From assembly GCA_030530095.1 (NCBI GenBank), contig JAUMVO010000011.1:1-61646 (forward strand): DNA of 61,646 nucleotides, given 5' to 3'. Under the pieces are notes generated by a model. It did no database searches and was not told where the DNA came from. It saw only the letters and a list, made by a program, of their open reading frames with translations. This DNA is from Clostridiaceae bacterium. GTDB lineage: Bacteria; Bacillota; Clostridia; Oscillospirales; Acutalibacteraceae. Shown here in pieces: positions 1-61,646 of the stretch; position 1 is the stretch's first letter; the number at the start of each line of letters is the position of its first letter. A program made the position numbers and the translations under genes.

Positions 1-7
1 CAAAAAA

Positions 8-32
8 AGCACTGCAACAGCAGTGCTTTTTT
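8..32 (+). terminator. Rho-independent terminator of a gene left of the window
   Basis: An 8-bp perfect stem (AGCACTGC, loop aaca, GCAGTGCT) is followed by a run of T. An A run precedes it, so it could work on both strands. It probably ends a gene lying before the window. Confidence 0.7.
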
Positions 33-171
33 AGCTAAATACGCCTTGCGGCGTGCGAAATTGACTTCGTCAGCTAAAAGCGAAATGTGCCTTCGGCACG
101 CTGAGGCGTATTTTATTTAGCTGTTTTCGTCAGAAAACTATTTAGCGTTTTCCGTTGGGAAAACATTTAGC
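33..171. repeat. Cluster of nested short inverted repeats
   Basis: AGCTAAATACGCC (33-45) is matched in inverted form by GGCGTATTTTATTTAGCT (105-122). Smaller hairpins lie inside and after it: cgcc/ggcg near 42-52, GTGCC ttc GGCAC near 87-99, GTTTTC/GAAAAC near 123-137 and GTTTTCC/GGAAAAC near 147-163. The word TTTAGC or its complement recurs five times. No gene is visible here. It looks like a small structured repeat, with no proven function. Confidence 0.5.
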
Positions 172-234
172 TTTTTGTTGCATTTCTCTTTTTTACCATA
201 TATAATACACATAACTTCTTTACGGGAGAGTAAT

Positions 235-1131
235 ATGAAACTTACCGACAAAAAACTGAATATACTCTCTAAAATAATGCTCTTTACGGCGACGGTTATC
301 TGGGGCAGCTCGTTTTTTATACTTAAAAACACGCTTGACGAGATACCCGTTTTCTTTTTGCTGTGCGTTCGCTTCGGCGGAGCAGTGCTGATAATGAGCC
401 TTGTATTTATAAAGCACTTCAAAAATTTCAGCTTAAGGCATCTCTGGACAGGCGCGGTTACGGGAGTTTTTCTCGGACTCGCATACATAACCCAGACCGT
501 CGGGCTAAAATATACTACGCCGGGCGTAAACGCGTTTCTGACCTCGACGTACTGCATACTCGTTCCGTTTATGATGTGGTACGTTTCGAAGAAGGCGCCA
601 GATAAATTCAACTTTATCGCCGCTTTCACGGTTATAGCCGGTATAGGCCTGGTGTGCATCGGCTCGGGTGCGGTTGAGTTCAGCTTCATGGGCGAAGGGC
701 TGACAATGATTTGCGGCATTTTCTTCGCCGCTGAGATGGTTGCCATAGAGCACTGGGGCGTAAAGCTCGACGTTATTATCTTTACGATAGTTCAGTTTGC
801 CGCGGCGTTTGTCTGTTGCCTTGTGTGCTTCTTTGCCGCTGGTGAAAAGGTGCCTACGTCCTATTCCGCTTCGTCGGTTTGGTCGCTCGCGTTTCTGACG
901 GTGCTCTGTACGGTGGTCTGCTTCCTGTTTATGAATGTCGGAATCAAGCACACCTCGGCTTCGTACTCGGCTATCGTCACCTGTCTCGAAGCGGTGTTCG
1001 GCGTACTGTTCTCAATAGTATTCTACCATGAAAAAGTTACTCTGCAGATAGCGATAGGCTTCGCGGTAATCTTTATCGGCGTGCTGATAAACGAAACAAA
1101 GCTTTCGTTTATCAAAAAGAAAAAAGATTGA
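235..1131 (+). CDS. DMT superfamily (EamA) transporter
   Basis: This 298-residue integral membrane protein of the drug/metabolite transporter (EamA) family has about ten predicted membrane segments arranged as two EamA repeats. The first repeat begins with the typical 'ATVIWGSSFFILK' element near residue 20, and the second half ends with a helix near 'GFAVIFIGVLINE'. Family members export amino acids or other metabolites, but the substrate cannot be read from sequence. The start at 235 is chosen because GGGAGAG (224-230) lies just upstream; an in-frame ATG at 175 would add 20 residues with no good ribosome binding site. The gene stands alone, and its stop codon directly abuts a dispersed repeat element. 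Confidence 0.85.
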   Translation: MKLTDKKLNILSKIMLFTATVIWGSSFFILKNTLDEIPVFFLLCVRFGGAVLIMSLVFIKHFKNFSLRHLWTGAVTGVFLGLAYITQTVGLKYTTPGVNAFLTSTYCILVPFMMWYVSKKAPDKFNFIAAFTVIAGIGLVCIGSGAVEFSFMGEGLTMICGIFFAAEMVAIEHWGVKLDVIIFTIVQFAAAFVCCLVCFFAAGEKVPTSYSASSVWSLAFLTVLCTVVCFLFMNVGIKHTSASYSAIVTCLEAVFGVLFSIVFYHEKVTLQIAIGFAVIFIGVLINETKLSFIKKKKD

Positions 1132-1132
1132 C

Positions 1133-1398
1133 AAATCGGAGTTTGTCGATGCGATTGACGGTGAGCATTCAGCGCCCCTTGTTAAAGGTAACTCCCTTAA
1201 TAAGGGAGATGTCTGCGAAGCAGACAGAGGGTTTCCTGTTTTCGGAGAAAAAGAGGGCCAGCGAATGCTGGCGAGGGGATTCAAGAAAGCTTGATATAAC
1301 AACAAAAAGGAATCCCACCACCGTCTTCGACGGTCCCCCTCCCTTTGACAAGGGAGGCCGGTGTCCTATCAAGCTTTCTCCCCGACAAACTCGAATTT
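1133..1398. repeat. Dispersed structured MITE-like repeat, copy 1
   Basis: The element is 266 bp with imperfect terminal inverted repeats (AAATCGGAGTTTGTCG at 1133 and CGACAAACTCGAATTT ending at 1398). It holds several internal inverted repeats: CCTTGTTAAAGG/CCTTTGACAAGG, GCCAGC/GCTGGC, GAAAGCTTGAT/ATCAAGCTTTC and ACCGTC/GACGGT. A 204-bp copy lies at 39967-40170 and a truncated one at 61592. Relative to the second copy, this one carries about 60 extra bases (around 1189-1252) with their own hairpins. It fills the whole gap between the transporter and the lipoprotein gene. The short ORFs inside, including one with a PPLSKGG peptide, look spurious. Confidence 0.8.
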
Positions 1399-1403
1399 GC
1401 ATA

Positions 1404-1432
1404 ACAAAAAGGCAGGGGAGACCCTGCCTTTA
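1404..1432 (-). terminator. Terminator of the minus-strand lipoprotein gene
   Basis: A 7-bp perfect stem GGCAGGG-gaga-CCCTGCC (1411-1428) is flanked by A5 on the left, which becomes a T run on the minus strand, 17 bp beyond the lipoprotein stop codon. Confidence 0.75.
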
Positions 1433-1448
1433 ATTATTTGTCCTGTTA

Positions 1449-2546
1449 TTATTTAATGCCTTCAAGCAGCTTAACGACGTCGTTGCTATCTGCTCCGTTC
1501 TCAAAGCTGAGACAGTAAGTAAAACCGCCGTCGGCCCATGTTACGAGCGAAATTTTGCCGCCGTTGCCCTTAATTGCGTACTGTTTGCCGCCGGAGTTGA
1601 GCGTATCGCTGTTTTCATAGGTGTTATAGTCGCCGCTGATGTCTTCCGAGCCTTTTGCCTTGCGAAGATAGCCGCCCTTGAACTCGATTTCGAGTATCGA
1701 GCCTGAGATAACCGAGTAATTGATAACCTGCTTGATATCGGAAGGAACGGTGATATCAAAGCCGACCGCCTTTTCGGCATCTTCAAGAGTCTGATAACCG
1801 ACCACGGGGTTGGCGATTTGGACACCGTTCTCATTTGATGCACTGAAATCCTTTGTATCCGTAATACGCGCCTCGCCTTTGTCGTTAACGTTAACGTAAA
1901 CGATTTTATAATCACTTGTTGCATCGGGAACTACAGGAGTCACCTCGCAGAGAAGACAGTAGTTTGCATCGTCCTTAAATGCCGTTTGGCTTTCGAGAAT
2001 TGCAACAGGACTGTAATCTGCGCCCGTAATCTCAGTGAAAGCTCCTTTAATCTTTTCGTTGAGTTCGTCGCTGATTACGGGAGAGGACACTCTCGCATAG
2101 CCGCCGGGAAGTCCCGCGCCTTCATCTGCAGCAGGAATATTACTCTCTCTGATTGTTGTAATACTTGCGTTTGAGTTTAAGTCCTCATAAATACAGATAA
2201 TCGCATAAGTAGATTCCGCATCGGGAACGGTTGCCTTCGCCTTGCAGAGTACGCAGTGGTTTCTGCCCGCAACTATCTGACTTGCGATATATGCGACGGG
2301 GGTGTATTCAACGCCGGTGAGCGTTTCGGTCGCCTTGCTGAAAATCTTCATGAACTCGTCTGTGATTTCGGGAGATTCGGCCTTAACCCATCCGCCGAGC
2401 AGTTCGGTTGAAGAGCCTTCCGCGTCGGAAGCTATGCTTTCGGGCTCTTTGCCGCTTAACGCCTGCTTGATTGAATTGCTGTTGCAGCCTGCAAATAAAG
2501 TAATTACTAAAACTGCCGCTAAAAACAAAACAAATGCCTTTTTCAT
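1449..2546 (-). CDS. Lipoprotein with two cystatin-like repeats and a DUF4367-like domain
   Basis: This is a predicted 365-residue secreted lipoprotein. The N-terminus (MKK, hydrophobic core, LFAGC lipobox with Cys21) marks it for lipid anchoring outside the membrane. Two similar units follow, at about residues 51-136 and 148-235. Each runs from a GG-aromatic start through SP.I(T/S)DE, a TG..Y(T/S)PVA stretch and a C-x2-C pair (Cys98/101 and Cys197/200). Unit 1 contains QIVAG at 90-94, the QxVxG signature of cystatins, while unit 2 has QTAFK instead. The C-terminal region (about 255-365) resembles a DUF4367-type domain. The start at 2546 has GAGGTGAGG just upstream; a start 19 codons earlier would bury the signal peptide. 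Protease inhibition is only a possibility suggested by the motif. Confidence 0.75.
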   Translation of the reverse strand: MKKAFVLFLAAVLVITLFAGCNSNSIKQALSGKEPESIASDAEGSSTELLGGWVKAESPEITDEFMKIFSKATETLTGVEYTPVAYIASQIVAGRNHCVLCKAKATVPDAESTYAIICIYEDLNSNASITTIRESNIPAADEGAGLPGGYARVSSPVISDELNEKIKGAFTEITGADYSPVAILESQTAFKDDANYCLLCEVTPVVPDATSDYKIVYVNVNDKGEARITDTKDFSASNENGVQIANPVVGYQTLEDAEKAVGFDITVPSDIKQVINYSVISGSILEIEFKGGYLRKAKGSEDISGDYNTYENSDTLNSGGKQYAIKGNGGKISLVTWADGGFTYCLSFENGADSNDVVKLLEGIK

Positions 2547-2621
2547 TTTCCTCACCTCAAAAATGTGCTGAGCTTTTTGGCTCTCATATAATAAGACACC
2601 CAAAAATTAAAAAGTGTTGCA

Positions 2622-3386
2622 TTATTTCAAAAACAATTCTCTCGCATTTCTGTCGGTTACGTCAAGGATGTGCTGAATGTCGGTATTTCTGACATCGGCA
2701 ATCTTTTGCGCCGTATAGGGAATATGAAGCGAGGTGCAGCGCTGACCTCTGAAGGGTACGGGCGTCATATACGGGGCGTCGGTTTCAAGCAGGAGTCTGT
2801 CCTCGGGGACGAAGGCGGCAACCTCGACGGGCTTAACGGCATTCTTAAACGTTACCGCACCGCCCAGACCTATATACATACCGAGCTTAACAATCTCCTT
2901 TGCCATCTCGACGCTGCCCGAAAAACAGTGCATTACGCCCTTGGGTTTAAGCTCTCTGAGAATATTCATAGTATCTTCGTGAGCTTCACGGTCATGAACA
3001 ATGACGGGGAGGCCGTGTTCGTTTGCGAATTCAATCTGTTTTCTGAAGATTTCAAGCTGAATATCTCTCGTTTCTCTTTCGTAGTGATAGTCAAGCCCGA
3101 TTTCACCGATTGCAACAACCTTTTCGTGTTTGATCAGCTCGCCTAACACCTCGATATAATTGTCGGGTACGTCCTCGGTATTGAGTCCGTGATAGCCCAC
3201 GGCGGCGTAAATGAACGGGTATTTTTCAGCCAGTTCAATATTAGCCTTCGAGCTTTCCGTATTGACTCCGCAGGAGATTACGCCCGAAATGCCGTTTTCG
3301 GGAAAAGACGACAAAAGCTCCTGCGAATCCTCGCAGAAGCGTTCGTCATCATAATGTGCATGTGTGTCAAAAATGTTTTTATACAT
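2622..3386 (-). CDS. tatD: TatD family metal-dependent hydrolase (DNase)
   Basis: The 254-residue protein is of typical TatD length, with the amidohydrolase-like TIM-barrel metal ligands in order: DTHAHYDD near the N-terminus, GEIGLDYH near 95, VIVHDREAH near 130, MHCFSG near 155 and LETDAPYM near 205. Family members are cytosolic 3'-5' nucleases acting on DNA and RNA. The start codon overlaps the metG stop by one base (TAATG), so the two are translationally coupled. The metG-tatD pairing is common in Firmicutes. Confidence 0.92.
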   Translation of the reverse strand: MYKNIFDTHAHYDDERFCEDSQELLSSFPENGISGVISCGVNTESSKANIELAEKYPFIYAAVGYHGLNTEDVPDNYIEVLGELIKHEKVVAIGEIGLDYHYERETRDIQLEIFRKQIEFANEHGLPVIVHDREAHEDTMNILRELKPKGVMHCFSGSVEMAKEIVKLGMYIGLGGAVTFKNAVKPVEVAAFVPEDRLLLETDAPYMTPVPFRGQRCTSLHIPYTAQKIADVRNTDIQHILDVTDRNARELFLK

Positions 3387-5332
3387 TATCTTATCTTTGC
3401 GCCGTTGGGCATGCTTTCGTCAACGAAAACGACCTTAACGTCATCCTCTGCGCAATCGGCGGCAAGTATCATGCCGTTTGACTCAACGCCGCAGAGTACG
3501 GCGGGTTTAAGATTGGCGACAACGATAATCTTCTTTCCGACAAGGTCGTCGGGAGAGTACCATTTCGCAATACCGCTGGCAACGATTCTGTCCTTACCGC
3601 TGCCGTCGTCGAGTGTGAGCTTGAGAAGCTTCTTTGCCTTCGGAATCGGCTCGCAAGCCTTGATTTCGGCTGCTCTCAATTCAACCTTCGCAAAGTCGTC
3701 GATGCCTATCTGAGCTATGCCCTCAATTTCCTCAATGCTCTTTTCCTCAGCCTGAGCCGCCTTCTGCTTTTCAAGCAGCTCGGCTATAAGCTTTTCGGCG
3801 TCAATTCTCTCGAAGAGCACGCTCGCTTCGCCTACGCTCTCGCCGGCTTTAAGTCCGCCGAAAACTGCAAGCGAATCGTAATCCCTGACGTCGGTATTAA
3901 GCTGGGCGAAAATCTTTTCGCTCGTTTCAGGCATATAGGGTTTTAAGAGTATCGCAAGATAGCGTATGCCTTCAAGCAGATTGTAAAGCACCGCGCCCAG
4001 ACGTGCCTTCTTGCTCTCATCCTTTGCAAGCGCCCAGGGCATTGTTTCGTCAATGTACTTGTTAAGACGTCTAGCAAGCGTAAGCACGCACTCAACCGAG
4101 TCGGCAATCTTATACTCGTTAAAGCATTTGTCAACGTCTGCAAGTGTTTTAACGGCAAGAGCCTTTATCTCATCGTCAAGCGGCTCGGCGCAGTCATTGG
4201 GCTGAATCACGCCGCCAAAGTACTTCTTCTGCATCGCGATAGTACGGTTGACGAGATTGCCTATGGTGTTAGCAAGGTCGGAATTGTATCTCTCAATAAG
4301 CGTTTCGTATGTAATCGAGCCGTCGGATGCGTGAGGCATCTCGGAGAGAAGATAGTATCTTACAGCATCAACGCCGAATACGTCAATCAAATCCTCGGCA
4401 TAGATGACGTTGCCCTTTGACTTGGACATCTTGTCCTCGCCGAAGAGAAGCCACGGATGGCCGTAAACCTGCTTCGGAATCGGCTCGCCGAGAGCCTTAA
4501 GCATAATCGGCCAGTAAATCGTGTGGAATCTTACAATGTCCTTGCCTATGATATGAACGTCGGCAGGCCAGTATTTTTTATAAAGCTCGCCGCTGCCTTC
4601 GGGGTCGTAGCCGAGGGCGGTGATATAGTTTGAAAGCGCGTCAATCCAGACGTATATAACGTGCTTGTCGTCAAAGGTTACGGGGATGCCCCATTTGAAC
4701 GAGGTTCTCGAAACGCATAAATCCTGAAGACCGGGACGGATGAAATTGTTAAGCATCTCATTCTTTCTTGCCTCGGGATAAATGAACTTGTCGTTATTCT
4801 CGATGTATTCTTCAAGCCATTTCTGATACTTTGAAAGCTTGAGGAAATACGCTTCCTCCTTAGCCTTCTTTACAGGTCTGTGGCAGTCGGGGCAGCAGCC
4901 GTTTTCGTCGAGCTGACTCTCTGTCCAGAAGCTTTCGCACGGAGTGCAGTACATTCCCTCGTATTCGCTCTTGTAAATATCGTCCTGATCGTAGAGCTTC
5001 TTGAAAATGTGCTGAACCGCCTTTTCGTGGTAGCCGTCGGTTGTTCTGATGAATTTATCGTAGGTGGTATTGAGCGCGTCGCAGATATGACGGATTTCGC
5101 CCGCTACCTTGTCAACGTATTCCTTGGGAGTAACGCCTGCCTGTTTGGCGTATTCCTCGATTTTCTGTCCGTGCTCGTCGGTGCCGGTCAGAAAGAAAAC
5201 GTCATAACCGAGCATTCGCTTATATCTCGCAATTGCGTCGGTCAGTACGATTTCGTAGCTGTTGCCGATATGCGGCTTTCTGGAGGTGTAAGCGATGGCT
5301 GTTGTGATATAGAATTTTCCTTTATCACTCAT
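3386..5332 (-). CDS. metG: Methionyl-tRNA synthetase
   Basis: This enzyme charges tRNA-Met with methionine using ATP in the cytosol. The 648-residue product has the class I HIGH-type motif (HIGN, residues 21-24) and a four-cysteine zinc knuckle in the connective-peptide region (YCTPCESF...CCPDCHRP). KMSKS follows near residue 300, and a C-terminal OB-fold tRNA-binding domain covers about 535-648. The start at 5332 is preferred over an ORF start 21 codons upstream because AAGGAAG lies at the right distance and the protein then begins MSDKGKFYITTAIAY, as in relatives. It is the first gene of the metG-tatD operon, read from a promoter at 5386-5414. No T-box leader is evident. Confidence 0.96.
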   Translation of the reverse strand: MSDKGKFYITTAIAYTSRKPHIGNSYEIVLTDAIARYKRMLGYDVFFLTGTDEHGQKIEEYAKQAGVTPKEYVDKVAGEIRHICDALNTTYDKFIRTTDGYHEKAVQHIFKKLYDQDDIYKSEYEGMYCTPCESFWTESQLDENGCCPDCHRPVKKAKEEAYFLKLSKYQKWLEEYIENNDKFIYPEARKNEMLNNFIRPGLQDLCVSRTSFKWGIPVTFDDKHVIYVWIDALSNYITALGYDPEGSGELYKKYWPADVHIIGKDIVRFHTIYWPIMLKALGEPIPKQVYGHPWLLFGEDKMSKSKGNVIYAEDLIDVFGVDAVRYYLLSEMPHASDGSITYETLIERYNSDLANTIGNLVNRTIAMQKKYFGGVIQPNDCAEPLDDEIKALAVKTLADVDKCFNEYKIADSVECVLTLARRLNKYIDETMPWALAKDESKKARLGAVLYNLLEGIRYLAILLKPYMPETSEKIFAQLNTDVRDYDSLAVFGGLKAGESVGEASVLFERIDAEKLIAELLEKQKAAQAEEKSIEEIEGIAQIGIDDFAKVELRAAEIKACEPIPKAKKLLKLTLDDGSGKDRIVASGIAKWYSPDDLVGKKIIVVANLKPAVLCGVESNGMILAADCAEDDVKVVFVDESMPNGAKIR

Positions 5333-5385
5333 TTTAATCTTCCTTTCGGTTATGGGATTTGCCGACAAATGAAATCGGTCAATAT

Positions 5386-5414
5386 ATTTTATCACTAATT
5401 ACATTTTATATCAA
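5386..5414 (-). promoter_or_regulatory. Sigma-A promoter of metG-tatD
   Basis: On the minus strand TTGATA (5409-5414) and TAAAAT (5386-5391) are separated by 17 bp, with TGA just before the -10 (extended -10). Transcription would start near 5379. Confidence 0.65.
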
Positions 5415-5473
5415 TATTTAATTTACATTTTAATAAACACAAGGCGTCTTGTGGAAATTTTGAAAAATTATAC

Positions 5474-5502
5474 TTTACATTGTGATTTTTGTGTGATAGA
5501 AT
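5474..5502 (+). promoter_or_regulatory. Sigma-A promoter of nrdR
   Basis: TTTACA (5474-5479), a 17-bp spacer and TAGAAT (5497-5502), with an extended TGA before the -10, lie about 50 bp ahead of the nrdR start. Confidence 0.7.
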
Positions 5503-5550
5503 ACAAAATGTAGCAAATAGAAATTTTTTAACTTAGGATGTGAATTAAAA

Positions 5551-6006
5551 ATGAAATGTCCGTTTTGCTCATACGAGGAGAGTAAGGTTATCGATTCAAG
5601 ACCCACCGACGAGGGCGAGAGAATACGCCGCCGCCGCGAGTGCATGAAGTGCGGCAAGCGCTTTACAACCTATGAGATTATCGAGAGTGTTCCGATACTC
5701 GTTATCAAGAAGGACAAGTCAAGAGAGGTATTCGACCGCAATAAGCTGCTTTCGGGTATGATGAGAGCCTGCGAAAAGCGTCAGGTTTCCATTGAAACGC
5801 TCGAGAAGGCCGTTGACGAGATCGAGGCCAATCTTCAGAATTCACTCGACAGAGAGGTTACTTCAATACATATCGGCGAGCTTGCCATGGACAAGCTTAA
5901 GGAAATTGACGAGGTTGCCTATGTCCGCTTCGCATCGGTTTACAGACATTTCAAGGACATCAACGCCTTTATGGACGAGCTTTCGACTCTCCTTGAGGAC
6001 AAATAA
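5551..6006 (+). CDS. nrdR: Transcriptional repressor NrdR
   Basis: NrdR is the ATP/dATP-sensing repressor of ribonucleotide reductase genes. The 151-residue protein has the expected layout. An N-terminal zinc ribbon (CPFC at 3-6 and CMKCGK near 31-36) contains the basic RIRRRRE stretch, and an ATP-cone domain follows from about residue 46 ([16 protein letters not shown]). Length and order match the family. It is monocistronic, between its own promoter and a strong terminator. No ribonucleotide reductase gene is in the window. Confidence 0.95.
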
Positions 6007-6020
6007 GATTGCAATAATTA

Positions 6021-6046
6021 AAGCAGGGCTTTCGCCCTGCTTTTTT
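6021..6046 (+). terminator. Terminator of nrdR
   Basis: An 8-bp stem (AGCAGGGC, loop tttc, GCCCTGCT) is followed by six T, 15 bp after the nrdR stop. Confidence 0.85.
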
Positions 6047-6065
6047 GTTTTGCCTGATTCGGTTT

Positions 6066-6416
6066 TCAACCCGTCTGAAGTCCGAAGCTTACGGACAGAG
6101 CGCGGTCAATTCTGTCCATCTCGCTGTCCGTGAGGTTGCCCATGCGTTCTTTAAGACGTTGCTTGTCGAGCGTGCGCACCTGCTCTAAGAGGACTATCGA
6201 GTCCTTCTGAAGTCCGCTGTGTGCAGCGCGGACGCTTATGTGCGTGGGCAGGCTGTTTTTGTACTTCTGACTTGTAATTGCCGCCGCAATTACCGTCGGG
6301 CTGTATTTGTTGCCGATATCGTTCTGAACTATCAGTACGGGGCGAAGGCCGCCCTGCTCGGAGCCCACAACGGGACTTAAATCGGCGTAGTAAATATCAC
6401 CGCGTTTAACCGTCAT
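6066..6416 (-). CDS. EndoA/MazF-type mRNA interferase (PemK family)
   Basis: The 116-residue protein closely fits the MazF/NdoA (EndoA) family, which are ribosome-independent endoribonucleases cutting mRNA at short sites. It shows the N-terminal KRGDIYYADLSPVVGSEQGG segment, the RPVLIVQND strand, the ITS motif and the C-terminal VRTLDKQRLKE region. The ribosome binding site GGAGAG precedes the ATG at 6416. In Bacillus the ndoA toxin follows its antitoxin gene and alr. Here the 118 bp upstream hold no antitoxin-like ORF, and the next gene is the NAD(P)HX repair enzyme. The toxin therefore appears to lack a local partner. Confidence 0.88.
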   Translation of the reverse strand: MTVKRGDIYYADLSPVVGSEQGGLRPVLIVQNDIGNKYSPTVIAAAITSQKYKNSLPTHISVRAAHSGLQKDSIVLLEQVRTLDKQRLKERMGNLTDSEMDRIDRALSVSFGLQTG

Positions 6417-6534
6417 TTGCTGTCACTCTCCATAGGTAATTTTATCTTGCAATTATATTTTTGCCCGTAAATTACCTTTATAATCATTTTTTCGGGGAGC
6501 AATACATTATATTAATCTGGTAAATTTAGGTGAA

Positions 6535-8076
6535 TTACTTGTCTTCAAATGCGCCAAGTACCTTCGGAAGCTCATCAGCAACGGCAAGCGCGGTCGTACC
6601 CGTCATTGAAGTTTTTGCCGCTACGCTCTCACCCGCGAGACCGTGAATGTAGGTGCCGCAGATTGAAGCGCTGTACGGACTTAAGCCCTGAGCGACAAAT
6701 GCCGCTATAAGTCCTGCGAGTACGTCGCCGCTGCCCGCGGTCGCAAGGGCGCTGTTGCCCGTCATATTGACGTAGAATTTGCTGCCGTTCGCACTGACAA
6801 CGGTGCGCGAGCCCTTGAGCACAACGCACGCTCCCGTCAGCTCGCAGAGCTGTCCGGCGGCGGTAATTCTGTCGGTCTGAACTGCGTTTACGTCAACGCC
6901 GAGAAGTCTTGCCGCCTCGCCCGGATGCGGAGTGATGATAACGGGCGCTTTGGCGTTTTTGATAAACTCGGGACGTCTGTAAATCACATTGAGCGCGTCC
7001 GCGTCGAGTATAACGGGGACCTCTGAGCTTTCAAGAACAAATTCAACTATCTTAAGCGTGTCCGCATTATTGCCCATACCGCAGCCGATAAGTACGCAGT
7101 CGCATTTTGTCAGCTCTTTCGCGAGCCGCTGTATTGCGTCTGACGACATAGTGCCGTCTTCGTTTGACGGCAGGGGAATGAGCAGACGTTCGGGACTTTG
7201 CGACATCATTACGGGATATGCCTTGTCGGGAAATGCGGATTTGACTATTCCCGCGCCGCCCTTAACGGCAGCCGTTCCCGCAAGAAGCGCTGCGCCGGGC
7301 ATCTCGTAACTGCCCGCGATTATCAGCGCTTTGCCGTAGTCGCCTTTGTTGGAGTCCTCGCTTCTTTTCGGGAAACGAAGCTTTATATCCTCAGCGTTCA
7401 GCGAATAGGTGCTGACGTATTTCTCAATTATATCCTCGGGAATACCGATTGAAACGACCTTGATTTCACCCGCGTATTCCGCTGACGGGAAATAGACGAG
7501 CGAATATTTGAGCGCGATGACCGCTATTGTCATATCGGCTTTTACAACTGATGAGCAGACGGCACTTGAATCGGTGTACAGTCCGCTGGGTAAATCCACG
7601 CTTACGACAAAACCGTCGGAAGCGGAAATGCGTTCGAAAAGTCTCGCGGTCCTTTCGTCGGGTTCGCCGCGAAAGCCCGTTCCGAAAATACAGTCAACGA
7701 CAATATCCGCCGAAGCTATACGGCTGTTGTGATTTTCATTCGTCTCGTCGTACATCTCGATATTGACGCCCAAATCCTTGGCGCGGCGGCACATTTCAAC
7801 GGCAGTATCGGCCGTCGGAAGACCGTCCGCGAGAAGAACGCTTACGCGGTAACCGTTTTCAAAAAGCTTACGCGCGATAACAAAGCCGTCGCCTCCGTTT
7901 TTACCCTTGCCGCAGATAATAACTGCGTTCTTGAAGCCCGAGTCCTCGAAGCGGTCGCGTATGATTTTTGCACAGGCGGAGCCCGCGTTCTCCATTAAGC
8001 GTGCATACGAAATACCGCTTTCGTTGGCGGTCTGCTCGACCTGCATAATCTGTTCGTGAGATAGAATTTTAATCAT
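6535..8076 (-). CDS. nnr: Bifunctional NAD(P)HX epimerase / ADP-dependent dehydratase
   Basis: This repair enzyme converts damaged hydrated NAD(P)H back to NAD(P)H. Of 513 residues, about 1-215 form the YjeF_N epimerase domain (ICGKGKNGGDGFVIARKL near 53-70, VDLPSGLY near 160). About 230-513 form the ribokinase-fold dehydratase, with LDADALN and TAGSGDVLAG motifs in the second half. Both domains look complete. The start lies one base after the acpS stop, so the genes form an operon. acpS-nnr is a common Firmicutes arrangement, often followed by alr, which is missing here. Confidence 0.94.
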   Translation of the reverse strand: MIKILSHEQIMQVEQTANESGISYARLMENAGSACAKIIRDRFEDSGFKNAVIICGKGKNGGDGFVIARKLFENGYRVSVLLADGLPTADTAVEMCRRAKDLGVNIEMYDETNENHNSRIASADIVVDCIFGTGFRGEPDERTARLFERISASDGFVVSVDLPSGLYTDSSAVCSSVVKADMTIAVIALKYSLVYFPSAEYAGEIKVVSIGIPEDIIEKYVSTYSLNAEDIKLRFPKRSEDSNKGDYGKALIIAGSYEMPGAALLAGTAAVKGGAGIVKSAFPDKAYPVMMSQSPERLLIPLPSNEDGTMSSDAIQRLAKELTKCDCVLIGCGMGNNADTLKIVEFVLESSEVPVILDADALNVIYRRPEFIKNAKAPVIITPHPGEAARLLGVDVNAVQTDRITAAGQLCELTGACVVLKGSRTVVSANGSKFYVNMTGNSALATAGSGDVLAGLIAAFVAQGLSPYSASICGTYIHGLAGESVAAKTSMTGTTALAVADELPKVLGAFEDK

Positions 8077-8077
8077 A

Positions 8078-8443
8078 TTATTTCTCCCCGGTAAACGCCG
8101 TAACCATAGCGGCGGCGTAGTCTTTTGTGTGAGTCAGGCTTAATGCGAAATCAAAGTTGAGTTCGTCGGTGAGCTCCTTCGCCCTGCCCGAAAGCTTAAA
8201 ATACGGTTTGCCGTTTTCGTCGTGAAGCACCTCAACCTCGCGTAAATCAAAGCCGCTTAGGCCCGTGCCGACGGCTTTTGAAAACGCTTCCTTTGCGCAA
8301 AAGGCGGCTGCGTAACTCTCGGCCCGCTTGCTTTCAAGCTCGCGAAGCTCGGCTTCGCCGTAAACGCGTTTTCTGAAGCTTTCGCTTTCGATGGCTTTTT
8401 CAACCTTTTCAATTTCAACTAAATCAATTCCGTTTGAAATCAT
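8078..8443 (-). CDS. acpS: Holo-[acyl-carrier-protein] synthase
   Basis: AcpS moves 4'-phosphopantetheine from CoA to acyl carrier protein. The 121-residue length is typical. The magnesium-binding motifs are visible: GIDLVEIEKVE at the N-terminus and FCAKEAFSKAVGTG near residue 70, with the C-terminal SLTHTKDYAAA strand. GGAGGAAT lies seven bases before the ATG. It is the first gene of acpS-nnr and possibly of the following MazF-type gene. Confidence 0.94.
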   Translation of the reverse strand: MISNGIDLVEIEKVEKAIESESFRKRVYGEAELRELESKRAESYAAAFCAKEAFSKAVGTGLSGFDLREVEVLHDENGKPYFKLSGRAKELTDELNFDFALSLTHTKDYAAAMVTAFTGEK

Positions 8444-8512
8444 ATCAATTCCTCCGATATGACTATTCTATCATACTTTATTAAGATTTTTTATATAAAT
8501 CTGAAAAAAATA

Positions 8513-8540
8513 TTGATTTTTTACTCCTATATGGTAGAAT
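8513..8540 (+). promoter_or_regulatory. Sigma-A promoter of nagB
   Basis: TTGATT (8513-8518), 16-bp spacer, TAGAAT (8535-8540) with TGG before the -10, about 30 bp ahead of the start codon. Confidence 0.65.
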
Positions 8541-8572
8541 TATAGCAATTTACATGCAAAAGAGGAATAATA

Positions 8573-9292
8573 ATGAAGATTTTTATTTTTGATAACGCGC
8601 ATCAGATAGGCAACGCCGTGGGAAAGCTTTTTGTCGATGCGATTAACGAAAAACCCGATATCGTACTCGGACTTGCTACGGGCGCGTCGCCGATTCCGAC
8701 TTATAAATATATCGCAAAGCAGTGCGCCGGAGGTAAGGTCTCGCTCAAAGACGTTAAGACATACAACCTTGACGAGTATGTAAATCTTCCGAAGTCGGAT
8801 AAAAACAGCTATTATTCGTTTATGCACCACGAGTTTTTCGACCATACGGATATTAAGGAAAAGAACGTGCACTTTCTTAACGGTAACGCAAGAGACACCG
8901 AAAAAGAGTGCAGGAAATATGACGAGATGCTCGAAAAGGCGGGAGTTGATATTCAGCTTCTCGGAGTCGGCAGAAACGGACATATAGGCTTCAATGAACC
9001 GTCAATCTGTTTCTCAAAGGGCTCGTTTAAGGTAAAGCTCACGCAGTCAACCATAAACGCTAATAAAAAGTATTTCGACGAAAACCCGATGCCGACCGAG
9101 GCGCTGACTATGGGTGTAGGCTCAATAATGAAGGCAAAGAAAATCGTGCTTATAGCCGTCGGCAACGAGAAGGCGGACGCGATTGCCGCACTCGTTCACG
9201 GCGACGTTACACCCGTCTGCCCTGTGTCGATACTTCAGTTCCATCACGACGTTGAAATATATCTCGACAAGGCAGCCGCAAGCCTGCTGTAA
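8573..9292 (+). CDS. nagB: Glucosamine-6-phosphate deaminase
   Basis: NagB converts glucosamine 6-phosphate to fructose 6-phosphate and ammonia, linking amino-sugar use to glycolysis. The 239-residue protein shows GLATGASPIPTYK (phosphate loop, about 33-45), TYNLDEY with the catalytic aspartate near 70, and GVGRNGHIGFNEP near 130-142, all diagnostic. Its length equals the short Gram-positive form without the extended allosteric C-terminus. AGAGG precedes the ATG. It is a single-gene unit between its own promoter and terminator; no nagA or nagE is nearby. Confidence 0.95.
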   Translation: MKIFIFDNAHQIGNAVGKLFVDAINEKPDIVLGLATGASPIPTYKYIAKQCAGGKVSLKDVKTYNLDEYVNLPKSDKNSYYSFMHHEFFDHTDIKEKNVHFLNGNARDTEKECRKYDEMLEKAGVDIQLLGVGRNGHIGFNEPSICFSKGSFKVKLTQSTINANKKYFDENPMPTEALTMGVGSIMKAKKIVLIAVGNEKADAIAALVHGDVTPVCPVSILQFHHDVEIYLDKAAASLL

Positions 9293-9310
9293 TAATTAAT
9301 AATAGTATTC

Positions 9311-9335
9311 AGGGCGGTCACTGACCGCCCTTTTT
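9311..9335 (+). terminator. Terminator of nagB
   Basis: AGGGCGGTCA and TGACCGCCCT form a near-perfect stem followed by five T. Confidence 0.8.
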
Positions 9336-9404
9336 CTTATGTAAACCGCCTTGACGGGGGAGAAGTTATTAATAGATTGTTTACAAATAATTTTGCATAA
9401 GATA

Positions 9405-9433
9405 TTGACATTTTGGAAAAATAAGGCTAATAT
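9405..9433 (+). promoter_or_regulatory. Sigma-A promoter of the hrcA-grpE-dnaK-dnaJ operon
   Basis: TTGACA (9405-9410), 17-bp spacer, TAATAT (9428-9433). The predicted start point (around 9440) lies at the left edge of the CIRCE operator, as expected for HrcA repression. Confidence 0.8.
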
Positions 9434-9441
9434 TATCAGTG

Positions 9442-9468
9442 TTAGCACTCGATAGCGTTGAGTGCTAA
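9442..9468 (+). promoter_or_regulatory. CIRCE operator (HrcA binding site)
   Basis: A perfect TTAGCACTC-N9-GAGTGCTAA inverted repeat, identical to the CIRCE consensus, lies between the promoter and hrcA. The operon should therefore be autorepressed by HrcA and released on heat stress. Confidence 0.97.
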
Positions 9469-9518
9469 AAGGTGCTAAACGGCAGAAAAACAGCGTAGAT
9501 ATAAAGGACGGTGAGAAA

Positions 9519-10553
9519 ATGGAAATGACCGAGAGAAAGAATAAGATACTCGCGGCTGTTGTCGAGAGATATATTCAGACGGGCGAGCCCGTAGGCTCGA
9601 AAAACCTGCTCGACTCTCTTGGTTTATCCGTTTCCTCGGCGACCGTTCGTAACGAGATGGCGGACCTAATCGATATGGGCTATCTTGAGCAGCCGCACAC
9701 CTCGGCGGGACGTATTCCCTCGACGGCGGGCTACCGCTACTACGTTGAAAATCTGATGACCGCTTACGATATGAGCCCGACCGAAAAGAAGCTTATTGAT
9801 ATCAAGCTTCACGAAACTACGGGCGAGCCTCACGCGGTGCTTGAGAGAGCGGGCAACATAATCGCCGATATTTCAAAATGCGCGGCGATTTCAACAACAC
9901 CCGCCGACAGCGAAGCAGTTATCAAGCGAATTGAGCTTGTGCCGATAGGAACGCACACGGCGATGGTCGTAATGCTCACCTCGTTCGGCATACTCAAAAC
10001 GAGGGTTATAAGAACCGACAGCGAGATAACGCTCGATATTGCCGAGACCTTTTATAATATAGTTAAGGCGAATTTCATCGGCAAGCCTGCTTGCGATATC
10101 ACGATAGCGAGGATTCAGACTCTGGCTCTTTCGCTCGGCGAAAAGGCGCTGGCGATGACGCCGCTGCTCGTAGTGCTTTCGGATTTGTCAAAGATGACCG
10201 AGAAAACGGAGCTTCTGCTCGAAGGTCAGACAAATCTTCTCGGCTACAAGGAATACGAAACAAACGCCTTTGAGCTGATGGAATTCCTGAGACGAAGTGA
10301 ACCGCTCAACCGTATTTTCACTCTTGAAAAGAACGAAACGGGCGCACCCAGCGTGCTCATCGGTAAAGAACAGCTTTACAGAGAGCTTCAGAATTCGACT
10401 TTGATTTTCTCACGCTATTCGATAGGCGGACGTCAGAGCGGAGCGCTCGGAGTTGTCGGACCGACAAGAATAGACTACGCGAGACTGATACCGTGTATAA
10501 GGTATATTTCGGATGTTGTGGGAATAATTCTTTCAGATAATGCGGAGGATTAA
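9519..10553 (+). CDS. hrcA: Heat-inducible transcription repressor HrcA
   Basis: HrcA binds CIRCE and represses the chaperone operon. The start at 9519 gives 344 residues and an AAGGACGGTGAG ribosome binding site; an upstream in-frame GTG at 9462 lies inside CIRCE and is not used. The N-terminal winged helix (about 1-75) includes ERYIQTGEPVGSKNL and SSATVRNEMADL, followed by the HTSAGRIPSTAGYRYYV family signature. The rest is the GAF-like dimerisation region. It is the first gene of the operon, two bases before grpE. Confidence 0.96.
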   Translation: MEMTERKNKILAAVVERYIQTGEPVGSKNLLDSLGLSVSSATVRNEMADLIDMGYLEQPHTSAGRIPSTAGYRYYVENLMTAYDMSPTEKKLIDIKLHETTGEPHAVLERAGNIIADISKCAAISTTPADSEAVIKRIELVPIGTHTAMVVMLTSFGILKTRVIRTDSEITLDIAETFYNIVKANFIGKPACDITIARIQTLALSLGEKALAMTPLLVVLSDLSKMTEKTELLLEGQTNLLGYKEYETNAFELMEFLRRSEPLNRIFTLEKNETGAPSVLIGKEQLYRELQNSTLIFSRYSIGGRQSGALGVVGPTRIDYARLIPCIRYISDVVGIILSDNAED

Positions 10554-10555
10554 AT

Positions 10556-11095
10556 ATGGCTAAAAAAGATACAAAAAAAGAACAGCCCGTTGACGAAGCG
10601 CTCGAAAACGAAGCGACCGAACCCGTGGTTGAGGTTGAGGAACAAAAAGAGCCTTCGCCGCTTGAAAAGGCTGAAGCGATGCTCAAGGAAGCAAACGATA
10701 AATTCTTAAGAACGCTTGCCGAGTACGATAACTACCGCAAACGTTCACAGAAGGAAAAGGAGGCCGCTTACGGCGACTCAAAGGCGAGCGTGCTCGCTGA
10801 TTTCCTTCCGGTTATGGACAACTTTGAACGCGCGCTTGCGAACAAGGACGCTTCTCTGGAGGATTATCAGAAGGGAATTGATATGATTTACAATCAGTTC
10901 TCGGACGTGTTCAGAAAGCTCGGCGTTGAGGTGTTCGGCGAGGTCGGAGATGAGTTTGACCCGAATATTCACAACGCGGTAATGCACGTCGACGACGAAA
11001 ACGAGAAGGACAACACGATAGTTGACGTCTTCTCAAAGGGTTACAAATTAGGCGACAGAATTTTGCGACCTGCCATGGTCAAGGTTGCAAACTGA
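10556..11095 (+). CDS. grpE: Nucleotide exchange factor GrpE
   Basis: GrpE releases ADP from DnaK. The 179-residue protein begins with an acidic low-complexity stretch (about 1-45), then a long coiled-coil helix (KANDKFLRTLAEYDNYRKRSQKEK region, about 45-85). It ends with a beta domain containing GDEFDPNIHNAVMHV and the C-terminal GYKLGDRILRPAMVKVA signature. Its ribosome binding site, GGAGG, lies inside the end of hrcA. Confidence 0.96.
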   Translation: MAKKDTKKEQPVDEALENEATEPVVEVEEQKEPSPLEKAEAMLKEANDKFLRTLAEYDNYRKRSQKEKEAAYGDSKASVLADFLPVMDNFERALANKDASLEDYQKGIDMIYNQFSDVFRKLGVEVFGEVGDEFDPNIHNAVMHVDDENEKDNTIVDVFSKGYKLGDRILRPAMVKVAN

Positions 11096-11112
11096 AATAA
11101 ATATATAAATAA

Positions 11113-12984
<1,872 letters not shown>

Positions 12985-13001
12985 TTTTGATTGAATTAAA
13001 C

Positions 13002-13026
13002 GGGCAGGGGACCTGTTCCCCTGTCC
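13002..13026 (+). promoter_or_regulatory. Intercistronic hairpin between dnaK and dnaJ
   Basis: A 10-bp GC-rich stem (one G-U pair, loop cctgt) lies 17 bp after the dnaK stop and 28 bp before dnaJ, without a T run. It may stabilise or process the dnaK message, or weaken read-through into dnaJ, rather than end transcription. Confidence 0.55.
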
Positions 13027-13053
13027 GAAAGGCATATTTGATGGAGTGTACTT

Positions 13054-14196
13054 ATGGCAGATAAAAGAGATTATTACGAGGTCCTCGGCGTTAACAAGAA
13101 CGCCACCGAGGACGAAATAAAAAAAGCGTACCGTCAGACTGCAAAGAAGTATCACCCCGACCTGCATCCGGGCGACAAGGCGGCGGAGGAAAAATTCAAG
13201 GAGGCCAACGAGGCCTATGAGGTTCTTTCCGATCCCGACAAGAAGGCGCGTTACGACCAGTTCGGTCACGCGGGAGTCGATCCGAATTACGGCGCAGGGC
13301 AGGGCGGATACGGCGCGGGCTTCGGCGGTATGGACTTTGACCTCGGCGATATATTCTCAAGCTTTTTCGGCGGCGGCTTCGGCGGCGGACGCGCAAATCC
13401 CAATGCGCCGCAGCGCGGAAGCGACACGCAGACGAGCGTTACAATTTCATTTGAAGAAGCGGCAAAGGGCTGTAAGCGCACTGTGCAGACAATGAAAATC
13501 GACGTCTGCGACGACTGCCACGGCAACGGCTGTGCCGCGGGTTCAAGCCCGAAGACCTGTCCCGACTGTCACGGTAAAGGTCAGGTCACCGCGCAGCAGA
13601 GAACGCCCTTCGGCGTAATTCAGACTCAGAAGCCCTGCTCACGCTGTAACGGCAGAGGTACGATAATCGATAATCCCTGCAAGAAGTGCGGCGGTACGGG
13701 CAGAGTCAGAAAACCGTCAACGATTGAGATTAATATACCCGCGGGTATTGACGACCGTCAGGTTATCAACGCCAGAGGTCAGGGCAACAAGGGCATAAAC
13801 GGCGGCCCCGCAGGCGACCTGAGAGTTGTTGTCAACGTCCGTCCGCATCCGATTTTTGAGCGCGAGGGCTATAATGTATGGGTTGAAATGCACATCACCT
13901 ATCCCGAAGCGGTTTTAGGCTGCGAATTAGAGGTTCCCACACTTGACGGCAAGGTCAAGTACAACGTACCTGCCGGCACCCAGTCGGGCGACGTTTTCAG
14001 ACTTCGCTCAAAGGGCATCCAGACGCTTAACAACCGCGGACGCGGCGACGAGTTTGTAAGAGTTATAGTCGATATACCCAAGAAGGTTACCGAGAAGCAG
14101 AAGGAGCTGATTACTCAGCTTGCAAAGGAGCTCGGCACCACTGGCACCAAGCTCGGCGAGGACAAGAAAAATATCTTCGGCAAGAAGAAAAAATAA
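13054..14196 (+). CDS. dnaJ: Chaperone protein DnaJ (Hsp40)
   Basis: This 380-residue type I DnaJ stimulates DnaK ATPase. The J domain (about 1-70) has the HPD motif in [12 protein letters not shown], followed by a Gly/Phe-rich stretch (about 75-115). The zinc region then has four C-x2-C-x-G-x-G repeats ([32 protein letters not shown]), ahead of the C-terminal substrate-binding domains. GGAG lies nine bases before the ATG. It is the last gene of the CIRCE operon. Confidence 0.97.
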
Positions 14197-14204
14197 GCAT
14201 AATT

Positions 14205-14240
14205 AAAACCCTTACGGAATTCCGTAAGGGTTTTGTTTTG
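14205..14240. terminator. Bidirectional terminator between dnaJ and the lipoprotein gene
   Basis: A 30-base perfect palindrome (AAAACCCTTACGG and its complement) is followed by T-rich sequence on the plus strand and an A run on the left. It serves both convergent genes. Confidence 0.85.
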
Positions 14241-14247
14241 ACTTTAA

Positions 14248-15252
14248 TCAGACAAGCACAAGATTATCGCTCGTCGGGGTTTCTACCCCGTATTTTTCGA
14301 GTGCTGCTCTGTTTACGAAAAGCGATATGCCGACTTCGGCGTTAACGGGAATTGAAGAAACTGTTTCTCCCTGCATTATGCGGTCGGCTGTCAGTGCCGC
14401 TTCGCCTGCGAGAGCATCGGCACCAGTGAAAGCGCCCATAAGCGCGCCTGCTTCAATGAAGCTTTCGGATGAGGTGAAAACCACAGTATCGCTATTGTTT
14501 GCGGTATTCATTATCATTTCAATTTCATCCTGGGTGAAATTGTCGTTCGGTATATACAGAGCGTCGGAATTCTGACACAGAGCTGTGATTTTACCCGCAA
14601 GATCCTCGCCCTGCTTTATTGACGCCATATTTACCGTGTACGCATTTTCAGTCAGAATGTCCTTAACGGTTTCGGCGTCGGTCTTTGCAAACGCGCAGTC
14701 GGCATTATATACTGCCGCAACGGTCGAGATATCGGGCGTGTAAACCCTCATAACCGACAGCAGCGTTTCGGCGGAGGTGCGGAAAGCCGTGCCTGTAATA
14801 TTTCCTTCGGGCGAGTTGGGCGAAGTGACAATACCGCCTGTAACGGGGTCCTCGGCGCCTATGAATACGCAGGGAATTGAGTTGTTGCTTTCTGCGACCG
14901 ATTTTGCGGCAAGTGTGCCGACGGCAACTATCAGTGAGTACTCGGAGCCTATCAGCGACTGAACGTTCTGGCTGAGCTTTTCGGCTTCGCCGTGAGACGA
15001 GAGTATGTCGAATTTCATCTTCGCCTCGTCATAGCCGAGGGTGCGCATTCTCGCAATAAAGCTCTGCCTCATCGTAACCGAAGCGCTGTCATTGTCAAAC
15101 TGAAGTATAGCAGCGGTATATGATTGCTCGTTTTCGTGCGGGCTTGTCGAGCTCGGCTCGGTAGTTTCGTTGCCGCCTTTTGAGCACGCGCAAAGCATAA
15201 GGCACATTACAAGCAGCAGCGACAAAACTGTAAATAATAAAGTCCTTCTCAT
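14248..15252 (-). CDS. ABC-type substrate-binding lipoprotein (PF04392-like)
   Basis: The 334-residue secreted lipoprotein has a signal peptide (MRRTLLFTVLSLLLVMCLMLCAC, with the lipid-modified Cys in LCAC). A periplasmic-binding-fold domain of the PF04392 type follows: AAILQFDNDSASVTMRQSF near the start and SLIVAVGTLAAKSV, then IPCVFIGAEDPVTGGIV, and VYNADCAFAKTDAETV in the second lobe. Family members often bind amino acids or small ligands for an ABC importer, but no permease or ATPase gene is beside it. Its start overlaps the DUF2304 gene by four bases (ATGA), so it is the last gene of the glycan operon. Whether it serves that pathway is unknown. Confidence 0.82.
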   Translation of the reverse strand: MRRTLLFTVLSLLLVMCLMLCACSKGGNETTEPSSTSPHENEQSYTAAILQFDNDSASVTMRQSFIARMRTLGYDEAKMKFDILSSHGEAEKLSQNVQSLIGSEYSLIVAVGTLAAKSVAESNNSIPCVFIGAEDPVTGGIVTSPNSPEGNITGTAFRTSAETLLSVMRVYTPDISTVAAVYNADCAFAKTDAETVKDILTENAYTVNMASIKQGEDLAGKITALCQNSDALYIPNDNFTQDEIEMIMNTANNSDTVVFTSSESFIEAGALMGAFTGADALAGEAALTADRIMQGETVSSIPVNAEVGISLFVNRAALEKYGVETPTSDNLVLV

Positions 15253-15626
15253 TTGTTATTGCCTTCGTTTATCTGTTGAATTTTTTCGTCGAGCTCCTTT
15301 TCCTTGAGCGCAACGTTTTCAATAAGCGACTTAAGCTTCTGCTTGAGCTTGGCTACGTCTATTGAGAGTGTGAAAAGCTTGAGCATAACTATAAAAATCG
15401 CTACGAGGAATACGAAGTTTGACGGTGACTGAATGCCGAGAAGCTTCGTGAAAAATCCCGTAATCTGCGGGAATACGCTGATAACTATCAATATGATGCT
15501 GATTATAATCCAGAACAGCGATTCGCCGATTTCAATCTTGTTTTTGCGTATCTGCTTGATAACGAACGCAAAGGTGAAGACGGACATTATTATCAGTAAT
15601 ATTCTTAATGCAATATATATTCCCAT
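15249..15626 (-). CDS. DUF2304 small membrane protein
   Basis: The 125-residue protein has about three membrane helices (residues 1-22, 33-56, 66-90) and a charged coiled-coil tail (KLKQKLKSLIENVALKEKELDE). It fits DUF2304, a family typically found beside a DPM1-like GT2 glycosyltransferase, as here (one-base overlap with the upstream GT2). A role as membrane partner or flippase for the polyprenyl-phosphate sugar made by that enzyme is an inference from this pairing. Confidence 0.85.
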   Translation of the reverse strand: MGIYIALRILLIIMSVFTFAFVIKQIRKNKIEIGESLFWIIISIILIVISVFPQITGFFTKLLGIQSPSNFVFLVAIFIVMLKLFTLSIDVAKLKQKLKSLIENVALKEKELDEKIQQINEGNNK

Positions 15627-16336
15627 TACTCTGCCTCCCTGTCAAACTTCTGCTTTTTGCGGAACCACTGAATGAATACTATGGACATGCACATTCTGAA
15701 CATATATTCAAGCGAGCGTGTGAAATTGAGATAGCTTTTGCCCGCCACTCTCTCGCTCATCTCAACCTGAACCTCACCGATTTTTGCGCCGCAACGCAGG
15801 AGATAGGCGAGCGTGTCGGGCTCGGGGCCTAAGTCGTAGTGCTTTGAGAGAAGTTCTATCATACGGCGGTTGTAAAGGCGCATACCCGAGGTTGTGTCCT
15901 TGATTTTTTTGCCGGTAGTAACGAGTACTGCAGCCTCGATTACGTTGTTGCCCATCATCCTTGCCGACAGGGGCTTCTTTTCGGTGACGAAGCGCGAACC
16001 GATTACAATGTCGAGGTTTTCCGCCTGCATTTTTTCGAGCATATCCTTGACGTAAGCGGCGTTGTGCTGGCCGTCGCCGTCAAACTGTACGGCATAGTCG
16101 TAGCCGTATTTGTTGGCGTATTTCATACCCGCCTTGAACGCGCCCGCAAGTCCTACGTTTTCGGGAAGCGGAAGGAAATTGAATCCGTTCTTCTCACAGA
16201 CTGCGGCGGTGTTGTCGGTCGAGCCGTCGTTGACAACGACGTAGTCATACTCGGGAAAATCCCTTATGAGCGAGCCGACAACTCTCTCGATGTTTTCCTC
16301 CTCGTTGTAAGCGGGGATAATAAGCAATAGTTTCAT
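15626..16336 (-). CDS. GT2 glycosyltransferase, DPM1/polyprenyl-phosphate sugar type
   Basis: This 236-residue cytosolic-face glycosyltransferase has the GT-A motifs LLIIPAYNEEENIERVV (N-terminus), VVNDGSTDNTA near 36 and QFDGDGQHN near 85, where the DxD-type motif binds the metal and sugar nucleotide. There is no long C-terminal membrane pair, so the small membrane protein encoded next may supply anchoring. The family (DPM1-like) moves a sugar from a nucleotide donor to polyprenyl phosphate. The start lies 15 bp downstream of a DUF2142 gene stop. Confidence 0.88.
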   Translation of the reverse strand: MKLLLIIPAYNEEENIERVVGSLIRDFPEYDYVVVNDGSTDNTAAVCEKNGFNFLPLPENVGLAGAFKAGMKYANKYGYDYAVQFDGDGQHNAAYVKDMLEKMQAENLDIVIGSRFVTEKKPLSARMMGNNVIEAAVLVTTGKKIKDTTSGMRLYNRRMIELLSKHYDLGPEPDTLAYLLRCGAKIGEVQVEMSERVAGKSYLNFTRSLEYMFRMCMSIVFIQWFRKKQKFDREAE

Positions 16337-16351
16337 ATTTACACTCCTCTC

Positions 16352-17911
16352 TCATATCGAAACAGCAGTACATATCGCGTTGAGCATAGTGTACATACTT
16401 GTATTTACTGTAACAAACAGCGCGTAACGCTTAAGGCTTTCGGGGGCGCTCAGCGATTTTGAGTAAATAACCGGAATAATAAGCGGAAGCACGGGCAGGA
16501 AGTATCTGCCCTGAACGCCGAGTATTATGGGTGAATCGCTCGGCGTCCATGCCGAGAACATTGAAAGAATAACAAGCAATGCAGTGCCGCCTGCTATCAT
16601 CAGCGACCACAGTCTGTCCGTACGTCTGATAACCGGGGTCAGCTTTGATTTCTCCGAGGGAATAAGCGAGGCAACAAACGCAATTGTTATGATAAGCGCT
16701 ATGAGCTCGGAGCATTCAATCTGAAGCCAGCCCAAAGGCGAGCTTATCATTGATTCAATATAGAAGAAATCAAAAACCTTTACGGTCCTGATCAGCATCA
16801 GTAAGAAGGCTTTGGGATTGACGAAAATAAAAGAAAATGAATAGGTCGGTACATCGGAAATAAGTGTTACCTCAGGCTGAGAATCGGTGTATCCGAGGAT
16901 GTTGTGAAGTTGAAATAATACCAGCGATGCCACGGAGAACAGCGGAACAATGTATTTCGTGAAAATACGGACGTTTCGCTTGTCAAATTTATTCTTGGGA
17001 ATAAGCCATGTCATAAATGGTATGGCAAAGTAAACCAGCTTGCACGGAGCGAGAATCACTGAGCAGACAATAAGCGCAATAGTATCCTTCACCGAAATTT
17101 TTTCTTTGTTATATATCAGTTCAAGGCAAAGCGCGGAAACGAGAAAAGCCATTGCGTTAATAAACGGGTCTGTAGAAGCGGAGGATGTCTGCTGAAGCGT
17201 AACGGGGAACAGGGCCATTATCGCCAGGGCTGTTTTACCGAAGGGAATTCTCTTCAGAGCAACGGCAACTATTATTATATACATGGCGGCGTTCAGAAGC
17301 CTTGCGAGATAATAGGTGGGGACGGCTCCGAGATGAGCAAGTCTGCCGAGCGTAATGCCAATAATTTGCGGAGTATATACGTAAAACGGAGATGAGGTAA
17401 CCTCGGCAAATATAATCCGGACTTCTTCTGTATCGTCCGTAAACAGTTCAAAGCCGTTTATAACCTCTGTATATTTTTCGGGACCTATGTTATGGGAAAA
17501 GAACAGCGAGTCACAGTTCCTGAGCGTAATCGGTTCGTTGTTTTTGACAGCGCCCTTGCCCATAAGCTTATTGGAGTAATTGTAAGCGTTTGTGTAGTGC
17601 GTCCACTCGTCGGGTGCGCAGTTTATCGGAATAACCAGCGTAGTGATAAGCGAAAGCATAACGGCGGATATAACGAATACCCTGACGGTATCCGTTTTCT
17701 TAACCACGATTATAAGAAATGATATCAGCGGTATTACGGCACAAACCGCTGCGATAAGAGTCAGCAATCCTGCAGTCGCGGGATAATCCGCCTTTACGGG
17801 CTTGGCCGCCGCAATCACGCTGAACGCAAACAGTACCGCTCCGACTGCCGCGAGGATGAGCGACTGTATCGGATTCTGACGTTTTTTTAAGAAATTTTCA
17901 AGCTTGTCCAT
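16352..17911 (-). CDS. DUF2142 polytopic membrane protein (putative GT-C glycosyltransferase)
   Basis: The 519-residue integral membrane protein has about 10-12 helices and is paralogous to the next gene upstream. An extracytoplasmic loop after helix 3 starts NCAPDEWTHYTNAYNYSNKLMGKG. Its acidic DE-x-H motif resembles the catalytic first-loop acid motif of GT-C enzymes that use polyprenyl-phosphate sugars. SPFYVYTPQIIGITLGRL, a long YSFSFIFVNPKAFLLMLIRTVK loop and VQGRYFLPVLPLIIP near the end are shared with its paralogue. DUF2142 is usually annotated as a predicted membrane protein; the glycosyltransferase role is an inference. Confidence 0.82.
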   Translation of the reverse strand: MDKLENFLKKRQNPIQSLILAAVGAVLFAFSVIAAAKPVKADYPATAGLLTLIAAVCAVIPLISFLIIVVKKTDTVRVFVISAVMLSLITTLVIPINCAPDEWTHYTNAYNYSNKLMGKGAVKNNEPITLRNCDSLFFSHNIGPEKYTEVINGFELFTDDTEEVRIIFAEVTSSPFYVYTPQIIGITLGRLAHLGAVPTYYLARLLNAAMYIIIVAVALKRIPFGKTALAIMALFPVTLQQTSSASTDPFINAMAFLVSALCLELIYNKEKISVKDTIALIVCSVILAPCKLVYFAIPFMTWLIPKNKFDKRNVRIFTKYIVPLFSVASLVLFQLHNILGYTDSQPEVTLISDVPTYSFSFIFVNPKAFLLMLIRTVKVFDFFYIESMISSPLGWLQIECSELIALIITIAFVASLIPSEKSKLTPVIRRTDRLWSLMIAGGTALLVILSMFSAWTPSDSPIILGVQGRYFLPVLPLIIPVIYSKSLSAPESLKRYALFVTVNTSMYTMLNAICTAVSI

Positions 17912-17922
17912 AAGTTCTCCGT

Positions 17923-19488
17923 TTACTGTATTACCGCTGTGCCGAGTGCGGAAATTGCCGTGTAAAAGCCAAGGCTGACCGCACCGAATAACGCATAGCG
18001 CTCAATGATTTCCTTTCCCGACAGCTTATCGGTGTACGCTATCGGTATTATAAGCGGAAGCAGGGGAAGGAAATATCTTCCCTGCACGCCGAGTACCACG
18101 GGCGAATTGTTCGGAGTCCATGCGGAGAGCATTGAGATTATAACAAGAACAGATGAGCCGGCGAATATTGCGGCGCTCATAAGCTTCTGAGTTTCCCCGA
18201 CGTGAATACGCTCGGACTTGCCTGCGGTGGGTAAGAGTCCCATAACCGTCAGTATAACATAGATTACGAAAACTGCACCGGATATGCCTATCTGAAGCGA
18301 GCCGAGCGGGCTGCTGACCGTTGAAACCATATAGTAATAGACATTTTCCTTCAACGTCCTGAGCATCAGGATAATAAAGTCTCTGGTGTTTGTGAAAATA
18401 TAATAAACGGAATATGTCGGGGTGTCCGAGAATGCCGTGCCCGTGGTCTGATTATCAAGATTTACGGACAGATTGCGGAATTCAAGAATTATCAGAGCAG
18501 CCACCGAGAGTATCGGAACTGCAATTTTAGTCAGCAGTCTGAGCGGCTTTGACTTAATGTTTTGTTTTGGAATGAGAAGCGCCATAAACGGTATCGCGAA
18601 ATAAACCAGCTTGCAGGGAGCGAGCATTACACTCATCACAAGAAAAGCTATTATCTCGCCTGCGGATATCTCCCGCCCGGAATAAATCATACTCAGCACG
18701 CTTGCTGTCAGCAGGAATGCCAGAGCGTTGATAAACGCATCGGAAGACATGGAAGCAGCCTGCTGAAGCGATATCGGGAAGATGCCGATTATTGCAAGCG
18801 CCGTTTTGCCGAAGGGCATTTTTTTAACGGCGAGATACAGTAATATCAGATACAGACCAAGGTTCAGAAATCTGGCTATATAATAAGTCAGCGTACCGCT
18901 CAGCCGGAGCAACCTGCCGGCTGTAATTCCGATAATCTGCGGGATATAGACGTATACGGGAGAGGTGTTGACGATAACCACCTGAATAGCGGTAAGCTTC
19001 TGCTCTTCCTCGCTAGCAAATATTCTGAAATTGCCGAAGGAATTGACGTATTTTTCCGAGTTAACCGTAAAGGGTACGTTGGCGAGGTCGCAGTTTCGCA
19101 TATAAATCTGTTTGTTACTGTTCCTGCCGCCGAGTCCCAGAATAATATTTGAGTAGTTATAGGCGGTGTCAAAATGCGTAAATTCATCCGAAACGGAATT
19201 CGGAGGAATTACAACACTTATGATTGCGGCGAGTATCAGCGCAAAGACGATTAAGGTCTTTTGCTTGTCCGTTTTCAGTACAATGAAAAGAATATATGCC
19301 GCAATTGAGCCTGCGCAGGCGACCGGCACCATGAGCTTAACCATAAGACTTAGCTTGGGATGCACCGCAGCTACGGGATTGGCGTACATTCTGTATGTGA
19401 AGAATATGACAAGACCGCTGATGAATATAAGAATCAGCAGGGCAATAATGTGGCGCCCCTTGCGCAGCAATTTATCCGTCTTTTCCAT
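17923..19488 (-). CDS. DUF2142 polytopic membrane protein, second paralogue
   Basis: This 521-residue paralogue of the preceding protein comes 11 bp before it in the operon. It has the same layout: a SVSDEFTHFDTAYNYSNIILG first-loop acid motif, SPVYVYIPQIIGITAGRLLRL, and VQGRYFLPLLPLIIP near the C-terminus. The start at 19488 has AGGGGAT upstream; an ORF start 26 codons earlier lies inside the preceding gene and would add a non-membrane tail. Two copies in tandem suggest two acceptor sites or two donors. As above, the GT-C assignment is inferred. Confidence 0.82.
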   Translation of the reverse strand: MEKTDKLLRKGRHIIALLILIFISGLVIFFTYRMYANPVAAVHPKLSLMVKLMVPVACAGSIAAYILFIVLKTDKQKTLIVFALILAAIISVVIPPNSVSDEFTHFDTAYNYSNIILGLGGRNSNKQIYMRNCDLANVPFTVNSEKYVNSFGNFRIFASEEEQKLTAIQVVIVNTSPVYVYIPQIIGITAGRLLRLSGTLTYYIARFLNLGLYLILLYLAVKKMPFGKTALAIIGIFPISLQQAASMSSDAFINALAFLLTASVLSMIYSGREISAGEIIAFLVMSVMLAPCKLVYFAIPFMALLIPKQNIKSKPLRLLTKIAVPILSVAALIILEFRNLSVNLDNQTTGTAFSDTPTYSVYYIFTNTRDFIILMLRTLKENVYYYMVSTVSSPLGSLQIGISGAVFVIYVILTVMGLLPTAGKSERIHVGETQKLMSAAIFAGSSVLVIISMLSAWTPNNSPVVLGVQGRYFLPLLPLIIPIAYTDKLSGKEIIERYALFGAVSLGFYTAISALGTAVIQ

Positions 19489-19510
19489 AATATCCCCTTT
19501 TCTTTTACAG

Positions 19511-20302
19511 TTAAAGATTGTTACTGTCCTGACTCTTTGAATAAGGCTTGATAAGCAGCTTTGCAACGGGCTTTGAATGAAAACGAAGCAGCATTTCGTA
19601 GTCCTCTTTCGTGCGGCTGTTGTCGTTTATCAGGTCCGAGGTCGTTGACTCGTCGTGCACCCGGTGGCACATCTGCTGAGCGTCTGTGTAGGCAAAGCTT
19701 CCCTTTATGTTCGAGAGCCTTTCCCACTGCTGCCAGTCAATATTGCTGCCGAAGTCGTTGGTGAAGGGCGATGCGCCGACCTTATCCCTGACGTATGTTA
19801 CGGCAGGGCAGCAGATAGGGTTGCCGTATGCAATAACCAACCTCTTGAAAAAACGGGCCGACGAATTGACTTTGAGAGGGGAAAGCATAAGCTTCTTGAT
19901 TTTCAGGTTGCGGTTTCCGTAAACCTTTTCGCCGTCGCGAAGCTCAGCGTAGTGGCAGAAGCCCATAATCGGATCCTTGGCTCTGTTAAGTGTCTCAAGC
20001 ATAACTTTCAGGTAATCCTCAAGATAGGTGTCGTCCTGATGGGCTATCGTGACAAGCGCAGTTTCGGCGCAGCCGTAGGCAAAATTCCAGTCGCCGCCGA
20101 TGCCCTTGACGCCGTTGTTAATAAAGATTTCGATACCGTGCTTTTCGCAAAGCTGTGAAATGTATTCGTTGGGAGTCGAGGTGGCGAGAATTATTTTTGA
20201 TTTCACGCTCTGATTCTCGAGCGAAACGATACATTCCTCAAGATAGCTGCTTTGCTTATAAGCGCAGATTACAAAAGTATGGTCGTTAGCCGTGTATTGC
20301 AT
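19511..20302 (-). CDS. GT2 family glycosyltransferase
   Basis: The 263-residue cytosolic GT-A glycosyltransferase begins FVICAYKQSSYLEECIVSL. It has GIGGDWNFAYGCAETALVTIAHQDDTYLEDYL around residues 65-95, where HQDD takes the place of the DxD metal site. The second half has CHYAELRDG and a conserved Trp-rich acceptor region. The start at 20302 is spaced six bases from GGAGG; a start at 20308 would touch the ribosome binding site. It overlaps the end of the flippase gene by 17 bases. The sugar is unknown. Confidence 0.85.
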   Translation of the reverse strand: MQYTANDHTFVICAYKQSSYLEECIVSLENQSVKSKIILATSTPNEYISQLCEKHGIEIFINNGVKGIGGDWNFAYGCAETALVTIAHQDDTYLEDYLKVMLETLNRAKDPIMGFCHYAELRDGEKVYGNRNLKIKKLMLSPLKVNSSARFFKRLVIAYGNPICCPAVTYVRDKVGASPFTNDFGSNIDWQQWERLSNIKGSFAYTDAQQMCHRVHDESTTSDLINDNSRTKEDYEMLLRFHSKPVAKLLIKPYSKSQDSNNL

Positions 20303-21578
20303 TTTCATCCTCCTGCGTTTCGTTTGCCCGCGCTTTCATTGATGTCTTAAGGCAAATCAGGAATACCGCGAACAACAGTATGAACAGTGACGACGTGATT
20401 ACAAGATACGCGAAAATCGCGCCCGTAAAGCCGTAATTCTTAACCAGCAGATTCGGCACGAACAGCGCAATCACGAACGCGCTGATATATGCGATAAGGG
20501 CGTGGCGCTGCTTTCTGATAACGGCCAGAAGCACTATCGTCAGCGAGCTTCCTGCCGAGAAGCCGCCGCCTGTAAGCAGAACCATAAACAGCGCTCTGTA
20601 CTCGTTTAAGTTTGTGTGGTAAAGCAGGTTGAGCACGGGGATTCCCAGCAGCCAGCCGCCGCAAAGTGCCGCAATCAGAACTATTATAATCCAGCCGTAG
20701 AGCATAAGCACCGTTTTGCCGAAGCCCTTGTAGTTCTTGCTTGCCCATTTCTCCGAGAGCGGAACCATCTGAGGCCGGAACATAAACATACTCATAAGGT
20801 TTATGATAAATGCGGGCATTACAAGGTAACCGTAATGCGACTGGTCAACCTCGGTAAGATATCTGTCAATAGCGTATTTTGGGGTGTTGAAATTATATTG
20901 ATTGATGAATACCGAAATGAACAGCGGCGCTGTTGCAAGGAACAGCTTTTTAAGCTTTTCGGCGCTTGACTTCGGTATAAGAGAACCGAAATTGCGTGCA
21001 AACGGTACATCATAAACGAGTATCCAGATAAGCACGATTGCCGCCATAACCGCTGATGAGACAAACACATTACCCGTTATCAGCAGTGAAACCGTAAAGC
21101 CTGCAGCGGCAAGCAGCACCTGCGCGCCCAGTGAAAAACCGGCATTTTTAAGATAGCCGTTTAAGTGAAGGCAGCCCTGGAATATATCCGAAACCGCAAG
21201 CAAAGCCATATAGACGCAGATAATCAGCGTAAGTATGATCTTTTCAAAGCTGAAGCCCTTAATAAACACGAACGCCGCACTCGCGGTGAGCATAAGCAGA
21301 ACCGTGAGTATACGGAAAAGCATAAAGTCGGATAAGGAGAAATTGCGTTCGGTGTCGGTAACCTGAACGGTTCTCGTCTCAAACATTGCGACGGTGTACA
21401 TCATATATGCCGTCGAATACGAAAGAGAGAAGATGCCTGCTACTTCCTCACCCTTGATATAACTTACAATCATCAGCAAAACTACGGAAACGAGACTCAT
21501 TGCCGTATAGCCGAACATATTGAAAATAAAGTCCTTCTTCGGAGACTTCGCCGAAAGCCTGTAGGTTGGTAGTTGCAT
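20286..21578 (-). CDS. Polysaccharide flippase (MVF/Wzx-like)
   Basis: The 430-residue protein has about 12 membrane helices and resembles the oligosaccharide flippase (Wzx, MurJ-like) superfamily. An N-terminal amphipathic KSPKKDFIFNMFGYTAMS helix leads into helix 1. The central loop carries LFLATAPLFISVFINQYNFNTPKYAIDRYL, and the C-terminal half starts at about residue 225. Such proteins move lipid-linked glycans across the membrane. It is the first gene of the seven-gene minus-strand operon, behind a near-consensus promoter at 21609-21637. Confidence 0.85.
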   Translation of the reverse strand: MQLPTYRLSAKSPKKDFIFNMFGYTAMSLVSVVLLMIVSYIKGEEVAGIFSLSYSTAYMMYTVAMFETRTVQVTDTERNFSLSDFMLFRILTVLLMLTASAAFVFIKGFSFEKIILTLIICVYMALLAVSDIFQGCLHLNGYLKNAGFSLGAQVLLAAAGFTVSLLITGNVFVSSAVMAAIVLIWILVYDVPFARNFGSLIPKSSAEKLKKLFLATAPLFISVFINQYNFNTPKYAIDRYLTEVDQSHYGYLVMPAFIINLMSMFMFRPQMVPLSEKWASKNYKGFGKTVLMLYGWIIIVLIAALCGGWLLGIPVLNLLYHTNLNEYRALFMVLLTGGGFSAGSSLTIVLLAVIRKQRHALIAYISAFVIALFVPNLLVKNYGFTGAIFAYLVITSSLFILLFAVFLICLKTSMKARANETQEDENAIHG

Positions 21579-21608
21579 GTGCTGTTCCTCTTAAAAAATT
21601 GTTATAAA

Positions 21609-21637
21609 ATTATATCATATCTACATATTTTAGTCAA
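21609..21637 (-). promoter_or_regulatory. Sigma-A promoter of the glycan operon
   Basis: Minus strand: TTGACT (21632-21637), 17-bp spacer, TATAAT (21609-21614) with an extended TGA. It lies about 30 bp ahead of the flippase start. Confidence 0.8.
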
Positions 21638-21687
21638 CATATAGTAGACGCAGCAGACAGTTTCACAAGAAATTGATAACTGAACTA

Positions 21688-21716
21688 TTGTAATTGTCTG
21701 CACTTTATTGTATAAT
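21688..21716 (+). promoter_or_regulatory. Sigma-A promoter of the YhhN-mscS pair
   Basis: TTGTAA (21688-21693), 17-bp spacer, TATAAT (21711-21716), divergent from the glycan operon promoter. Confidence 0.65.
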
Positions 21717-21755
21717 ATAAAAATAACCGACGAAACAAAAGGGGGATTTCGTTTT

Positions 21756-22466
21756 ATGCCGATTAACTATTATTTCGTAACGCTTTTTACGGGTATAGCC
21801 GTTACCGCGCTGTTTCTGATTCTCAGAGTTAAAAAGGGCGGCTTCTGGGGCCTGTTTTCAAAGACGATGGCGAGCGTCTGCTTTATCGCGACCGCGCTTG
21901 CCGCCGCCAATCAGAAAACGCCTTACATAAAATTCGCTTCGCTGATGATAATGGGTTTCGTTTTCGGTATGCTCGGCGATATATGGCTCGACCTTAAATG
22001 GATGTACACCGACGACGTGAAGAAGTTCCTTTATGCGGGCTTTATCTCGTTCTTAATCGGCCACATCTGCTTCGTGTCGGCGATTGTAATGTATTCGCCG
22101 TGCACCTTCTGGTCGATAGTTGTTGCAATTGCGCTCGCTCTTGTTATAGCGACCGTGGCCGTGCTTCTCGAGAAGCCGATGAAGCTCAAATACGGCAAGT
22201 ATAAGCTGATAGTCTTTATCTATTCGACCACGCTGTCGATGACGCTGACCTTCTCGGCGGTCACGGCGTATATCACGAATTTTGAAAAAATCTGGGTTGT
22301 AATGACTATCGGCGCGGCGCTTTTCCTGTTCTCGGATCTTGTGCTTTCGGGCATGTATTTCAGCGACGACAAGAACAAGAATACACCCGTAAACGTAGTT
22401 GTAAATCATACGCTCTATTATGCGGCGCAGTTCATTCTCGCGTCTGCAATTCACTTTGTTAAGTAA
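21756..22466 (+). CDS. YhhN family membrane protein (lysoplasmalogenase-like)
   Basis: The 236-residue protein has about eight membrane helices and matches the YhhN/TMEM86 family, some members of which hydrolyse lysoplasmalogen. Typical features are the GMLGDIWLDLKWMY acidic motif near residue 72 and FLIGHICFVSAI near 100. The start is taken at 21756, since the earlier in-frame ATG at 21708 overlaps the -10 promoter element. Many anaerobic Clostridia make plasmalogens, so the activity is plausible but not shown. It is followed nine bases later by mscS. Confidence 0.78.
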   Translation: MPINYYFVTLFTGIAVTALFLILRVKKGGFWGLFSKTMASVCFIATALAAANQKTPYIKFASLMIMGFVFGMLGDIWLDLKWMYTDDVKKFLYAGFISFLIGHICFVSAIVMYSPCTFWSIVVAIALALVIATVAVLLEKPMKLKYGKYKLIVFIYSTTLSMTLTFSAVTAYITNFEKIWVVMTIGAALFLFSDLVLSGMYFSDDKNKNTPVNVVVNHTLYYAAQFILASAIHFVK

Positions 22467-22475
22467 GAGGCTCAA

Positions 22476-23300
22476 ATGGAACGGATTCAAAAAATACTCG
22501 ATTATGCCGTAGGTGAGTTTACCGTAGGCAAGCTTCTGGCGGCAATAATAACCTTCGTAATAGGTTACCTTGCAATAAGACTTCTGTCGGGACTGTTTGC
22601 AAAGTTTATCGACCGCACGTCAATTGACGGCACGCTTAAGAAATACTCAAAGGCGGCTATAAAGGTCGTGCTTTCGTTCATACTAGCGATGGTGGTTGTC
22701 GATGCGCTCGGCATCTCGCCGACAAGCTTTATAGCGGCGTTCTCGGTAGTCGGACTTGCGGCTTCGCTGGCGGTTCAGGATTCGCTTTCGAATATTGCGA
22801 GCGGAATAATGCTCATAATCAACAAGCCCTTCAAAGCGGGCGATTATATTGAGGTTGACAATGTCAGTGGCACGGTTGTGATAATCAGCCTTGTTCATAC
22901 GAAAATCGTAACCATCGACAACAAGATGATTTTTATTCCCAACAGTAAGCTGACGGGTTCGAAGATAACCAACTATACCGCGCAGGAAAAGCGCAGGGTT
23001 GACGTTGAAATCGGAATTTCCTATGACGTTTCCGTCGAGGACGCGAGAGCCGCTCTCTTAAAGGCGGTTGACGATTGCGGCGAGCTGTTTATCGATAAAC
23101 CTCAGCCGCCGTTTGTTGCGATTATGCGTTTTTCGGACAGCTCGATTGACTATGTAATCCGCGCATGGACTTGGACGAAAAACTATTGGGATGCATACTT
23201 CGCATTGCTCGAGAGCGTCAAGAAGGAATGCGAGCGAAGCGGTGTTGAGATTACATACAATCACATCAACGTTCACATGATAGACGGTAAAAAAGAATAA
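22476..23300 (+). CDS. mscS: Small-conductance mechanosensitive channel (MscS family)
   Basis: This 274-residue channel releases solutes on osmotic down-shock. It has two N-terminal helices (about 18-40 and 60-80) and the pore-lining third helix with FSVVGLAASLAVQDSLSNIASGIM (about 90-113). The MscS beta domain begins NKPFKAGDYIEVDNVSGTVV and contains FIPNSKL near 150, and a C-terminal alpha-beta domain follows. Length and motifs match compact MscS. It shares a transcript with the YhhN gene and is followed by a terminator. Confidence 0.93.
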   Translation: MERIQKILDYAVGEFTVGKLLAAIITFVIGYLAIRLLSGLFAKFIDRTSIDGTLKKYSKAAIKVVLSFILAMVVVDALGISPTSFIAAFSVVGLAASLAVQDSLSNIASGIMLIINKPFKAGDYIEVDNVSGTVVIISLVHTKIVTIDNKMIFIPNSKLTGSKITNYTAQEKRRVDVEIGISYDVSVEDARAALLKAVDDCGELFIDKPQPPFVAIMRFSDSSIDYVIRAWTWTKNYWDAYFALLESVKKECERSGVEITYNHINVHMIDGKKE

Positions 23301-23307
23301 AAAAGCA

Positions 23308-23330
23308 GGGCAGGTTTTACCTGCCCGTTT
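23308..23330 (+). terminator. Terminator after mscS
   Basis: A 7-bp GGGCAGG/CCTGCCC stem with a tttta loop, followed by GTTTTG, eight bases past the stop. Confidence 0.65.
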
Positions 23331-23401
23331 TGCAAAGTCCCGGAAATGGGATATTGTTATTGTTATAATAGGACCATCAAATAGAATCGGAGTGGTGAAA
23401 A

Positions 23402-24676
23402 GTGGAATATTTGCCCATCATTTTAGGCGCACTTTGTGCTGTGTTGCTGATAGTTGTTATAATACTGCTTCTGCGTCTTTCGGGTAGGGATTCGGGTTCG
23501 GCGGTTGCCGAAAAGCTTTCTTCCGAATTTGAGCAGAACAGACGCGAAATGGGCGAGAATGCGCGCATGCAGCGTGAGGAGAACTCAAAATCGCTCGAGA
23601 CCGTAAATACAAAGCTCGAAAAGCTCGGCAGGGACAATCTTGAGAGCAAGATTGACCTTATGGAAACCGTTTCAAAACAGCTCAAGATAATCAGGGACGA
23701 GAACACCGAGCAGAACGCCAGACAGACAAAAATAATCGAGGAAAGCATCGGAAAAATGCAGGAATCGAACGAAAAGAAGCTCGACGAAATGCGCACAACC
23801 GTCGACGAGAAGCTGACAAGTACGCTCAACGACAGACTGACTTCGTCGTTCAAGACAGTTTCCGAGCAGTTGCAGAACGTCTATAAATCGCTCGGAGAAA
23901 TGAAGGAGCTTTCGGCGGGAGTTACCGACAACGTAAAGGGACTTAACCGTGTGCTTACCAATGTAAAATCAAGGGGAACGTGGGCTGAAGTTCAGCTCGG
24001 GAACATACTTGATCAGACTATTCCCGGCATGTACGAAACGAATGTAAAGACCAACCCGAAATACAACGGTCAGGTTGAATTTGCCGTTAAAATTCCGTCT
24101 GCGGACAGTACGGATATAACATGGCTTCCGATTGACTCAAAGTTCCCGATGGAGGACTATGCCCGCCTTTCCGCCGCTGCCGAAAGCGGTGACACTGAAG
24201 CCGTTGAGGCTGCGAAAAAGGCTCTTGAAAGCGTTGTCAAATCCGAAGCGGATCTGATTAAGAATTATATTTCCGTTCCCGAAACGACGCCGTTTGCAAT
24301 TATGTATCTTGCAACGGAAGGACTGTATGCGGAGATACTTTCGTCAAAGAGCGGAATAGCCGAAAAAATCAAAGATATGGGCATTATGATAGCGGGCCCG
24401 AGTACGGTTACGGCGCTTCTCAATTCGCTTCAGATGGGCTTCCGCTCGATAGCCATCAACGAGAAGGCAAACGAGGTCTTCAAGGTTCTCGGCGCAGCCA
24501 AGACTCAGTACGAGAAGTTCGGCGAGCAGTTGGCACGTGCGAAGAAAAACGTTGAAGCTGCGGGCAAGGCACTCGACGAGGCGGACCACCGTAACGAGAT
24601 AATTAAGAAAAGTCTCAAAACGATTGAAACGCTTGACTCGGCTCAATCGGGTGAGATTTTAGGTATTGAAGAATGA
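23402..24676 (+). CDS. rmuC: DNA recombination protein RmuC
   Basis: The 424-residue RmuC family protein is a putative nuclease that limits inversion at short inverted repeats. It has an N-terminal membrane anchor (about 1-22) and a long coiled coil (about 35-170). The RmuC domain follows with [25 protein letters not shown] near 190 and the conserved [16 protein letters not shown] region near 240. It starts with GTG at 23402, preceded by GGAG nine bases upstream. The stop overlaps the next gene's start (ATGA), so the two are translationally coupled. Confidence 0.92.
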
Positions 24677-25275
24677 GCATTTTCAAAAAGAACGGGTTGA
24701 CGCCCGACGAATTGTTTGAACTTGAAAGATACGTCAGCGCGACGGCGATACTGATTACTTCCGATGAAATCGGCGAACCCTTCGCAGGCGCTCCTAAGGC
24801 TGCTGCGCGCCCCGCGTTCGCAAAGCCCGCAGTTCTTTCAAACCGAAGCCTTCCGGACGAAGCGGACTATGAGCTTGAAGCATGTGTATCGCAGAAAACC
24901 GACGATACACAGAATATCGAGGAGCTTATCGGCAATCTTGACGAGAGCTTTTCGCAGATGCTGCTTCGTATAATCGACGAGAAGGGAATAAAGGATTCAG
25001 AGTGCTATAAAAAGGCGCATATCGACAGAAAACTGTTTTCAAAAATACGCTCCGACATGCATTACAGACCGTCGAAGCAGACCGCCATCGCGTTTGCGAT
25101 AGCGCTTGAGCTTTCGCTTTCCGAAGCGAATGACCTGCTGAAAAAAGCCGGGTATTCTCTGTCGCACAGCAATACGTTCGATATAATAATCGAGTATTTC
25201 TTAAAGAACAGAACCTACGATTTCTTTAAGATAAATGAAGCTCTGTATCATTTTGACCAGCCTGTATTTCAATAA
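24673..25275 (+). CDS. HTH-like protein of unknown function coupled to rmuC
   Basis: The 200-residue protein has an uncharacterised N-terminal part (about 1-85). Its C-terminal module (about 90-200) resembles a domain seen at the end of many Firmicutes proteins. It begins [35 protein letters not shown] and continues with a helical region containing [23 protein letters not shown]. It looks like an XRE-type helix-turn-helix fold. It overlaps rmuC by four bases. Function is unknown; DNA binding linked to RmuC is an inference. Confidence 0.75.
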
Positions 25276-25284
25276 ATGAAAAAT

Positions 25285-25317
25285 AAAAAAATCCGTCTTT
25301 TTCAAGACGGATTTTTT
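25285..25317. terminator. Bidirectional terminator
   Basis: An 11-bp AAATCCGTCTT/AAGACGGATTT stem with a tttc loop is flanked by A and T runs. It serves the rmuC pair (plus) and the GH13 gene (minus). Confidence 0.85.
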
Positions 25318-25332
25318 GTTGACTTTAAGCGT

Positions 25333-27003
25333 TTATTCCCAGAGATAAACTCTTGCCTCATAGGGTCTGAGGGCGCATACGTCTGCCTTCTGCTCGGGAT
25401 TGTTGTAATTGCAGAGTATAACCTTGCCCTTTTCGAGATTGAAACCCGCGGGAGCGCGGAAGGTCTGGGTTTCGTCGGAGAACGAGCAGATTACAAGAGC
25501 GCGTTTGCCCTCGTAATTTCTCTCGTAGCAATAGAGCTTGTCGCTTGAATGGTAATGCTCCTTGTAATCGCCGTAAATGATAATCTTGTTCTCTTTTCTG
25601 ACCTTGAGGAGCTTACGGTAGAAGTTGAGGATTGAATCGGGATTCTTTTCCTCCTCTTCAACGTTGATTTCGGTGTAATTCGGGTTTACGCCGAACCACG
25701 GCTCAACAGTAGAGAAGCCCGCGTACTTGTCCGCCGTCCACTGTACGGGAGTACGAGCGTTTTCACGGCTGGTCTTGTTGGCAATTTTAAGATACTTGTC
25801 ATCCGAGAAGCCGAGCTTCTTGAAAAGTCTTGCGTTGTTGAAGGTTACGACGTCCTTGAACTGATCGAGCGAGTCAAGGTGATTGTTGAGCATGCCGATT
25901 TCCTGACCCTGATAGATGAAGGGCGTGCCCGACTGCATAAAGCAGGCGACAGCAAGCATTGTGCCCGACTCACGGCGAAATTTCTCGTTGCCGTAACGGC
26001 TGATAATTCTCGGATGGTCGTGGTTTTCAAGATAGAGAGCGTTCCAAGCCTTGCCGTACAAATCCTCCTGCCAGTGAGTAAACGCCTTCTTGAGCTTTTT
26101 GAGGCTGAAGGGCAGGGAAATCGTATCGGTCATAAAGCAGTCCGCGTTCATGTGGTCGAAGCCGATCATCATATCAAGCTCGTGGTCGGGGCCTGCGGTA
26201 AATTCAAGACAGGTCTTTGAGTCCGACATCGGTGACTCGCCGACTACGAAGCAGTCGTAATTGTTGATAACGTCGTCACGGAATTCCTTAAGGTATTCGT
26301 GAACGTGAGGGCCCTTCTTATAGTGCTCGATACCCGTTGCTATGGGCAGCGGGAAACCGTTGGGCAGGCCTTCCTTCTTTGAAATGAAGGTGATAACGTC
26401 CTCTCTGAAGCCGTCAACGCCCATATCCAGCCAGAAGCGCATGATTGATTTGACTTCCTCGCGTACCTTCGGGTTGTCCATATTGAGGTCGGGCTGCTTC
26501 TTTGCGAAAACGTGAAGATAGTATTCATCAATTTCGGGAACGTATTCCCACGCACCGCCTTCAAAGGTCGAAAGCCAGTTGTTGGGCGGCTTTTTGCCGT
26601 TCTTACCCTTGCCCTTGCGCCAGAAATAGTAGTCGTGGTAGGGGTTGTCAACGCTTGACTTCGACTGCTTGAACCACTCGTGCTCGTCGGAGGTGTGATT
26701 GACAACGAGGTCCATAATAACCTTCAGACCTCTCTTGTGCGCCTCATCGAGAAGCTTTTTGAACAGGTCAAGGTCGCCGTATTCGGGATTGATATTCTTG
26801 TAGTCCGAAATATCGTAGCCGTAGTCAGCCTGCGGCGAGGGATAAATCGGAGAAAACCAGATTGCGTCAACGCCGAGGCTCTTTATGTAGTCGAGCTTTT
26901 CAAGCACGCCCCACAGATCGCCGATACCGTCGCCGTTACCGTCCTTGAAGGAGCGGCACCAGATCTGATAGACCGACATTTCCTTGTACCAGGAATTATC
27001 CAT
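25333..27003 (-). CDS. GH13 alpha-glucosidase / oligo-1,6-glucosidase
   Basis: The 556-residue protein is a cytosolic glycoside hydrolase of the GH13 oligo-1,6-glucosidase type and carries no signal peptide. It begins WYKEMSVYQIWCRSFKDGNGDGIGDL. Conserved region I is DLVVNHTSDEH near 98, and region II GVDGFREDVITF near 200 holds the nucleophile Asp. VVGESPM holds the acid/base Glu near 255, and the stabilising Asp is in ENHDHPR near 330. The start at 27003 has GGAG upstream; an ORF start 16 codons earlier lacks one. It is monocistronic with its own promoter and no transporter nearby, so it probably acts on imported isomalto- or malto-oligosaccharides. Confidence 0.92.
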   Translation of the reverse strand: MDNSWYKEMSVYQIWCRSFKDGNGDGIGDLWGVLEKLDYIKSLGVDAIWFSPIYPSPQADYGYDISDYKNINPEYGDLDLFKKLLDEAHKRGLKVIMDLVVNHTSDEHEWFKQSKSSVDNPYHDYYFWRKGKGKNGKKPPNNWLSTFEGGAWEYVPEIDEYYLHVFAKKQPDLNMDNPKVREEVKSIMRFWLDMGVDGFREDVITFISKKEGLPNGFPLPIATGIEHYKKGPHVHEYLKEFRDDVINNYDCFVVGESPMSDSKTCLEFTAGPDHELDMMIGFDHMNADCFMTDTISLPFSLKKLKKAFTHWQEDLYGKAWNALYLENHDHPRIISRYGNEKFRRESGTMLAVACFMQSGTPFIYQGQEIGMLNNHLDSLDQFKDVVTFNNARLFKKLGFSDDKYLKIANKTSRENARTPVQWTADKYAGFSTVEPWFGVNPNYTEINVEEEEKNPDSILNFYRKLLKVRKENKIIIYGDYKEHYHSSDKLYCYERNYEGKRALVICSFSDETQTFRAPAGFNLEKGKVILCNYNNPEQKADVCALRPYEARVYLWE

Positions 27004-27039
27004 AACAATCACTCCGTTTTTCATATTTTTTGCATTTTC

Positions 27040-27068
27040 ATAATAGCACAACTGCTTTTGATTTACAA
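27040..27068 (-). promoter_or_regulatory. Sigma-A promoter of the GH13 gene
   Basis: Minus strand: TTGTAA (27063-27068), 17-bp spacer, TATTAT (27040-27045) with an extended TGC. Confidence 0.6.
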
Positions 27069-27126
27069 CAAAAAGTCATAAAAACAGGGCAAAGCAATAA
27101 AAATAGTTAATTTTTCTATTTTGCTA

Positions 27127-27154
27127 TTGTTTTTCCATATAAAAGGTTTATAAT
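27127..27154 (+). promoter_or_regulatory. Sigma-A promoter of the V-type ATPase operon
   Basis: TTGTTT (27127-27132), 16-bp spacer, TATAAT (27149-27154), about 35 bp before the first gene. An imperfect dyad (CAATAAAAATAG/CTATTTTGCTATTG) lies immediately upstream. Confidence 0.6.
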
Positions 27155-27188
27155 ATTATAATAATTAATTTAGTACGGGGGTATCCCT

Positions 27189-27497
27189 ATGAAAGATTTA
27201 ATTAAGGAGATAGTTGCTGCCGATAAGGCTTCGCGGCTCGAGATACAGAGAGCCGAGGAGCGCCGCGACGCGCTGGCAGGCGAGCTTGACGAGCAGACAC
27301 GGGCGTTTGACAAAAAGTGCGCCGACGAAGCAAAGGCGAAAATCGAAATGGCTTGCGCACAGCTTGAAAGCGGACTTGAGGAGTACAAAACCCGCATAAC
27401 CGGGGAAACCGCAAAAAAGAGCGAAGCGCTGAAGGCTGAGTTCAATGAAAAGCACGCCGAATGGGAAAAGGCGATACTCGGCAGAATTATCGGTTAA
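27189..27497 (+). CDS. V-type ATPase subunit H/G-like (peripheral stalk)
   Basis: The 102-residue, highly charged protein is predicted to be almost wholly coiled coil (MKDLIKEIVAADKASRLEIQRAEERRD and onward). It is the first gene of the ATPase operon, the usual place of the AhaH/NtpF-type subunit that pairs with subunit E in the peripheral stalk. The assignment rests on position, length and coiled-coil character, since the family is poorly conserved. Confidence 0.75.
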   Translation: MKDLIKEIVAADKASRLEIQRAEERRDALAGELDEQTRAFDKKCADEAKAKIEMACAQLESGLEEYKTRITGETAKKSEALKAEFNEKHAEWEKAILGRIIG

Positions 27498-27530
27498 GCT
27501 ATACTTAAATTTACGAAAGGAGCGGCGAAA

Positions 27531-28574
27531 ATGAGCAGGATATCGGCTCTGTCAAGCAATGCGCTTTTGACCAAGTCAAGGGCGATGAACTCGCATATAC
27601 TGACCGACGACGATTACGCCCAGCTTGTAAACTGCCGTTCCTATAACGATATTATGGCGTATCTCAAGGCGAATACCGTTTACGAAAAAATCGTCGGCGA
27701 GCTTTATTCGCGCAACATTTACCGCGCCAGACTTGAGGCGGAAATACGCAAGTTCAACAACTCGCGCATAGCCGAGCTTGCCGCGTTTGAGAACGCGATC
27801 GGGCAGAGCCTTCACGAGATAATCTATCTTAAAAACGACGTACGGCTTATATTGAGCTGTGCCAACCACCTTGACACGAGTGAGATTTCGGATTACTCAC
27901 TGCTCACACCCGAGGCATACTTCAAGCACTCGGACTTAAATCCCGATAAGCTTGAAATGGCGACGAGTCTCACGGAATTTTATGAGGCGCTGGGCAACAC
28001 GCCGTATAAGAAGGCGCTCGACGTTTTCGTGGTCGGTAAGGCTCCGTTTTACATTTCGTCGCTTGAAAACACGCTGTACAGATACATGTACTCGCAGATA
28101 ACCCCGCTTGTAAAAAAGAATTATACGGGCGACTCGCAGAAACAGATTTTCGAGCTCCTTCACAGCGAAGCGGACTACCGCACGCTCGAGTCGATTTACC
28201 GTATGAAACGCTTTTTCCCCGGTGAGCAGCTGACGCTCAATAAAATATCGTATTCGGGCTTCTCGGCGTTCACGGTTAACGAGATTGAACAGATGATGGC
28301 CGCCGGCAGCACAGACGAGCTGTTCAGGCTCTTCAAAAAGGGCGACTACGCCAGATACTTCGACGAGAAGGCGAAGGGACCCATTGAGCTTTGCACGCGG
28401 CTTGCGCTGCTTAAGGCGAACCGTAAGAGACTGCTCTTCTCAACCGAGCCCGAGGTCACGATGCTCGCGTTCATCGGAATACTTGAAAACGAAACGAAAA
28501 ACCTTATTCATATTATCGAGGGCGTCCGCTACCGCTTAAGCGGGCAGCAGATACTCGACTTTATAGTAACCTGA
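27531..28574 (+). CDS. ntpC: V-type ATPase subunit C
   Basis: The 347-residue subunit C (vacuolar d-like) forms the socket joining the central stalk to the membrane c-ring. The all-helical three-fold pattern is recognisable: LTDDDYAQLVNCRSYNDIMAYLK near the start, AYFKHSDLNPDKLEMA in the middle and FRLFKKGDYARYFDE near 265. AAAGGAGCGG precedes the ATG. It lies between the stalk subunit and subunit I. Confidence 0.9.
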   Translation: MSRISALSSNALLTKSRAMNSHILTDDDYAQLVNCRSYNDIMAYLKANTVYEKIVGELYSRNIYRARLEAEIRKFNNSRIAELAAFENAIGQSLHEIIYLKNDVRLILSCANHLDTSEISDYSLLTPEAYFKHSDLNPDKLEMATSLTEFYEALGNTPYKKALDVFVVGKAPFYISSLENTLYRYMYSQITPLVKKNYTGDSQKQIFELLHSEADYRTLESIYRMKRFFPGEQLTLNKISYSGFSAFTVNEIEQMMAAGSTDELFRLFKKGDYARYFDEKAKGPIELCTRLALLKANRKRLLFSTEPEVTMLAFIGILENETKNLIHIIEGVRYRLSGQQILDFIVT

Positions 28575-28590
28575 GAAAGGAGGGGACGCT

Positions 28591-30534
28591 ATGGCAATTG
28601 AAAAAATGAAGCTGGTAAAAATCAGCGGAGCTATTGAAAATTTCAATCAGGTCGGCTACAGGCTTATGGAAGCGGAAGTTTTTCATCCGCGCTCGGCTTC
28701 AAAGCTTTTTTCGAGCGATATGGGCTTCGTGCCGTTAGGCGAGGACAACAGTTACTCGAAGCGGCTGGCTGACTTGAATGAGGTTGCCGAGAAAAACGGC
28801 ATTGAGCTTAAGCTCCTCAACCTTGAGAGTCAGGAGGAATTCGGCGAGGTCGATACAGAGTATATCGCCGAAATCCGTGAAAAGCTGCTCAAATACGACG
28901 AGCAGTTAAGCTCGCTAAACGAGCAGCAGCAGGTGCTTAAATCCGGCATCGGCAGCTTCGAGCACTTCAGAGGTCTCGACGTTGACCTTAACGATATTGC
29001 CGAGTGCCGCTTCATAAAGGTTCGCTTCGGACACATGCCCAAGGAGAGCTACAAGAAGCTCGGCACTGTTTCTCAGGACAATCCTTACCTGATATTCTAT
29101 CCCGCTTCGGAGGACACGAAGGACTATTGGGGCGTGTATTTTGCTCCCGTAGATATGGTCGACGAAATTGATGAGATTTTCGCCTTCCTCTACTTCGAGC
29201 CGGTCAACGTACCGGGTGCTTCGGGAACGGTTGACGAGGTAATAAGAGAGTGTAAAAACAGCCTTGAAATTCTCGAAACGCAGATTAGGGACATCAGGAG
29301 CGAGATGGACGCATTTATCACGAGCGAAAAGGAGCATCTTGACTTTATTTACTCCAAGCTCGTCTATCTTGATTCACTATCTTCTCTGCGTGCGTACGCC
29401 GTCAGAAACGAGACGGGCTTCGTGCTTCTCGGTTACGTTCCCGCAGGCAGCGTAAGACAGTTCAAGTCCGATATACTCTCGGCGGGTTCAGTTAAGGTTG
29501 AGTACGAAAACGTTCAAAATCCCAAGGACCCGACGATACCCGTAAAATACAAAAGACGCACCAAGATTCTGTCGGCGATGGTCGAGCCGTATAAATTCTA
29601 CGTCGATATGTACGGCACTCCGTCGTACAGCGACCTCGACATCACCGCCTTCGTCGCAGTAACCTACACAATACTCTTCGGTATTATGTTCGGCGACCTC
29701 GGTCAGGGCTTCTGCCTTGCGGTAATCGGTTTTCTTATGTGGAAGCTCAAAAAGATGGCGCTTGGCAAAATTCTGATTCCCTGCGGAATTTCCTCAATGG
29801 TATTCGGTTTCGTGTTCGGAAGCGTATTCGGCTTTGAGGAAATGCTTGACCCCGTTTATGAGAAGCTGGGCTGGGCGGGAAAACCGCTGAGCGTAATGGA
29901 CTCGATTAACACGGTCCTGCTCATAGCAATCGGAATAGGCGTGTTCTTAATGATAGTTGCGATGCTTCTCAACATCTACGCCTGCATCAAGCGGCGCGCC
30001 TTCGGCGAAGCACTTTTCTCACAGAACGGACTTGCGGGCATTATAGTTTACGTTGCGGGCGTCAACCTCGCTTCGGGCTTTATGAACGGACCCGCTCCCA
30101 TACCGAACGCGGTATGTACGGCAATGCTTGTCGGCGGCCTTCTGATACTTCTTGTCAAGGAGATACCCATCGGCATTATCGACAAGCATCCCGACTGGAA
30201 GCCCGAGAGCATAGGCGACTTTATACTGCAGAACGTGTTTGAGCTTCTCGAGTACGTGCTTTCGTACCTGAGCAACACCGTTTCGTTCCTCAGAGTCGGC
30301 GCGTTCGTGCTCGTTCACGCAGGTATGATGATGGTTGTGTTCTCGCTTGCGGGTGAGAACGAAAACATATTCGTTATCATACTCGGAAACGTGCTGGTAA
30401 TTGCGCTTGAAGGATTGCTGACGGGCATTCAGGCGTTACGTCTTGAATACTACGAGATGTTCTCACGCTTCTTTGAGGGAAGCGGAACCGGCTTTGAGCC
30501 GATAACACTGAAAAAACAAAGTAACAATATATAA
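28591..30534 (+). CDS. ntpI: V-type ATPase subunit I (membrane a-subunit)
   Basis: This 647-residue stator subunit carries the ion half-channels. The N-terminal cytosolic half (about 1-330) is coiled-coil-rich, and the C-terminal half has about seven to eight helices. It begins at the conserved FGIMFGDLGQGF near 365 and includes SNTVSFLRVGAFVLVHAGMM near 560, where the conserved Arg faces the c-ring, and EGLLTGIQALRLEYYEMFSRFF near the end. AAAGGAGGGG precedes the ATG. Confidence 0.95.
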   Translation: MAIEKMKLVKISGAIENFNQVGYRLMEAEVFHPRSASKLFSSDMGFVPLGEDNSYSKRLADLNEVAEKNGIELKLLNLESQEEFGEVDTEYIAEIREKLLKYDEQLSSLNEQQQVLKSGIGSFEHFRGLDVDLNDIAECRFIKVRFGHMPKESYKKLGTVSQDNPYLIFYPASEDTKDYWGVYFAPVDMVDEIDEIFAFLYFEPVNVPGASGTVDEVIRECKNSLEILETQIRDIRSEMDAFITSEKEHLDFIYSKLVYLDSLSSLRAYAVRNETGFVLLGYVPAGSVRQFKSDILSAGSVKVEYENVQNPKDPTIPVKYKRRTKILSAMVEPYKFYVDMYGTPSYSDLDITAFVAVTYTILFGIMFGDLGQGFCLAVIGFLMWKLKKMALGKILIPCGISSMVFGFVFGSVFGFEEMLDPVYEKLGWAGKPLSVMDSINTVLLIAIGIGVFLMIVAMLLNIYACIKRRAFGEALFSQNGLAGIIVYVAGVNLASGFMNGPAPIPNAVCTAMLVGGLLILLVKEIPIGIIDKHPDWKPESIGDFILQNVFELLEYVLSYLSNTVSFLRVGAFVLVHAGMMMVVFSLAGENENIFVIILGNVLVIALEGLLTGIQALRLEYYEMFSRFFEGSGTGFEPITLKKQSNNI

Positions 30535-30551
30535 TTTCGGAGGAAAAAACA

Positions 30552-31013
30552 ATGACAACGTTATTCTACATTTCACTTATCCTTGCGCCTATGGCGTTAC
30601 TGTTTACTGCATTTCTTGCAGTCAAGAACAAGGCTCAGGGTAGAAACGTAAAGAAGCCGCTTAAGGTTAATCTTGCGGTCTTCGCGGTGCTTGCAGTGCT
30701 TATCAGCGTGCTTTGCATAAATGCGTTTGCCGATAACGGCGAAACGGCTTCGGCAACCGAAGCTGCGACTACCGAAACCGAGCAGACGGCTGACGATAAC
30801 TCCAAGGGACTGGGACTGCTCGCGGCAGGTCTTGTTACGGGCCTTGCAGGTATAGGCGGCGGTATCGCCGTTGCGGCAGGCGCGCCCGCGGCTATTGCGG
30901 CAACTGCCGAGAACCCCAAGTCGTTCGGTAAGTCTATCATCTTCGTCGCACTCGGCGAGTCGATAGCGCTTTACGGTGTTGTTATTTCAATTCTTATTCT
31001 CAACAAGTTTTAA
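30552..31013 (+). CDS. ntpK: V-type ATPase subunit K (c-ring proteolipid)
   Basis: The 153-residue c-subunit has an extended N-terminus: two helices (about 2-22, 38-60), then a Thr/Ala/Glu-rich linker (about 62-84). The functional hairpin follows (LAAGLVTGLAGIGGGIAVAAG and the second helix), with the ion-carrying Glu136 in GESIALYG and the ENP element before it. There is thus one carboxylate per chain rather than the duplicated form. Glu-Ser occurs as in some sodium-binding rings, but no matching Gln is seen in the first helix, so the coupling ion cannot be told. Confidence 0.9.
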   Translation: MTTLFYISLILAPMALLFTAFLAVKNKAQGRNVKKPLKVNLAVFAVLAVLISVLCINAFADNGETASATEAATTETEQTADDNSKGLGLLAAGLVTGLAGIGGGIAVAAGAPAAIAATAENPKSFGKSIIFVALGESIALYGVVISILILNKF

Positions 31014-31015
31014 TT

Positions 31016-31324
31016 ATGAAACTATTGCTTATTACGGAGCGCACCGACGCTTCGATAGGACTTCGCCTCGCGGGCGTGCAGACTGTCAATGTCCGTAACG
31101 CCGAAGCCGCGGCGGCGGAACTAAACTGCGCGCGCAGCGATGCCGATATGGGTGTGCTTATGATTACCCCCGGTATGGAGAAGCTGTGCCCCGATATCTT
31201 AGCCGAGATAAGAAGCGCGGGCAGACCGCTGCTCGTGACTATACCCGACTCCGATAACAAAAACGAAAACACAAGTGTTATCAGCGATTATATCAAGAAT
31301 GCCATAGGCATCAAAATCGATTGA
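31016..31324 (+). CDS. ntpG: V-type ATPase subunit F
   Basis: The 102-residue central-stalk subunit has a Rossmann-like ATP-synthase F fold: RTDASIGLRLAGVQTVNV at the start, a GVLMITPGM strand near 45 and a basic/Ile C-terminus. It starts two bases after the subunit K stop, with a weak ribosome binding site, which suggests coupling. Confidence 0.85.
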   Translation: MKLLLITERTDASIGLRLAGVQTVNVRNAEAAAAELNCARSDADMGVLMITPGMEKLCPDILAEIRSAGRPLLVTIPDSDNKNENTSVISDYIKNAIGIKID

Positions 31325-31339
31325 TTGGACGGTACTTAA

Positions 31340-31933
31340 ATGGCGATTTCAACTAACAGTACAAAGGCTTTCACCGATGCGATAAAACGTCTCGCGTCAA
31401 AGGAAGTCAAACAGATAGAGTCTCAGACCAAGCTTCTGAAATCTCAGGGGCTCGCCGAGATGAAAAAGGATGTCAGACGAAAGTATGACGTCTATATTGA
31501 CCGCGAGCTTACCAAGAAGCGCTCCGACGTCAACCGTCAGCTTTCCGAGTGCTCAGAGCAGTCGAAAAAGGAGCTTGCCGATTTACGCGCAGAGCTGACC
31601 GATAAGGTGTTCGAAAACGTGCTTAAGGGCATTGAGGAATATACAAAGACGGATGCGTATTTCGATGCGCTTGTTGGCAGTATAAAGGAACTCAAAGCAA
31701 AGCTCGGCGGCGGTGAGATTAAATATTATCTGCGCGAAGCGGACCTTCCGCTAAAGGACAGACTTGAGAAGGCGCTCGGTGAAACGCTCGATACAGAGGC
31801 TGACGGCGATATACTGGTCGGCGGCGTCAGGGCGCTCGACGCGGCAACGGGTACGCTTGCCGACGATACGCTTGACGTAAAGCTTGCCGACGAAAAGGCG
31901 TGGTTCCTTGAGAACTCGGGACTTAAGATATAA
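31340..31933 (+). CDS. ntpE: V-type ATPase subunit E (peripheral stalk)
   Basis: The 197-residue protein has a long N-terminal coiled coil (about 10-90) and a C-terminal mixed domain ending ILVGGVRALDAATGTLADDTLDVKL, typical of subunit E. It lies between F and A, the standard position. The ribosome binding site is weak (GGACGG). Confidence 0.88.
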   Translation: MAISTNSTKAFTDAIKRLASKEVKQIESQTKLLKSQGLAEMKKDVRRKYDVYIDRELTKKRSDVNRQLSECSEQSKKELADLRAELTDKVFENVLKGIEEYTKTDAYFDALVGSIKELKAKLGGGEIKYYLREADLPLKDRLEKALGETLDTEADGDILVGGVRALDAATGTLADDTLDVKLADEKAWFLENSGLKI

Positions 31934-31946
31934 GGAGGGACTGAAA

Positions 31947-33698
31947 ATGCAAAACGTAATATTCGGCATTAACGGTCCCGTTGTAACCGTTAAGGGCAGC
32001 ACGAGCTTAAGTATGCTCGAAACCGTATATGTCGGCGAAAAAAAACTCATAGGCGAGGTCATCAAGGTCGATTCGGATTTCACAACCATTCAGGTTTACG
32101 AGGAAACCGCATCGCTTAAGCCGGGCGAACCCGTCGTATCTACGGGTATGCCGATGAGCGTTGACCTGGGACCGGGCATTATCGGCAATATCTTTGACGG
32201 TATCGAAAGACCGCTTACCGCCATGCGCGACAGATTCGGCGCGTTTATCGGCAGGGGAGCGGATTTCAGCTCGCTTGACGGCGGGAAAAAATATCAGGTT
32301 AAAATGCTCGTTAAGGACGGCGATAAGCTCAGCGGCGGCGATATCTTCGCGACCTGCCCCGAAACGAGCGTTATCGAGCACAGAGCCATGATCCCGCCCG
32401 CGCTTTCGGGAGAGATAATTGAGGCGGTCGGCGACGGCGAATACACCGTAAACGACGTGCTTGCCAGGCTCAGAGACAGCAAGGGCAACGTGACCGAGCT
32501 TAAGCTTTCTCAGAAATGGCCTATCAGAAATCCGCGTCCGGTAGTCGGAAGACTGCCCGCAGTTAAGCCGCTTATCACGGGACAGAGAGTTATCGACTCC
32601 GTTTTCCCGATAGCAAAGGGCGGCGCGGCGGCAATTCCCGGCGGTTTCGGTACGGGCAAGACAATGACACAGCATCAGCTCGCAAAATGGTGCGACGCCG
32701 ATATAATCATATACGTCGGCTGCGGAGAACGCGGCAACGAAATGACGCAGGTATTAAAGGAATTCTCCGAGCTTACCGACCCGAAGTCGGGCAAGCCGCT
32801 GCTCGAGAGAACGGTGCTTATCGCAAATACCTCCAATATGCCCGTTGCGGCGCGTGAGGCTTCGATTTACACGGGCATAACGTTAGCCGAATACTATCGC
32901 GATATGGGCTATCATACCGCGCTTATGGCGGACTCGACTTCCCGTTGGGCGGAGGCGCTAAGGGAGATTTCGGGCAGACTTGAGGAAATGCCCGCCGACG
33001 AGGGCTTCCCGGCATATCTGCCGTCGAGGCTGTCGGAATTCTATGAGCGTTCGGGCTACGTAAAGAACTTAAACGGCAGCGAGGGCTCCATTACGCTTAT
33101 CGGCGCCGTTTCGCCTCAGGGCTCCGACTTTTCCGAGCCCGTAACCCAGAATACCAAGCGTTTCACACGTTGCTTCTGGGCGCTTGATAAGGCGCTTGCG
33201 TACGCAAGGCACTACCCCGCAATCAACTGGAACAATTCATACAGCGAGTATCTTAATGACCTTTCCGACTGGTACAGCGACAATATTTCCCCCGACTTTA
33301 TGAAATGCCGTGAGGAAATCTGTGCATTATTGCTTGAGGAAAACTCGCTTATGGAAATAGTCAAGCTAATCGGCGCGGACGTACTGCCCGACGACCAGAA
33401 GCTTGTTATCGAGATAGCAAGAGTAATAAGAGTCGGCTTCCTTCAGCAGAACGCCTTCCATAAGGACGACACCTTTGTTCCTATCGAGAAGCAGTACAGA
33501 ATGATGGACACAATTCTTCATCTTTACCGCCGTTCAAAGGAAGTGGTCGAAAGACAGATACCCGTTTCAAGAATAGTTTCGACGGGCATTTTTGACCGAC
33601 TTGTTCAGATGAAATACGACATACCCAACGACAGACCTGATATGTTTGACAGCCTTAATGCGGACATTGATTCGCTCATAGGCGAGATTTTAAGATAA
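31947..33698 (+). CDS. ntpA: V-type ATPase catalytic subunit A
   Basis: This 583-residue catalytic subunit has the N-terminal beta barrel and the non-homologous insertion (about 115-185). The P-loop sits in [18 protein letters not shown] near 233, and [15 protein letters not shown] and [33 protein letters not shown] follow in the nucleotide-binding domain. The start at 31947 follows AAGGAGGG; an upstream in-frame ATG at 31884 lies within subunit E. Confidence 0.97.
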
Positions 33699-33713
33699 GG
33701 CAGGTGAGCTCAT

Positions 33714-35096
33714 TTGATTATCAGGCATCTTAAACTTAGTGAAATCAACGGCTCGCTTGTCGCGCTCGACAATGTTAAGGACGCGTCCAACGAGGAAATT
33801 GTCAGCCTTGAGCTTGCGGACGGCACAAAGAGGCTCGGCAGAGTTGTCAAAATCGACGGCGAGAGAATTACAATTCAGGTATTTGAGGGTACGCGCGGAC
33901 TTTCAATGAGCAACGTCACGACGACCTTTACGGGAACGACGATGGAAATACCGCTTTCACCCGAAATACTCGGCAGAACCTTCGACGGACTTTGCCGACC
34001 GATTGACGGTCTTGGCGAGGTGTTCCCCGACGAGCGCCGCGATGTAAACGGCGCGCCCATCAATCCCGTTTCAAGAGAATACCCGAGGAATTTTATTCAG
34101 ACGGGTATCTCGAGCATAGACGCGCTCGCTACGCTTATACGCGGACAGAAGCTGCCGATTTTCTCGGGCTCGGGTATGAAGCACAACGAGCTTGCCGTTC
34201 AGCTTGTACGTCAGTCAACTATTTCGGACAGCGGCGACTTTGCGATAGTTTTCGCCGCCATGGGCGTCAAGAACGACGTTGCGATGTACTTCAAGAACTC
34301 TTTCCGCGACGCCAACGTTATGGACAGGGTTGTAATGCTTCTCAACCTTGCGAACGATCCGATTATCGAGCGTATTATGACGCCCAAGTGCGCGCTGACG
34401 ATAGCCGAATATCTCGCGTTCACGCTTCATAAGCACGTGCTCGTTATTATGACCGATATGACCTCATACTGCGAGGCTCTAAGAGAGTATTCCTCGTCCA
34501 AGGGCGAGATACCCGGACGAAAGGGCTTCCCCGGCTATCTTTATTCCGACCTCGCTTCGCTTTACGAGCGCGCGGGTATGATAGACGGTGTTGAGGGCTC
34601 GGTTACTCAGATACCCATACTTACCATGCCCAACGACGATATTACCCATCCCATTCCCGACCTTACAGGCTATATTACCGAGGGACAGATAGTCCTTGAT
34701 CGCGGACTTGACTACAAGGGCATTTTCCCGCCCGTCAGCGTACTGCCGTCGCTTTCCCGACTTATGAAGGATTCGATAGGCGAGGGCTTCACGCGTGAGG
34801 ACCACCCGACGCTCGCCAACCAGCTGCTTGCGACCTACGCTCAGGTGCAGGACGCCAAGGCACTCGCTTCGGTTATCGGCGAGGACGAACTCGGCGCGGA
34901 GGATAAGCTGCTTATCGAGTTCGGCAAACGCTTTGAGGAGCGCTTTATCAATCAGGGCTTCGGCGAAAACCGCAGTATCACCGAAACGCTCGATCTGGGC
35001 TGGGAGCTTCTCTCAATGCTGCCGAGAAATATGCTCGAGCGCGTTGACGACAAGACTGCTGAAAAGTACTATAAAGGACAGGAGAGTAACGAATGA
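33714..35096 (+). CDS. ntpB: V-type ATPase regulatory subunit B
   Basis: The 460-residue non-catalytic partner of A in the A3B3 head shows the family residues [23 protein letters not shown] in place of a P-loop, [44 protein letters not shown], and a C-terminal helical domain. It starts with TTG at 33714, with AGGTGAG five bases upstream; the start agrees with family length. The stop overlaps the next start codon (ATGA). Confidence 0.96.
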
Positions 35097-35710
35097 AGGT
35101 TCTTATTATAAACGGCTCACCCAGAGTTAAGTCAAACACGCAAACAGCGCTTGACGAAATGGTAAAGGTGTTTTCAGCCGAAGGCATTGAAACCGAGGTT
35201 GTAAAGATTGGCAATATGCCCGTCAGAGGCTGTATTGCCTGCGGCAGCTGCTTTAAGAACGGAAGATGCGTTTTCGACGACGTTGTCAACGAGCTTGCTC
35301 CGAAATTTGAAGCGGCAGACGGCCTGGTTATCGCTTCACCCGTTTATTATGCGTCTGCAAACGCAACGCTTATAGCCTGCCTTGACAGACTGTTTTATTC
35401 AACTCATTTTGACAAGACAATGAAGGTCGGCGCGAGTGTCGTATGTGCAAGGCGCGGCGGTCTTTCCGCAACGTTTGACGAGCTTAACAAATACTTTACC
35501 ATCTCCGGTATGCCCGTAGCCTCAAGCCAGTATTGGAACAGTATTCACGGCAGAGAGCCCGGCCAGGCTTCGCAGGACGCAGAAGGTATGCAGACCATGC
35601 GTACGCTTGCGAGAAATATGGCTTTCCTTATGAAAAGCATTGCGCTCGGAAAGGAAAAATACGGACTTCCCGAAAAAGAGAAATGGACTCCGACGCACTT
35701 TATCAGATAA
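35093..35710 (+). CDS. NADPH-dependent FMN reductase-like flavoprotein
   Basis: The 205-residue flavodoxin-fold protein has the FMN phosphate loop [13 protein letters not shown] (residues 7-19). [17 protein letters not shown] near 44-60, a three-cysteine cluster, is the region that binds iron-sulfur or serves redox roles in some relatives, and [21 protein letters not shown] near 83 is the second flavin-contact region. It sits between ATPase subunits B and D and overlaps subunit B by four bases (ATGA), so it is translated with the ATPase. The electron donor and role are unknown; the placement inside the operon is unusual. Confidence 0.85.
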
Positions 35711-35756
35711 TACGTTTATCAGAAACGTAAGAATGATTTGAAAGGCAGGTGTGATA

Positions 35757-36371
35757 ATGGCAAACCCCGTACCGACCAAGGCCAATCTGATGGCGATGCA
35801 GAAATCGCTGTCGCTTGCCAAGCTCGGTTATGAGCTTATGGACCGTAAAAAGAATATACTCGTGCGTGAAATGATGCAGCTCATCGACGAGGCAAAGGAC
35901 GTTGAAAAGAACATCAACGCCGTTTACGAAAAGGCGTACGCTTCGCTTAAAATGGCCAATATCACGCTCGGCGTCTGTTCGAATTTTGCGCGCTGCGTGC
36001 CGCTTGACGAGGGAGTGAAGGTCGATTACCGCAGCGTAATGGGCGTTGAAATTCCCGTCGTCACCGCAGACGATACGGTGTTCGAAAACTACTACGGCTT
36101 CGACTCGACCAATTCGTATCTCGACGAGGCTTACTTCAATTTCAACGAGGCTAAAAAAATGACGCTTCGCTTAGCTCAGACGCAGTCGTCGATTTTCCGT
36201 CTTGCAGATGCCATCAAGAAAACCCAGAAGCGCGCCAATGCGCTCAACAACGTTATGATTCCTCAGTTCACCGAGCAGATTAAGTTTATAACCGACGCGC
36301 TCGAGGAAAAGGACAGGGAGGACTTCACGCGGCTGAAGGTAGTCAAACGTTTCAAAGAGGAAAAGGAATAA
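35757..36371 (+). CDS. ntpD: V-type ATPase subunit D (central rotor)
   Basis: The 204-residue central-shaft subunit is composed of a long N-terminal helix, a short globular middle and a C-terminal helix. It includes PTKANLMAMQKSLSLAKLGYELMDRKKNILVREM at the start and RANALNNVMIPQF near 165, both signature regions. The ATG at 35757 has AGG seven bases upstream; an in-frame GTG at 35751 is less well spaced. It is separated from subunit B only by the flavoprotein gene. Confidence 0.94.
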   Translation: MANPVPTKANLMAMQKSLSLAKLGYELMDRKKNILVREMMQLIDEAKDVEKNINAVYEKAYASLKMANITLGVCSNFARCVPLDEGVKVDYRSVMGVEIPVVTADDTVFENYYGFDSTNSYLDEAYFNFNEAKKMTLRLAQTQSSIFRLADAIKKTQKRANALNNVMIPQFTEQIKFITDALEEKDREDFTRLKVVKRFKEEKE

Positions 36372-36405
36372 TATTCAGATAATAATCAGTAAAGGAGGAA
36401 TAGCG

Positions 36406-37068
36406 ATGAAAAGACCGTATGTTAAACTGACGGCCTTGTCGGTCGTTGTTTCTCTTTTAGTTTTGTTTTGTGTGAATTGCTTTGCCGAAATACCGATTTA
36501 TACCAGCTCGGACAGACTGTGGCTTTACAGTCTTATCAACGGCGACGAAGCCTTTATCTGTTCGGGTGATAATGAAAACAGCGCCTATCTCGGCGAAGAT
36601 AAGGATATAATAATACCCGCCTATATCGACGGGCACAAGGTTTTCGGTATAAGTCAGTTTGCGTTTGCCAGAGTTGACGGTATCAGCAGTATATCTGTTC
36701 CGCAGGGTATTGTTCATAACGGTATCGACTACGCTCAGAGTACGCCCGATATGTCCGGCTATTTCTGTTATAAGGGTACGTCTGCCGACACGTTTGCTAA
36801 GCAAAATGAGTTTTTAAGCTCAAAAATCCGTTATTTCGGTGACGTCAATTCGGACGCAAAAATTGATTTAAGCGACTATGCGCTTATAAAGAATTATCTT
36901 GACGGCAGCTCAAATGAATTGGAAGCTGACCAGCTCAGGGCGGCGGACTATGATGCCGACACGTCGGTTGACGCGTTTGACCTTTTCTATATCAACCGTA
37001 TTGCCAACTCGGGTATGCATGTCGGCAACGACGACGACAGCCATTATGCGATAATTGAGTGGGGATAA
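36406..37068 (+). CDS. Secreted dockerin-like protein, 220 residues
   Basis: The protein has an N-terminal signal peptide (about 1-27, ending CFA). An extracellular region of unknown type (about 28-145) includes a leucine-rich-like IIIPAYIDGHKVFGISQFAFARV strand. The C-terminal dockerin-like pair is at about 146-200: GDVNSDAKIDLSDYALIKNYL and DYDADTSVDAFDLFYINRI, with calcium-loop Asp residues and a helix after each. The second repeat closely resembles that of the 974-residue protein at 53039-55963. The gene lies 34 bp after ntpD with AAAGGAGGA, so it could be read on the ATPase transcript. Its partner is unknown; no cohesin gene is in the window. Confidence 0.75.
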   Translation: MKRPYVKLTALSVVVSLLVLFCVNCFAEIPIYTSSDRLWLYSLINGDEAFICSGDNENSAYLGEDKDIIIPAYIDGHKVFGISQFAFARVDGISSISVPQGIVHNGIDYAQSTPDMSGYFCYKGTSADTFAKQNEFLSSKIRYFGDVNSDAKIDLSDYALIKNYLDGSSNELEADQLRAADYDADTSVDAFDLFYINRIANSGMHVGNDDDSHYAIIEWG

Positions 37069-37095
37069 TCACGGCTTTTACCGATGCGCTTTTTA

Positions 37096-37125
37096 TTGAC
37101 AGGTTTACAGGCTTTGTTGTATAAT
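37096..37125 (+). promoter_or_regulatory. Sigma-A promoter of the SLH gene
   Basis: TTGACA (37096-37101), 18-bp spacer, TATAAT (37120-37125): a near-consensus promoter 42 bp before the SLH gene. Confidence 0.8.
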
Positions 37126-37167
37126 GCCTTTGTACTTCGGTACAATAAAATAAAAGGGGATTAAGAA

Positions 37168-38007
37168 ATGAAAAAAACAGTAAAGAAATTATTGGCAGTA
37201 CTGCTTGCGGTGAGCTTCATTTTTTTGATGTCGACAATCGCTTTTGCGTTTGATCAGGACGCCCTTTATTATGAGGGCTATGAGAAATACTATAAGAGCT
37301 TCCCGGATGTAGCAAAAAACGCCTGGTATTATGAGGCAGTAAGCTATTGCTCCGCTCTCTACATTACAGGCTATAAGAACGGCAATTTCGGTCCTGCCGA
37401 CAACCTTCAGCGTCAGGACTTTGCGGTTATGCTGCTGAGATTTGACGAGTTGGAAGATTGGGAGGATGCGGCAGAGTATTTCAGTGATCCGGAGAATTTT
37501 GCCGATGAATACTTAGACAAAGTCGGTGAAGAGTTTGTACCGCTTAGCGATATTCCTGCGGGTCAGTACTATTCCGGCGCAGTTAATGCATGCTACGCAT
37601 GGGGCTATGTAACGGGTTATCAGAACGGCAAGTTCGGCGTCGGCGACAAGATTACCCGTGAACAGGTAGTTACCATGCTGTTCCGCTATGAATGGGGAAA
37701 GGAAGAAGAATATTGGAGCACTCTGGGCTATGACATTGAGGAAGATGCCGATGAAATCAACGAGATTATTGACAGCGTTCTCGGCGAGTTCCCCGATGCA
37801 GGCAAGGTCAGCTCATGGGCTAAAACTCCTATGGTATGGGCTGTAGCAAACGGAATTATTACCGGCAAGAACGGTAAGATTGCTCCTCAGGATAATATAA
37901 CCAGAGCCGAAGTTGCAACAATTCTTACAAGAATGGACCTTGAGTATTTAGAGTGGAGCATTGTTAAGCATTTTGAAGACGGCGATGGAAATTTCTCAGA
38001 AGATTAA
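37168..38007 (+). CDS. S-layer homology (SLH) domain protein
   Basis: The 279-residue secreted protein is composed almost wholly of SLH repeats. A signal peptide (1-27, ending AFAF) is followed by three units beginning FPDVAKNAWYYEAV (about 42), IPAGQYYSGAVNACYAWGYVTGY (about 130) and FPDAGKVSSWAKTPMVWAV (about 210). Each has a GY.NG.FG.. or NGKIAPQDN loop and a TR-E-V-T-ML type helix. SLH domains bind secondary cell-wall polymers outside the membrane. An acidic spacer (DWEDAAEYFSDPENFADEYLD) lies between units 1 and 2. No catalytic domain is present, so it may be a small coat or scaffold protein. It is monocistronic. Confidence 0.88.
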   Translation: MKKTVKKLLAVLLAVSFIFLMSTIAFAFDQDALYYEGYEKYYKSFPDVAKNAWYYEAVSYCSALYITGYKNGNFGPADNLQRQDFAVMLLRFDELEDWEDAAEYFSDPENFADEYLDKVGEEFVPLSDIPAGQYYSGAVNACYAWGYVTGYQNGKFGVGDKITREQVVTMLFRYEWGKEEEYWSTLGYDIEEDADEINEIIDSVLGEFPDAGKVSSWAKTPMVWAVANGIITGKNGKIAPQDNITRAEVATILTRMDLEYLEWSIVKHFEDGDGNFSED

Positions 38008-38022
38008 TTAAATAAACAATTC

Positions 38023-38052
38023 CCCCGACTTCTTCGGAAGTCGGGGTTTTTT
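38023..38052. terminator. Terminator after the SLH gene
   Basis: A strong CCCCGACTT/AAGTCGGGG stem with loop cttcgg is followed by six T, between convergent genes. Confidence 0.85.
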
Positions 38053-38056
38053 CGGC

Positions 38057-38707
38057 TTACTTTCTATCTTTGTAATCATTCTTGATTTTCTTCGACCAGC
38101 CTGCCGTAAGCGGCTGGCAGGATCTCATGGCGCATACTGCGTCGCTGACGGTGTCGTAAAGCACCCTTGTTCCCATTTCGTCTGCTCGGTAGTCAACCGC
38201 TCTGTCCTCACCGATACCGAAATGCTTTGCGGTTTCAACGGCATCGATATTGGCGCCGATGAACAGGAATTCCCAGCCGAGTTCCTTTTTCTGTTCAATC
38301 ATCTTCTTGACCTCGTCGCTTGAATAGCGGTGGCTTGCGTTTTCAAGTCCGTCGGTCGTGATGACGAACATTGTGTGCTCGGGCACGTCCTCTTTTCTAA
38401 TGTATCTGTGGACGTCGGAAATGTGCTTTACCGTTTCACCTATTGCGTCAATGAGCGCCGTGCAGCCTCTGACAGTGTAATCCTTATCGGTCAGCTTCTG
38501 AATTTCGCTTAGGTTTACGCGGTCGTGGAGCGTTTCGATACAGTCGTCAAAGAGCACCGTCGTGACGAAGCACTCGCCGTCCTGCTTGCGCTGCTTTTCA
38601 ATCAGCGCGTTGAAGCCGCCTATGGTGTCGCTTTCAAGTCCGCCCATTGAGCCGCTTCTGTCGAGAATGAATATGAGCTCGGTGATGTTGTTGTTGGTCT
38701 TTGTCAT
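38057..38707 (-). CDS. VWA domain protein
   Basis: The 216-residue protein is almost entirely a von Willebrand factor A fold. The metal-ion adhesion site residues are seen in ILDRSGSMG (DxSxS, about 14-22), the Thr near RGCTALIDAIGE (about 80) and VITTDGLENAS (about 113). There is no signal peptide, so it is cytosolic. Cytosolic VWA proteins often partner with AAA ATPases or chelatases, but none is near. The start follows GGAGG. Confidence 0.88.
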   Translation of the reverse strand: MTKTNNNITELIFILDRSGSMGGLESDTIGGFNALIEKQRKQDGECFVTTVLFDDCIETLHDRVNLSEIQKLTDKDYTVRGCTALIDAIGETVKHISDVHRYIRKEDVPEHTMFVITTDGLENASHRYSSDEVKKMIEQKKELGWEFLFIGANIDAVETAKHFGIGEDRAVDYRADEMGTRVLYDTVSDAVCAMRSCQPLTAGWSKKIKNDYKDRK

Positions 38708-38814
38708 AATAAAATACCTCCGTGTAATAATGTGTTTTTTCTGCAGGCTTTCACCTTACAGCCACATTATAAAACGGAGGTAATGCAGTTTGGTCGCTTT
38801 TCGGGCGACATTTT

Positions 38815-39894
38815 TTATTTGAGCAGAACGGTTACTGCAACATAACCTACATAACCCGCGAGCATCACTATTCCCTGCCAGCGATGGAACTTTTTAGTCG
38901 CTATGGTCGGGAAGATGGCTATCGCGATAGCCGCCAGACAGACGACCATATCAACCGTTACCGAAGAGGCGGAAACCGCAAGAGTGCCGCCGTTGTTCTT
39001 CATCGAAATAAACGAGCAAATCGGTAAAATGAGCGTCAGGTCAATGATGTTTGCGCCTAAGATGTTGCCGACTGAGAGTGCGCCTTCCTTCTTGCGAAGC
39101 GCCGTAATCGTAGTTACGAGCTCGGGAAGCGACGTGCCGATGGCAACCGCAAATACGCTTATGATTCTCTGGGGAACGTGGATTTCCTGCGCGAGGGTTG
39201 TGCCGGAATTAACGAGTATCTCCGCGCCGATTACCGTTCCGCCCGCGCCCAGAAGGAACATAAGAATATACTTTACCCATTCTTTGGCTGATGCCGATTC
39301 CTTTGTAACCTCGTCGTCAAAGGTAATCGCAATCGTATCGGGGGTAGTGGTAATCTGACGTTCGCTGTTTTTCATTGAAATAAAGTTCTCAACGAAGAAT
39401 ACCGCGAAAACCACGAACAGAACTATCGTGCCTATCAGTGAGAGCGAATAGTAATCCTGAGTTTCGCCCTCAAAGGTGAGCGTCTGTTTAGCTGTGAATA
39501 TACAGCTCAGAACGAGCGCCAGCGAAGCGCAGAACATCAGCAGTGACTTGGGCGTGAATTCCCTTCGCTTGACAGTAAAGGGCATACATACTATAAATAC
39601 GCCGAGTATCATCGCCGTGTTGGCGGTGACGGAGCCTATCGCATTGCCCGCCGCCATATCAACGTTGCCCTTCAGCGTTGCCGCGATGGAAACAATCATT
39701 TCCGGCAGGGTAGTGGCTATTGATACGATAGTCGCACCGATAACGAACTTCGGTACGCCGAGCACCTCGGCAATCCAGCTTGCCGCGTCAACGAACCAGT
39801 CGCCGCCCTTTATGATGAGTACGAGACCGACTACGAAATAAATAGCCGTCAGATAAGTCGGAGCACCCGAGAAAAAGTTTTCTATAAATTCCAT
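38815..39894 (-). CDS. Sodium/calcium exchanger (CaCA family, YrbG type)
   Basis: This 359-residue membrane antiporter has about ten helices in two inverted repeats. Each repeat carries the CaCA alpha motif: VIGATIVSIATTLPEMIVSIAA in the first half and VFAVAIGTSLPELVTTITALRK in the second. GNAIGSVTANTAMIL and GNILGANIIDLTLIL follow, supplying the ion ligands. Members exchange calcium for sodium or protons, and some use potassium. The start at 39894 has AAAGGTGA upstream; a longer in-frame reading would run through a poor leader. It is monocistronic. Confidence 0.9.
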   Translation of the reverse strand: MEFIENFFSGAPTYLTAIYFVVGLVLIIKGGDWFVDAASWIAEVLGVPKFVIGATIVSIATTLPEMIVSIAATLKGNVDMAAGNAIGSVTANTAMILGVFIVCMPFTVKRREFTPKSLLMFCASLALVLSCIFTAKQTLTFEGETQDYYSLSLIGTIVLFVVFAVFFVENFISMKNSERQITTTPDTIAITFDDEVTKESASAKEWVKYILMFLLGAGGTVIGAEILVNSGTTLAQEIHVPQRIISVFAVAIGTSLPELVTTITALRKKEGALSVGNILGANIIDLTLILPICSFISMKNNGGTLAVSASSVTVDMVVCLAAIAIAIFPTIATKKFHRWQGIVMLAGYVGYVAVTVLLK

Positions 39895-39966
39895 TTCGTT
39901 CACCTTTATTATGTTTTTGTGATACCGCAATATTTTACTATCACACAGAGCGTTTGTCAATAATTC

Positions 39967-40170
39967 AAATCGGAGTTTGTCGATGCGATTGACGGCGAGC
40001 ATTCAGCGCCCCTTGTTAAAGGGGAGAGGGCCAGCGAACGCTGGCGAGGGGATTCAAGAAAGCTTGATATAACAATAAAAAGGAATCCCACCACCGCCAT
40101 ACGGCGGTCCCCCTCCCTTTGACAAGGGAGGCTGGTGTCCTTTCGAGCTTTCTCCCCGACAAACTCAAAT
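39967..40170. repeat. Dispersed structured MITE-like repeat, copy 2
   Basis: This is a 204-bp copy of the element at 1133-1398 in the same orientation, with the same inverted ends (AAATCGGAGTTTGTCG and CGACAAACTCAAAT). The internal hairpin that reads ACCGTC/GACGGT in copy 1 reads ACCGCC/GGCGGT here (40093-40108), so base pairing is kept by a paired change. It lies in the gap between the exchanger and the DUF5684-like gene; nothing else is seen in that gap except the promoter at 40229. Confidence 0.85.
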
Positions 40171-40228
40171 CTAACATTGTGCGTTGAAAAAATGATTTGC
40201 CTTATACCACTATATATAGTAGTTTCGC

Positions 40229-40257
40229 TTGACAATTATCACAATTCGGTTTATTAT
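40229..40257 (+). promoter_or_regulatory. Sigma-A promoter of the DUF5684-like gene
   Basis: TTGACA (40229-40234), 17-bp spacer, TATTAT (40252-40257), ahead of a 50-base leader and AAAGGAG. Confidence 0.7.
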
Positions 40258-40312
40258 TAAATTGATAAAAGCAAAGGCTTTTATTATCTATATTTTGAAA
40301 GGAGAAAAGGGT

Positions 40313-40756
40313 ATGGATTACGTAACTTACGGCGCATACGATTCAGCGGCAAGCACTATGTCGGCAGCAGCTCTGATTCCGGCAATTATTATCGGTGTTA
40401 TTTGCTGCGTTATCGGCATTGTAGCTATGTGGAAGATTTTCACAAAGGCAGGCGAGGCAGGCTGGAAGTCAATTATTCCGATTCTTAACATTTACACCTA
40501 CGTTAAGATTGCAGACGGAAACGGAGTTAAGTTCCTTCTGCTCTGCATTCCGATCGTAAACATTATTTTCGGAATCATCTTCACGGTTAAGTTCGGTAAG
40601 GCATTCGGAAAGAGCGGCGGCTTTATAGCCGGTCTTATCTTCCTTCCGTTTATCTTCATGCTTATCCTCGCATTCGGCAGCGCTCAGTATGTCGGACCTA
40701 ACGGAGTTCCCGCAGTTGCACAGGCTCCCGTTGCTCCCCCTCCCGCTGCAGAATAA
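40313..40756 (+). CDS. Small membrane protein, DUF5684-like
   Basis: The 147-residue protein has four membrane helices (about 19-42, 55-75, 82-103, 115-135) and the pattern KAGEAGWKSIIPILNIYTYVKIA near 45. FGKSGGFIAGLIFLPFIFMLILAFGSAQYVGP follows, typical of the DUF5684 family, some members of which act as signal peptidase I-associated proteins. A Pro/Ala-rich tail ends the protein. The start at 40313 has AAAGGAG upstream; a longer ORF from 40229 overlaps the promoter. No function is known. Confidence 0.8.
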   Translation: MDYVTYGAYDSAASTMSAAALIPAIIIGVICCVIGIVAMWKIFTKAGEAGWKSIIPILNIYTYVKIADGNGVKFLLLCIPIVNIIFGIIFTVKFGKAFGKSGGFIAGLIFLPFIFMLILAFGSAQYVGPNGVPAVAQAPVAPPPAAE

Positions 40757-40773
40757 TTAAACAGCAAAAACAA

Positions 40774-40801
40774 AAGGACGGTAGAAATACCGTCCTTTTT
40801 G
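40774..40801. terminator. Bidirectional terminator
   Basis: A stem AAGGACGGTA/TACCGTCCTT with gaaa loop and a T run lies between the convergent DUF5684-like gene and the esterase gene. Confidence 0.85.
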
Positions 40802-40811
40802 TTATACCTTT

Positions 40812-41702
40812 TTAGTTTAATATAAATTCAATTATTTCCTTCTGCGCCTTTTTCGCTTCGGGTATCGGATAAATCGGGAAGCAGTGATTCATCTGTTCAT
40901 ACTCACGGTAATCTATCGGTGCGCCCGCCTCAATGCACTTGTCACGGAAGCGTCTTGCATCGGCAAGAAACGCTTCGTAGGTGCCGTAATAAACAAGAAA
41001 CGGCGGCAAGTCGTGAAGGTTGCCGTTAATCGGGCTTAAGCGGTAATCGTGCACATCCGTGCCGCCCGCCCAGTTGAGAGCGCACTGAGTCAGAAATTCA
41101 CGCTGGAGCGAGGGGTCGTGCTTTTCGACTTCGGGGTCAAAGGGCGTTTCCATACTGATATCAACCCACGGAGAAATAAGCACCATTTTAGACGGCTGAG
41201 GCAGTCCGAGTACTTTAAGATGTTCGCAGAACGCGAGCGCAAGTCCGCCGCCCGACGAGTCGCCCATAAAGAGTATGCTTTCGGGCGAGGTTTCTTCAAG
41301 CAGCTTTTTGTAAAAGCTTTCAAGAAATTCAAACGTCGCCTCAAACGTGAAGTTCGGCGACTTTTTGTAAACGGGCATCATAACCGTCGCTTCGGTTTTT
41401 GCGGCTATCGTGTCGCAGAACGAAAAATGCGGCAGCAGCGGCTGTTCGCAGTATGCGCCGCCGTGAAGGTATACGACCTTCCGCTTTTCGCCGCCTCTGA
41501 AACAAAAGACCTCAACACCGTCGACAATCTTCTTTTCGGGCTTGCATTTGTAAAGCGAGGGCGGAGCGCCCAGTGGCTTTTGGTTCTTCGCTCTTAGCTT
41601 TTCAATATACTTTTCCCGCCTTAACGGGTCGGCTACCTTTTTCTTGTAGCCTGCCGTTTTAATCGCAAATGCGGAAAACGCCGCCATAAAGCTTCTTGAC
41701 AT
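40812..41702 (-). CDS. Alpha/beta-hydrolase (HSL-like esterase)
   Basis: This 296-residue esterase of the hormone-sensitive lipase type carries the oxyanion motif VVYLHGGAYCEQP (about 76-88), the nucleophile elbow FMGDSSGGGLAL (Ser near 149) and a C-terminal histidine in EQMNHCFPIYP near 275. The acid residue should be the Asp near LADARRF. There is no convincing signal peptide, so it is probably cytosolic. It is the last gene of a four-gene operon, four bases after the GH43-like gene. Confidence 0.87.
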   Translation of the reverse strand: MSRSFMAAFSAFAIKTAGYKKKVADPLRREKYIEKLRAKNQKPLGAPPSLYKCKPEKKIVDGVEVFCFRGGEKRKVVYLHGGAYCEQPLLPHFSFCDTIAAKTEATVMMPVYKKSPNFTFEATFEFLESFYKKLLEETSPESILFMGDSSGGGLALAFCEHLKVLGLPQPSKMVLISPWVDISMETPFDPEVEKHDPSLQREFLTQCALNWAGGTDVHDYRLSPINGNLHDLPPFLVYYGTYEAFLADARRFRDKCIEAGAPIDYREYEQMNHCFPIYPIPEAKKAQKEIIEFILN

Positions 41703-41706
41703 ACAT

Positions 41707-42561
41707 TTACTCCTTTTTAAGTTCTATGCTGTCGCCGGTATCGACGAGTTCAATTATAACGGGACGCTCATAGTCGGTCTGATTGGGCGTATGGAAGGTA
41801 AGACACAGCCTTTCGCCGTCTCTGAAAACCATACCGTGACCGCCGTCATCGGTAATCAGCGGCGGCAGATGTACGAATTCGCCGTCAATATGCGCGTTTG
41901 ACGATTTTGCCAGGCACTGGGCATATTTGCCGTTTATAAAGGTTGACCATATCATCAGCAATGTGCCGTTTGTCGTCCTGTAAAGAAAAGGTCCGTCGGT
42001 TACGAAGCGCTCTGCATTTTCCTTGTCCTCAATGAAATACGGCGAAGAGCCTTTGAATATTGTTTTCGGCTCGCTGACGGCTTTTTTCAGGTCGTCGCTT
42101 AAACGCAGGTATTCAACCGTGCCGTCCTTTATCTGAACGTGCTCGTGGCAGAAAACGAGGTAGGGGACGCCTTCGTCAATTAGTAACGTTCCGTCGAGGG
42201 AAAACCACTCCGACGGAGTGAGCGGACCGTCCGACCACGGCACAAACGGACCGAGGGGGCTTTCGCTTCTAAGCGCATAAGTGGCGCGGTTGCCGTTAGG
42301 CTGGGTAAAGGTCGCAAAAATATAGTACGCGCCTTTGTATTTATGCACCTCGGGCGCCCAGTTGACGTCGCGGTTCATCTCATACTTTCCGGAATCAAAG
42401 CAGCACACGGGATCAGACCAGTTTTCAAGGTCGTCGGAAACGTACACGTCAAAGCCGCCTACCTTAACGCCGAAGTTTCTCGCCCTCGTGCCGTAAAGAC
42501 AGAACTTACCATTTTCATTTAATATAAACGGGTCTCTTATGTTGATGTCCGTCAGTTTCAT
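41707..42561 (-). CDS. GH43-like five-bladed beta-propeller glycosidase
   Basis: The 284-residue protein fits the clan GH43/62 propeller. The base Asp10 is in NIRDPFIL, WAPEV is at 68-72, the pKa-modulating Asp123 is in FSLDGTLL, and a GGHGMVF segment lies near 240 (His242, a calcium ligand in relatives). The expected catalytic Glu of the E-G-P motif is replaced by Asp189 in VTDGPFLYR, which makes the mechanism or activity uncertain. There is no signal peptide, so the substrate would be an imported arabino- or xylo-oligosaccharide. It starts one base after the flavoenzyme stop. Confidence 0.82.
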   Translation of the reverse strand: MKLTDINIRDPFILNENGKFCLYGTRARNFGVKVGGFDVYVSDDLENWSDPVCCFDSGKYEMNRDVNWAPEVHKYKGAYYIFATFTQPNGNRATYALRSESPLGPFVPWSDGPLTPSEWFSLDGTLLIDEGVPYLVFCHEHVQIKDGTVEYLRLSDDLKKAVSEPKTIFKGSSPYFIEDKENAERFVTDGPFLYRTTNGTLLMIWSTFINGKYAQCLAKSSNAHIDGEFVHLPPLITDDGGHGMVFRDGERLCLTFHTPNQTDYERPVIIELVDTGDSIELKKE

Positions 42562-42562
42562 A

Positions 42563-44644
42563 TTATATCTCCATAGCCTTTAAGAAGGCGTCGTGTGTGG
42601 CGTTGCCGATTGTGCCGCCCTTTGCCGCGTCGCCGACAGATACAGCGTTTATGCCCTTGTCCTTAAGCTCTTTTTCAAGAGCATTTACGGGGCGCACGCC
42701 CATCGCAAGCACAACGAAGTCTGCGGGAATGATTTCGGTTTTCTTGCCCTTTGCCGAGCTGACGACTATGCTGTTGCCCTCAATTGCTTCAAGCTTTGTG
42801 CCAAGCTTAAATTTCGTACCGAAGGGCTCAATACGTGACATTGAATCGTCCACGAACTGGAACCACGCCTTGCCTCCCGCGATTTCGTCAGCCATTTCGA
42901 CGACGGTGACGGTGTTGCCGTCCTCGTTGAGCTTTTCGGTCGTTTCAAGTCCCGTAAGTCCCGAGCCGATAACGGCGACCTTTTTGCCTTTTATTTCAAC
43001 TCTGCCGAGCAATACATCAGGCGCGGTGACTACGTTTTCGGAGTCAATGCCTTTAATTGATTTCGGTCTTACGGACTCGCCGCCCGTTGCGACGATAACT
43101 GCGTCGGGCTTTGCCGCGGCTATTTCATCGGCTGTCATTTGCTTGCCGTTTACGACCTTGACGCCGTTAAGCGTACACTCGGTCAGTAAATCCTCTATCG
43201 CCCAGTAAAGCTTATCCTTCAGCGGTCCCGAAGCGGCGGTAACGACCTGACCGCCCGCCTTGTTCTCCTTATCGTAAACCGTTACGTCAAAGCCTCTGCG
43301 GCGAAGCACGACTGCAGCCGTCAGCCCCGCGGGGCCCGCACCGATTACAACTGCGGTTTTGCCCTCGCGGTCGGGTTTGAGTTCGTTCCATTCCTTTTCG
43401 ATTCCGACTGTCGGATTAACCGCGCATTCGCCGGGAGTGCCCCTGAACGAAGCGTTGAAAAGGAAGGATTTGATACAGTGCAGACAGCCGATACAGCGGT
43501 GAATCTGCTCGGGATGCCCATCCTTTGCCTTCTTTGCCCAGTACGGGTCGGCTATGAAATTACGTGCCGAGCCGACGAAGTCCTGATAACCATCCTCAAG
43601 CTGCTTTTCAGCCTGCTCGGGGGAGCGGATGAAGTTTGCAGCAATTACGGGAATGTTGACAACGGATTTGATTTCCTTTGCGAGATATGCTCTCCAGCCG
43701 GGTTCGAACGAGGTCGGCTCAAGCCAGTAGTTATACGTATCGTAGCACGCCGAGGAAACGTTGAGCGCGTCAACGCCGAGTTTTTCAAGTTCGACTGCGA
43801 TTTTTTTGCCGTCCTCAAGGCCGTAGCCCTTACCGGGTTTGCCGATTCTGTCGTACATCTCGTCGGCGGTCATACGCACGATAAGCGGATAATCCTTGCC
43901 GCACTTTTCCTTAATGCCCGTGATGATTTCGGAAATAAATCTCATTCTGTTTTCAAACGAGCCGCCGTATTCGTCGGTACGCCTGTTCGTGTTCGGGCTT
44001 AAGAACTGATGAATTATATAGCCGTGAGTGCCGTGAAGCTCAACCGCGTCAACGTCGGCATTTTTACATCTTAAGGCCGCCTCGATAAAGTCGTTTATAA
44101 GCTTCTTAACCTCGCGGTTGCTCATCGCGTGAATTCTCATCGCGCCGTGAGCGCTCAGCTCGCACTTTGACGGCGCCTGCATGGACATACAGATTTTTTT
44201 CTGCTCCATGCCTAAAAGCAGGGGTGTCGCCTTGAAGAGCGTTTTCGGGAAATTCGGGAAGCGGTCAACAATAGGAATAATCATCGGCAGGGTATTGATT
44301 GAGCTTGAATAGCCCTGACGGCCCGGATGGTGAAGCTGAATGCAGAGCTTCGCGCCCGCCTCGTGAATGCGCCTTGCCATTTCGCGCATAGGCTCGATAT
44401 TCGCGTCGCGTGCCATTGAAAGCTGGGTAAAGCTTGACGTCGCGCCCATATCGTTGACGCGGCAGATACCGGGTATTATAAGTCCTACCTCGCCCTTTGC
44501 ACGCTCGACAAAGTAGTTTATCATTTTTTCGGTCGGCTGACCGTTGGGCTGACCGAGGCTGAATTCCGCGGCGGTCATCACAACTCTGTTTTTAACTGTC
44601 ATGGTGCCTATGTTCATAGGCGTAAACATCATATCGAAGCTCAT
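42563..44644 (-). CDS. Old-yellow-enzyme / 2,4-dienoyl-CoA reductase-like flavoenzyme
   Basis: The 693-residue protein has an OYE TIM barrel (about 1-350) with HHPGRQG near 101 and a substrate-site HGTHGYIIHQFLSPNTNRRTDEYGGS near 190. A 4Fe-4S cluster region follows (CIGCLHC near 370, Cys in GECAVNP), and then an FAD/NAD(P)H domain with VIGAGPAGLTAAVVLRRRGFDVTVYD near 410. It matches the FadH / enoate reductase family, which reduces C=C bonds of unsaturated acids or CoA esters, or modifies ring substrates. The start follows AAGGGGTG. The substrate is unclear; it is co-transcribed with an SDR, a glycosidase and an esterase. Confidence 0.9.
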   Translation of the reverse strand: MSFDMMFTPMNIGTMTVKNRVVMTAAEFSLGQPNGQPTEKMINYFVERAKGEVGLIIPGICRVNDMGATSSFTQLSMARDANIEPMREMARRIHEAGAKLCIQLHHPGRQGYSSSINTLPMIIPIVDRFPNFPKTLFKATPLLLGMEQKKICMSMQAPSKCELSAHGAMRIHAMSNREVKKLINDFIEAALRCKNADVDAVELHGTHGYIIHQFLSPNTNRRTDEYGGSFENRMRFISEIITGIKEKCGKDYPLIVRMTADEMYDRIGKPGKGYGLEDGKKIAVELEKLGVDALNVSSACYDTYNYWLEPTSFEPGWRAYLAKEIKSVVNIPVIAANFIRSPEQAEKQLEDGYQDFVGSARNFIADPYWAKKAKDGHPEQIHRCIGCLHCIKSFLFNASFRGTPGECAVNPTVGIEKEWNELKPDREGKTAVVIGAGPAGLTAAVVLRRRGFDVTVYDKENKAGGQVVTAASGPLKDKLYWAIEDLLTECTLNGVKVVNGKQMTADEIAAAKPDAVIVATGGESVRPKSIKGIDSENVVTAPDVLLGRVEIKGKKVAVIGSGLTGLETTEKLNEDGNTVTVVEMADEIAGGKAWFQFVDDSMSRIEPFGTKFKLGTKLEAIEGNSIVVSSAKGKKTEIIPADFVVLAMGVRPVNALEKELKDKGINAVSVGDAAKGGTIGNATHDAFLKAMEI

Positions 44645-44654
44645 AATACACCCC

Positions 44655-45449
44655 TTATTTATTCTCAGCTTCAAGCTTCTTCTTGAAGCGTTCAAGCTTG
44701 TTGTTTTCAAGCTTCCAGTAAACCGTTCTGACGGGCGGGCATACGCCCATTAGCACCTTTGAAACGGCGAACAGCACGCAGGGCGAAACCTGCTTTTTGC
44801 CCTTTTCGATACCCTTTACCATTTTACGCGCAACTACGTCGGGCGTCTGAACGGGGAAAGGCTTTTCAAATTCCTTGTCGTTTGCAACCTTGAAGAAATT
44901 TGTATCCGTCGCAACGGGGTAGAGGCAGGTCAGCTGAAGATTCTTCGGCTTCTCGATTCTGACCGCCTGCTGAAAGCCGTGAAGCGCAAACTTGGTCGCG
45001 CTGTAAACGGCGTAGCCGGGCATAGCCATCTGTCCTATCGCGCTGACGGTAATCGCGAGAATTCCGTCGCGCCCGCTAAGGTAGTTCAAGTATTTTGCAT
45101 AGGTGTAAATAGGGGAGAAGGTATTCGTGTCGAACATTTTCTTTACTCTGTCCCAGTCGGTGTAGTTAAACTGTTCATAGTATGGGAAGCCCGCGTTGGC
45201 ATAGAAAATATCAATTTTCTCGCCGCCGAAAACCTCGTCGGCTTTTTCGAATATTTTATCTACTCCTTCGGCTGAGCCTACGTCGCAGGAAAAGGGAATT
45301 ACCTTGTCCGAAAAGCCCGCAAGCTTTTCCTCGGCAGTACGCGAAACGGCGAGTATCTTGTTGCCCTCGCCCTGTATAAGTAATTTGAGCACCTCGAGAC
45401 CGATACCGCTTGACGCGCCGGTCAGCACGATATTTTTGTTTGTAATCAT
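44655..45449 (-). CDS. Short-chain dehydrogenase/reductase (SDR)
   Basis: This 264-residue Rossmann-fold oxidoreductase has the NAD(P) glycine motif LTGASSGIGLEVL (8-20), NAGFPYYEQ (about 85) and the catalytic Ser-Tyr-x3-Lys in TVSAIGQMAMPGYAVYSATKFAL (about 135-158). Substrate is unknown. It is the first gene of the operon, behind a consensus promoter; AAGGGGG precedes the ATG. Confidence 0.9.
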   Translation of the reverse strand: MITNKNIVLTGASSGIGLEVLKLLIQGEGNKILAVSRTAEEKLAGFSDKVIPFSCDVGSAEGVDKIFEKADEVFGGEKIDIFYANAGFPYYEQFNYTDWDRVKKMFDTNTFSPIYTYAKYLNYLSGRDGILAITVSAIGQMAMPGYAVYSATKFALHGFQQAVRIEKPKNLQLTCLYPVATDTNFFKVANDKEFEKPFPVQTPDVVARKMVKGIEKGKKQVSPCVLFAVSKVLMGVCPPVRTVYWKLENNKLERFKKKLEAENK

Positions 45450-45479
45450 AAATCTGCCCCCTTGATTTAATATGTTTTA

Positions 45480-45508
45480 ATTATACATTTATATAAAAGC
45501 TATGTCAA
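45480..45508 (-). promoter_or_regulatory. Consensus sigma-A promoter of the SDR-OYE-GH43-esterase operon
   Basis: Minus strand: TTGACA (45503-45508), exactly 17 bp, TATAAT (45480-45485): a full-consensus promoter. Confidence 0.85.
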
Positions 45509-45675
45509 TTAAACGGCGGGCGATTGAAACACTTATTTTTCGCCGAAAATTTTATCCTGCTTTTCCGCTTTTGCCTTAAAATTTATTCCTGCGGCAAATA
45601 CGACTGCGGCATAACGAAAACATTTACGCTGTATAGCAGTATCGCAAAAATATTTTTTGTATTTTTTAATTCCGC

Positions 45676-45704
45676 TTTACTTTTTTTGGCAAAATATGTA
45701 TAAT
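45676..45704 (+). promoter_or_regulatory. Sigma-A promoter of the Lrp-pnt cluster
   Basis: TTTACT (45676-45681), 17-bp spacer, TATAAT (45699-45704), 28 bp before the Lrp-type gene. The stretch 45509-45675 between the divergent promoters shows no gene. Confidence 0.7.
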
Positions 45705-45731
45705 AAGAGAGAAAATAACGGAGGTGAGTGT

Positions 45732-46199
45732 ATGGACCTTATCGATTACAAGATTCTTGAATGTCTTAAAGAGAATTCGCGTCAGAACGCGACCGACATC
45801 GGCCCGAAAATCAATCTCTCAACCTCTGCGGTTATCGAGCGTATAAAGAAGCTCGAAAAGTCGGGTATTATCAAGCAGCATACGATCCTTATTGATCAGG
45901 ATCTGCTCGGCAGGGACCTGATTGCGTTTATCAACGTACGCCTTGACCACCCGAAATTTTACGAGAATTTCGTCGAGAAAATCAACTCGGAAAAGATGGT
46001 TTCGGAGTGCTACTACATAGCGGGTGATTTTGATTTTCTGTTGAAGGTTATGGCGCGTTCCCGTGAGGACCTTGAACAGATTTTAACGGACATCAAGTCC
46101 ATAAACGGCGTATCGCTTACGCGCACCTCGGTCGTGCTTTCGACTAACAAGTGCGACGTGTGTCTGCTTCCCGACAGGGAAGATATAAGTACGAAATAA
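45732..46199 (+). CDS. Lrp/AsnC family transcriptional regulator
   Basis: The 155-residue regulator has an N-terminal helix-turn-helix (about 1-50; DYKILECLKENSRQNATDIGPKINLSTSAVIERIKKLEKSG) and a C-terminal RAM ligand-binding domain (about 65-145, with GDFDFLLKVMA). The C-terminus has a CDVC pair (about 143-146). The ATG at 45732 follows GGAGGTGAG. It is 46 bp upstream of the transhydrogenase alpha gene with no terminator between, so it may control or share that transcript. The effector is unknown, perhaps an amino acid or a redox ligand. Confidence 0.9.
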   Translation: MDLIDYKILECLKENSRQNATDIGPKINLSTSAVIERIKKLEKSGIIKQHTILIDQDLLGRDLIAFINVRLDHPKFYENFVEKINSEKMVSECYYIAGDFDFLLKVMARSREDLEQILTDIKSINGVSLTRTSVVLSTNKCDVCLLPDREDISTK

Positions 46200-46245
46200 A
46201 TTTTATAATTTATTTATAAAAATTTTTTTGAAAGGGTTTGGTTTT

Positions 46246-47406
46246 ATGATTATCGGTATTCCTAAGGAAATTATGCACGACGAAGGCAGAGTAGCTGCTA
46301 TCCCCGAGACAGTGGCAAAGCTAAAGGCTGACGGTTTCGACGTTCTCGTTGAGAACGGTGCGGGCGCACTCGCATTCTTCAGCGACGCTGACTATGCAGC
46401 TGCAGGCGCTGAGATGGTAGCCGACGCTCAGGAGCTTTATGACCGCGCTGACATCATCCTCAAGGTTAAGGAGCCTCTGTTCAACGAGCAGAAGGGCAAG
46501 CACGAGGTTGATATGATGCACGCAGGTCAGTACCTCATCACCTTCATTCATCCCGCATCACCCGTTAACCACGAAATGGTCAAGAAGATGGCCGCTAACG
46601 GCATCATCAGCCTTACACTTGACGGTGTTCCGAGAATTTCAAGAGCACAGAACCTTGACGCTCTTACCTCAATGAGCACCTGCGCAGGCTATAAGGGCAT
46701 CCTTATGGCGGCAAGCGACCTTACAAAGTTTATCCCGATGACCATGAGCGCAGTCGGCATGATCAAGCCCTGCAACGCGCTCGTTATCGGTACCGGCGTT
46801 GCCGGCCTTCAGGCGCTCGCAACCGCAAAGAGACTCGGCGCTCAGATCTATGCGGCCGACATCCGTCCCGCAGCAGCAGAAAACGCTATGAGCCTCGGCG
46901 CAAAGATAGTTGACACAGGCGTTCCCGCAGAGGCGGCAATCGCTCCCGGCGGATATGCAAACGCACTTTCGGACGAAATGATAGCCAAGGAGAGAGAGGC
47001 TCTCAAGGACGTTATCAAGGATATGGATATTATCTTCTGTTCCGCACTTGTTCCTTCAAAGCTCGCTCCCGTTCTTATCACCGACGAGATGGTAGCTTCC
47101 ATGAAGCCCGGCTCGGTTATCGTTGATATTTCAATCGACCAGGGCGGCAACTGCGCAAGCACCGTTCCCGGCGAGAGAGCTGTTGTTCATCAGGTTACCA
47201 TCGAGGGTATCAAGAATATCCCCGGTATGCTTCCCACAAGCTCAACGTGGCTGTTTGCTCAGAATATTTACAACCTTGTTAAGTATCTTTCAAAGGACGC
47301 TAAAATTGAGCTGGATATGAACGACGAAATCGTTCAGGGCATCCTTACCACCATTGACGGCAAGCTTGTTCACAAGGGCGCTATCGACGCTATGAGCAGA
47401 GCATAA
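46246..47406 (+). CDS. pntAA: NAD(P) transhydrogenase subunit alpha, part 1
   Basis: This 386-residue NAD(H)-binding domain I belongs to the proton-pumping transhydrogenase, which passes hydride between NADH and NADP+. The family motifs are IGIPKEIMHDEGRVAAIPETV at the start, SRAQNLDALTSM (about 137-148), and the dinucleotide loop VIGTGVAGLQALATAKRLGAQIYAADIRP near 180. The start at 46246 has AAAGGG upstream. It resembles alanine dehydrogenase, but the following two genes settle the identity. Confidence 0.92.
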   Translation: MIIGIPKEIMHDEGRVAAIPETVAKLKADGFDVLVENGAGALAFFSDADYAAAGAEMVADAQELYDRADIILKVKEPLFNEQKGKHEVDMMHAGQYLITFIHPASPVNHEMVKKMAANGIISLTLDGVPRISRAQNLDALTSMSTCAGYKGILMAASDLTKFIPMTMSAVGMIKPCNALVIGTGVAGLQALATAKRLGAQIYAADIRPAAAENAMSLGAKIVDTGVPAEAAIAPGGYANALSDEMIAKEREALKDVIKDMDIIFCSALVPSKLAPVLITDEMVASMKPGSVIVDISIDQGGNCASTVPGERAVVHQVTIEGIKNIPGMLPTSSTWLFAQNIYNLVKYLSKDAKIELDMNDEIVQGILTTIDGKLVHKGAIDAMSRA

Positions 47407-47439
47407 TAAAAACCGCAATCCCCGAAAGGAGATATACTT

Positions 47440-47736
47440 ATGCATTATATTTTAATAGGCGTATTTGTCGTTTCGGCGATAGTAGGCTACTTCATTATCA
47501 ACAACGTTCCGACGCTGCTTCATACCCCGCTTATGTCGGGCATGAACGCGCTTTCGGGCATCACCGTCATCGGCGCTCTTGCGGTAACCGCAGTTGAGAT
47601 GCACAAGGCGGGCTCGACTAAGCTGAGCATTATTATCGGCGCTGTCGCAATAGTGCTTGCAATGATAAACGTTGCGGGCGGCTTCGGAATTACCGCGCGT
47701 ATGCTCAAGATGTTCAAAAAGAAGGGGGACGACTAA
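47440..47736 (+). CDS. pntAB: NAD(P) transhydrogenase subunit alpha, part 2
   Basis: The 98-residue membrane part of the alpha subunit has three helices (about 3-20, 36-54, 60-80). Conserved features are TPLMSGMNALSGI (about 28-40) and NVAGGFGITARMLKMFKKK at the end. A split alpha subunit is the three-gene form known from Rhodospirillum rubrum. Its stop is immediately followed by the pntB start. Confidence 0.93.
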   Translation: MHYILIGVFVVSAIVGYFIINNVPTLLHTPLMSGMNALSGITVIGALAVTAVEMHKAGSTKLSIIIGAVAIVLAMINVAGGFGITARMLKMFKKKGDD

Positions 47737-49197
47737 ATGCCTTACGTATATACCGCATTGTCTGACGTCGCCTTCTACTGCATCAGCGGCGTACTCGTTT
47801 TAGGTGTGCTTATCGGTCTTATTCTTATGAGCAAGCCCGAGAAGGCGCGTTTAGGTAACGCGCTGAGCGCGGCGTGCACACTCGTCGCAATCGCAGTCAC
47901 GATGTATCACTACGAGATACTTTCCTCATGGGTTATATGGGCAAGTATTGCGGTCGGCACGGTTATCAGCCTTATTGCCGCCGCAAAGGTCAAGATGATT
48001 CAGATGCCGCAGGTTGTCGCCCTCTTGAACGGCTTCGGCGGTCTTGCGAGTGCGCTGGTTGCGATCCTTTCCTACGCTCAGGCAAACTGGAATGAAGAAA
48101 ATCCCGACAGATTTGCGGCTTATACCGCCGCAGTTGCGCTTGTTATCGGCTTCGTTACCTTCACGGGCAGCCTTGTTGCGGCAGGTAAGCTTCATAAGGT
48201 TTTGCCTCAGAAGCCTGTTGTAATTCCGGGACATACGGCAATTATCGTTGCGCTTATCGTTGCGACGGTTGTCTGTGTAGCGCTCGGAAGTATTGTACCG
48301 ATCTGGGTTACCGCAATTCTCGCATGTATTTTCGGCGTTGTATTTGCAATACGCGTCGGCGGCGCGGATATGCCCATCACCATTTCGCTTCTTAACTCAC
48401 TGAGCGGTGTTGCAGGCGGTATCGCAGGTATCGCGGTCGGCAATATTCTGCTTGTTGCAATCGGCGGCATAGTCGGCGCATCGGGACTCCTGCTGACAAG
48501 AGTTATGTGCAAGGCGATGAACCGCAAGCTTTTAGGCATACTGCTCGGCAGTACGTCGGTAAGCGGCAAAAAATCCGAAGCGGTTGAGGAAGCTGCAGAG
48601 CCTGCTGAAGAGTCCGCTGAAGATACAGCGCAAGCAGCAGCCGAAGAAGCAGTTGAAGAGGCTGAAGAGGAGGTTGCCGAAGAGGCGGCTCCCGCGGTAT
48701 CGGTTGCCGATATACTTGCGGGCGCAAAGAAGGTTATCATCGTTCCCGGCTACGGTATGGCTCTCGCTCAGGCTCAGGCTCAGGTCAAGGCTCTTGCCGA
48801 CAAGCTTGAAGCAAACGGCGCAGAGGTTAAATTCGCAATTCATCCCGTTGCGGGCAGAATGCCCGGGCACATGAACGTTTTGCTTTGCGAGGTTGACGTT
48901 CCCTACGACAAGCTTTACGAGATGGACAACATCAACGGCGAGTTCGCCGAGTGCGACGTAGCGATTATTATCGGCGCAAGCGACGTTGTGAATCCCGCCG
49001 CAAATACGGCAGAGGGCACACCGATTTACGGAATGCCCGTTCTCAATGCTGCCGACGCACCGCATATTATCGTCTGCAACTTCGACGAGAAACCCGGTTA
49101 CGCCGGTGTTCCTAACCCGATTTACACTAATCCCAAGACGATTATGAAGCTCGGCGACGCCAAAGAAACCGTACAGGAACTCATCGACAGTTTCTGA
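47737..49197 (+). CDS. pntB: NAD(P) transhydrogenase subunit beta
   Basis: The 486-residue beta subunit has about nine membrane helices (1-270) with LNGFGGLASALVAI and LLNSLSGVAGGIAGI, then a proline-poor, Ala/Glu-rich acidic linker of about 45 residues (about 275-325). The NADP(H)-binding domain follows (VIIVPGYGMALAQAQAQV, HPVAGRMPGHMNVLL, IGASDVVNPAA, YGMPVL). The acidic linker is longer and more biased in composition than in the better-known enzymes. A terminator follows. Confidence 0.93.
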   Translation: MPYVYTALSDVAFYCISGVLVLGVLIGLILMSKPEKARLGNALSAACTLVAIAVTMYHYEILSSWVIWASIAVGTVISLIAAAKVKMIQMPQVVALLNGFGGLASALVAILSYAQANWNEENPDRFAAYTAAVALVIGFVTFTGSLVAAGKLHKVLPQKPVVIPGHTAIIVALIVATVVCVALGSIVPIWVTAILACIFGVVFAIRVGGADMPITISLLNSLSGVAGGIAGIAVGNILLVAIGGIVGASGLLLTRVMCKAMNRKLLGILLGSTSVSGKKSEAVEEAAEPAEESAEDTAQAAAEEAVEEAEEEVAEEAAPAVSVADILAGAKKVIIVPGYGMALAQAQAQVKALADKLEANGAEVKFAIHPVAGRMPGHMNVLLCEVDVPYDKLYEMDNINGEFAECDVAIIIGASDVVNPAANTAEGTPIYGMPVLNAADAPHIIVCNFDEKPGYAGVPNPIYTNPKTIMKLGDAKETVQELIDSF

Positions 49198-49210
49198 TAA
49201 TAAACCAATA

Positions 49211-49240
49211 AAAACCGACTGTGAAAGCAGTCGGTTTTTT
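49211..49240. terminator. Terminator after pntB
   Basis: AAAACCGACTG/CAGTCGGTTTT stem with a tgaaag loop and a T run, between convergent genes. Confidence 0.85.
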
Positions 49241-49255
49241 GTTGCTCCGATTTGT

Positions 49256-49822
49256 TCAGATCAATATCGGTTGGAGCTGGATTGAGTTCAGCGCCGATTC
49301 CAGCGCTTCGGGGATTTTCTCAAAGTCTGCCACTACTGAGTTGGGCTTGTTTATACAGTCGTCCTGCCTCATGGGCACGAAATACATATACTTCATATTC
49401 ATAAGAGCGCCTATGTTCTTTGCCGAGGCGCCGAGAGCATCATTTGTCGAAACCGCAAGAATTACGGGCCTCTGATTGCGAAGATGCGCCTTAACGGCGA
49501 GTGTAACACACGTGTCGCTTATGCCGTTTGCAAGCTTTCCGAGCGTGTTGCCCGTACACGGGGCTACAATAAGCGCGTCAAGCATTTTCTTAGGCCCTAT
49601 AGGCTCGGCGTCCTTAATGGTGTGAATTACGGCGTTGCCCGTCTTTGCTTCTATTTTTGATATAAAGCCTTCGGCAGTGCCGAAGCGCGTATCGGTCGTG
49701 TATGCGGCAGGGGACATAATCGGTACGACGTTGTAACCGCTGTCGCAAAGAGCTTCAAGCTGAGGTATCACCTTTTTGAAGGTGCAGAAGGAGCCGCACA
49801 GTGCGAACCCTATTGTTTTCAT
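49256..49822 (-). CDS. spoVFB: Dipicolinate synthase subunit B
   Basis: This 188-residue flavoprotein-like subunit (SpoVFB/DpaB) acts in making dipicolinic acid, the calcium chelator of the spore core. It begins TIGFALCGSFCTFKKVIPQLEAL, has LDALIVAPCTGNTLGKLANGISD near 85-107 and STNDALGASAKNIGALMN near 122. AGGCAGGT precedes the start, which lies four bases after the subunit A stop. Confidence 0.93.
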   Translation of the reverse strand: MKTIGFALCGSFCTFKKVIPQLEALCDSGYNVVPIMSPAAYTTDTRFGTAEGFISKIEAKTGNAVIHTIKDAEPIGPKKMLDALIVAPCTGNTLGKLANGISDTCVTLAVKAHLRNQRPVILAVSTNDALGASAKNIGALMNMKYMYFVPMRQDDCINKPNSVVADFEKIPEALESALNSIQLQPILI

Positions 49823-49826
49823 TTAT

Positions 49827-50663
49827 CTACCTGCCTTTCAGATAAAATTCAATTCTTTCGGCGATGAGCTTTCCTGCCTTTTCGGGCAGATATTTACCCG
49901 GCAGTCCGAGCGCGCGTATGAGTTTGATTTCATGTGCGTCAGCGTCCTGCTCAGTTACGCCGAAGGGGGCAGAGGCTATGTCGATTATCATCGAGCCCTT
50001 TCTGAGAGCCGACAGCCTTCGCCCGTCGAAAATCAAGGCGGGTACAGTGTTGATAATCACGTCAAAAAATACCGATTTCTCTGTAAAGCTTTCAAGCTTT
50101 ACAAATTCGAAATTCATTGATTTGGCGGCGTTTTCAGCACTTTCGCTTCTTGCGATAATCACAAAATCCAAACCATTGTCAGAAAATACTTTTGCTATCG
50201 CTTTTGCTGTTCTGCCAAAGCCTGTAATTGCAAATTTTAGATTGTTTTTATCTAAAGATAATTCGTCAATAAGCATTAAAAGTGCATCGGCAGTAAGCTC
50301 TGCGTTTCTGAGTATCATCGCTTCGTCATAGTAGTCATAGACGCTTGCGCCTTTTGCTTCGCAATTCTTAATAAAATCTTCACCAAGCATTCCGCCGAAT
50401 ACAATATCGCCGTTTTTCAGACTGCCAATAATGCCGTTTAAGGTTACTGCATAGGGGAGAGAAGGCAGATTGACGGATTTTCCGTCTCTCGAAAACGGCA
50501 GCGGCAGTACAAGCGTTTTATCTCTGTCTCTGAGCGTCGAGAAATCAAGCTCCGGGATATCGCGAAAGCTTACTGTTTCGTGTCCGTTTCTTTCAAGGGC
50601 TTTCAGAGTATATTCAAAACGGCTGTCAGAGCCGAAAACAACAAACAATTTGTCCGTGCGCAT
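49827..50663 (-). CDS. spoVFA: Dipicolinate synthase subunit A
   Basis: The 278-residue NAD(P)-binding dehydrogenase-like subunit (SpoVFA/DpaA) has an N-terminal segment VVFGSDSRFEYTLKALERNGHE, a Rossmann loop FAITGFGRTAKAIAKVF (about 153-169) and IIDIASAPFGVT near 225. Together with subunit B it makes dipicolinate from a lysine-pathway intermediate in the mother cell. The pair shows that the organism probably forms endospores. GGAGGTG precedes the ATG. In Bacillus this operon uses sigma-K; no convincing sigma-K promoter was identified here. Confidence 0.93.
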   Translation of the reverse strand: MRTDKLFVVFGSDSRFEYTLKALERNGHETVSFRDIPELDFSTLRDRDKTLVLPLPFSRDGKSVNLPSLPYAVTLNGIIGSLKNGDIVFGGMLGEDFIKNCEAKGASVYDYYDEAMILRNAELTADALLMLIDELSLDKNNLKFAITGFGRTAKAIAKVFSDNGLDFVIIARSESAENAAKSMNFEFVKLESFTEKSVFFDVIINTVPALIFDGRRLSALRKGSMIIDIASAPFGVTEQDADAHEIKLIRALGLPGKYLPEKAGKLIAERIEFYLKGR

Positions 50664-50795
50664 AATTACACCTCCGTCTTAATTCTACACTACATTATAC
50701 TGAAAACAAATAAAACTTGTGAAATTGAAAATAATACTTTTAATTTTGCAGGTTTTGCAATATAATATATGTAACATTCCTGAGAGGAAACTAAA

Positions 50796-51145
50796 ATGAG
50801 CATTGTAATCAATATTTATTATCACGGCATATTTATTATCACGGCGAAAACGGCAGCGCAAGAGCGTTCGCGCGTGAAATGGAGGAGTCGGGCACGGCGG
50901 CGCTTATCCGAAACGAACCCGGCAACCAAAAGTACGAATACTATTATCCTGCCGATGACGCCGAAACCGTGCTGCTCATTGACAAGTGGGATAGTCAGCA
51001 GGCACTCGACCTGCACCACGCTTCAGAGATGATGGGTACGATAGCGGCGCTTCGTGAAAAGTACGCCCTGACAATGACTGCCGAGAGGTACGTTACCGAC
51101 GAAGGCGGATTTTCGCAAAACGATCTTAAATATATCAGGAAATAA
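50796..51145 (+). pseudogene. Antibiotic biosynthesis monooxygenase (ABM) family gene broken by a 17-bp tandem duplication
   Basis: Starting at the ATG 50796 (AGAGGAAAC upstream), the reading frame is MSIVINIYYHG and then shifts. The cause is an exact 17-bp direct duplication, atatttattatcacggc, at 50812-50828 and 50829-50845. Without one copy the frame runs on as ENGSARAFAREMEESG and continues into the open 50879-51145 segment: a 110-residue ABM/dimeric alpha-beta-barrel protein with YYYPADDAETVLLIDKWDS and HHASEMMGTIAALREKYAL. As it stands the product is truncated or starts at an internal ATG (50879). It may be a true mutation, a switchable state or an assembly artefact. Confidence 0.85.
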
Positions 51146-51156
51146 CGGAGAAGAAA

Positions 51157-52536
51157 ATGAGCAATATTACCGAAGTTTTGAAAAATGCAAAGAGAATACA
51201 TTTTATCGGCATCGGCGGCAGCGGTATGTGTCCGCTTGCCGAGATACTGCACGCAAAGGGCTACAGCCTTCAGGGCTCGGACAATAACGAAAGCTCGATA
51301 GTCGAGAGAATAAGGAAACTCGGCATTCCCGTAATGATGGGACAACGTCCCGAAAACCTTGAGGGAGCCGATATGATAGTTTATTCGGCGGCTATAATGA
51401 AAACGAATCCCGAGCTTATCGCCGCGCTTGAGAGCGGCGTGCCGACCTTTACAAGAGCCGAGCTTTTCGGTGAAATCACAAGACAGTACTCAAATTGCGT
51501 GGGTATCTGCGGCACTCACGGCAAGACCACCACAACCTCGATGACCGTGCAGACCATGCTCGACGCGGGACTTGATATTTCGGCGGTAATCGGCGGCAAG
51601 CTTCCGCTTACAAACAGTTACGGCAGAGTCGGCACGAACGACACTATAGTCGTTGAGGCGTGCGAATACGTCGATACCTTCCTTCATCTGTATCCCAACG
51701 TCAGCGTTATTCTTAACGTCGACGAGGACCACATGGAATACTTCAAGACGATGGATAATCTGATAGCGAGCTTTCACAAGTTCGCCGAGCTTGCAAAGAG
51801 CGCGGTTATCTATAACGGCGACGACGCCAACACCGTCAAGGCTGTCGAGGGTATAACGGGCAAGGCGCTCATTTCCTTCGGCTTCGGCAGGGATAACGAC
51901 TATCACCCCGAAAACATTGAGGAGGTCGGCGGAGCGTGCAACAGCTTTGACGTTGTTTACAGGGGCGAAACGCTCGGCAGAATAACACTTCGTGTTCCCG
52001 GCACTCACAATATACTCAATGCGCTTGCGGCGGTTGCGTGTGCAATATATTCGGGCGCCGAGTTTAAGGATTGCGTAAAGGGCCTTGAAACCTTCGGCGG
52101 CGCAGGCAGACGCTTCGAGCATCTGGGCACCTACAAGGGTATCGACTTTATCGACGATTACGCACACCATCCCGCGGAGCTTAAGGTTACGCTTGACGCG
52201 GCTATGAAGCTCGGTTATAAGACGGTCTGGGCGGTTTTCCAGCCGTTTACCTATTCGAGAACGAAGCTTCATTTTGACGAGTTTGTTGACGTGCTGAAAA
52301 TACCCGACCGCTGCGTGCTGACCGAAATCATGGGCTCGCGCGAGGTAAATAAATGGGATGTTTATTCCTCTCAGCTTTGCGAAAAGATACCCGGCAGCGT
52401 CTGGTTCAACACGCAGGAAGAGGTGTGTGACTACGTTCTGGCAAACGCCGAAGCGGGCGACCTCATACTGACTATGGGCTGCGGCGACATCTACAAGTCG
52501 GCAAATATGATGATTGAAAGACTGAAAGCTGAATAA
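51157..52536 (+). CDS. murC: UDP-N-acetylmuramate--L-alanine ligase
   Basis: MurC adds L-alanine to UDP-MurNAc in peptidoglycan synthesis. The 459-residue product has the N-terminal HFIGIGGSGMCPLAEILHAKGY loop, the ATP motif ICGTHGKTTTTSM (about 113-125), NVDEDHMEYF near 188 and the C-terminal DDYAHHPAELKVTL (about 333). It starts 11 bases after the broken ABM gene, with ACGGAGAAG upstream. Confidence 0.96.
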   Translation: MSNITEVLKNAKRIHFIGIGGSGMCPLAEILHAKGYSLQGSDNNESSIVERIRKLGIPVMMGQRPENLEGADMIVYSAAIMKTNPELIAALESGVPTFTRAELFGEITRQYSNCVGICGTHGKTTTTSMTVQTMLDAGLDISAVIGGKLPLTNSYGRVGTNDTIVVEACEYVDTFLHLYPNVSVILNVDEDHMEYFKTMDNLIASFHKFAELAKSAVIYNGDDANTVKAVEGITGKALISFGFGRDNDYHPENIEEVGGACNSFDVVYRGETLGRITLRVPGTHNILNALAAVACAIYSGAEFKDCVKGLETFGGAGRRFEHLGTYKGIDFIDDYAHHPAELKVTLDAAMKLGYKTVWAVFQPFTYSRTKLHFDEFVDVLKIPDRCVLTEIMGSREVNKWDVYSSQLCEKIPGSVWFNTQEEVCDYVLANAEAGDLILTMGCGDIYKSANMMIERLKAE

Positions 52537-52561
52537 TCATTTATTACGGAGGTTTACTGAT

Positions 52562-52990
52562 ATGTTTAACAATAATACTGCGAGCTCAATTATAAAGAAA
52601 AAACTGATTGATTGCGGCGGAACGGCTTATTGTAAAATGCTGAAGGGCGCACCTCTAAAAATATGGATTACCGATAAGGGCGTAATGAATTCGGGTTTTG
52701 ATGGCTTCGTCTGTGAATGGCGGATTTTTGACGCGATAGTAGATAAAGCAAAAGAATTGGGTGGAACTATGTACCGTGGTGACAGCGCTGCTCAGAACGG
52801 AGCGAAAATCGGCACTCCCGAATTACCTCTTGATACAATAGATGCTTTTATCAGTGTTAGATTTTACGGTAACAGAATTGGTAATTCAACTTTACGGCGT
52901 TCTACATATTATTCCGCAATTCTGGCTTGGGCTGGTATTTGTACAAACAATCGCTCAAGAGGTAAGGGCGGTTACATAGTTTTGAAATAA
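52562..52990 (+). CDS. Conserved hypothetical protein, 142 residues
   Basis: This small soluble protein contains CGGTAYCKMLKGAPLKIWITDKGVMNSGFDGFVCEWRIF (about 19-60), GTMYRGDSAAQNGAKIGTPELPLDTIDAFIS (about 67-98), and a basic RRSTYYSAILAWAGICTNNRSRGKGGYI tail. I do not recognise a function. The GGAGG ribosome binding site is good. Codon use is more AT-rich than in murC, which lies 25 bp upstream, suggesting a later arrival. Confidence 0.75.
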   Translation: MFNNNTASSIIKKKLIDCGGTAYCKMLKGAPLKIWITDKGVMNSGFDGFVCEWRIFDAIVDKAKELGGTMYRGDSAAQNGAKIGTPELPLDTIDAFISVRFYGNRIGNSTLRRSTYYSAILAWAGICTNNRSRGKGGYIVLK

Positions 52991-53000
52991 AATCGGCAAT

Positions 53001-53030
53001 AAAAAAGCGGCACAGTGTGCCGCTTTTTTT
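53001..53030. terminator. Bidirectional terminator
   Basis: AAAAAAGCGGCAC/GTGCCGCTTTTTT stem (loop ag-type) between convergent genes. Confidence 0.85.
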
Positions 53031-53038
53031 ATGCTGTT

Positions 53039-55963
53039 TTAATCCATCAGATTGTTAATAAACTTATCAATGTAGAACAGGTCAAACGCGTCAACTGCAC
53101 CGTCACGGTCGAAATTCGCAATTTTCAGTTCGTCAGGTGTGAGGTCCTTTACGCCCCTGAGATAAGTATAGATAATGACGTAGTCTTCAAATTCAACCAT
53201 ACCGTCCTCATCCATATCACCGAGAAGCCTGAGCGAAATGTCCTGACTTATTGCAAGCGAGCCCTTGACAACCTGAATTTCCTCGATTACGTGATACTTC
53301 TTGACTGCCCTGAGCGTATATGTTCCTTCGGCAACGTTATTGAAAACGTAGCTTGTGCTGTTGCCGCTTACAACCGTTTCATAAGCTGCTTCGCTGTAGC
53401 CTGCCGGTATAAGCTGAACGATTATCTCGTCGGTGTTGCTGTAATGGCTGAGCACGTCGCCGTAAACGTCGTCATTCTGCGCTTCGCGTACATATATGTT
53501 TGCAAAGCCTGCGGCAGTTGTGCCGTTGACGCCTTCGGCATAGCCGTGAAGCACGTAGTCCATAAGTCCCGCGCGAGCATTCGTAACTGTCAGCGTTGCG
53601 GTGTCGCCGTTTGTTAAGCTCTGAGTAAAGGTGCATTCGGGGAAGAGCGCTTCCATATCGTCAACGGAGAAGTAATCAATATTGCCGTCGCCGTCGTCAC
53701 GCTCGAATTCCCAGTTGCCGTTGGTCATATTGTCGGCCCTGAAGCTGAAGCTTAAGGTCTGACCCTCGATAACCGTAAGGTCCTCAAGCGGCGCGGTTAT
53801 CGTCGGCTTGATAACAGTCAGTGTGAACGGCAGACAGCCGATAGCATCGTCAACGTTGACGTCTACCGAACCGATGGTGTTTGTAAGCTTATAGCACAGG
53901 GAGCATCTGTAAATCTTTTGCGGGGTAACGCCGTGGAATACTATTGTTGCTCTGTTGAGCTTGGGCTGTGTGATTTTATCGTACGTAAGTCCCTCGTCGG
54001 CGCAGAACTCGTCAACCGTTCTGATTGCAAGCGAGCCGCCCGACCTGTCGGCGATATACCATTCAACCGTATTTGCATTTGAAGCTTCAAGATATTTTAC
54101 TTTCAAGGTGAAGGCCGCATCACCGCCGCTTAAGTATTCTCCGCCCTCAAAGCTTGAAACGGTCGGTTTTTTGCCGAAGTCGAAATATATGCCGCTGCTG
54201 TGGGGAACGGTTTTGACTGTTCCGTCGGTACCCGTAACACGGCAACGGAACCTTTCGCTGCTGATTGCATTTAATTTGACTCTTAAAGTAGGAGTGCTAT
54301 AGCCTTCAATTTCAGTTCCGTTACCTGATAGTAAAGAAGCATACTGTGACAGATTCACCCACGCACCGCCCATATTATACTGCCAGTTGTAAGCGGTTGC
54401 GTGGTCGGCGATTACCGTAGCCTGAGCCCATTCGCCCGGCTCCACAGTTACCGAGGTCGGATTGCTGATTATATTTGCCGCCTGAGGCGCTTCCGTAACG
54501 TCAATTACATACGTTCTCTCGGCAACTGTGTCCTCGCCGCCTATGGTGAAGGTCGTTCTGATATTTACCGTCAGTCCGTCGGGATAATCGGTATAATTGA
54601 CGGTATAGCTGTCCGAATTTACGGTAAAGGTATTGCCGCCGACGGGAGTAATCTTAATCTCGGTCGAAACGGGCATACCGTACATATATGAAGGAATATT
54701 GTAAAGCGCTTCGAACGTATCGCTCTGCGAAGTATCCCTTTCAAGCGTTGCGGGGAAGGATTCGGCAACGGGATTCGTTCTGAAATTCAGGAAGTCTTCA
54801 CTAACGACATAAAACGTCTTGACGTTGTGAAGGTCGCCGAGAGTCAGTCCGTCAAGTCCGTTGATGTTGGAATTGTTCTGCTTCTTGCCCTTGACAACCG
54901 TATTTGCGCTTGCCTTGATAATATCGGAAGCCGCCTTTTGCCTGAAATCGCTGTAGCCGTCGTTATAGGTAAACGTCATGCCGACGAAGCCCATTCTGCC
55001 GACAAACGTGCCGCCGTAGATTTTAGGGAAGAGCATACAGCCGGTTGAATTTACGGTAGGTCCGGAATATCCGCTTGAGCTGCCCTTATCAAAATGATGC
55101 ACCGAGTAACCGACCGACTGGAACAGACCGCCGTTGATTACGAGGCTGCCTGCATAGCAGTTCGGAATGAAGTCAAGCTTCGTGCTCGAGAAAATACCGC
55201 TGGGATTTGTTACCGAGCAGGCGCTCGCCAAAGCGGAAAGCTCACGGTAGCATTCGTCAACGCCCGTACCGTCGCCCTGAGCGATAAACGTACCGCCGTT
55301 AACTGTCGCCTGAACCTCGTCCACAATAACCGTTCCTCTGTATGCGTTTTCACGGTTGAGCGTTCCTCTGCCGAACTTTGTGCACGAAGCGGTAAGGGTA
55401 TATGTGCCGCCGTCAAAGATTACTACGTTGTCGCACTTGCTTGAGGACTGCAGATAGCCGAACTTCTTGTACCATTTGTTGTGAGCAACGTGCAACGCGG
55501 CGAGCTGGCTGTCCTTGCCTCGTTTGGAAACCATCGAAATACCGCCGCCGCCGACAGAGTCGGTGAAGCGAAGCACGGAGCCGGTGTCTGCGTCTATCTG
55601 ATGCATATCAATTCTAAGGAAATCCGACAGACAGTAGTCAAGGTCCGTTTCCGAAACCGTGTCCGAACACGACAGGGTATGGCCGTTGAAGTCGAAGGTA
55701 ACGATACCGCCGAAAATCTCGGTCATTTTAACGTAGGTCGCTGTTCTTGCGGTATCGATTGCGCTGAAGTACAGATTGTTCATTAGCTTAACGGTGTATT
55801 CCGCGCCGTCATAATTTGCGATACGGAAAGCCGCGTCAAGCTCCTCCCAGGTGTGAACCTCATAAACTACCTCATCCTCGGCATAGGAGCCGACCGCCGC
55901 AAGCGGCAGAGCCGACACAACGAGAACGAGTGAAAGTATAATTGATAATACTCTTTTTTTCAT
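53039..55963 (-). CDS. Large secreted protein with C-terminal dockerin-like module
   Basis: The 974-residue extracellular protein starts with a signal peptide (about 1-28, KKRVLSIILSLVLVVSALPLAAVGSYA). The N-terminal half (about 30-420) has repeated glycine-rich strand patterns resembling a right-handed beta-helix. Two or three Ig-like or PKD-like blocks follow (about 480-860), with TVEPGEWAQATVIADHATAYNWQYN and LTVIEGQTLSFSFRADN. The end (about 915-974) is dockerin-like: DMDEDGMVEFEDYVIIYTYLRG and ANFDRDGAVDAFDLFYIDKFIN, each a calcium loop plus helix. The start at 55963 follows GGAGG. No catalytic domain is recognised; it may be a carbohydrate-associated scaffold or structural protein. Confidence 0.78.
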   Translation of the reverse strand: MKKRVLSIILSLVLVVSALPLAAVGSYAEDEVVYEVHTWEELDAAFRIANYDGAEYTVKLMNNLYFSAIDTARTATYVKMTEIFGGIVTFDFNGHTLSCSDTVSETDLDYCLSDFLRIDMHQIDADTGSVLRFTDSVGGGGISMVSKRGKDSQLAALHVAHNKWYKKFGYLQSSSKCDNVVIFDGGTYTLTASCTKFGRGTLNRENAYRGTVIVDEVQATVNGGTFIAQGDGTGVDECYRELSALASACSVTNPSGIFSSTKLDFIPNCYAGSLVINGGLFQSVGYSVHHFDKGSSSGYSGPTVNSTGCMLFPKIYGGTFVGRMGFVGMTFTYNDGYSDFRQKAASDIIKASANTVVKGKKQNNSNINGLDGLTLGDLHNVKTFYVVSEDFLNFRTNPVAESFPATLERDTSQSDTFEALYNIPSYMYGMPVSTEIKITPVGGNTFTVNSDSYTVNYTDYPDGLTVNIRTTFTIGGEDTVAERTYVIDVTEAPQAANIISNPTSVTVEPGEWAQATVIADHATAYNWQYNMGGAWVNLSQYASLLSGNGTEIEGYSTPTLRVKLNAISSERFRCRVTGTDGTVKTVPHSSGIYFDFGKKPTVSSFEGGEYLSGGDAAFTLKVKYLEASNANTVEWYIADRSGGSLAIRTVDEFCADEGLTYDKITQPKLNRATIVFHGVTPQKIYRCSLCYKLTNTIGSVDVNVDDAIGCLPFTLTVIKPTITAPLEDLTVIEGQTLSFSFRADNMTNGNWEFERDDGDGNIDYFSVDDMEALFPECTFTQSLTNGDTATLTVTNARAGLMDYVLHGYAEGVNGTTAAGFANIYVREAQNDDVYGDVLSHYSNTDEIIVQLIPAGYSEAAYETVVSGNSTSYVFNNVAEGTYTLRAVKKYHVIEEIQVVKGSLAISQDISLRLLGDMDEDGMVEFEDYVIIYTYLRGVKDLTPDELKIANFDRDGAVDAFDLFYIDKFINNLMD

Positions 55964-56066
55964 AATAAAACCTCCACGGAAAAAAGGGTATATTATTCTT
56001 CTATTATATAATAACAGAAACAATTATAAAATTCAACAAAAAACGTTAAGGTGTCCGTTCCGCCGT

Positions 56067-56526
56067 ACGAAAACGAGCGATATGAAGCTTGCGAAAAAAG
56101 CAACATAAAACCGCAAAAAAGTTGGTAGCGACAGTTTTTCGTTGCGAGGGCGTTTATTATGAGCGAAGCGAATAAAAAGGTTCTGCCGCTTGCGGCAAGC
56201 TTCTTTCAACCGAGCAGAAAAACCGAGCGAGACTTTTTGCGGAGAGGAGGAGCAGCGGAATGAGTGAGCTTTTCGTGGTTGCACGAAAACGAGCGATATG
56301 AAGCTTGCGAAAAAAGCAACATAAAACCGCAAAAAAGTTGGTAGCGACAGTTTTTCGTTGCGAGGGCGTTTATTATGAGCGAAGCGAATAAAAAGGTTCT
56401 GCCGCTTGCGGCAAGCTTCTTTCAACCGAGCAGAAAAACCGAGCGAGACTTTTTGCGGAGAGGAGGAGCAGCGGAATGAGTGAACTTTTCGTGTTTGCAC
56501 GAAAATGAGCGATATGAAGCTTGCGA
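56067..56526. repeat. 216-bp tandem repeat, two copies plus a partial third
   Basis: Two nearly identical 216-bp units (56067-56282, 56283-56498) and the first 28 bases of a third (56499-56526) run head to tail. Differences are few (for example gtgagcttttcgtggttgc against gtgaacttttcgtgtttgc). 216 is a multiple of three, so an ORF on the minus strand stays open across the copies, but it has no ribosome binding site and reads as repeat translation. The unit holds a TGCCGC/GCGGCA hairpin. No gene is accepted here. Confidence 0.88.
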
Positions 56527-56676
56527 CGACGAGGTGAGCCATCGGAGAATCGGCAAGGTTGCACCTTGCCGACATTTGCTTCGCAAATTGATTTGATTAT
56601 ATGTCCCTTTTGCTCCGCCTTCGGCGTACCGCAAAAGATGGACGATACGTTCGATTCTCCTCTGCTAAATCAAAAA

Positions 56677-56717
56677 GAAAAAAACAGAGCATCCCATACG
56701 GGATACTCTGTTTTTTT
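56677..56717 (-). terminator. Terminator hairpin in array unit 1
   Basis: An ACAGAG-c-ATCCC/GGGAT-a-CTCTGT stem (one mismatch) with flanking A and T runs works in both directions. On the minus strand it follows the second tRNA-like 3' fragment. Confidence 0.75.
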
Positions 56718-56867
56718 GGTGAGCCATCGGAGAATCGGCAAGGCTGCACCTTGCCGACATTTGCTTCGCAAATTAATTCGATTTTATGTCCCTTTTGCTC
56801 CGCCTTCGGCGTACCGCAAAAGACGGACGATACGTTCGATTCTCCTCGGAAATAAAAAAACTCCATT

Positions 56868-56895
56868 AAAAAAGCACCCACAAGGGGTGCTTTTC
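56868..56895 (-). terminator. Terminator of tRNA-Lys
   Basis: AAAAGCACCC/GGGTGCTTTT stem followed on the minus strand by six T. It starts two bases past the encoded CCA end. Confidence 0.85.
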
Positions 56896-56896
56896 G

Positions 56897-56972
56897 TGGT
56901 GAGCCATCGGAGAATCGAACTCCGGACACCATGATTAAAAGTCATGTGCTCTACCGGCTGAGCTAATGGCTC
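56897..56972 (-). tRNA. tRNA-Lys (anticodon TTT)
   Basis: The complement folds as a 76-base cloverleaf. It has acceptor stem GAGCCAT/ATGGCTC, D arm GCTC/GAGC, anticodon stem CATGA/TCATG with loop CTTTTAA (anticodon TTT), a five-base variable loop and T arm CGGAG-TTCGATT-CTCCG. The 3' CCA is encoded. It lies 41 bp downstream of secG on the same strand and is probably co-transcribed. Confidence 0.95.
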
Positions 56973-57012
56973 AAACAGAAAGCGGATGGGTCATCCGCCT
57001 GTTTGTTAAGTA

Positions 57013-57264
57013 TTACTTTAAGAAGAGGAGAAGTATGGTTGCGGCAAGTACAAGCACGAAGAAGAAAATACCGAAATACTTGGTGAACTTCTCGAGCTTT
57101 GCCTCAACTGTTCTGCCCTTGTTCTTGCCGAAGAAGGTGTCCGCAGCGCCCGAAATAGCGCCCGAAAGACCTGCTTCACGGCTCTGCTGCATAAGAACAA
57201 CAACGATTATAATCAGCGATGAAACGATTACGAGAGAACCGATAATTATCTGAATAGCTGACAT
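57013..57264 (-). CDS. secG: Preprotein translocase subunit SecG
   Basis: The 83-residue SecG supports SecYEG-mediated protein export. It has the characteristic two helices (about 4-26 and 62-82). The cytosolic loop between them contains MQQSREAGLSGAISGAADTFFGKNKGRTVEAKLEKFTKYF, of which the LSGAISG..DTFFGKNKG segment is diagnostic. It is the first gene of a secG/tRNA-Lys unit. Confidence 0.93.
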   Translation of the reverse strand: MSAIQIIIGSLVIVSSLIIIVVVLMQQSREAGLSGAISGAADTFFGKNKGRTVEAKLEKFTKYFGIFFFVLVLAATILLLFLK

Positions 57265-57308
57265 TTTGATATGCCTCCGTCTATGATTTTTATTTTATAT
57301 GCCCGAGT

Positions 57309-57337
57309 ATTTTACCATACACTCCGCTAAAATGCAA
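57309..57337 (-). promoter_or_regulatory. Sigma-A promoter of secG and tRNA-Lys
   Basis: Minus strand: TTGCAT (57332-57337), 17-bp spacer, TAAAAT (57309-57314) with an extended TGG. Confidence 0.6.
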
Positions 57338-57355
57338 TACCTTTTTTGAAAAATA

Positions 57356-57916
57356 TCAAAATGTGAAAAATGCCGAAATTACCGCGGAAACGGCGTTTGT
57401 AATCTCGGCGTCGGGAGCGGGGGAGGGCTTTCTGCCCATATAGAACATTACCGCGCTGACCGCCATAAAGAGTATCGAAAGAACGAGGAAAAACAGACCT
57501 GCAGCGTTGCCGCTGCTTTTGGATGCCGTCTGCGTCTGGGATTTTTTGTAAACCACGGGTGAGAATTCGTCGTCCTCGTTAATGACAACCTCCTCAAGCT
57601 TCTTTGCGGGCTTTCTCTCAAATGCCGAGAAATCCTTTTCCTCAAGGGTTATGTCGGGCTGCTTTTCGGCGGGCTCATCTTGCGTGACGGGTTCCTCTTC
57701 CTCAAAGCCCTCGGCAGAACGGTCGGTGTAAATCTCGACGGTCTGAGGTATAATCATGTCGTCCTCGGGCGCGGATTTCCACCTGCTCTTCTTAAGGTCC
57801 CATTCCTCGTCGGCAGGTGCGTCAGCCTCGCCCAAGAGCGCGATTAAATCAATGCCGCAGTCGGGACAAACCGAAACGCTCTCGGGATATTTAGTTCTGC
57901 ACTTCGGGCAAATCAT
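57356..57916 (-). CDS. Zinc-ribbon protein with one membrane helix
   Basis: The 186-residue protein has an N-terminal zinc ribbon (ICPKCRTKYPESVSVCPDCG, C-x2-C and C-x2-C). A long acidic disordered stretch (about 27-130) and a single transmembrane helix (about 140-162, GLFFLVLSILFMAVSAVMFYMG) follow. It would sit with the ribbon inside the cell. No function is known. The start at 57916 has AAGGAG upstream. Confidence 0.75.
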   Translation of the reverse strand: MICPKCRTKYPESVSVCPDCGIDLIALLGEADAPADEEWDLKKSRWKSAPEDDMIIPQTVEIYTDRSAEGFEEEEPVTQDEPAEKQPDITLEEKDFSAFERKPAKKLEEVVINEDDEFSPVVYKKSQTQTASKSSGNAAGLFFLVLSILFMAVSAVMFYMGRKPSPAPDAEITNAVSAVISAFFTF

Positions 57917-57974
57917 CAAAACTACTCCTTCCGGAACTATAGTTAAAATATTTTAACACTATATCGCCCAATTG

Positions 57975-58250
57975 TCAATTTATTGTGTCGAGTTGCGCTA
58001 TAATTCTGACTAATTCAATCATCAGCGCGGGCACGTAGACGGCGGCGAGCAAATTCTTGAACAGCTCAAAAAGTTCGCCCGAGAGTATGAGCATATTGTC
58101 GTAAACGCCGATAAATCCCGCCGACACGCGGCAGAAAAGCGCGAGCGTCAGACTTGAAAAAACGAGGGGACTTAAGCAGCGTATGTAGGTCTTTGAGATT
58201 TTGTTCATCTGTTTTATCGCGCTCTTAATGTCGCGCAAAAGCATAAGCAT
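57975..58250 (-). CDS. Small predicted membrane protein of unknown function
   Basis: The 91-residue product has two probable hydrophobic helices (about 24-42 and 64-84) and a basic N-terminus. It starts with ATG at 58250 after GGTGG. Nothing in it is recognised; the ORF is plausible but weakly supported. Confidence 0.5.
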   Translation of the reverse strand: MLMLLRDIKSAIKQMNKISKTYIRCLSPLVFSSLTLALFCRVSAGFIGVYDNMLILSGELFELFKNLLAAVYVPALMIELVRIIAQLDTIN

Positions 58251-58328
58251 ATTACCACCGCTTCAAGTTTACCTCCGTTTCACCTTCGGCTTCAATGCAC
58301 AAATATTGGCAGGCAGTACAACTTTTTC

Positions 58329-58357
58329 TTGATTTTTTCCTATATGTAAATTATAAT
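58329..58357 (+). promoter_or_regulatory. Sigma-A promoter of ileS
   Basis: TTGATT (58329-58334), 17-bp spacer, TATAAT (58352-58357). The leader before ileS is only about 60 bases, too short for a T-box. Confidence 0.7.
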
Positions 58358-58421
58358 ATTCTCTGTTATTTATATACGGTTTATAACAAACACGAATTTT
58401 TCATCAGTGAGGGTGATATAT

Positions 58422-61400
58422 TTGGACAAGAAAATCGAGAGAAATTACGACTTTGCCAAAGCCGAAAACGAGGTAATCGAATTCTGGCGTGAAAACGATA
58501 TTTTCAAAAAGGCAGTCGAGAAAAATGACGTTGAAAGAAGCTACGTCTTTTACGACGGACCTCCCACCGCTAACGGCAAGCCGCATATCGGCCACGTTTT
58601 AACCCGTGTTATCAAGGATGTTATCCCGAGATACAAGACAATGCAGGGTTACCACGTTGAGCGTAAGGCGGGCTGGGACACTCACGGTCTGCCCGTTGAG
58701 CTTGAGGTTGAGAAGCAGATTCACACCAACGGCAAGGCTGACATCGAGGCGTTCGGTGTTGAGCCCTTTATCAAGAAGTGCCGTGAGAGCGTCTGGACTT
58801 ATAAAGACCTCTGGGAGAGAATGAGCGAGCGCGTCGGTTACTGGTGCGATTTCGAGCATCCGTATATCACCTACACCAACGACTATATCGAGTCGGTATG
58901 GTGGGGACTTAAGGAGCTTGACAAGAAGGGCCTTATCTACAAGGGCTTCAGAGTTTCGCCCTACTGCCCGAGATGCTCTACCGCTCTTTCGTCACACGAG
59001 GTAGCGCAGGGTTACAAGAATATCAAGACCGAGTCAATTTTCGTCCGCTTCAAGGCGAAGGGCGAGGATGACACATATTTCGCGGTATGGACAACTACGC
59101 CGTGGACACTGATTTCAAACGTTGCGCTCTGCGTCAACGAGGGCTTTGAATACTCCAAGGTCAAGGTTGACGGCGAGTACTACTATATCGCAAGCGAGCT
59201 TGCCGAAAGCCTTTTCGGCGAGAACTTTGAAACCGTTTCAAAGTGCAAGGGTAAGGATTTGGTAGGCAGGGAATACGAGCCGATGTACTCCTACCTTCTC
59301 GGCACCTTCAGGGAAAAGGCATATTACGTAGTTGCCGACAATTACGTTTCGCTTGACGCAGGTACCGGTATCGTTCATATCGCTCCCGCCTTCGGTGAGG
59401 ACGACGCAAGAGTCGGCAGGGAGAATGCTCTGCCGTGCCTTAAGCCCGTTGACTTTGCAGGTAAATTCACCGCCGAGTGCGGCGTATATGCCGGCAGAAG
59501 CGTATTCGAGGCAAACGACGACATAATCAAGGAATTGCTTGACAGAAAGGTAATCCTTAAGATAAAGAAGATTGAGCACAGCTATCCTCACTGCTGGCGC
59601 TGTAACAGTCCGCTTATCTACTATGCGAAGGATTCGTGGTTCATCGCAATGTCAACGCTTCGCGACGAGCTTGTAGCCGACAACAGAAGCGTTAACTGGT
59701 TCCCGGACAGCTTCAAGGAAGGCAGAATGGGCAACTTCGTAGGCAACGTTATCGACTGGGCTGTTTCGCGTGACAGATACTGGGGTACACCGCTTCCGAT
59801 CTGGGTTTGCGAGGAATGCGGCCACAAGCACGTTGTGGGCAGCGTTGCCGAGCTCGTTGAGCTTACGGGTGCTGACCCCGACGTTGACCTTCACAAGCCG
59901 ATGGTTGACCGTCTCACAATGACCTGCCCCGAGTGCGGCAAGACCATGTACCGTACTCCCGAGGTCTGCGACTGCTGGCTGGATTCGGGCTCAATGCCCT
60001 ACGCACAGCATCACTATCCGTTTGAGAATAAGGAAGTGTTCGACAGACAGTTCCCTGCCGATTTTATCAGCGAGGGAAGCGACCAGACGAGAGGCTGGTT
60101 CTATGCTCTTCAGGCGCTTTCGACCGCTATCTTCGGCAAGTCGCCTTATAAAAACTGTATTGCTCTCGGTCTTGTAAACGACGAGAACGGTATCAAGATG
60201 TCAAAGCATATCGGCAACGTTGTTGACCCGTGGGAGGTACTCGACGAATTCGGTTCGGATGCGACGAGACTTTACTTCTGCATTGCGAACGCTCCGTGGG
60301 TTTCGACCTCGTTCTCGAAGCTTACGCTTTCACAGTTCCAGAACAGATTCATCGGTACGCTCTGGGCTTCCGTTTACTTCTATTCGCTTTACAGCGAGAT
60401 TGACGGCTTTGACCCGTCGAAGTATAATCTTGCCGACTGCAAGCTCCGCTCAATCGACGAGTGGGTGCTTTCAAGAGTTAATTCTCTAGTTAAAAAGGTT
60501 ACAAAGGAATTTGATTCCTACCATATCTTTGAGGCCACAAGAGCTATGGAGAGCTTTATCGACGAGCTTTCCAACTGGTACATCAGGCGTAACCGCCGCC
60601 GCTTCTTTAACTCCGAGCTTACCGAGGACAAGATTGCGGCATATATGACGCTCTACACTGTACTCGACATACTCACAAGAGTTGTCGCTCCCGTAACCCC
60701 CTTCGTAGCCGAAACAATTTATCAGGGACTTGTTGCCCGCTTCTTCCCGAACGCTCCCGAGAGCGTACACCTTGCGGATTATCCGCAGTACGTTGCGGCC
60801 TGGGATAAGCCCGAGCTTGAGGCTCAGATGGAGGTTTCCTACAAGGCGGTTGAGATTGGCAGAAAGCTTCGTGAAATCGTCAGAATCCGTAACCGTCAGC
60901 CGCTCTCGGAGTGCATTGTAAAGCTTGACAGCGACCTCGTACTTGATGAGGAACAGCTTAACACAATCGCCGAAGAGCTTAACGTTGACAAGGTTGTAAC
61001 CGATTTCAATATGGATGAGCTTATCCAGTACGAAATCAAGCCGCAGCTCAAGACGCTCGGCCCGAAGTACGGCAGACATCTTAAGGCTATCGGCGAGTAT
61101 TTCAATGTTGACATCAACACCGAAATCATTAAGGCAACTGCTGACGGCGGAGTATATAAGACGGTAATCGACGGCGCTGACATTGAGCTGACGAGAGACG
61201 ACCTGCTCGTTACCGAGAAGGCGAAGGAGGGATACGTTGCCGAGACCAACGGCGGCGTAACGGTTGTACTCAACACTGCGCTCAACGACGAGCTTATCGA
61301 AAGAGGCTCAGTCAGAGAGTTCATTTCGAAGATTCAGAATCTCCGTAAGTCCAGCGGCTTTGAGGTTACCGACCATATCTTTATCACCGCTTCGTCTGAC

Positions 61401-61544
61401 GGCTACATCAAGGGCGTTATTGAGAAAAACGCCGACTTCATCAAGTCCGAGCTTCTCTGCGAAAAGCTCGATTTCGCCGACGTTACCGCCAATGAGTTCA
61501 AGATTGACGGGCACGAGGTAGCCGTTGAAATCAAAAAGGCATAA
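58422..61544 (+). CDS. ileS: Isoleucyl-tRNA synthetase (long, type-2-like)
   Basis: The enzyme charges tRNA-Ile. The class Ia motifs are HIGH in GKPHIGHVL near residue 55 and KMSKH in GIKMSKHIGN near 600, where the usual final Ser is His. The editing domain has WTTTPWTLISNVALCVN near 225, and the zinc cysteines are in the C-terminal half of the core (CPECGKTMY). The length of about 1,040 residues and the DAGTGIVHIAPAFGEDD segment match IleRS type 2, the eukaryote-like form linked to low mupirocin sensitivity; the type 1 form is about 920 residues. The start is set at TTG 58422, five bases after GTGAGGGTGA; an in-frame GTG at 58407 is the alternative. Confidence 0.93.
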   Translation: MDKKIERNYDFAKAENEVIEFWRENDIFKKAVEKNDVERSYVFYDGPPTANGKPHIGHVLTRVIKDVIPRYKTMQGYHVERKAGWDTHGLPVELEVEKQIHTNGKADIEAFGVEPFIKKCRESVWTYKDLWERMSERVGYWCDFEHPYITYTNDYIESVWWGLKELDKKGLIYKGFRVSPYCPRCSTALSSHEVAQGYKNIKTESIFVRFKAKGEDDTYFAVWTTTPWTLISNVALCVNEGFEYSKVKVDGEYYYIASELAESLFGENFETVSKCKGKDLVGREYEPMYSYLLGTFREKAYYVVADNYVSLDAGTGIVHIAPAFGEDDARVGRENALPCLKPVDFAGKFTAECGVYAGRSVFEANDDIIKELLDRKVILKIKKIEHSYPHCWRCNSPLIYYAKDSWFIAMSTLRDELVADNRSVNWFPDSFKEGRMGNFVGNVIDWAVSRDRYWGTPLPIWVCEECGHKHVVGSVAELVELTGADPDVDLHKPMVDRLTMTCPECGKTMYRTPEVCDCWLDSGSMPYAQHHYPFENKEVFDRQFPADFISEGSDQTRGWFYALQALSTAIFGKSPYKNCIALGLVNDENGIKMSKHIGNVVDPWEVLDEFGSDATRLYFCIANAPWVSTSFSKLTLSQFQNRFIGTLWASVYFYSLYSEIDGFDPSKYNLADCKLRSIDEWVLSRVNSLVKKVTKEFDSYHIFEATRAMESFIDELSNWYIRRNRRRFFNSELTEDKIAAYMTLYTVLDILTRVVAPVTPFVAETIYQGLVARFFPNAPESVHLADYPQYVAAWDKPELEAQMEVSYKAVEIGRKLREIVRIRNRQPLSECIVKLDSDLVLDEEQLNTIAEELNVDKVVTDFNMDELIQYEIKPQLKTLGPKYGRHLKAIGEYFNVDINTEIIKATADGGVYKTVIDGADIELTRDDLLVTEKAKEGYVAETNGGVTVVLNTALNDELIERGSVREFISKIQNLRKSSGFEVTDHIFITASSDGYIKGVIEKNADFIKSELLCEKLDFADVTANEFKIDGHEVAVEIKKA

Positions 61545-61556
61545 TTATTATAATTC

Positions 61557-61580
61557 AAGCGCCCTTACGGGCGCTTTTTT
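61557..61580 (+). terminator. Terminator of ileS
   Basis: AGCGCCC/GGGCGCT stem with ttac loop followed by T7, 13 bases past the stop. Confidence 0.85.
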
Positions 61581-61591
61581 TAATCCCCGAT

Positions 61592-61646
61592 AAATCGGAG
61601 TTTGTCGCTGAGTTTGATAGAGCAAAACAGCGCCCCTTGTTAAAGG
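61592..61646. repeat. Dispersed structured MITE-like repeat, copy 3 (truncated by window end)
   Basis: It begins with the same terminal AAATCGGAGTTTGTCG and contains CCCCTTGTTAAAGG, as in the copies at 1133 and 39967. The intervening bases differ (about 20 bases after the terminus), so it may be a diverged subtype. The rest lies outside the window. Confidence 0.75.

Follow-up and report, generated by a model that had tools for sequence, protein, structure and literature searches.

What kind of DNA could place, directly behind a tRNA gene, two further copies of that gene's 3′-end, each accompanied by the T-arm word in inverted form? The question is raised by a tRNA-Lys locus in a stretch of 61,646 nucleotides (the window), which is contig C18 of the genome of a Clostridiaceae bacterium (the focal genome, G000; assembly of 1.82 Mb in 48 contigs). 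The locus comprises the following features, in which invT denotes the inverted T-arm word and T′ the direct copy of the tRNA end:

56897–56972, minus strand: tRNA-Lys(ttt), the host gene of the array, with a gene-encoded CCA (ARAGORN; Rfam RF00005, 70.7 bits)
56865–56896, minus strand: terminator 1, a hairpin and T-run between tRNA-Lys and unit 1 (from the sequence)
56834–56845, minus strand: invT of unit 1, an exact 12-nt reverse complement of the tRNA-Lys T-arm (inverted-repeat pair)
56738–56833, minus strand: core of unit 1 with three hairpins, namely the GTCC..GGGAC hairpin, the TTTGCGAAGCAAA hairpin and a third hairpin
56718–56737, minus strand: T′ of unit 1, a 20-nt copy of the T-arm/acceptor end of tRNA-Lys (exact repeat)
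56678–56717, minus strand: terminator 2, unlike terminator 1 (inverted-repeat pair)
56649–56660, minus strand: invT of unit 2, the exact 12-bp word (inverted-repeat pair)
56553–56648, minus strand: core of unit 2 (repeat alignment)
56533–56552, minus strand: T′ of unit 2, the last A of its CCA missing where another repeat abuts (exact repeat)

Read 5′ to 3′ on the minus strand of positions 56533–56972, the order is tRNA, terminator 1, invT, core, T′, terminator 2, invT, core and T′; a unit consists of a terminator, invT, a hairpin core of ~95 nt and T′, ~185 bp in total. The two Lys units form a direct repeat of 162 nt with 88% identity and a spacing of 185 bp (56533–56694 and 56718–56879), and the 20-bp tRNA-Lys end is exact in both, its source copy in the tRNA itself being located at 56898–56917. 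A preliminary description of this DNA had reported two tandem units with an exact tRNA-Lys end and an inverted T-arm word in each, and both observations were confirmed, the former by the ARAGORN call and a repeat search, the latter by an exact 12-bp match in both units. It had also given each unit a terminator of its own. The hairpin terminators are present, but each precedes its unit and none is found directly behind the distal one; the strand was also corrected. No coding gene was seen in the units, and in an Rfam search of positions 55900–57100 the tRNA alone reached its gathering score, with no curated RNA family for the units. Folding, a check proposed in the same description, gave z = −6.6 for the RNA of tRNA-Lys and the first unit, and z = −5.4 for the unit as single-stranded DNA. 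In the minimum-energy fold of tRNA-Lys and unit 1, the T-arm pairs with invT and the 5′ acceptor strand pairs with T′.

The distal Lys unit runs into a multi-hairpin repeat of ~245 bp, which is found in two tandem copies with 99% identity (56067–56530). Its left end (TCGTCGTCGCAAGCT.. or close to it) also directly abuts tRNA or T′ CC(A) ends elsewhere, at Thr(tgt) and Ala(ggc) of the focal genome and at loci L052, L053, L054, L056 and L070.

The architecture is not confined to tRNA-Lys. A DNA search with one unit returned six pieces outside C18 (two each on C11 and C4, one each on C32 and C10), and ARAGORN placed a tRNA upstream of all six, close by in five cases and 1.2 kb away for one of the C4 pieces. 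Rfam predicts 32 tRNA genes in the focal genome. Behind the 30 examined, several of which are near contig ends, a unit with T′ was found 11 times, at Lys, Glu(ttc), Tyr, Val(gac), Trp, Ala(cgc), Pro(cgg), Leu(taa), Ala(ggc), Ser(cga) and Ser(gct); the T′ of Tyr exceeds the automatic mismatch limit and was counted after reading by eye. Leu(caa), read separately from this set, is a twelfth tRNA with a unit, and invT without the rest is found behind Leu(gag) and one Met. A covariance model built from 42 units of the window's core type (R1) has 14 matches in this genome, all in arrays behind 11 tRNA genes, one of them displaced: two each at Lys, Glu and Tyr, and one each at Leu(taa), Leu(caa), Ser(cga), Ser(gct), Val, Pro, Ala(ggc) and Arg(acg). 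The second Tyr unit is located 1.1 kb downstream of tRNA-Tyr. The Arg match (C15:10086) follows a displaced 3′ part of tRNA-Arg, ~13 kb from the intact gene.

Two of these places carry additional DNA. At G000:C15:10000–23100 (L152), tRNA-Arg(acg) is seemingly split by an insertion of ~13 kb, with the displaced 3′ part and repeat units at its far end, and an integrase fragment and a gene that is TraG-like by eye lie near the intact tRNA-Arg gene. The interval of ~1 kb between the first and second Tyr units (L012, 7089–8352, on C4) contains a 197-aa ORF on the same strand, with a zinc-ribbon-like start by eye; it is the only cassette-like case seen in the focal genome.

The exact core pattern has 37 matches on 29 stretches of public genome contigs, from metagenome-assembled genomes (MAGs) labelled as uncultured Clostridia, Clostridiales, Clostridiaceae, Oscillospiraceae or Ruminococcus. 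No stretch among viral contigs matches it, and a viral reservoir was rejected on that ground. The prediction that the core sits beside tRNA genes holds: 33 of the 37 matches, three of which follow tmRNA genes, are found at most 1 kb behind a tRNA or tmRNA gene on the same strand, as compared with 6965 of 116000 random positions in the same loci. As for the remaining four, the match in L055 is located 73 nt from the contig start, that in L073 continues the Glu array of L048, that in L065 follows a tRNA-like 3′-end uncalled by ARAGORN, and that in L052, with Ser-like ends, has no tRNA in the 1.1 kb of sequence upstream of it. The largest array seen, at Arg(acg) in L053, has four full units. In L057/L086, L068, L079 and L040, the final array copies are cut within the first core hairpin, at similar places.

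Within the family, R1 has matches in 8 of 120 genomes, the focal genome included. Those of G098, G034, G014 and G073 are found behind tRNA or tmRNA genes, and that of G057 shows the same architecture around another core and follows a tRNA-like 3′-end uncalled by ARAGORN. The matches in G115 (no tRNA near) and G051 (overlapping a tRNA-Leu gene) both have E values of about 1e-4 and were taken as chance. A search of 391 genomes of the class with the pattern GGGATTCGAACC..CGAATCCC, which is exact for one T-arm type, returned none; it misses the focal genome too and therefore says little about spread. The occupancy of tRNA genes differs between the focal genome and its congener G098: units are absent from most tRNAs of the former and often from the same tRNA in the latter. 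The genomes compared are mostly fragmented metagenome assemblies, with the exception of G098 (three contigs) and the control genome G007 (one contig).

Both flanks follow the tRNA beside which they are found. invT is the reverse complement of positions ~52–65 of the local tRNA and T′ a copy from position ~56 to the gene end, and such matches occur at about twenty tRNA species. Positions were counted over 48 tRNA–unit pairs from the focal genome, G098 and MAG loci, a set that includes two His wrongly paired with a neighbouring Gln unit and one Met remnant, and in which invT had been sought with a minimum of 6 matches in 8. invT agrees with the tRNA complement in 39/48 pairs at position 52, 45–48/48 at positions 57–62 and 33–35/48 at positions 63–65, and falls to 14/48, the level of chance, by position 67. 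For T′, scored in 41 pairs, agreement with the tRNA is 39–41/41 at positions 60–73, 32–34/41 at positions 56–59, 14/41 at position 54 and 6/41 at position 53.

A test with fixed thresholds, in which the invT and/or T′ of the local tRNA were sought behind each tRNA of three genomes, found them at 12 of 28 tRNAs in the focal genome and at 12 of 40 in G098, where one tRNA-Met has a T′-only match. The G098 count is likely low because the test anchors on CCA and can misplace tRNAs without a gene-encoded CCA (Val of G098 has invT yet is absent from the lists). In the control G007, which belongs to the same family and has no R1 matches, none of 34 tRNAs has invT or T′. When T-arms were swapped between tRNAs, matches in the focal genome, G098 and G007, respectively, numbered 2/518, 5/1130 and 2/802 for invT, 3/518, 15/1130 and 25/802 for T′, and one, one and zero for the two together.

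The preliminary description had further expected the tRNA words to co-vary with the neighbouring tRNA, which they do, even when the T-arm of a given tRNA is not the same in two congeners. This is the case for Glu(ttc) and Ala(cgc) in the focal genome and G098, and invT and T′ follow in each genome, with the exception of one invT mismatch in Glu of the former and one in Ala of the latter. CCA is not encoded in the G098 genes for Lys, Glu and Ala(cgc) and is missing from the corresponding T′ copies as well, which argues for copying at the DNA level. Imperfect T′ copies are found as well: the first T′ of Val, Pro and Leu(taa) in G098 is without the acceptor part, and in L071 Pro the T-stem part of T′ mismatches the tRNA.

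The inverted copy tracks the tRNA rather than the direct copy. For 28 units found by core anchors alone, with the ends unused, positions 57–66 were compared; five tRNA–core pairs without T′ were dropped, four of them a tRNA-Met beside a Glu unit. T′ and the tRNA disagree at 25 positions in total, and there invT follows the tRNA 23 times, T′ once and neither once; in the 48-pair set the same comparison gave 32, one and one. As invT follows the tRNA and reaches position 52, which is outside T′, it is templated by the T-arm of the tRNA or selected against it. Helices between invT and T′ nonetheless pair in 96.6% of cells. An attC-like hairpin of invT and T′ was considered and is weakened, since invT follows the tRNA gene and not T′.

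The core behaves differently from its ends. Cores at Leu(taa) of the focal genome, Leu(caa) in L061 and Pro(tgg) in L071 (both JAEEUJ) and Gln in L062 (ONBD) are pairwise 94% identical, with differing invT and T′, and further close cores within one genome are found at Arg and Ser (91%) and at Leu and Val (89%). Near-identical cores with different ends suggest that the core moves and that the ends are re-made. Mean core similarity is 0.685 for the same tRNA in different genomes (60 pairs) and 0.598 for different tRNAs in one genome (94 pairs); units of the same tRNA are thus somewhat more alike, which points to part of the descent having run tRNA by tRNA and argues against pure hopping. Stems are kept in 97.3% of pair cells, with 102 cells changed on both sides, and none of 500 shuffles was as high on either of these measures, though the structure was predicted from the same alignment as was tested; on another measure, 'further pair types', 31 of the 500 did reach the observed level.

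At least two further core types share the architecture, at Trp and Ala(cgc) of the focal genome and at Arg, Gln, Val, Pro, Leu and Ser(gga) of G098, and the core type is not fixed to place. A search with the type 3 core returned 19 pieces in G098 and two in the focal genome. Three of the G098 places have no complete tRNA beside them. Two lie next to a displaced 3′ part of a tRNA gene, tRNA-Trp in one case and tRNA-Leu(cag) in the other; at the third, ~7 kb behind tRNA-Gln(ctg), there is a truncated remnant whose invT is of the Gln type. The displaced tRNA-Trp and tRNA-Leu(cag) parts with their type 3 units (L197 and L203, respectively) were probably displaced by larger integrated elements. A second dispersed element (ACAATCCCTCCGTCAGCC..GGGAGGC) is nested near type 3 units in L132, L197 and L199 of G098, with repeated pieces made up of the third hairpin and T′.

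Near-identical terminators flank the unit at 11 of 28 loci; at the other 17, the two are unrelated. In L063 and L080, successive terminators share their flanking bases and have wholly different hairpin stems, which looks like replacement of the whole hairpin.

Tentatively, and with slightly less than even confidence, we favour the reading that the units are small, apparently non-coding and non-autonomous mobile palindromic repeats of tRNA and tmRNA 3′-ends, in which the core moves and the flanks are re-copied from the new host gene. The architecture, a core between two outward-facing copies of the host T-arm in tandem arrays, can be read directly from the loci, and the movement is suggested by comparing them. 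The core would move between tRNA genes, and both flanks would be re-copied at the DNA level each time. The near-universal T-loop word GTTCRA could serve as the docking microhomology for both core ends, since it is at the T-loop that each of them joins the tRNA sequence, with the flanks extending outward from there. DNA synthesis outward over the T-arm, as in replication template switching, would then leave an inverted copy on one side and a direct copy on the other. Such switching is reported (PMC8794818) to create reverse-complement repeats and perfect stems in a single event. The direct copy may sometimes take the terminator along, as the near-identical terminators on both sides at 11 of the 28 loci would suggest. 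Tandem copies could arise by recombination between direct T′ repeats, with distal copies decaying, and the first tRNA end stays intact, so we propose that insertion is harmless to the tRNA.

Some observations sit poorly with this mobile-repeat reading. The 17 loci with unrelated terminators are not what simple duplication predicts, and the order of a terminator followed by invT within a few tens of nucleotides looks more regular than random template switching. The presence and absence of units comes mostly from metagenome-assembled genomes, the core match in L052 is without a tRNA, and the T′ copies of G098 and L071 are imperfect. An enzyme acting at times may take part, as reverse transcriptase and Y1 genes occur in some carriers. 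The preliminary description had offered two ideas. Its small element carrying a tRNA end and a terminator was the better one, apart from self-propagation in the sense of self-coded mobility, as no gene was seen in the units. Its other idea, the footprint of ordinary insertions and losses, is insufficient: it leaves both the inverted T-arm and the near-identical cores with changed ends unexplained.

The main enzyme-based alternative is that the units are site-specific cassettes: a tyrosine recombinase supplied in trans would insert circles, each consisting of the T 3′-end, terminator, invT and core, into the T-loop. This would be similar to accreting decayed cis-mobilizable elements, and invT and T′ may fold like an attC site. 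The right junction is usually near T-loop position 56 (T′ matches in 32/41 pairs at 56 and 14/41 at 54), the tRNA end is restored with T′ as direct repeats, and the unit folds well as single-stranded DNA, all as such cassettes would have it. At Leu(caa) in two genomes, moreover, the terminator after T′ is similar by eye and the one before the unit differs, and one possible gene-bearing cassette is found behind tRNA-Tyr. We nevertheless consider cassettes unlikely. The focal genome has only one full-length tyrosine recombinase (336 aa) and a 124-aa ORF (PF00589), with no link seen between these genes and the units; insertion across tRNA types would, by inference, replace the acceptor strand and break the tRNA; and the tracking of the tRNA gene by invT means that a hairpin of invT and T′ is not what is kept. 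No exact 15-nt T′ copies were found beyond 1 kb in loci of at least 4 kb, a search that diverged copies such as the second Tyr escape. Other enzymes were sought by profile searches of six carriers (G000, 96% complete; G014, 89% complete; G098, G034, G057 and G073) and ten non-carriers. The Y1 transposase profile (PF01797) was not found in G000, G014 or G034, was marginal in G098 (23.0 bits), and was found in G073, G057 and four of the ten non-carriers; Y1/IS200-like transposition was rejected, three of the six carriers searched having yielded no match to the transposase. The reverse transcriptase profile PF00078 (RVT_1) was not found in G098, G014, G034 or G057, and has one match each in G000 and G073 and is found in one of ten non-carriers. 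Retrotransposition from mature tRNA was rejected because four of the six carriers searched yielded no RVT_1 match and because T′ has no CCA at three tRNAs of G098 whose genes have none. Neither enzyme is common to all six carriers searched.

A role as RNA, the main functional alternative, is to us about as doubtful as cassettes. In a read-through transcript, invT would pair with the tRNA T-arm and T′ would replace the 3′ acceptor strand, making an extended tRNA or an attenuator of maturation or read-through. The minimum-energy fold of the tRNA and unit 1 contains exactly this pairing, invT tracks the T-arm and T′ the acceptor strand across many tRNAs, and the stems still pair through two-sided changes. 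A functional RNA is harder to reconcile with the fact that most tRNAs of the same genome, and often the same tRNA in the congener, are without units; cores of different types are found in one and the same place, the acceptor part goes unmatched in the first T′ of G098 Val, Pro and Leu(taa), and no Rfam family other than tRNA reached its gathering score in 55900–57100. Independent local duplication at each tRNA, by slippage or unequal crossing over and without a mobile core, would account for tandem direct repeats and for the near-identical terminators at 11 of 28 loci, given a first unit. It cannot yield an inverted T-arm together with a shared core, and the same core is found at 11 tRNA genes of the focal genome and in other genomes; we regard it as very improbable overall and refuted as the sole explanation, while for the growth of arrays it is likely.

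Among known repeats, REP/BIME, Correia, BOX and MITEs are short, non-coding, structured, dispersed and non-autonomous. To our knowledge, their ends are constant, and they do not take up copies of the host gene on both sides. The units resemble them in all five respects, but are found almost only at tRNA and tmRNA 3′-ends and have inverted ends that vary with the host tRNA. Tycheposons and other islands that integrate at tRNA genes span kilobases, carry genes and bring recombinases of their own; the units likewise use tRNA 3′-ends, but are small and have no gene that we could see.

Decayed tRNA-integrated elements (CIMEs and ICE/IME remnants) are described (PMC5704250) as accreting in tandem between direct repeats of the target end, with the target gene restored. 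Like CIMEs, the units lie between direct repeats of the target's 3′-end, here T′. Unlike them, they are ~180 bp long with no gene or linked integrase seen, contain an inverted T-arm, and are found at over a third of the focal genome's tRNAs with largely one shared core and with both ends changing with the tRNA; cores 94% identical at Leu(taa), Leu(caa), Pro and Gln also contrast with the one-target specificity of CIMEs. The attC sites of integrons, according to PMC3053210, are imperfect palindromes of 57–141 bp that fold as single-stranded DNA, occur in tandem arrays and have GTTRRRY and RYYYAAC core sites. By that account, the unit is similarly an imperfect palindrome in this size range, with a single-stranded DNA fold and tandem arrays, but has no GTTRRRY core site: the T-arm reads GTTCRAN and the unit ends are TTCRAN and NTYGAAC. 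Ends that vary with the tRNA are a further difference from integron cassettes, as would be the near lack of cargo and of a shown integron integrase, and an integron was rejected on the misfit of the core-site words. Template-switch hairpins share with the units reverse-complement local copies and multi-base compensatory stem changes, but PMC8794818 describes mutation events within RNA genes, and the units are a dispersed family anchored at tRNA genes. No description of such units was found among open-access PMC texts, as represented by titles and abstract openings. CIMEs and attC sites each fail a defining feature tested here, and the pattern appears new in kind; a more cautious classification would be as an unusual form of remnant anchored at tRNA genes.

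The 3′-ends of tRNA genes are classic landing sites of bacterial mobile DNA, and their known users bring an integrase and serve one or a few tRNAs. Here, a piece of ~180 bp with no visible gene is found behind over a third of a genome's tRNA genes, with flanks rewritten to match each. Rather improbable, though worth stating, is that this is a mobile repeat that re-programs its target recognition with each move, the 12–17-nt invT, rewritten from the gene just landed behind, being its current 'guide', with no enzyme of its own and with any tRNA or tmRNA accessible through the universal T-loop. If confirmed, the mobile repeat favoured here would show how a repeat can incorporate the sequence of its own target, and would tie mobility anchored at tRNA genes to template switching during replication or to an unknown enzyme. 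The arrays, decayed copies and whole-hairpin swaps would then be a natural record of how hairpins and palindromes originate and spread.
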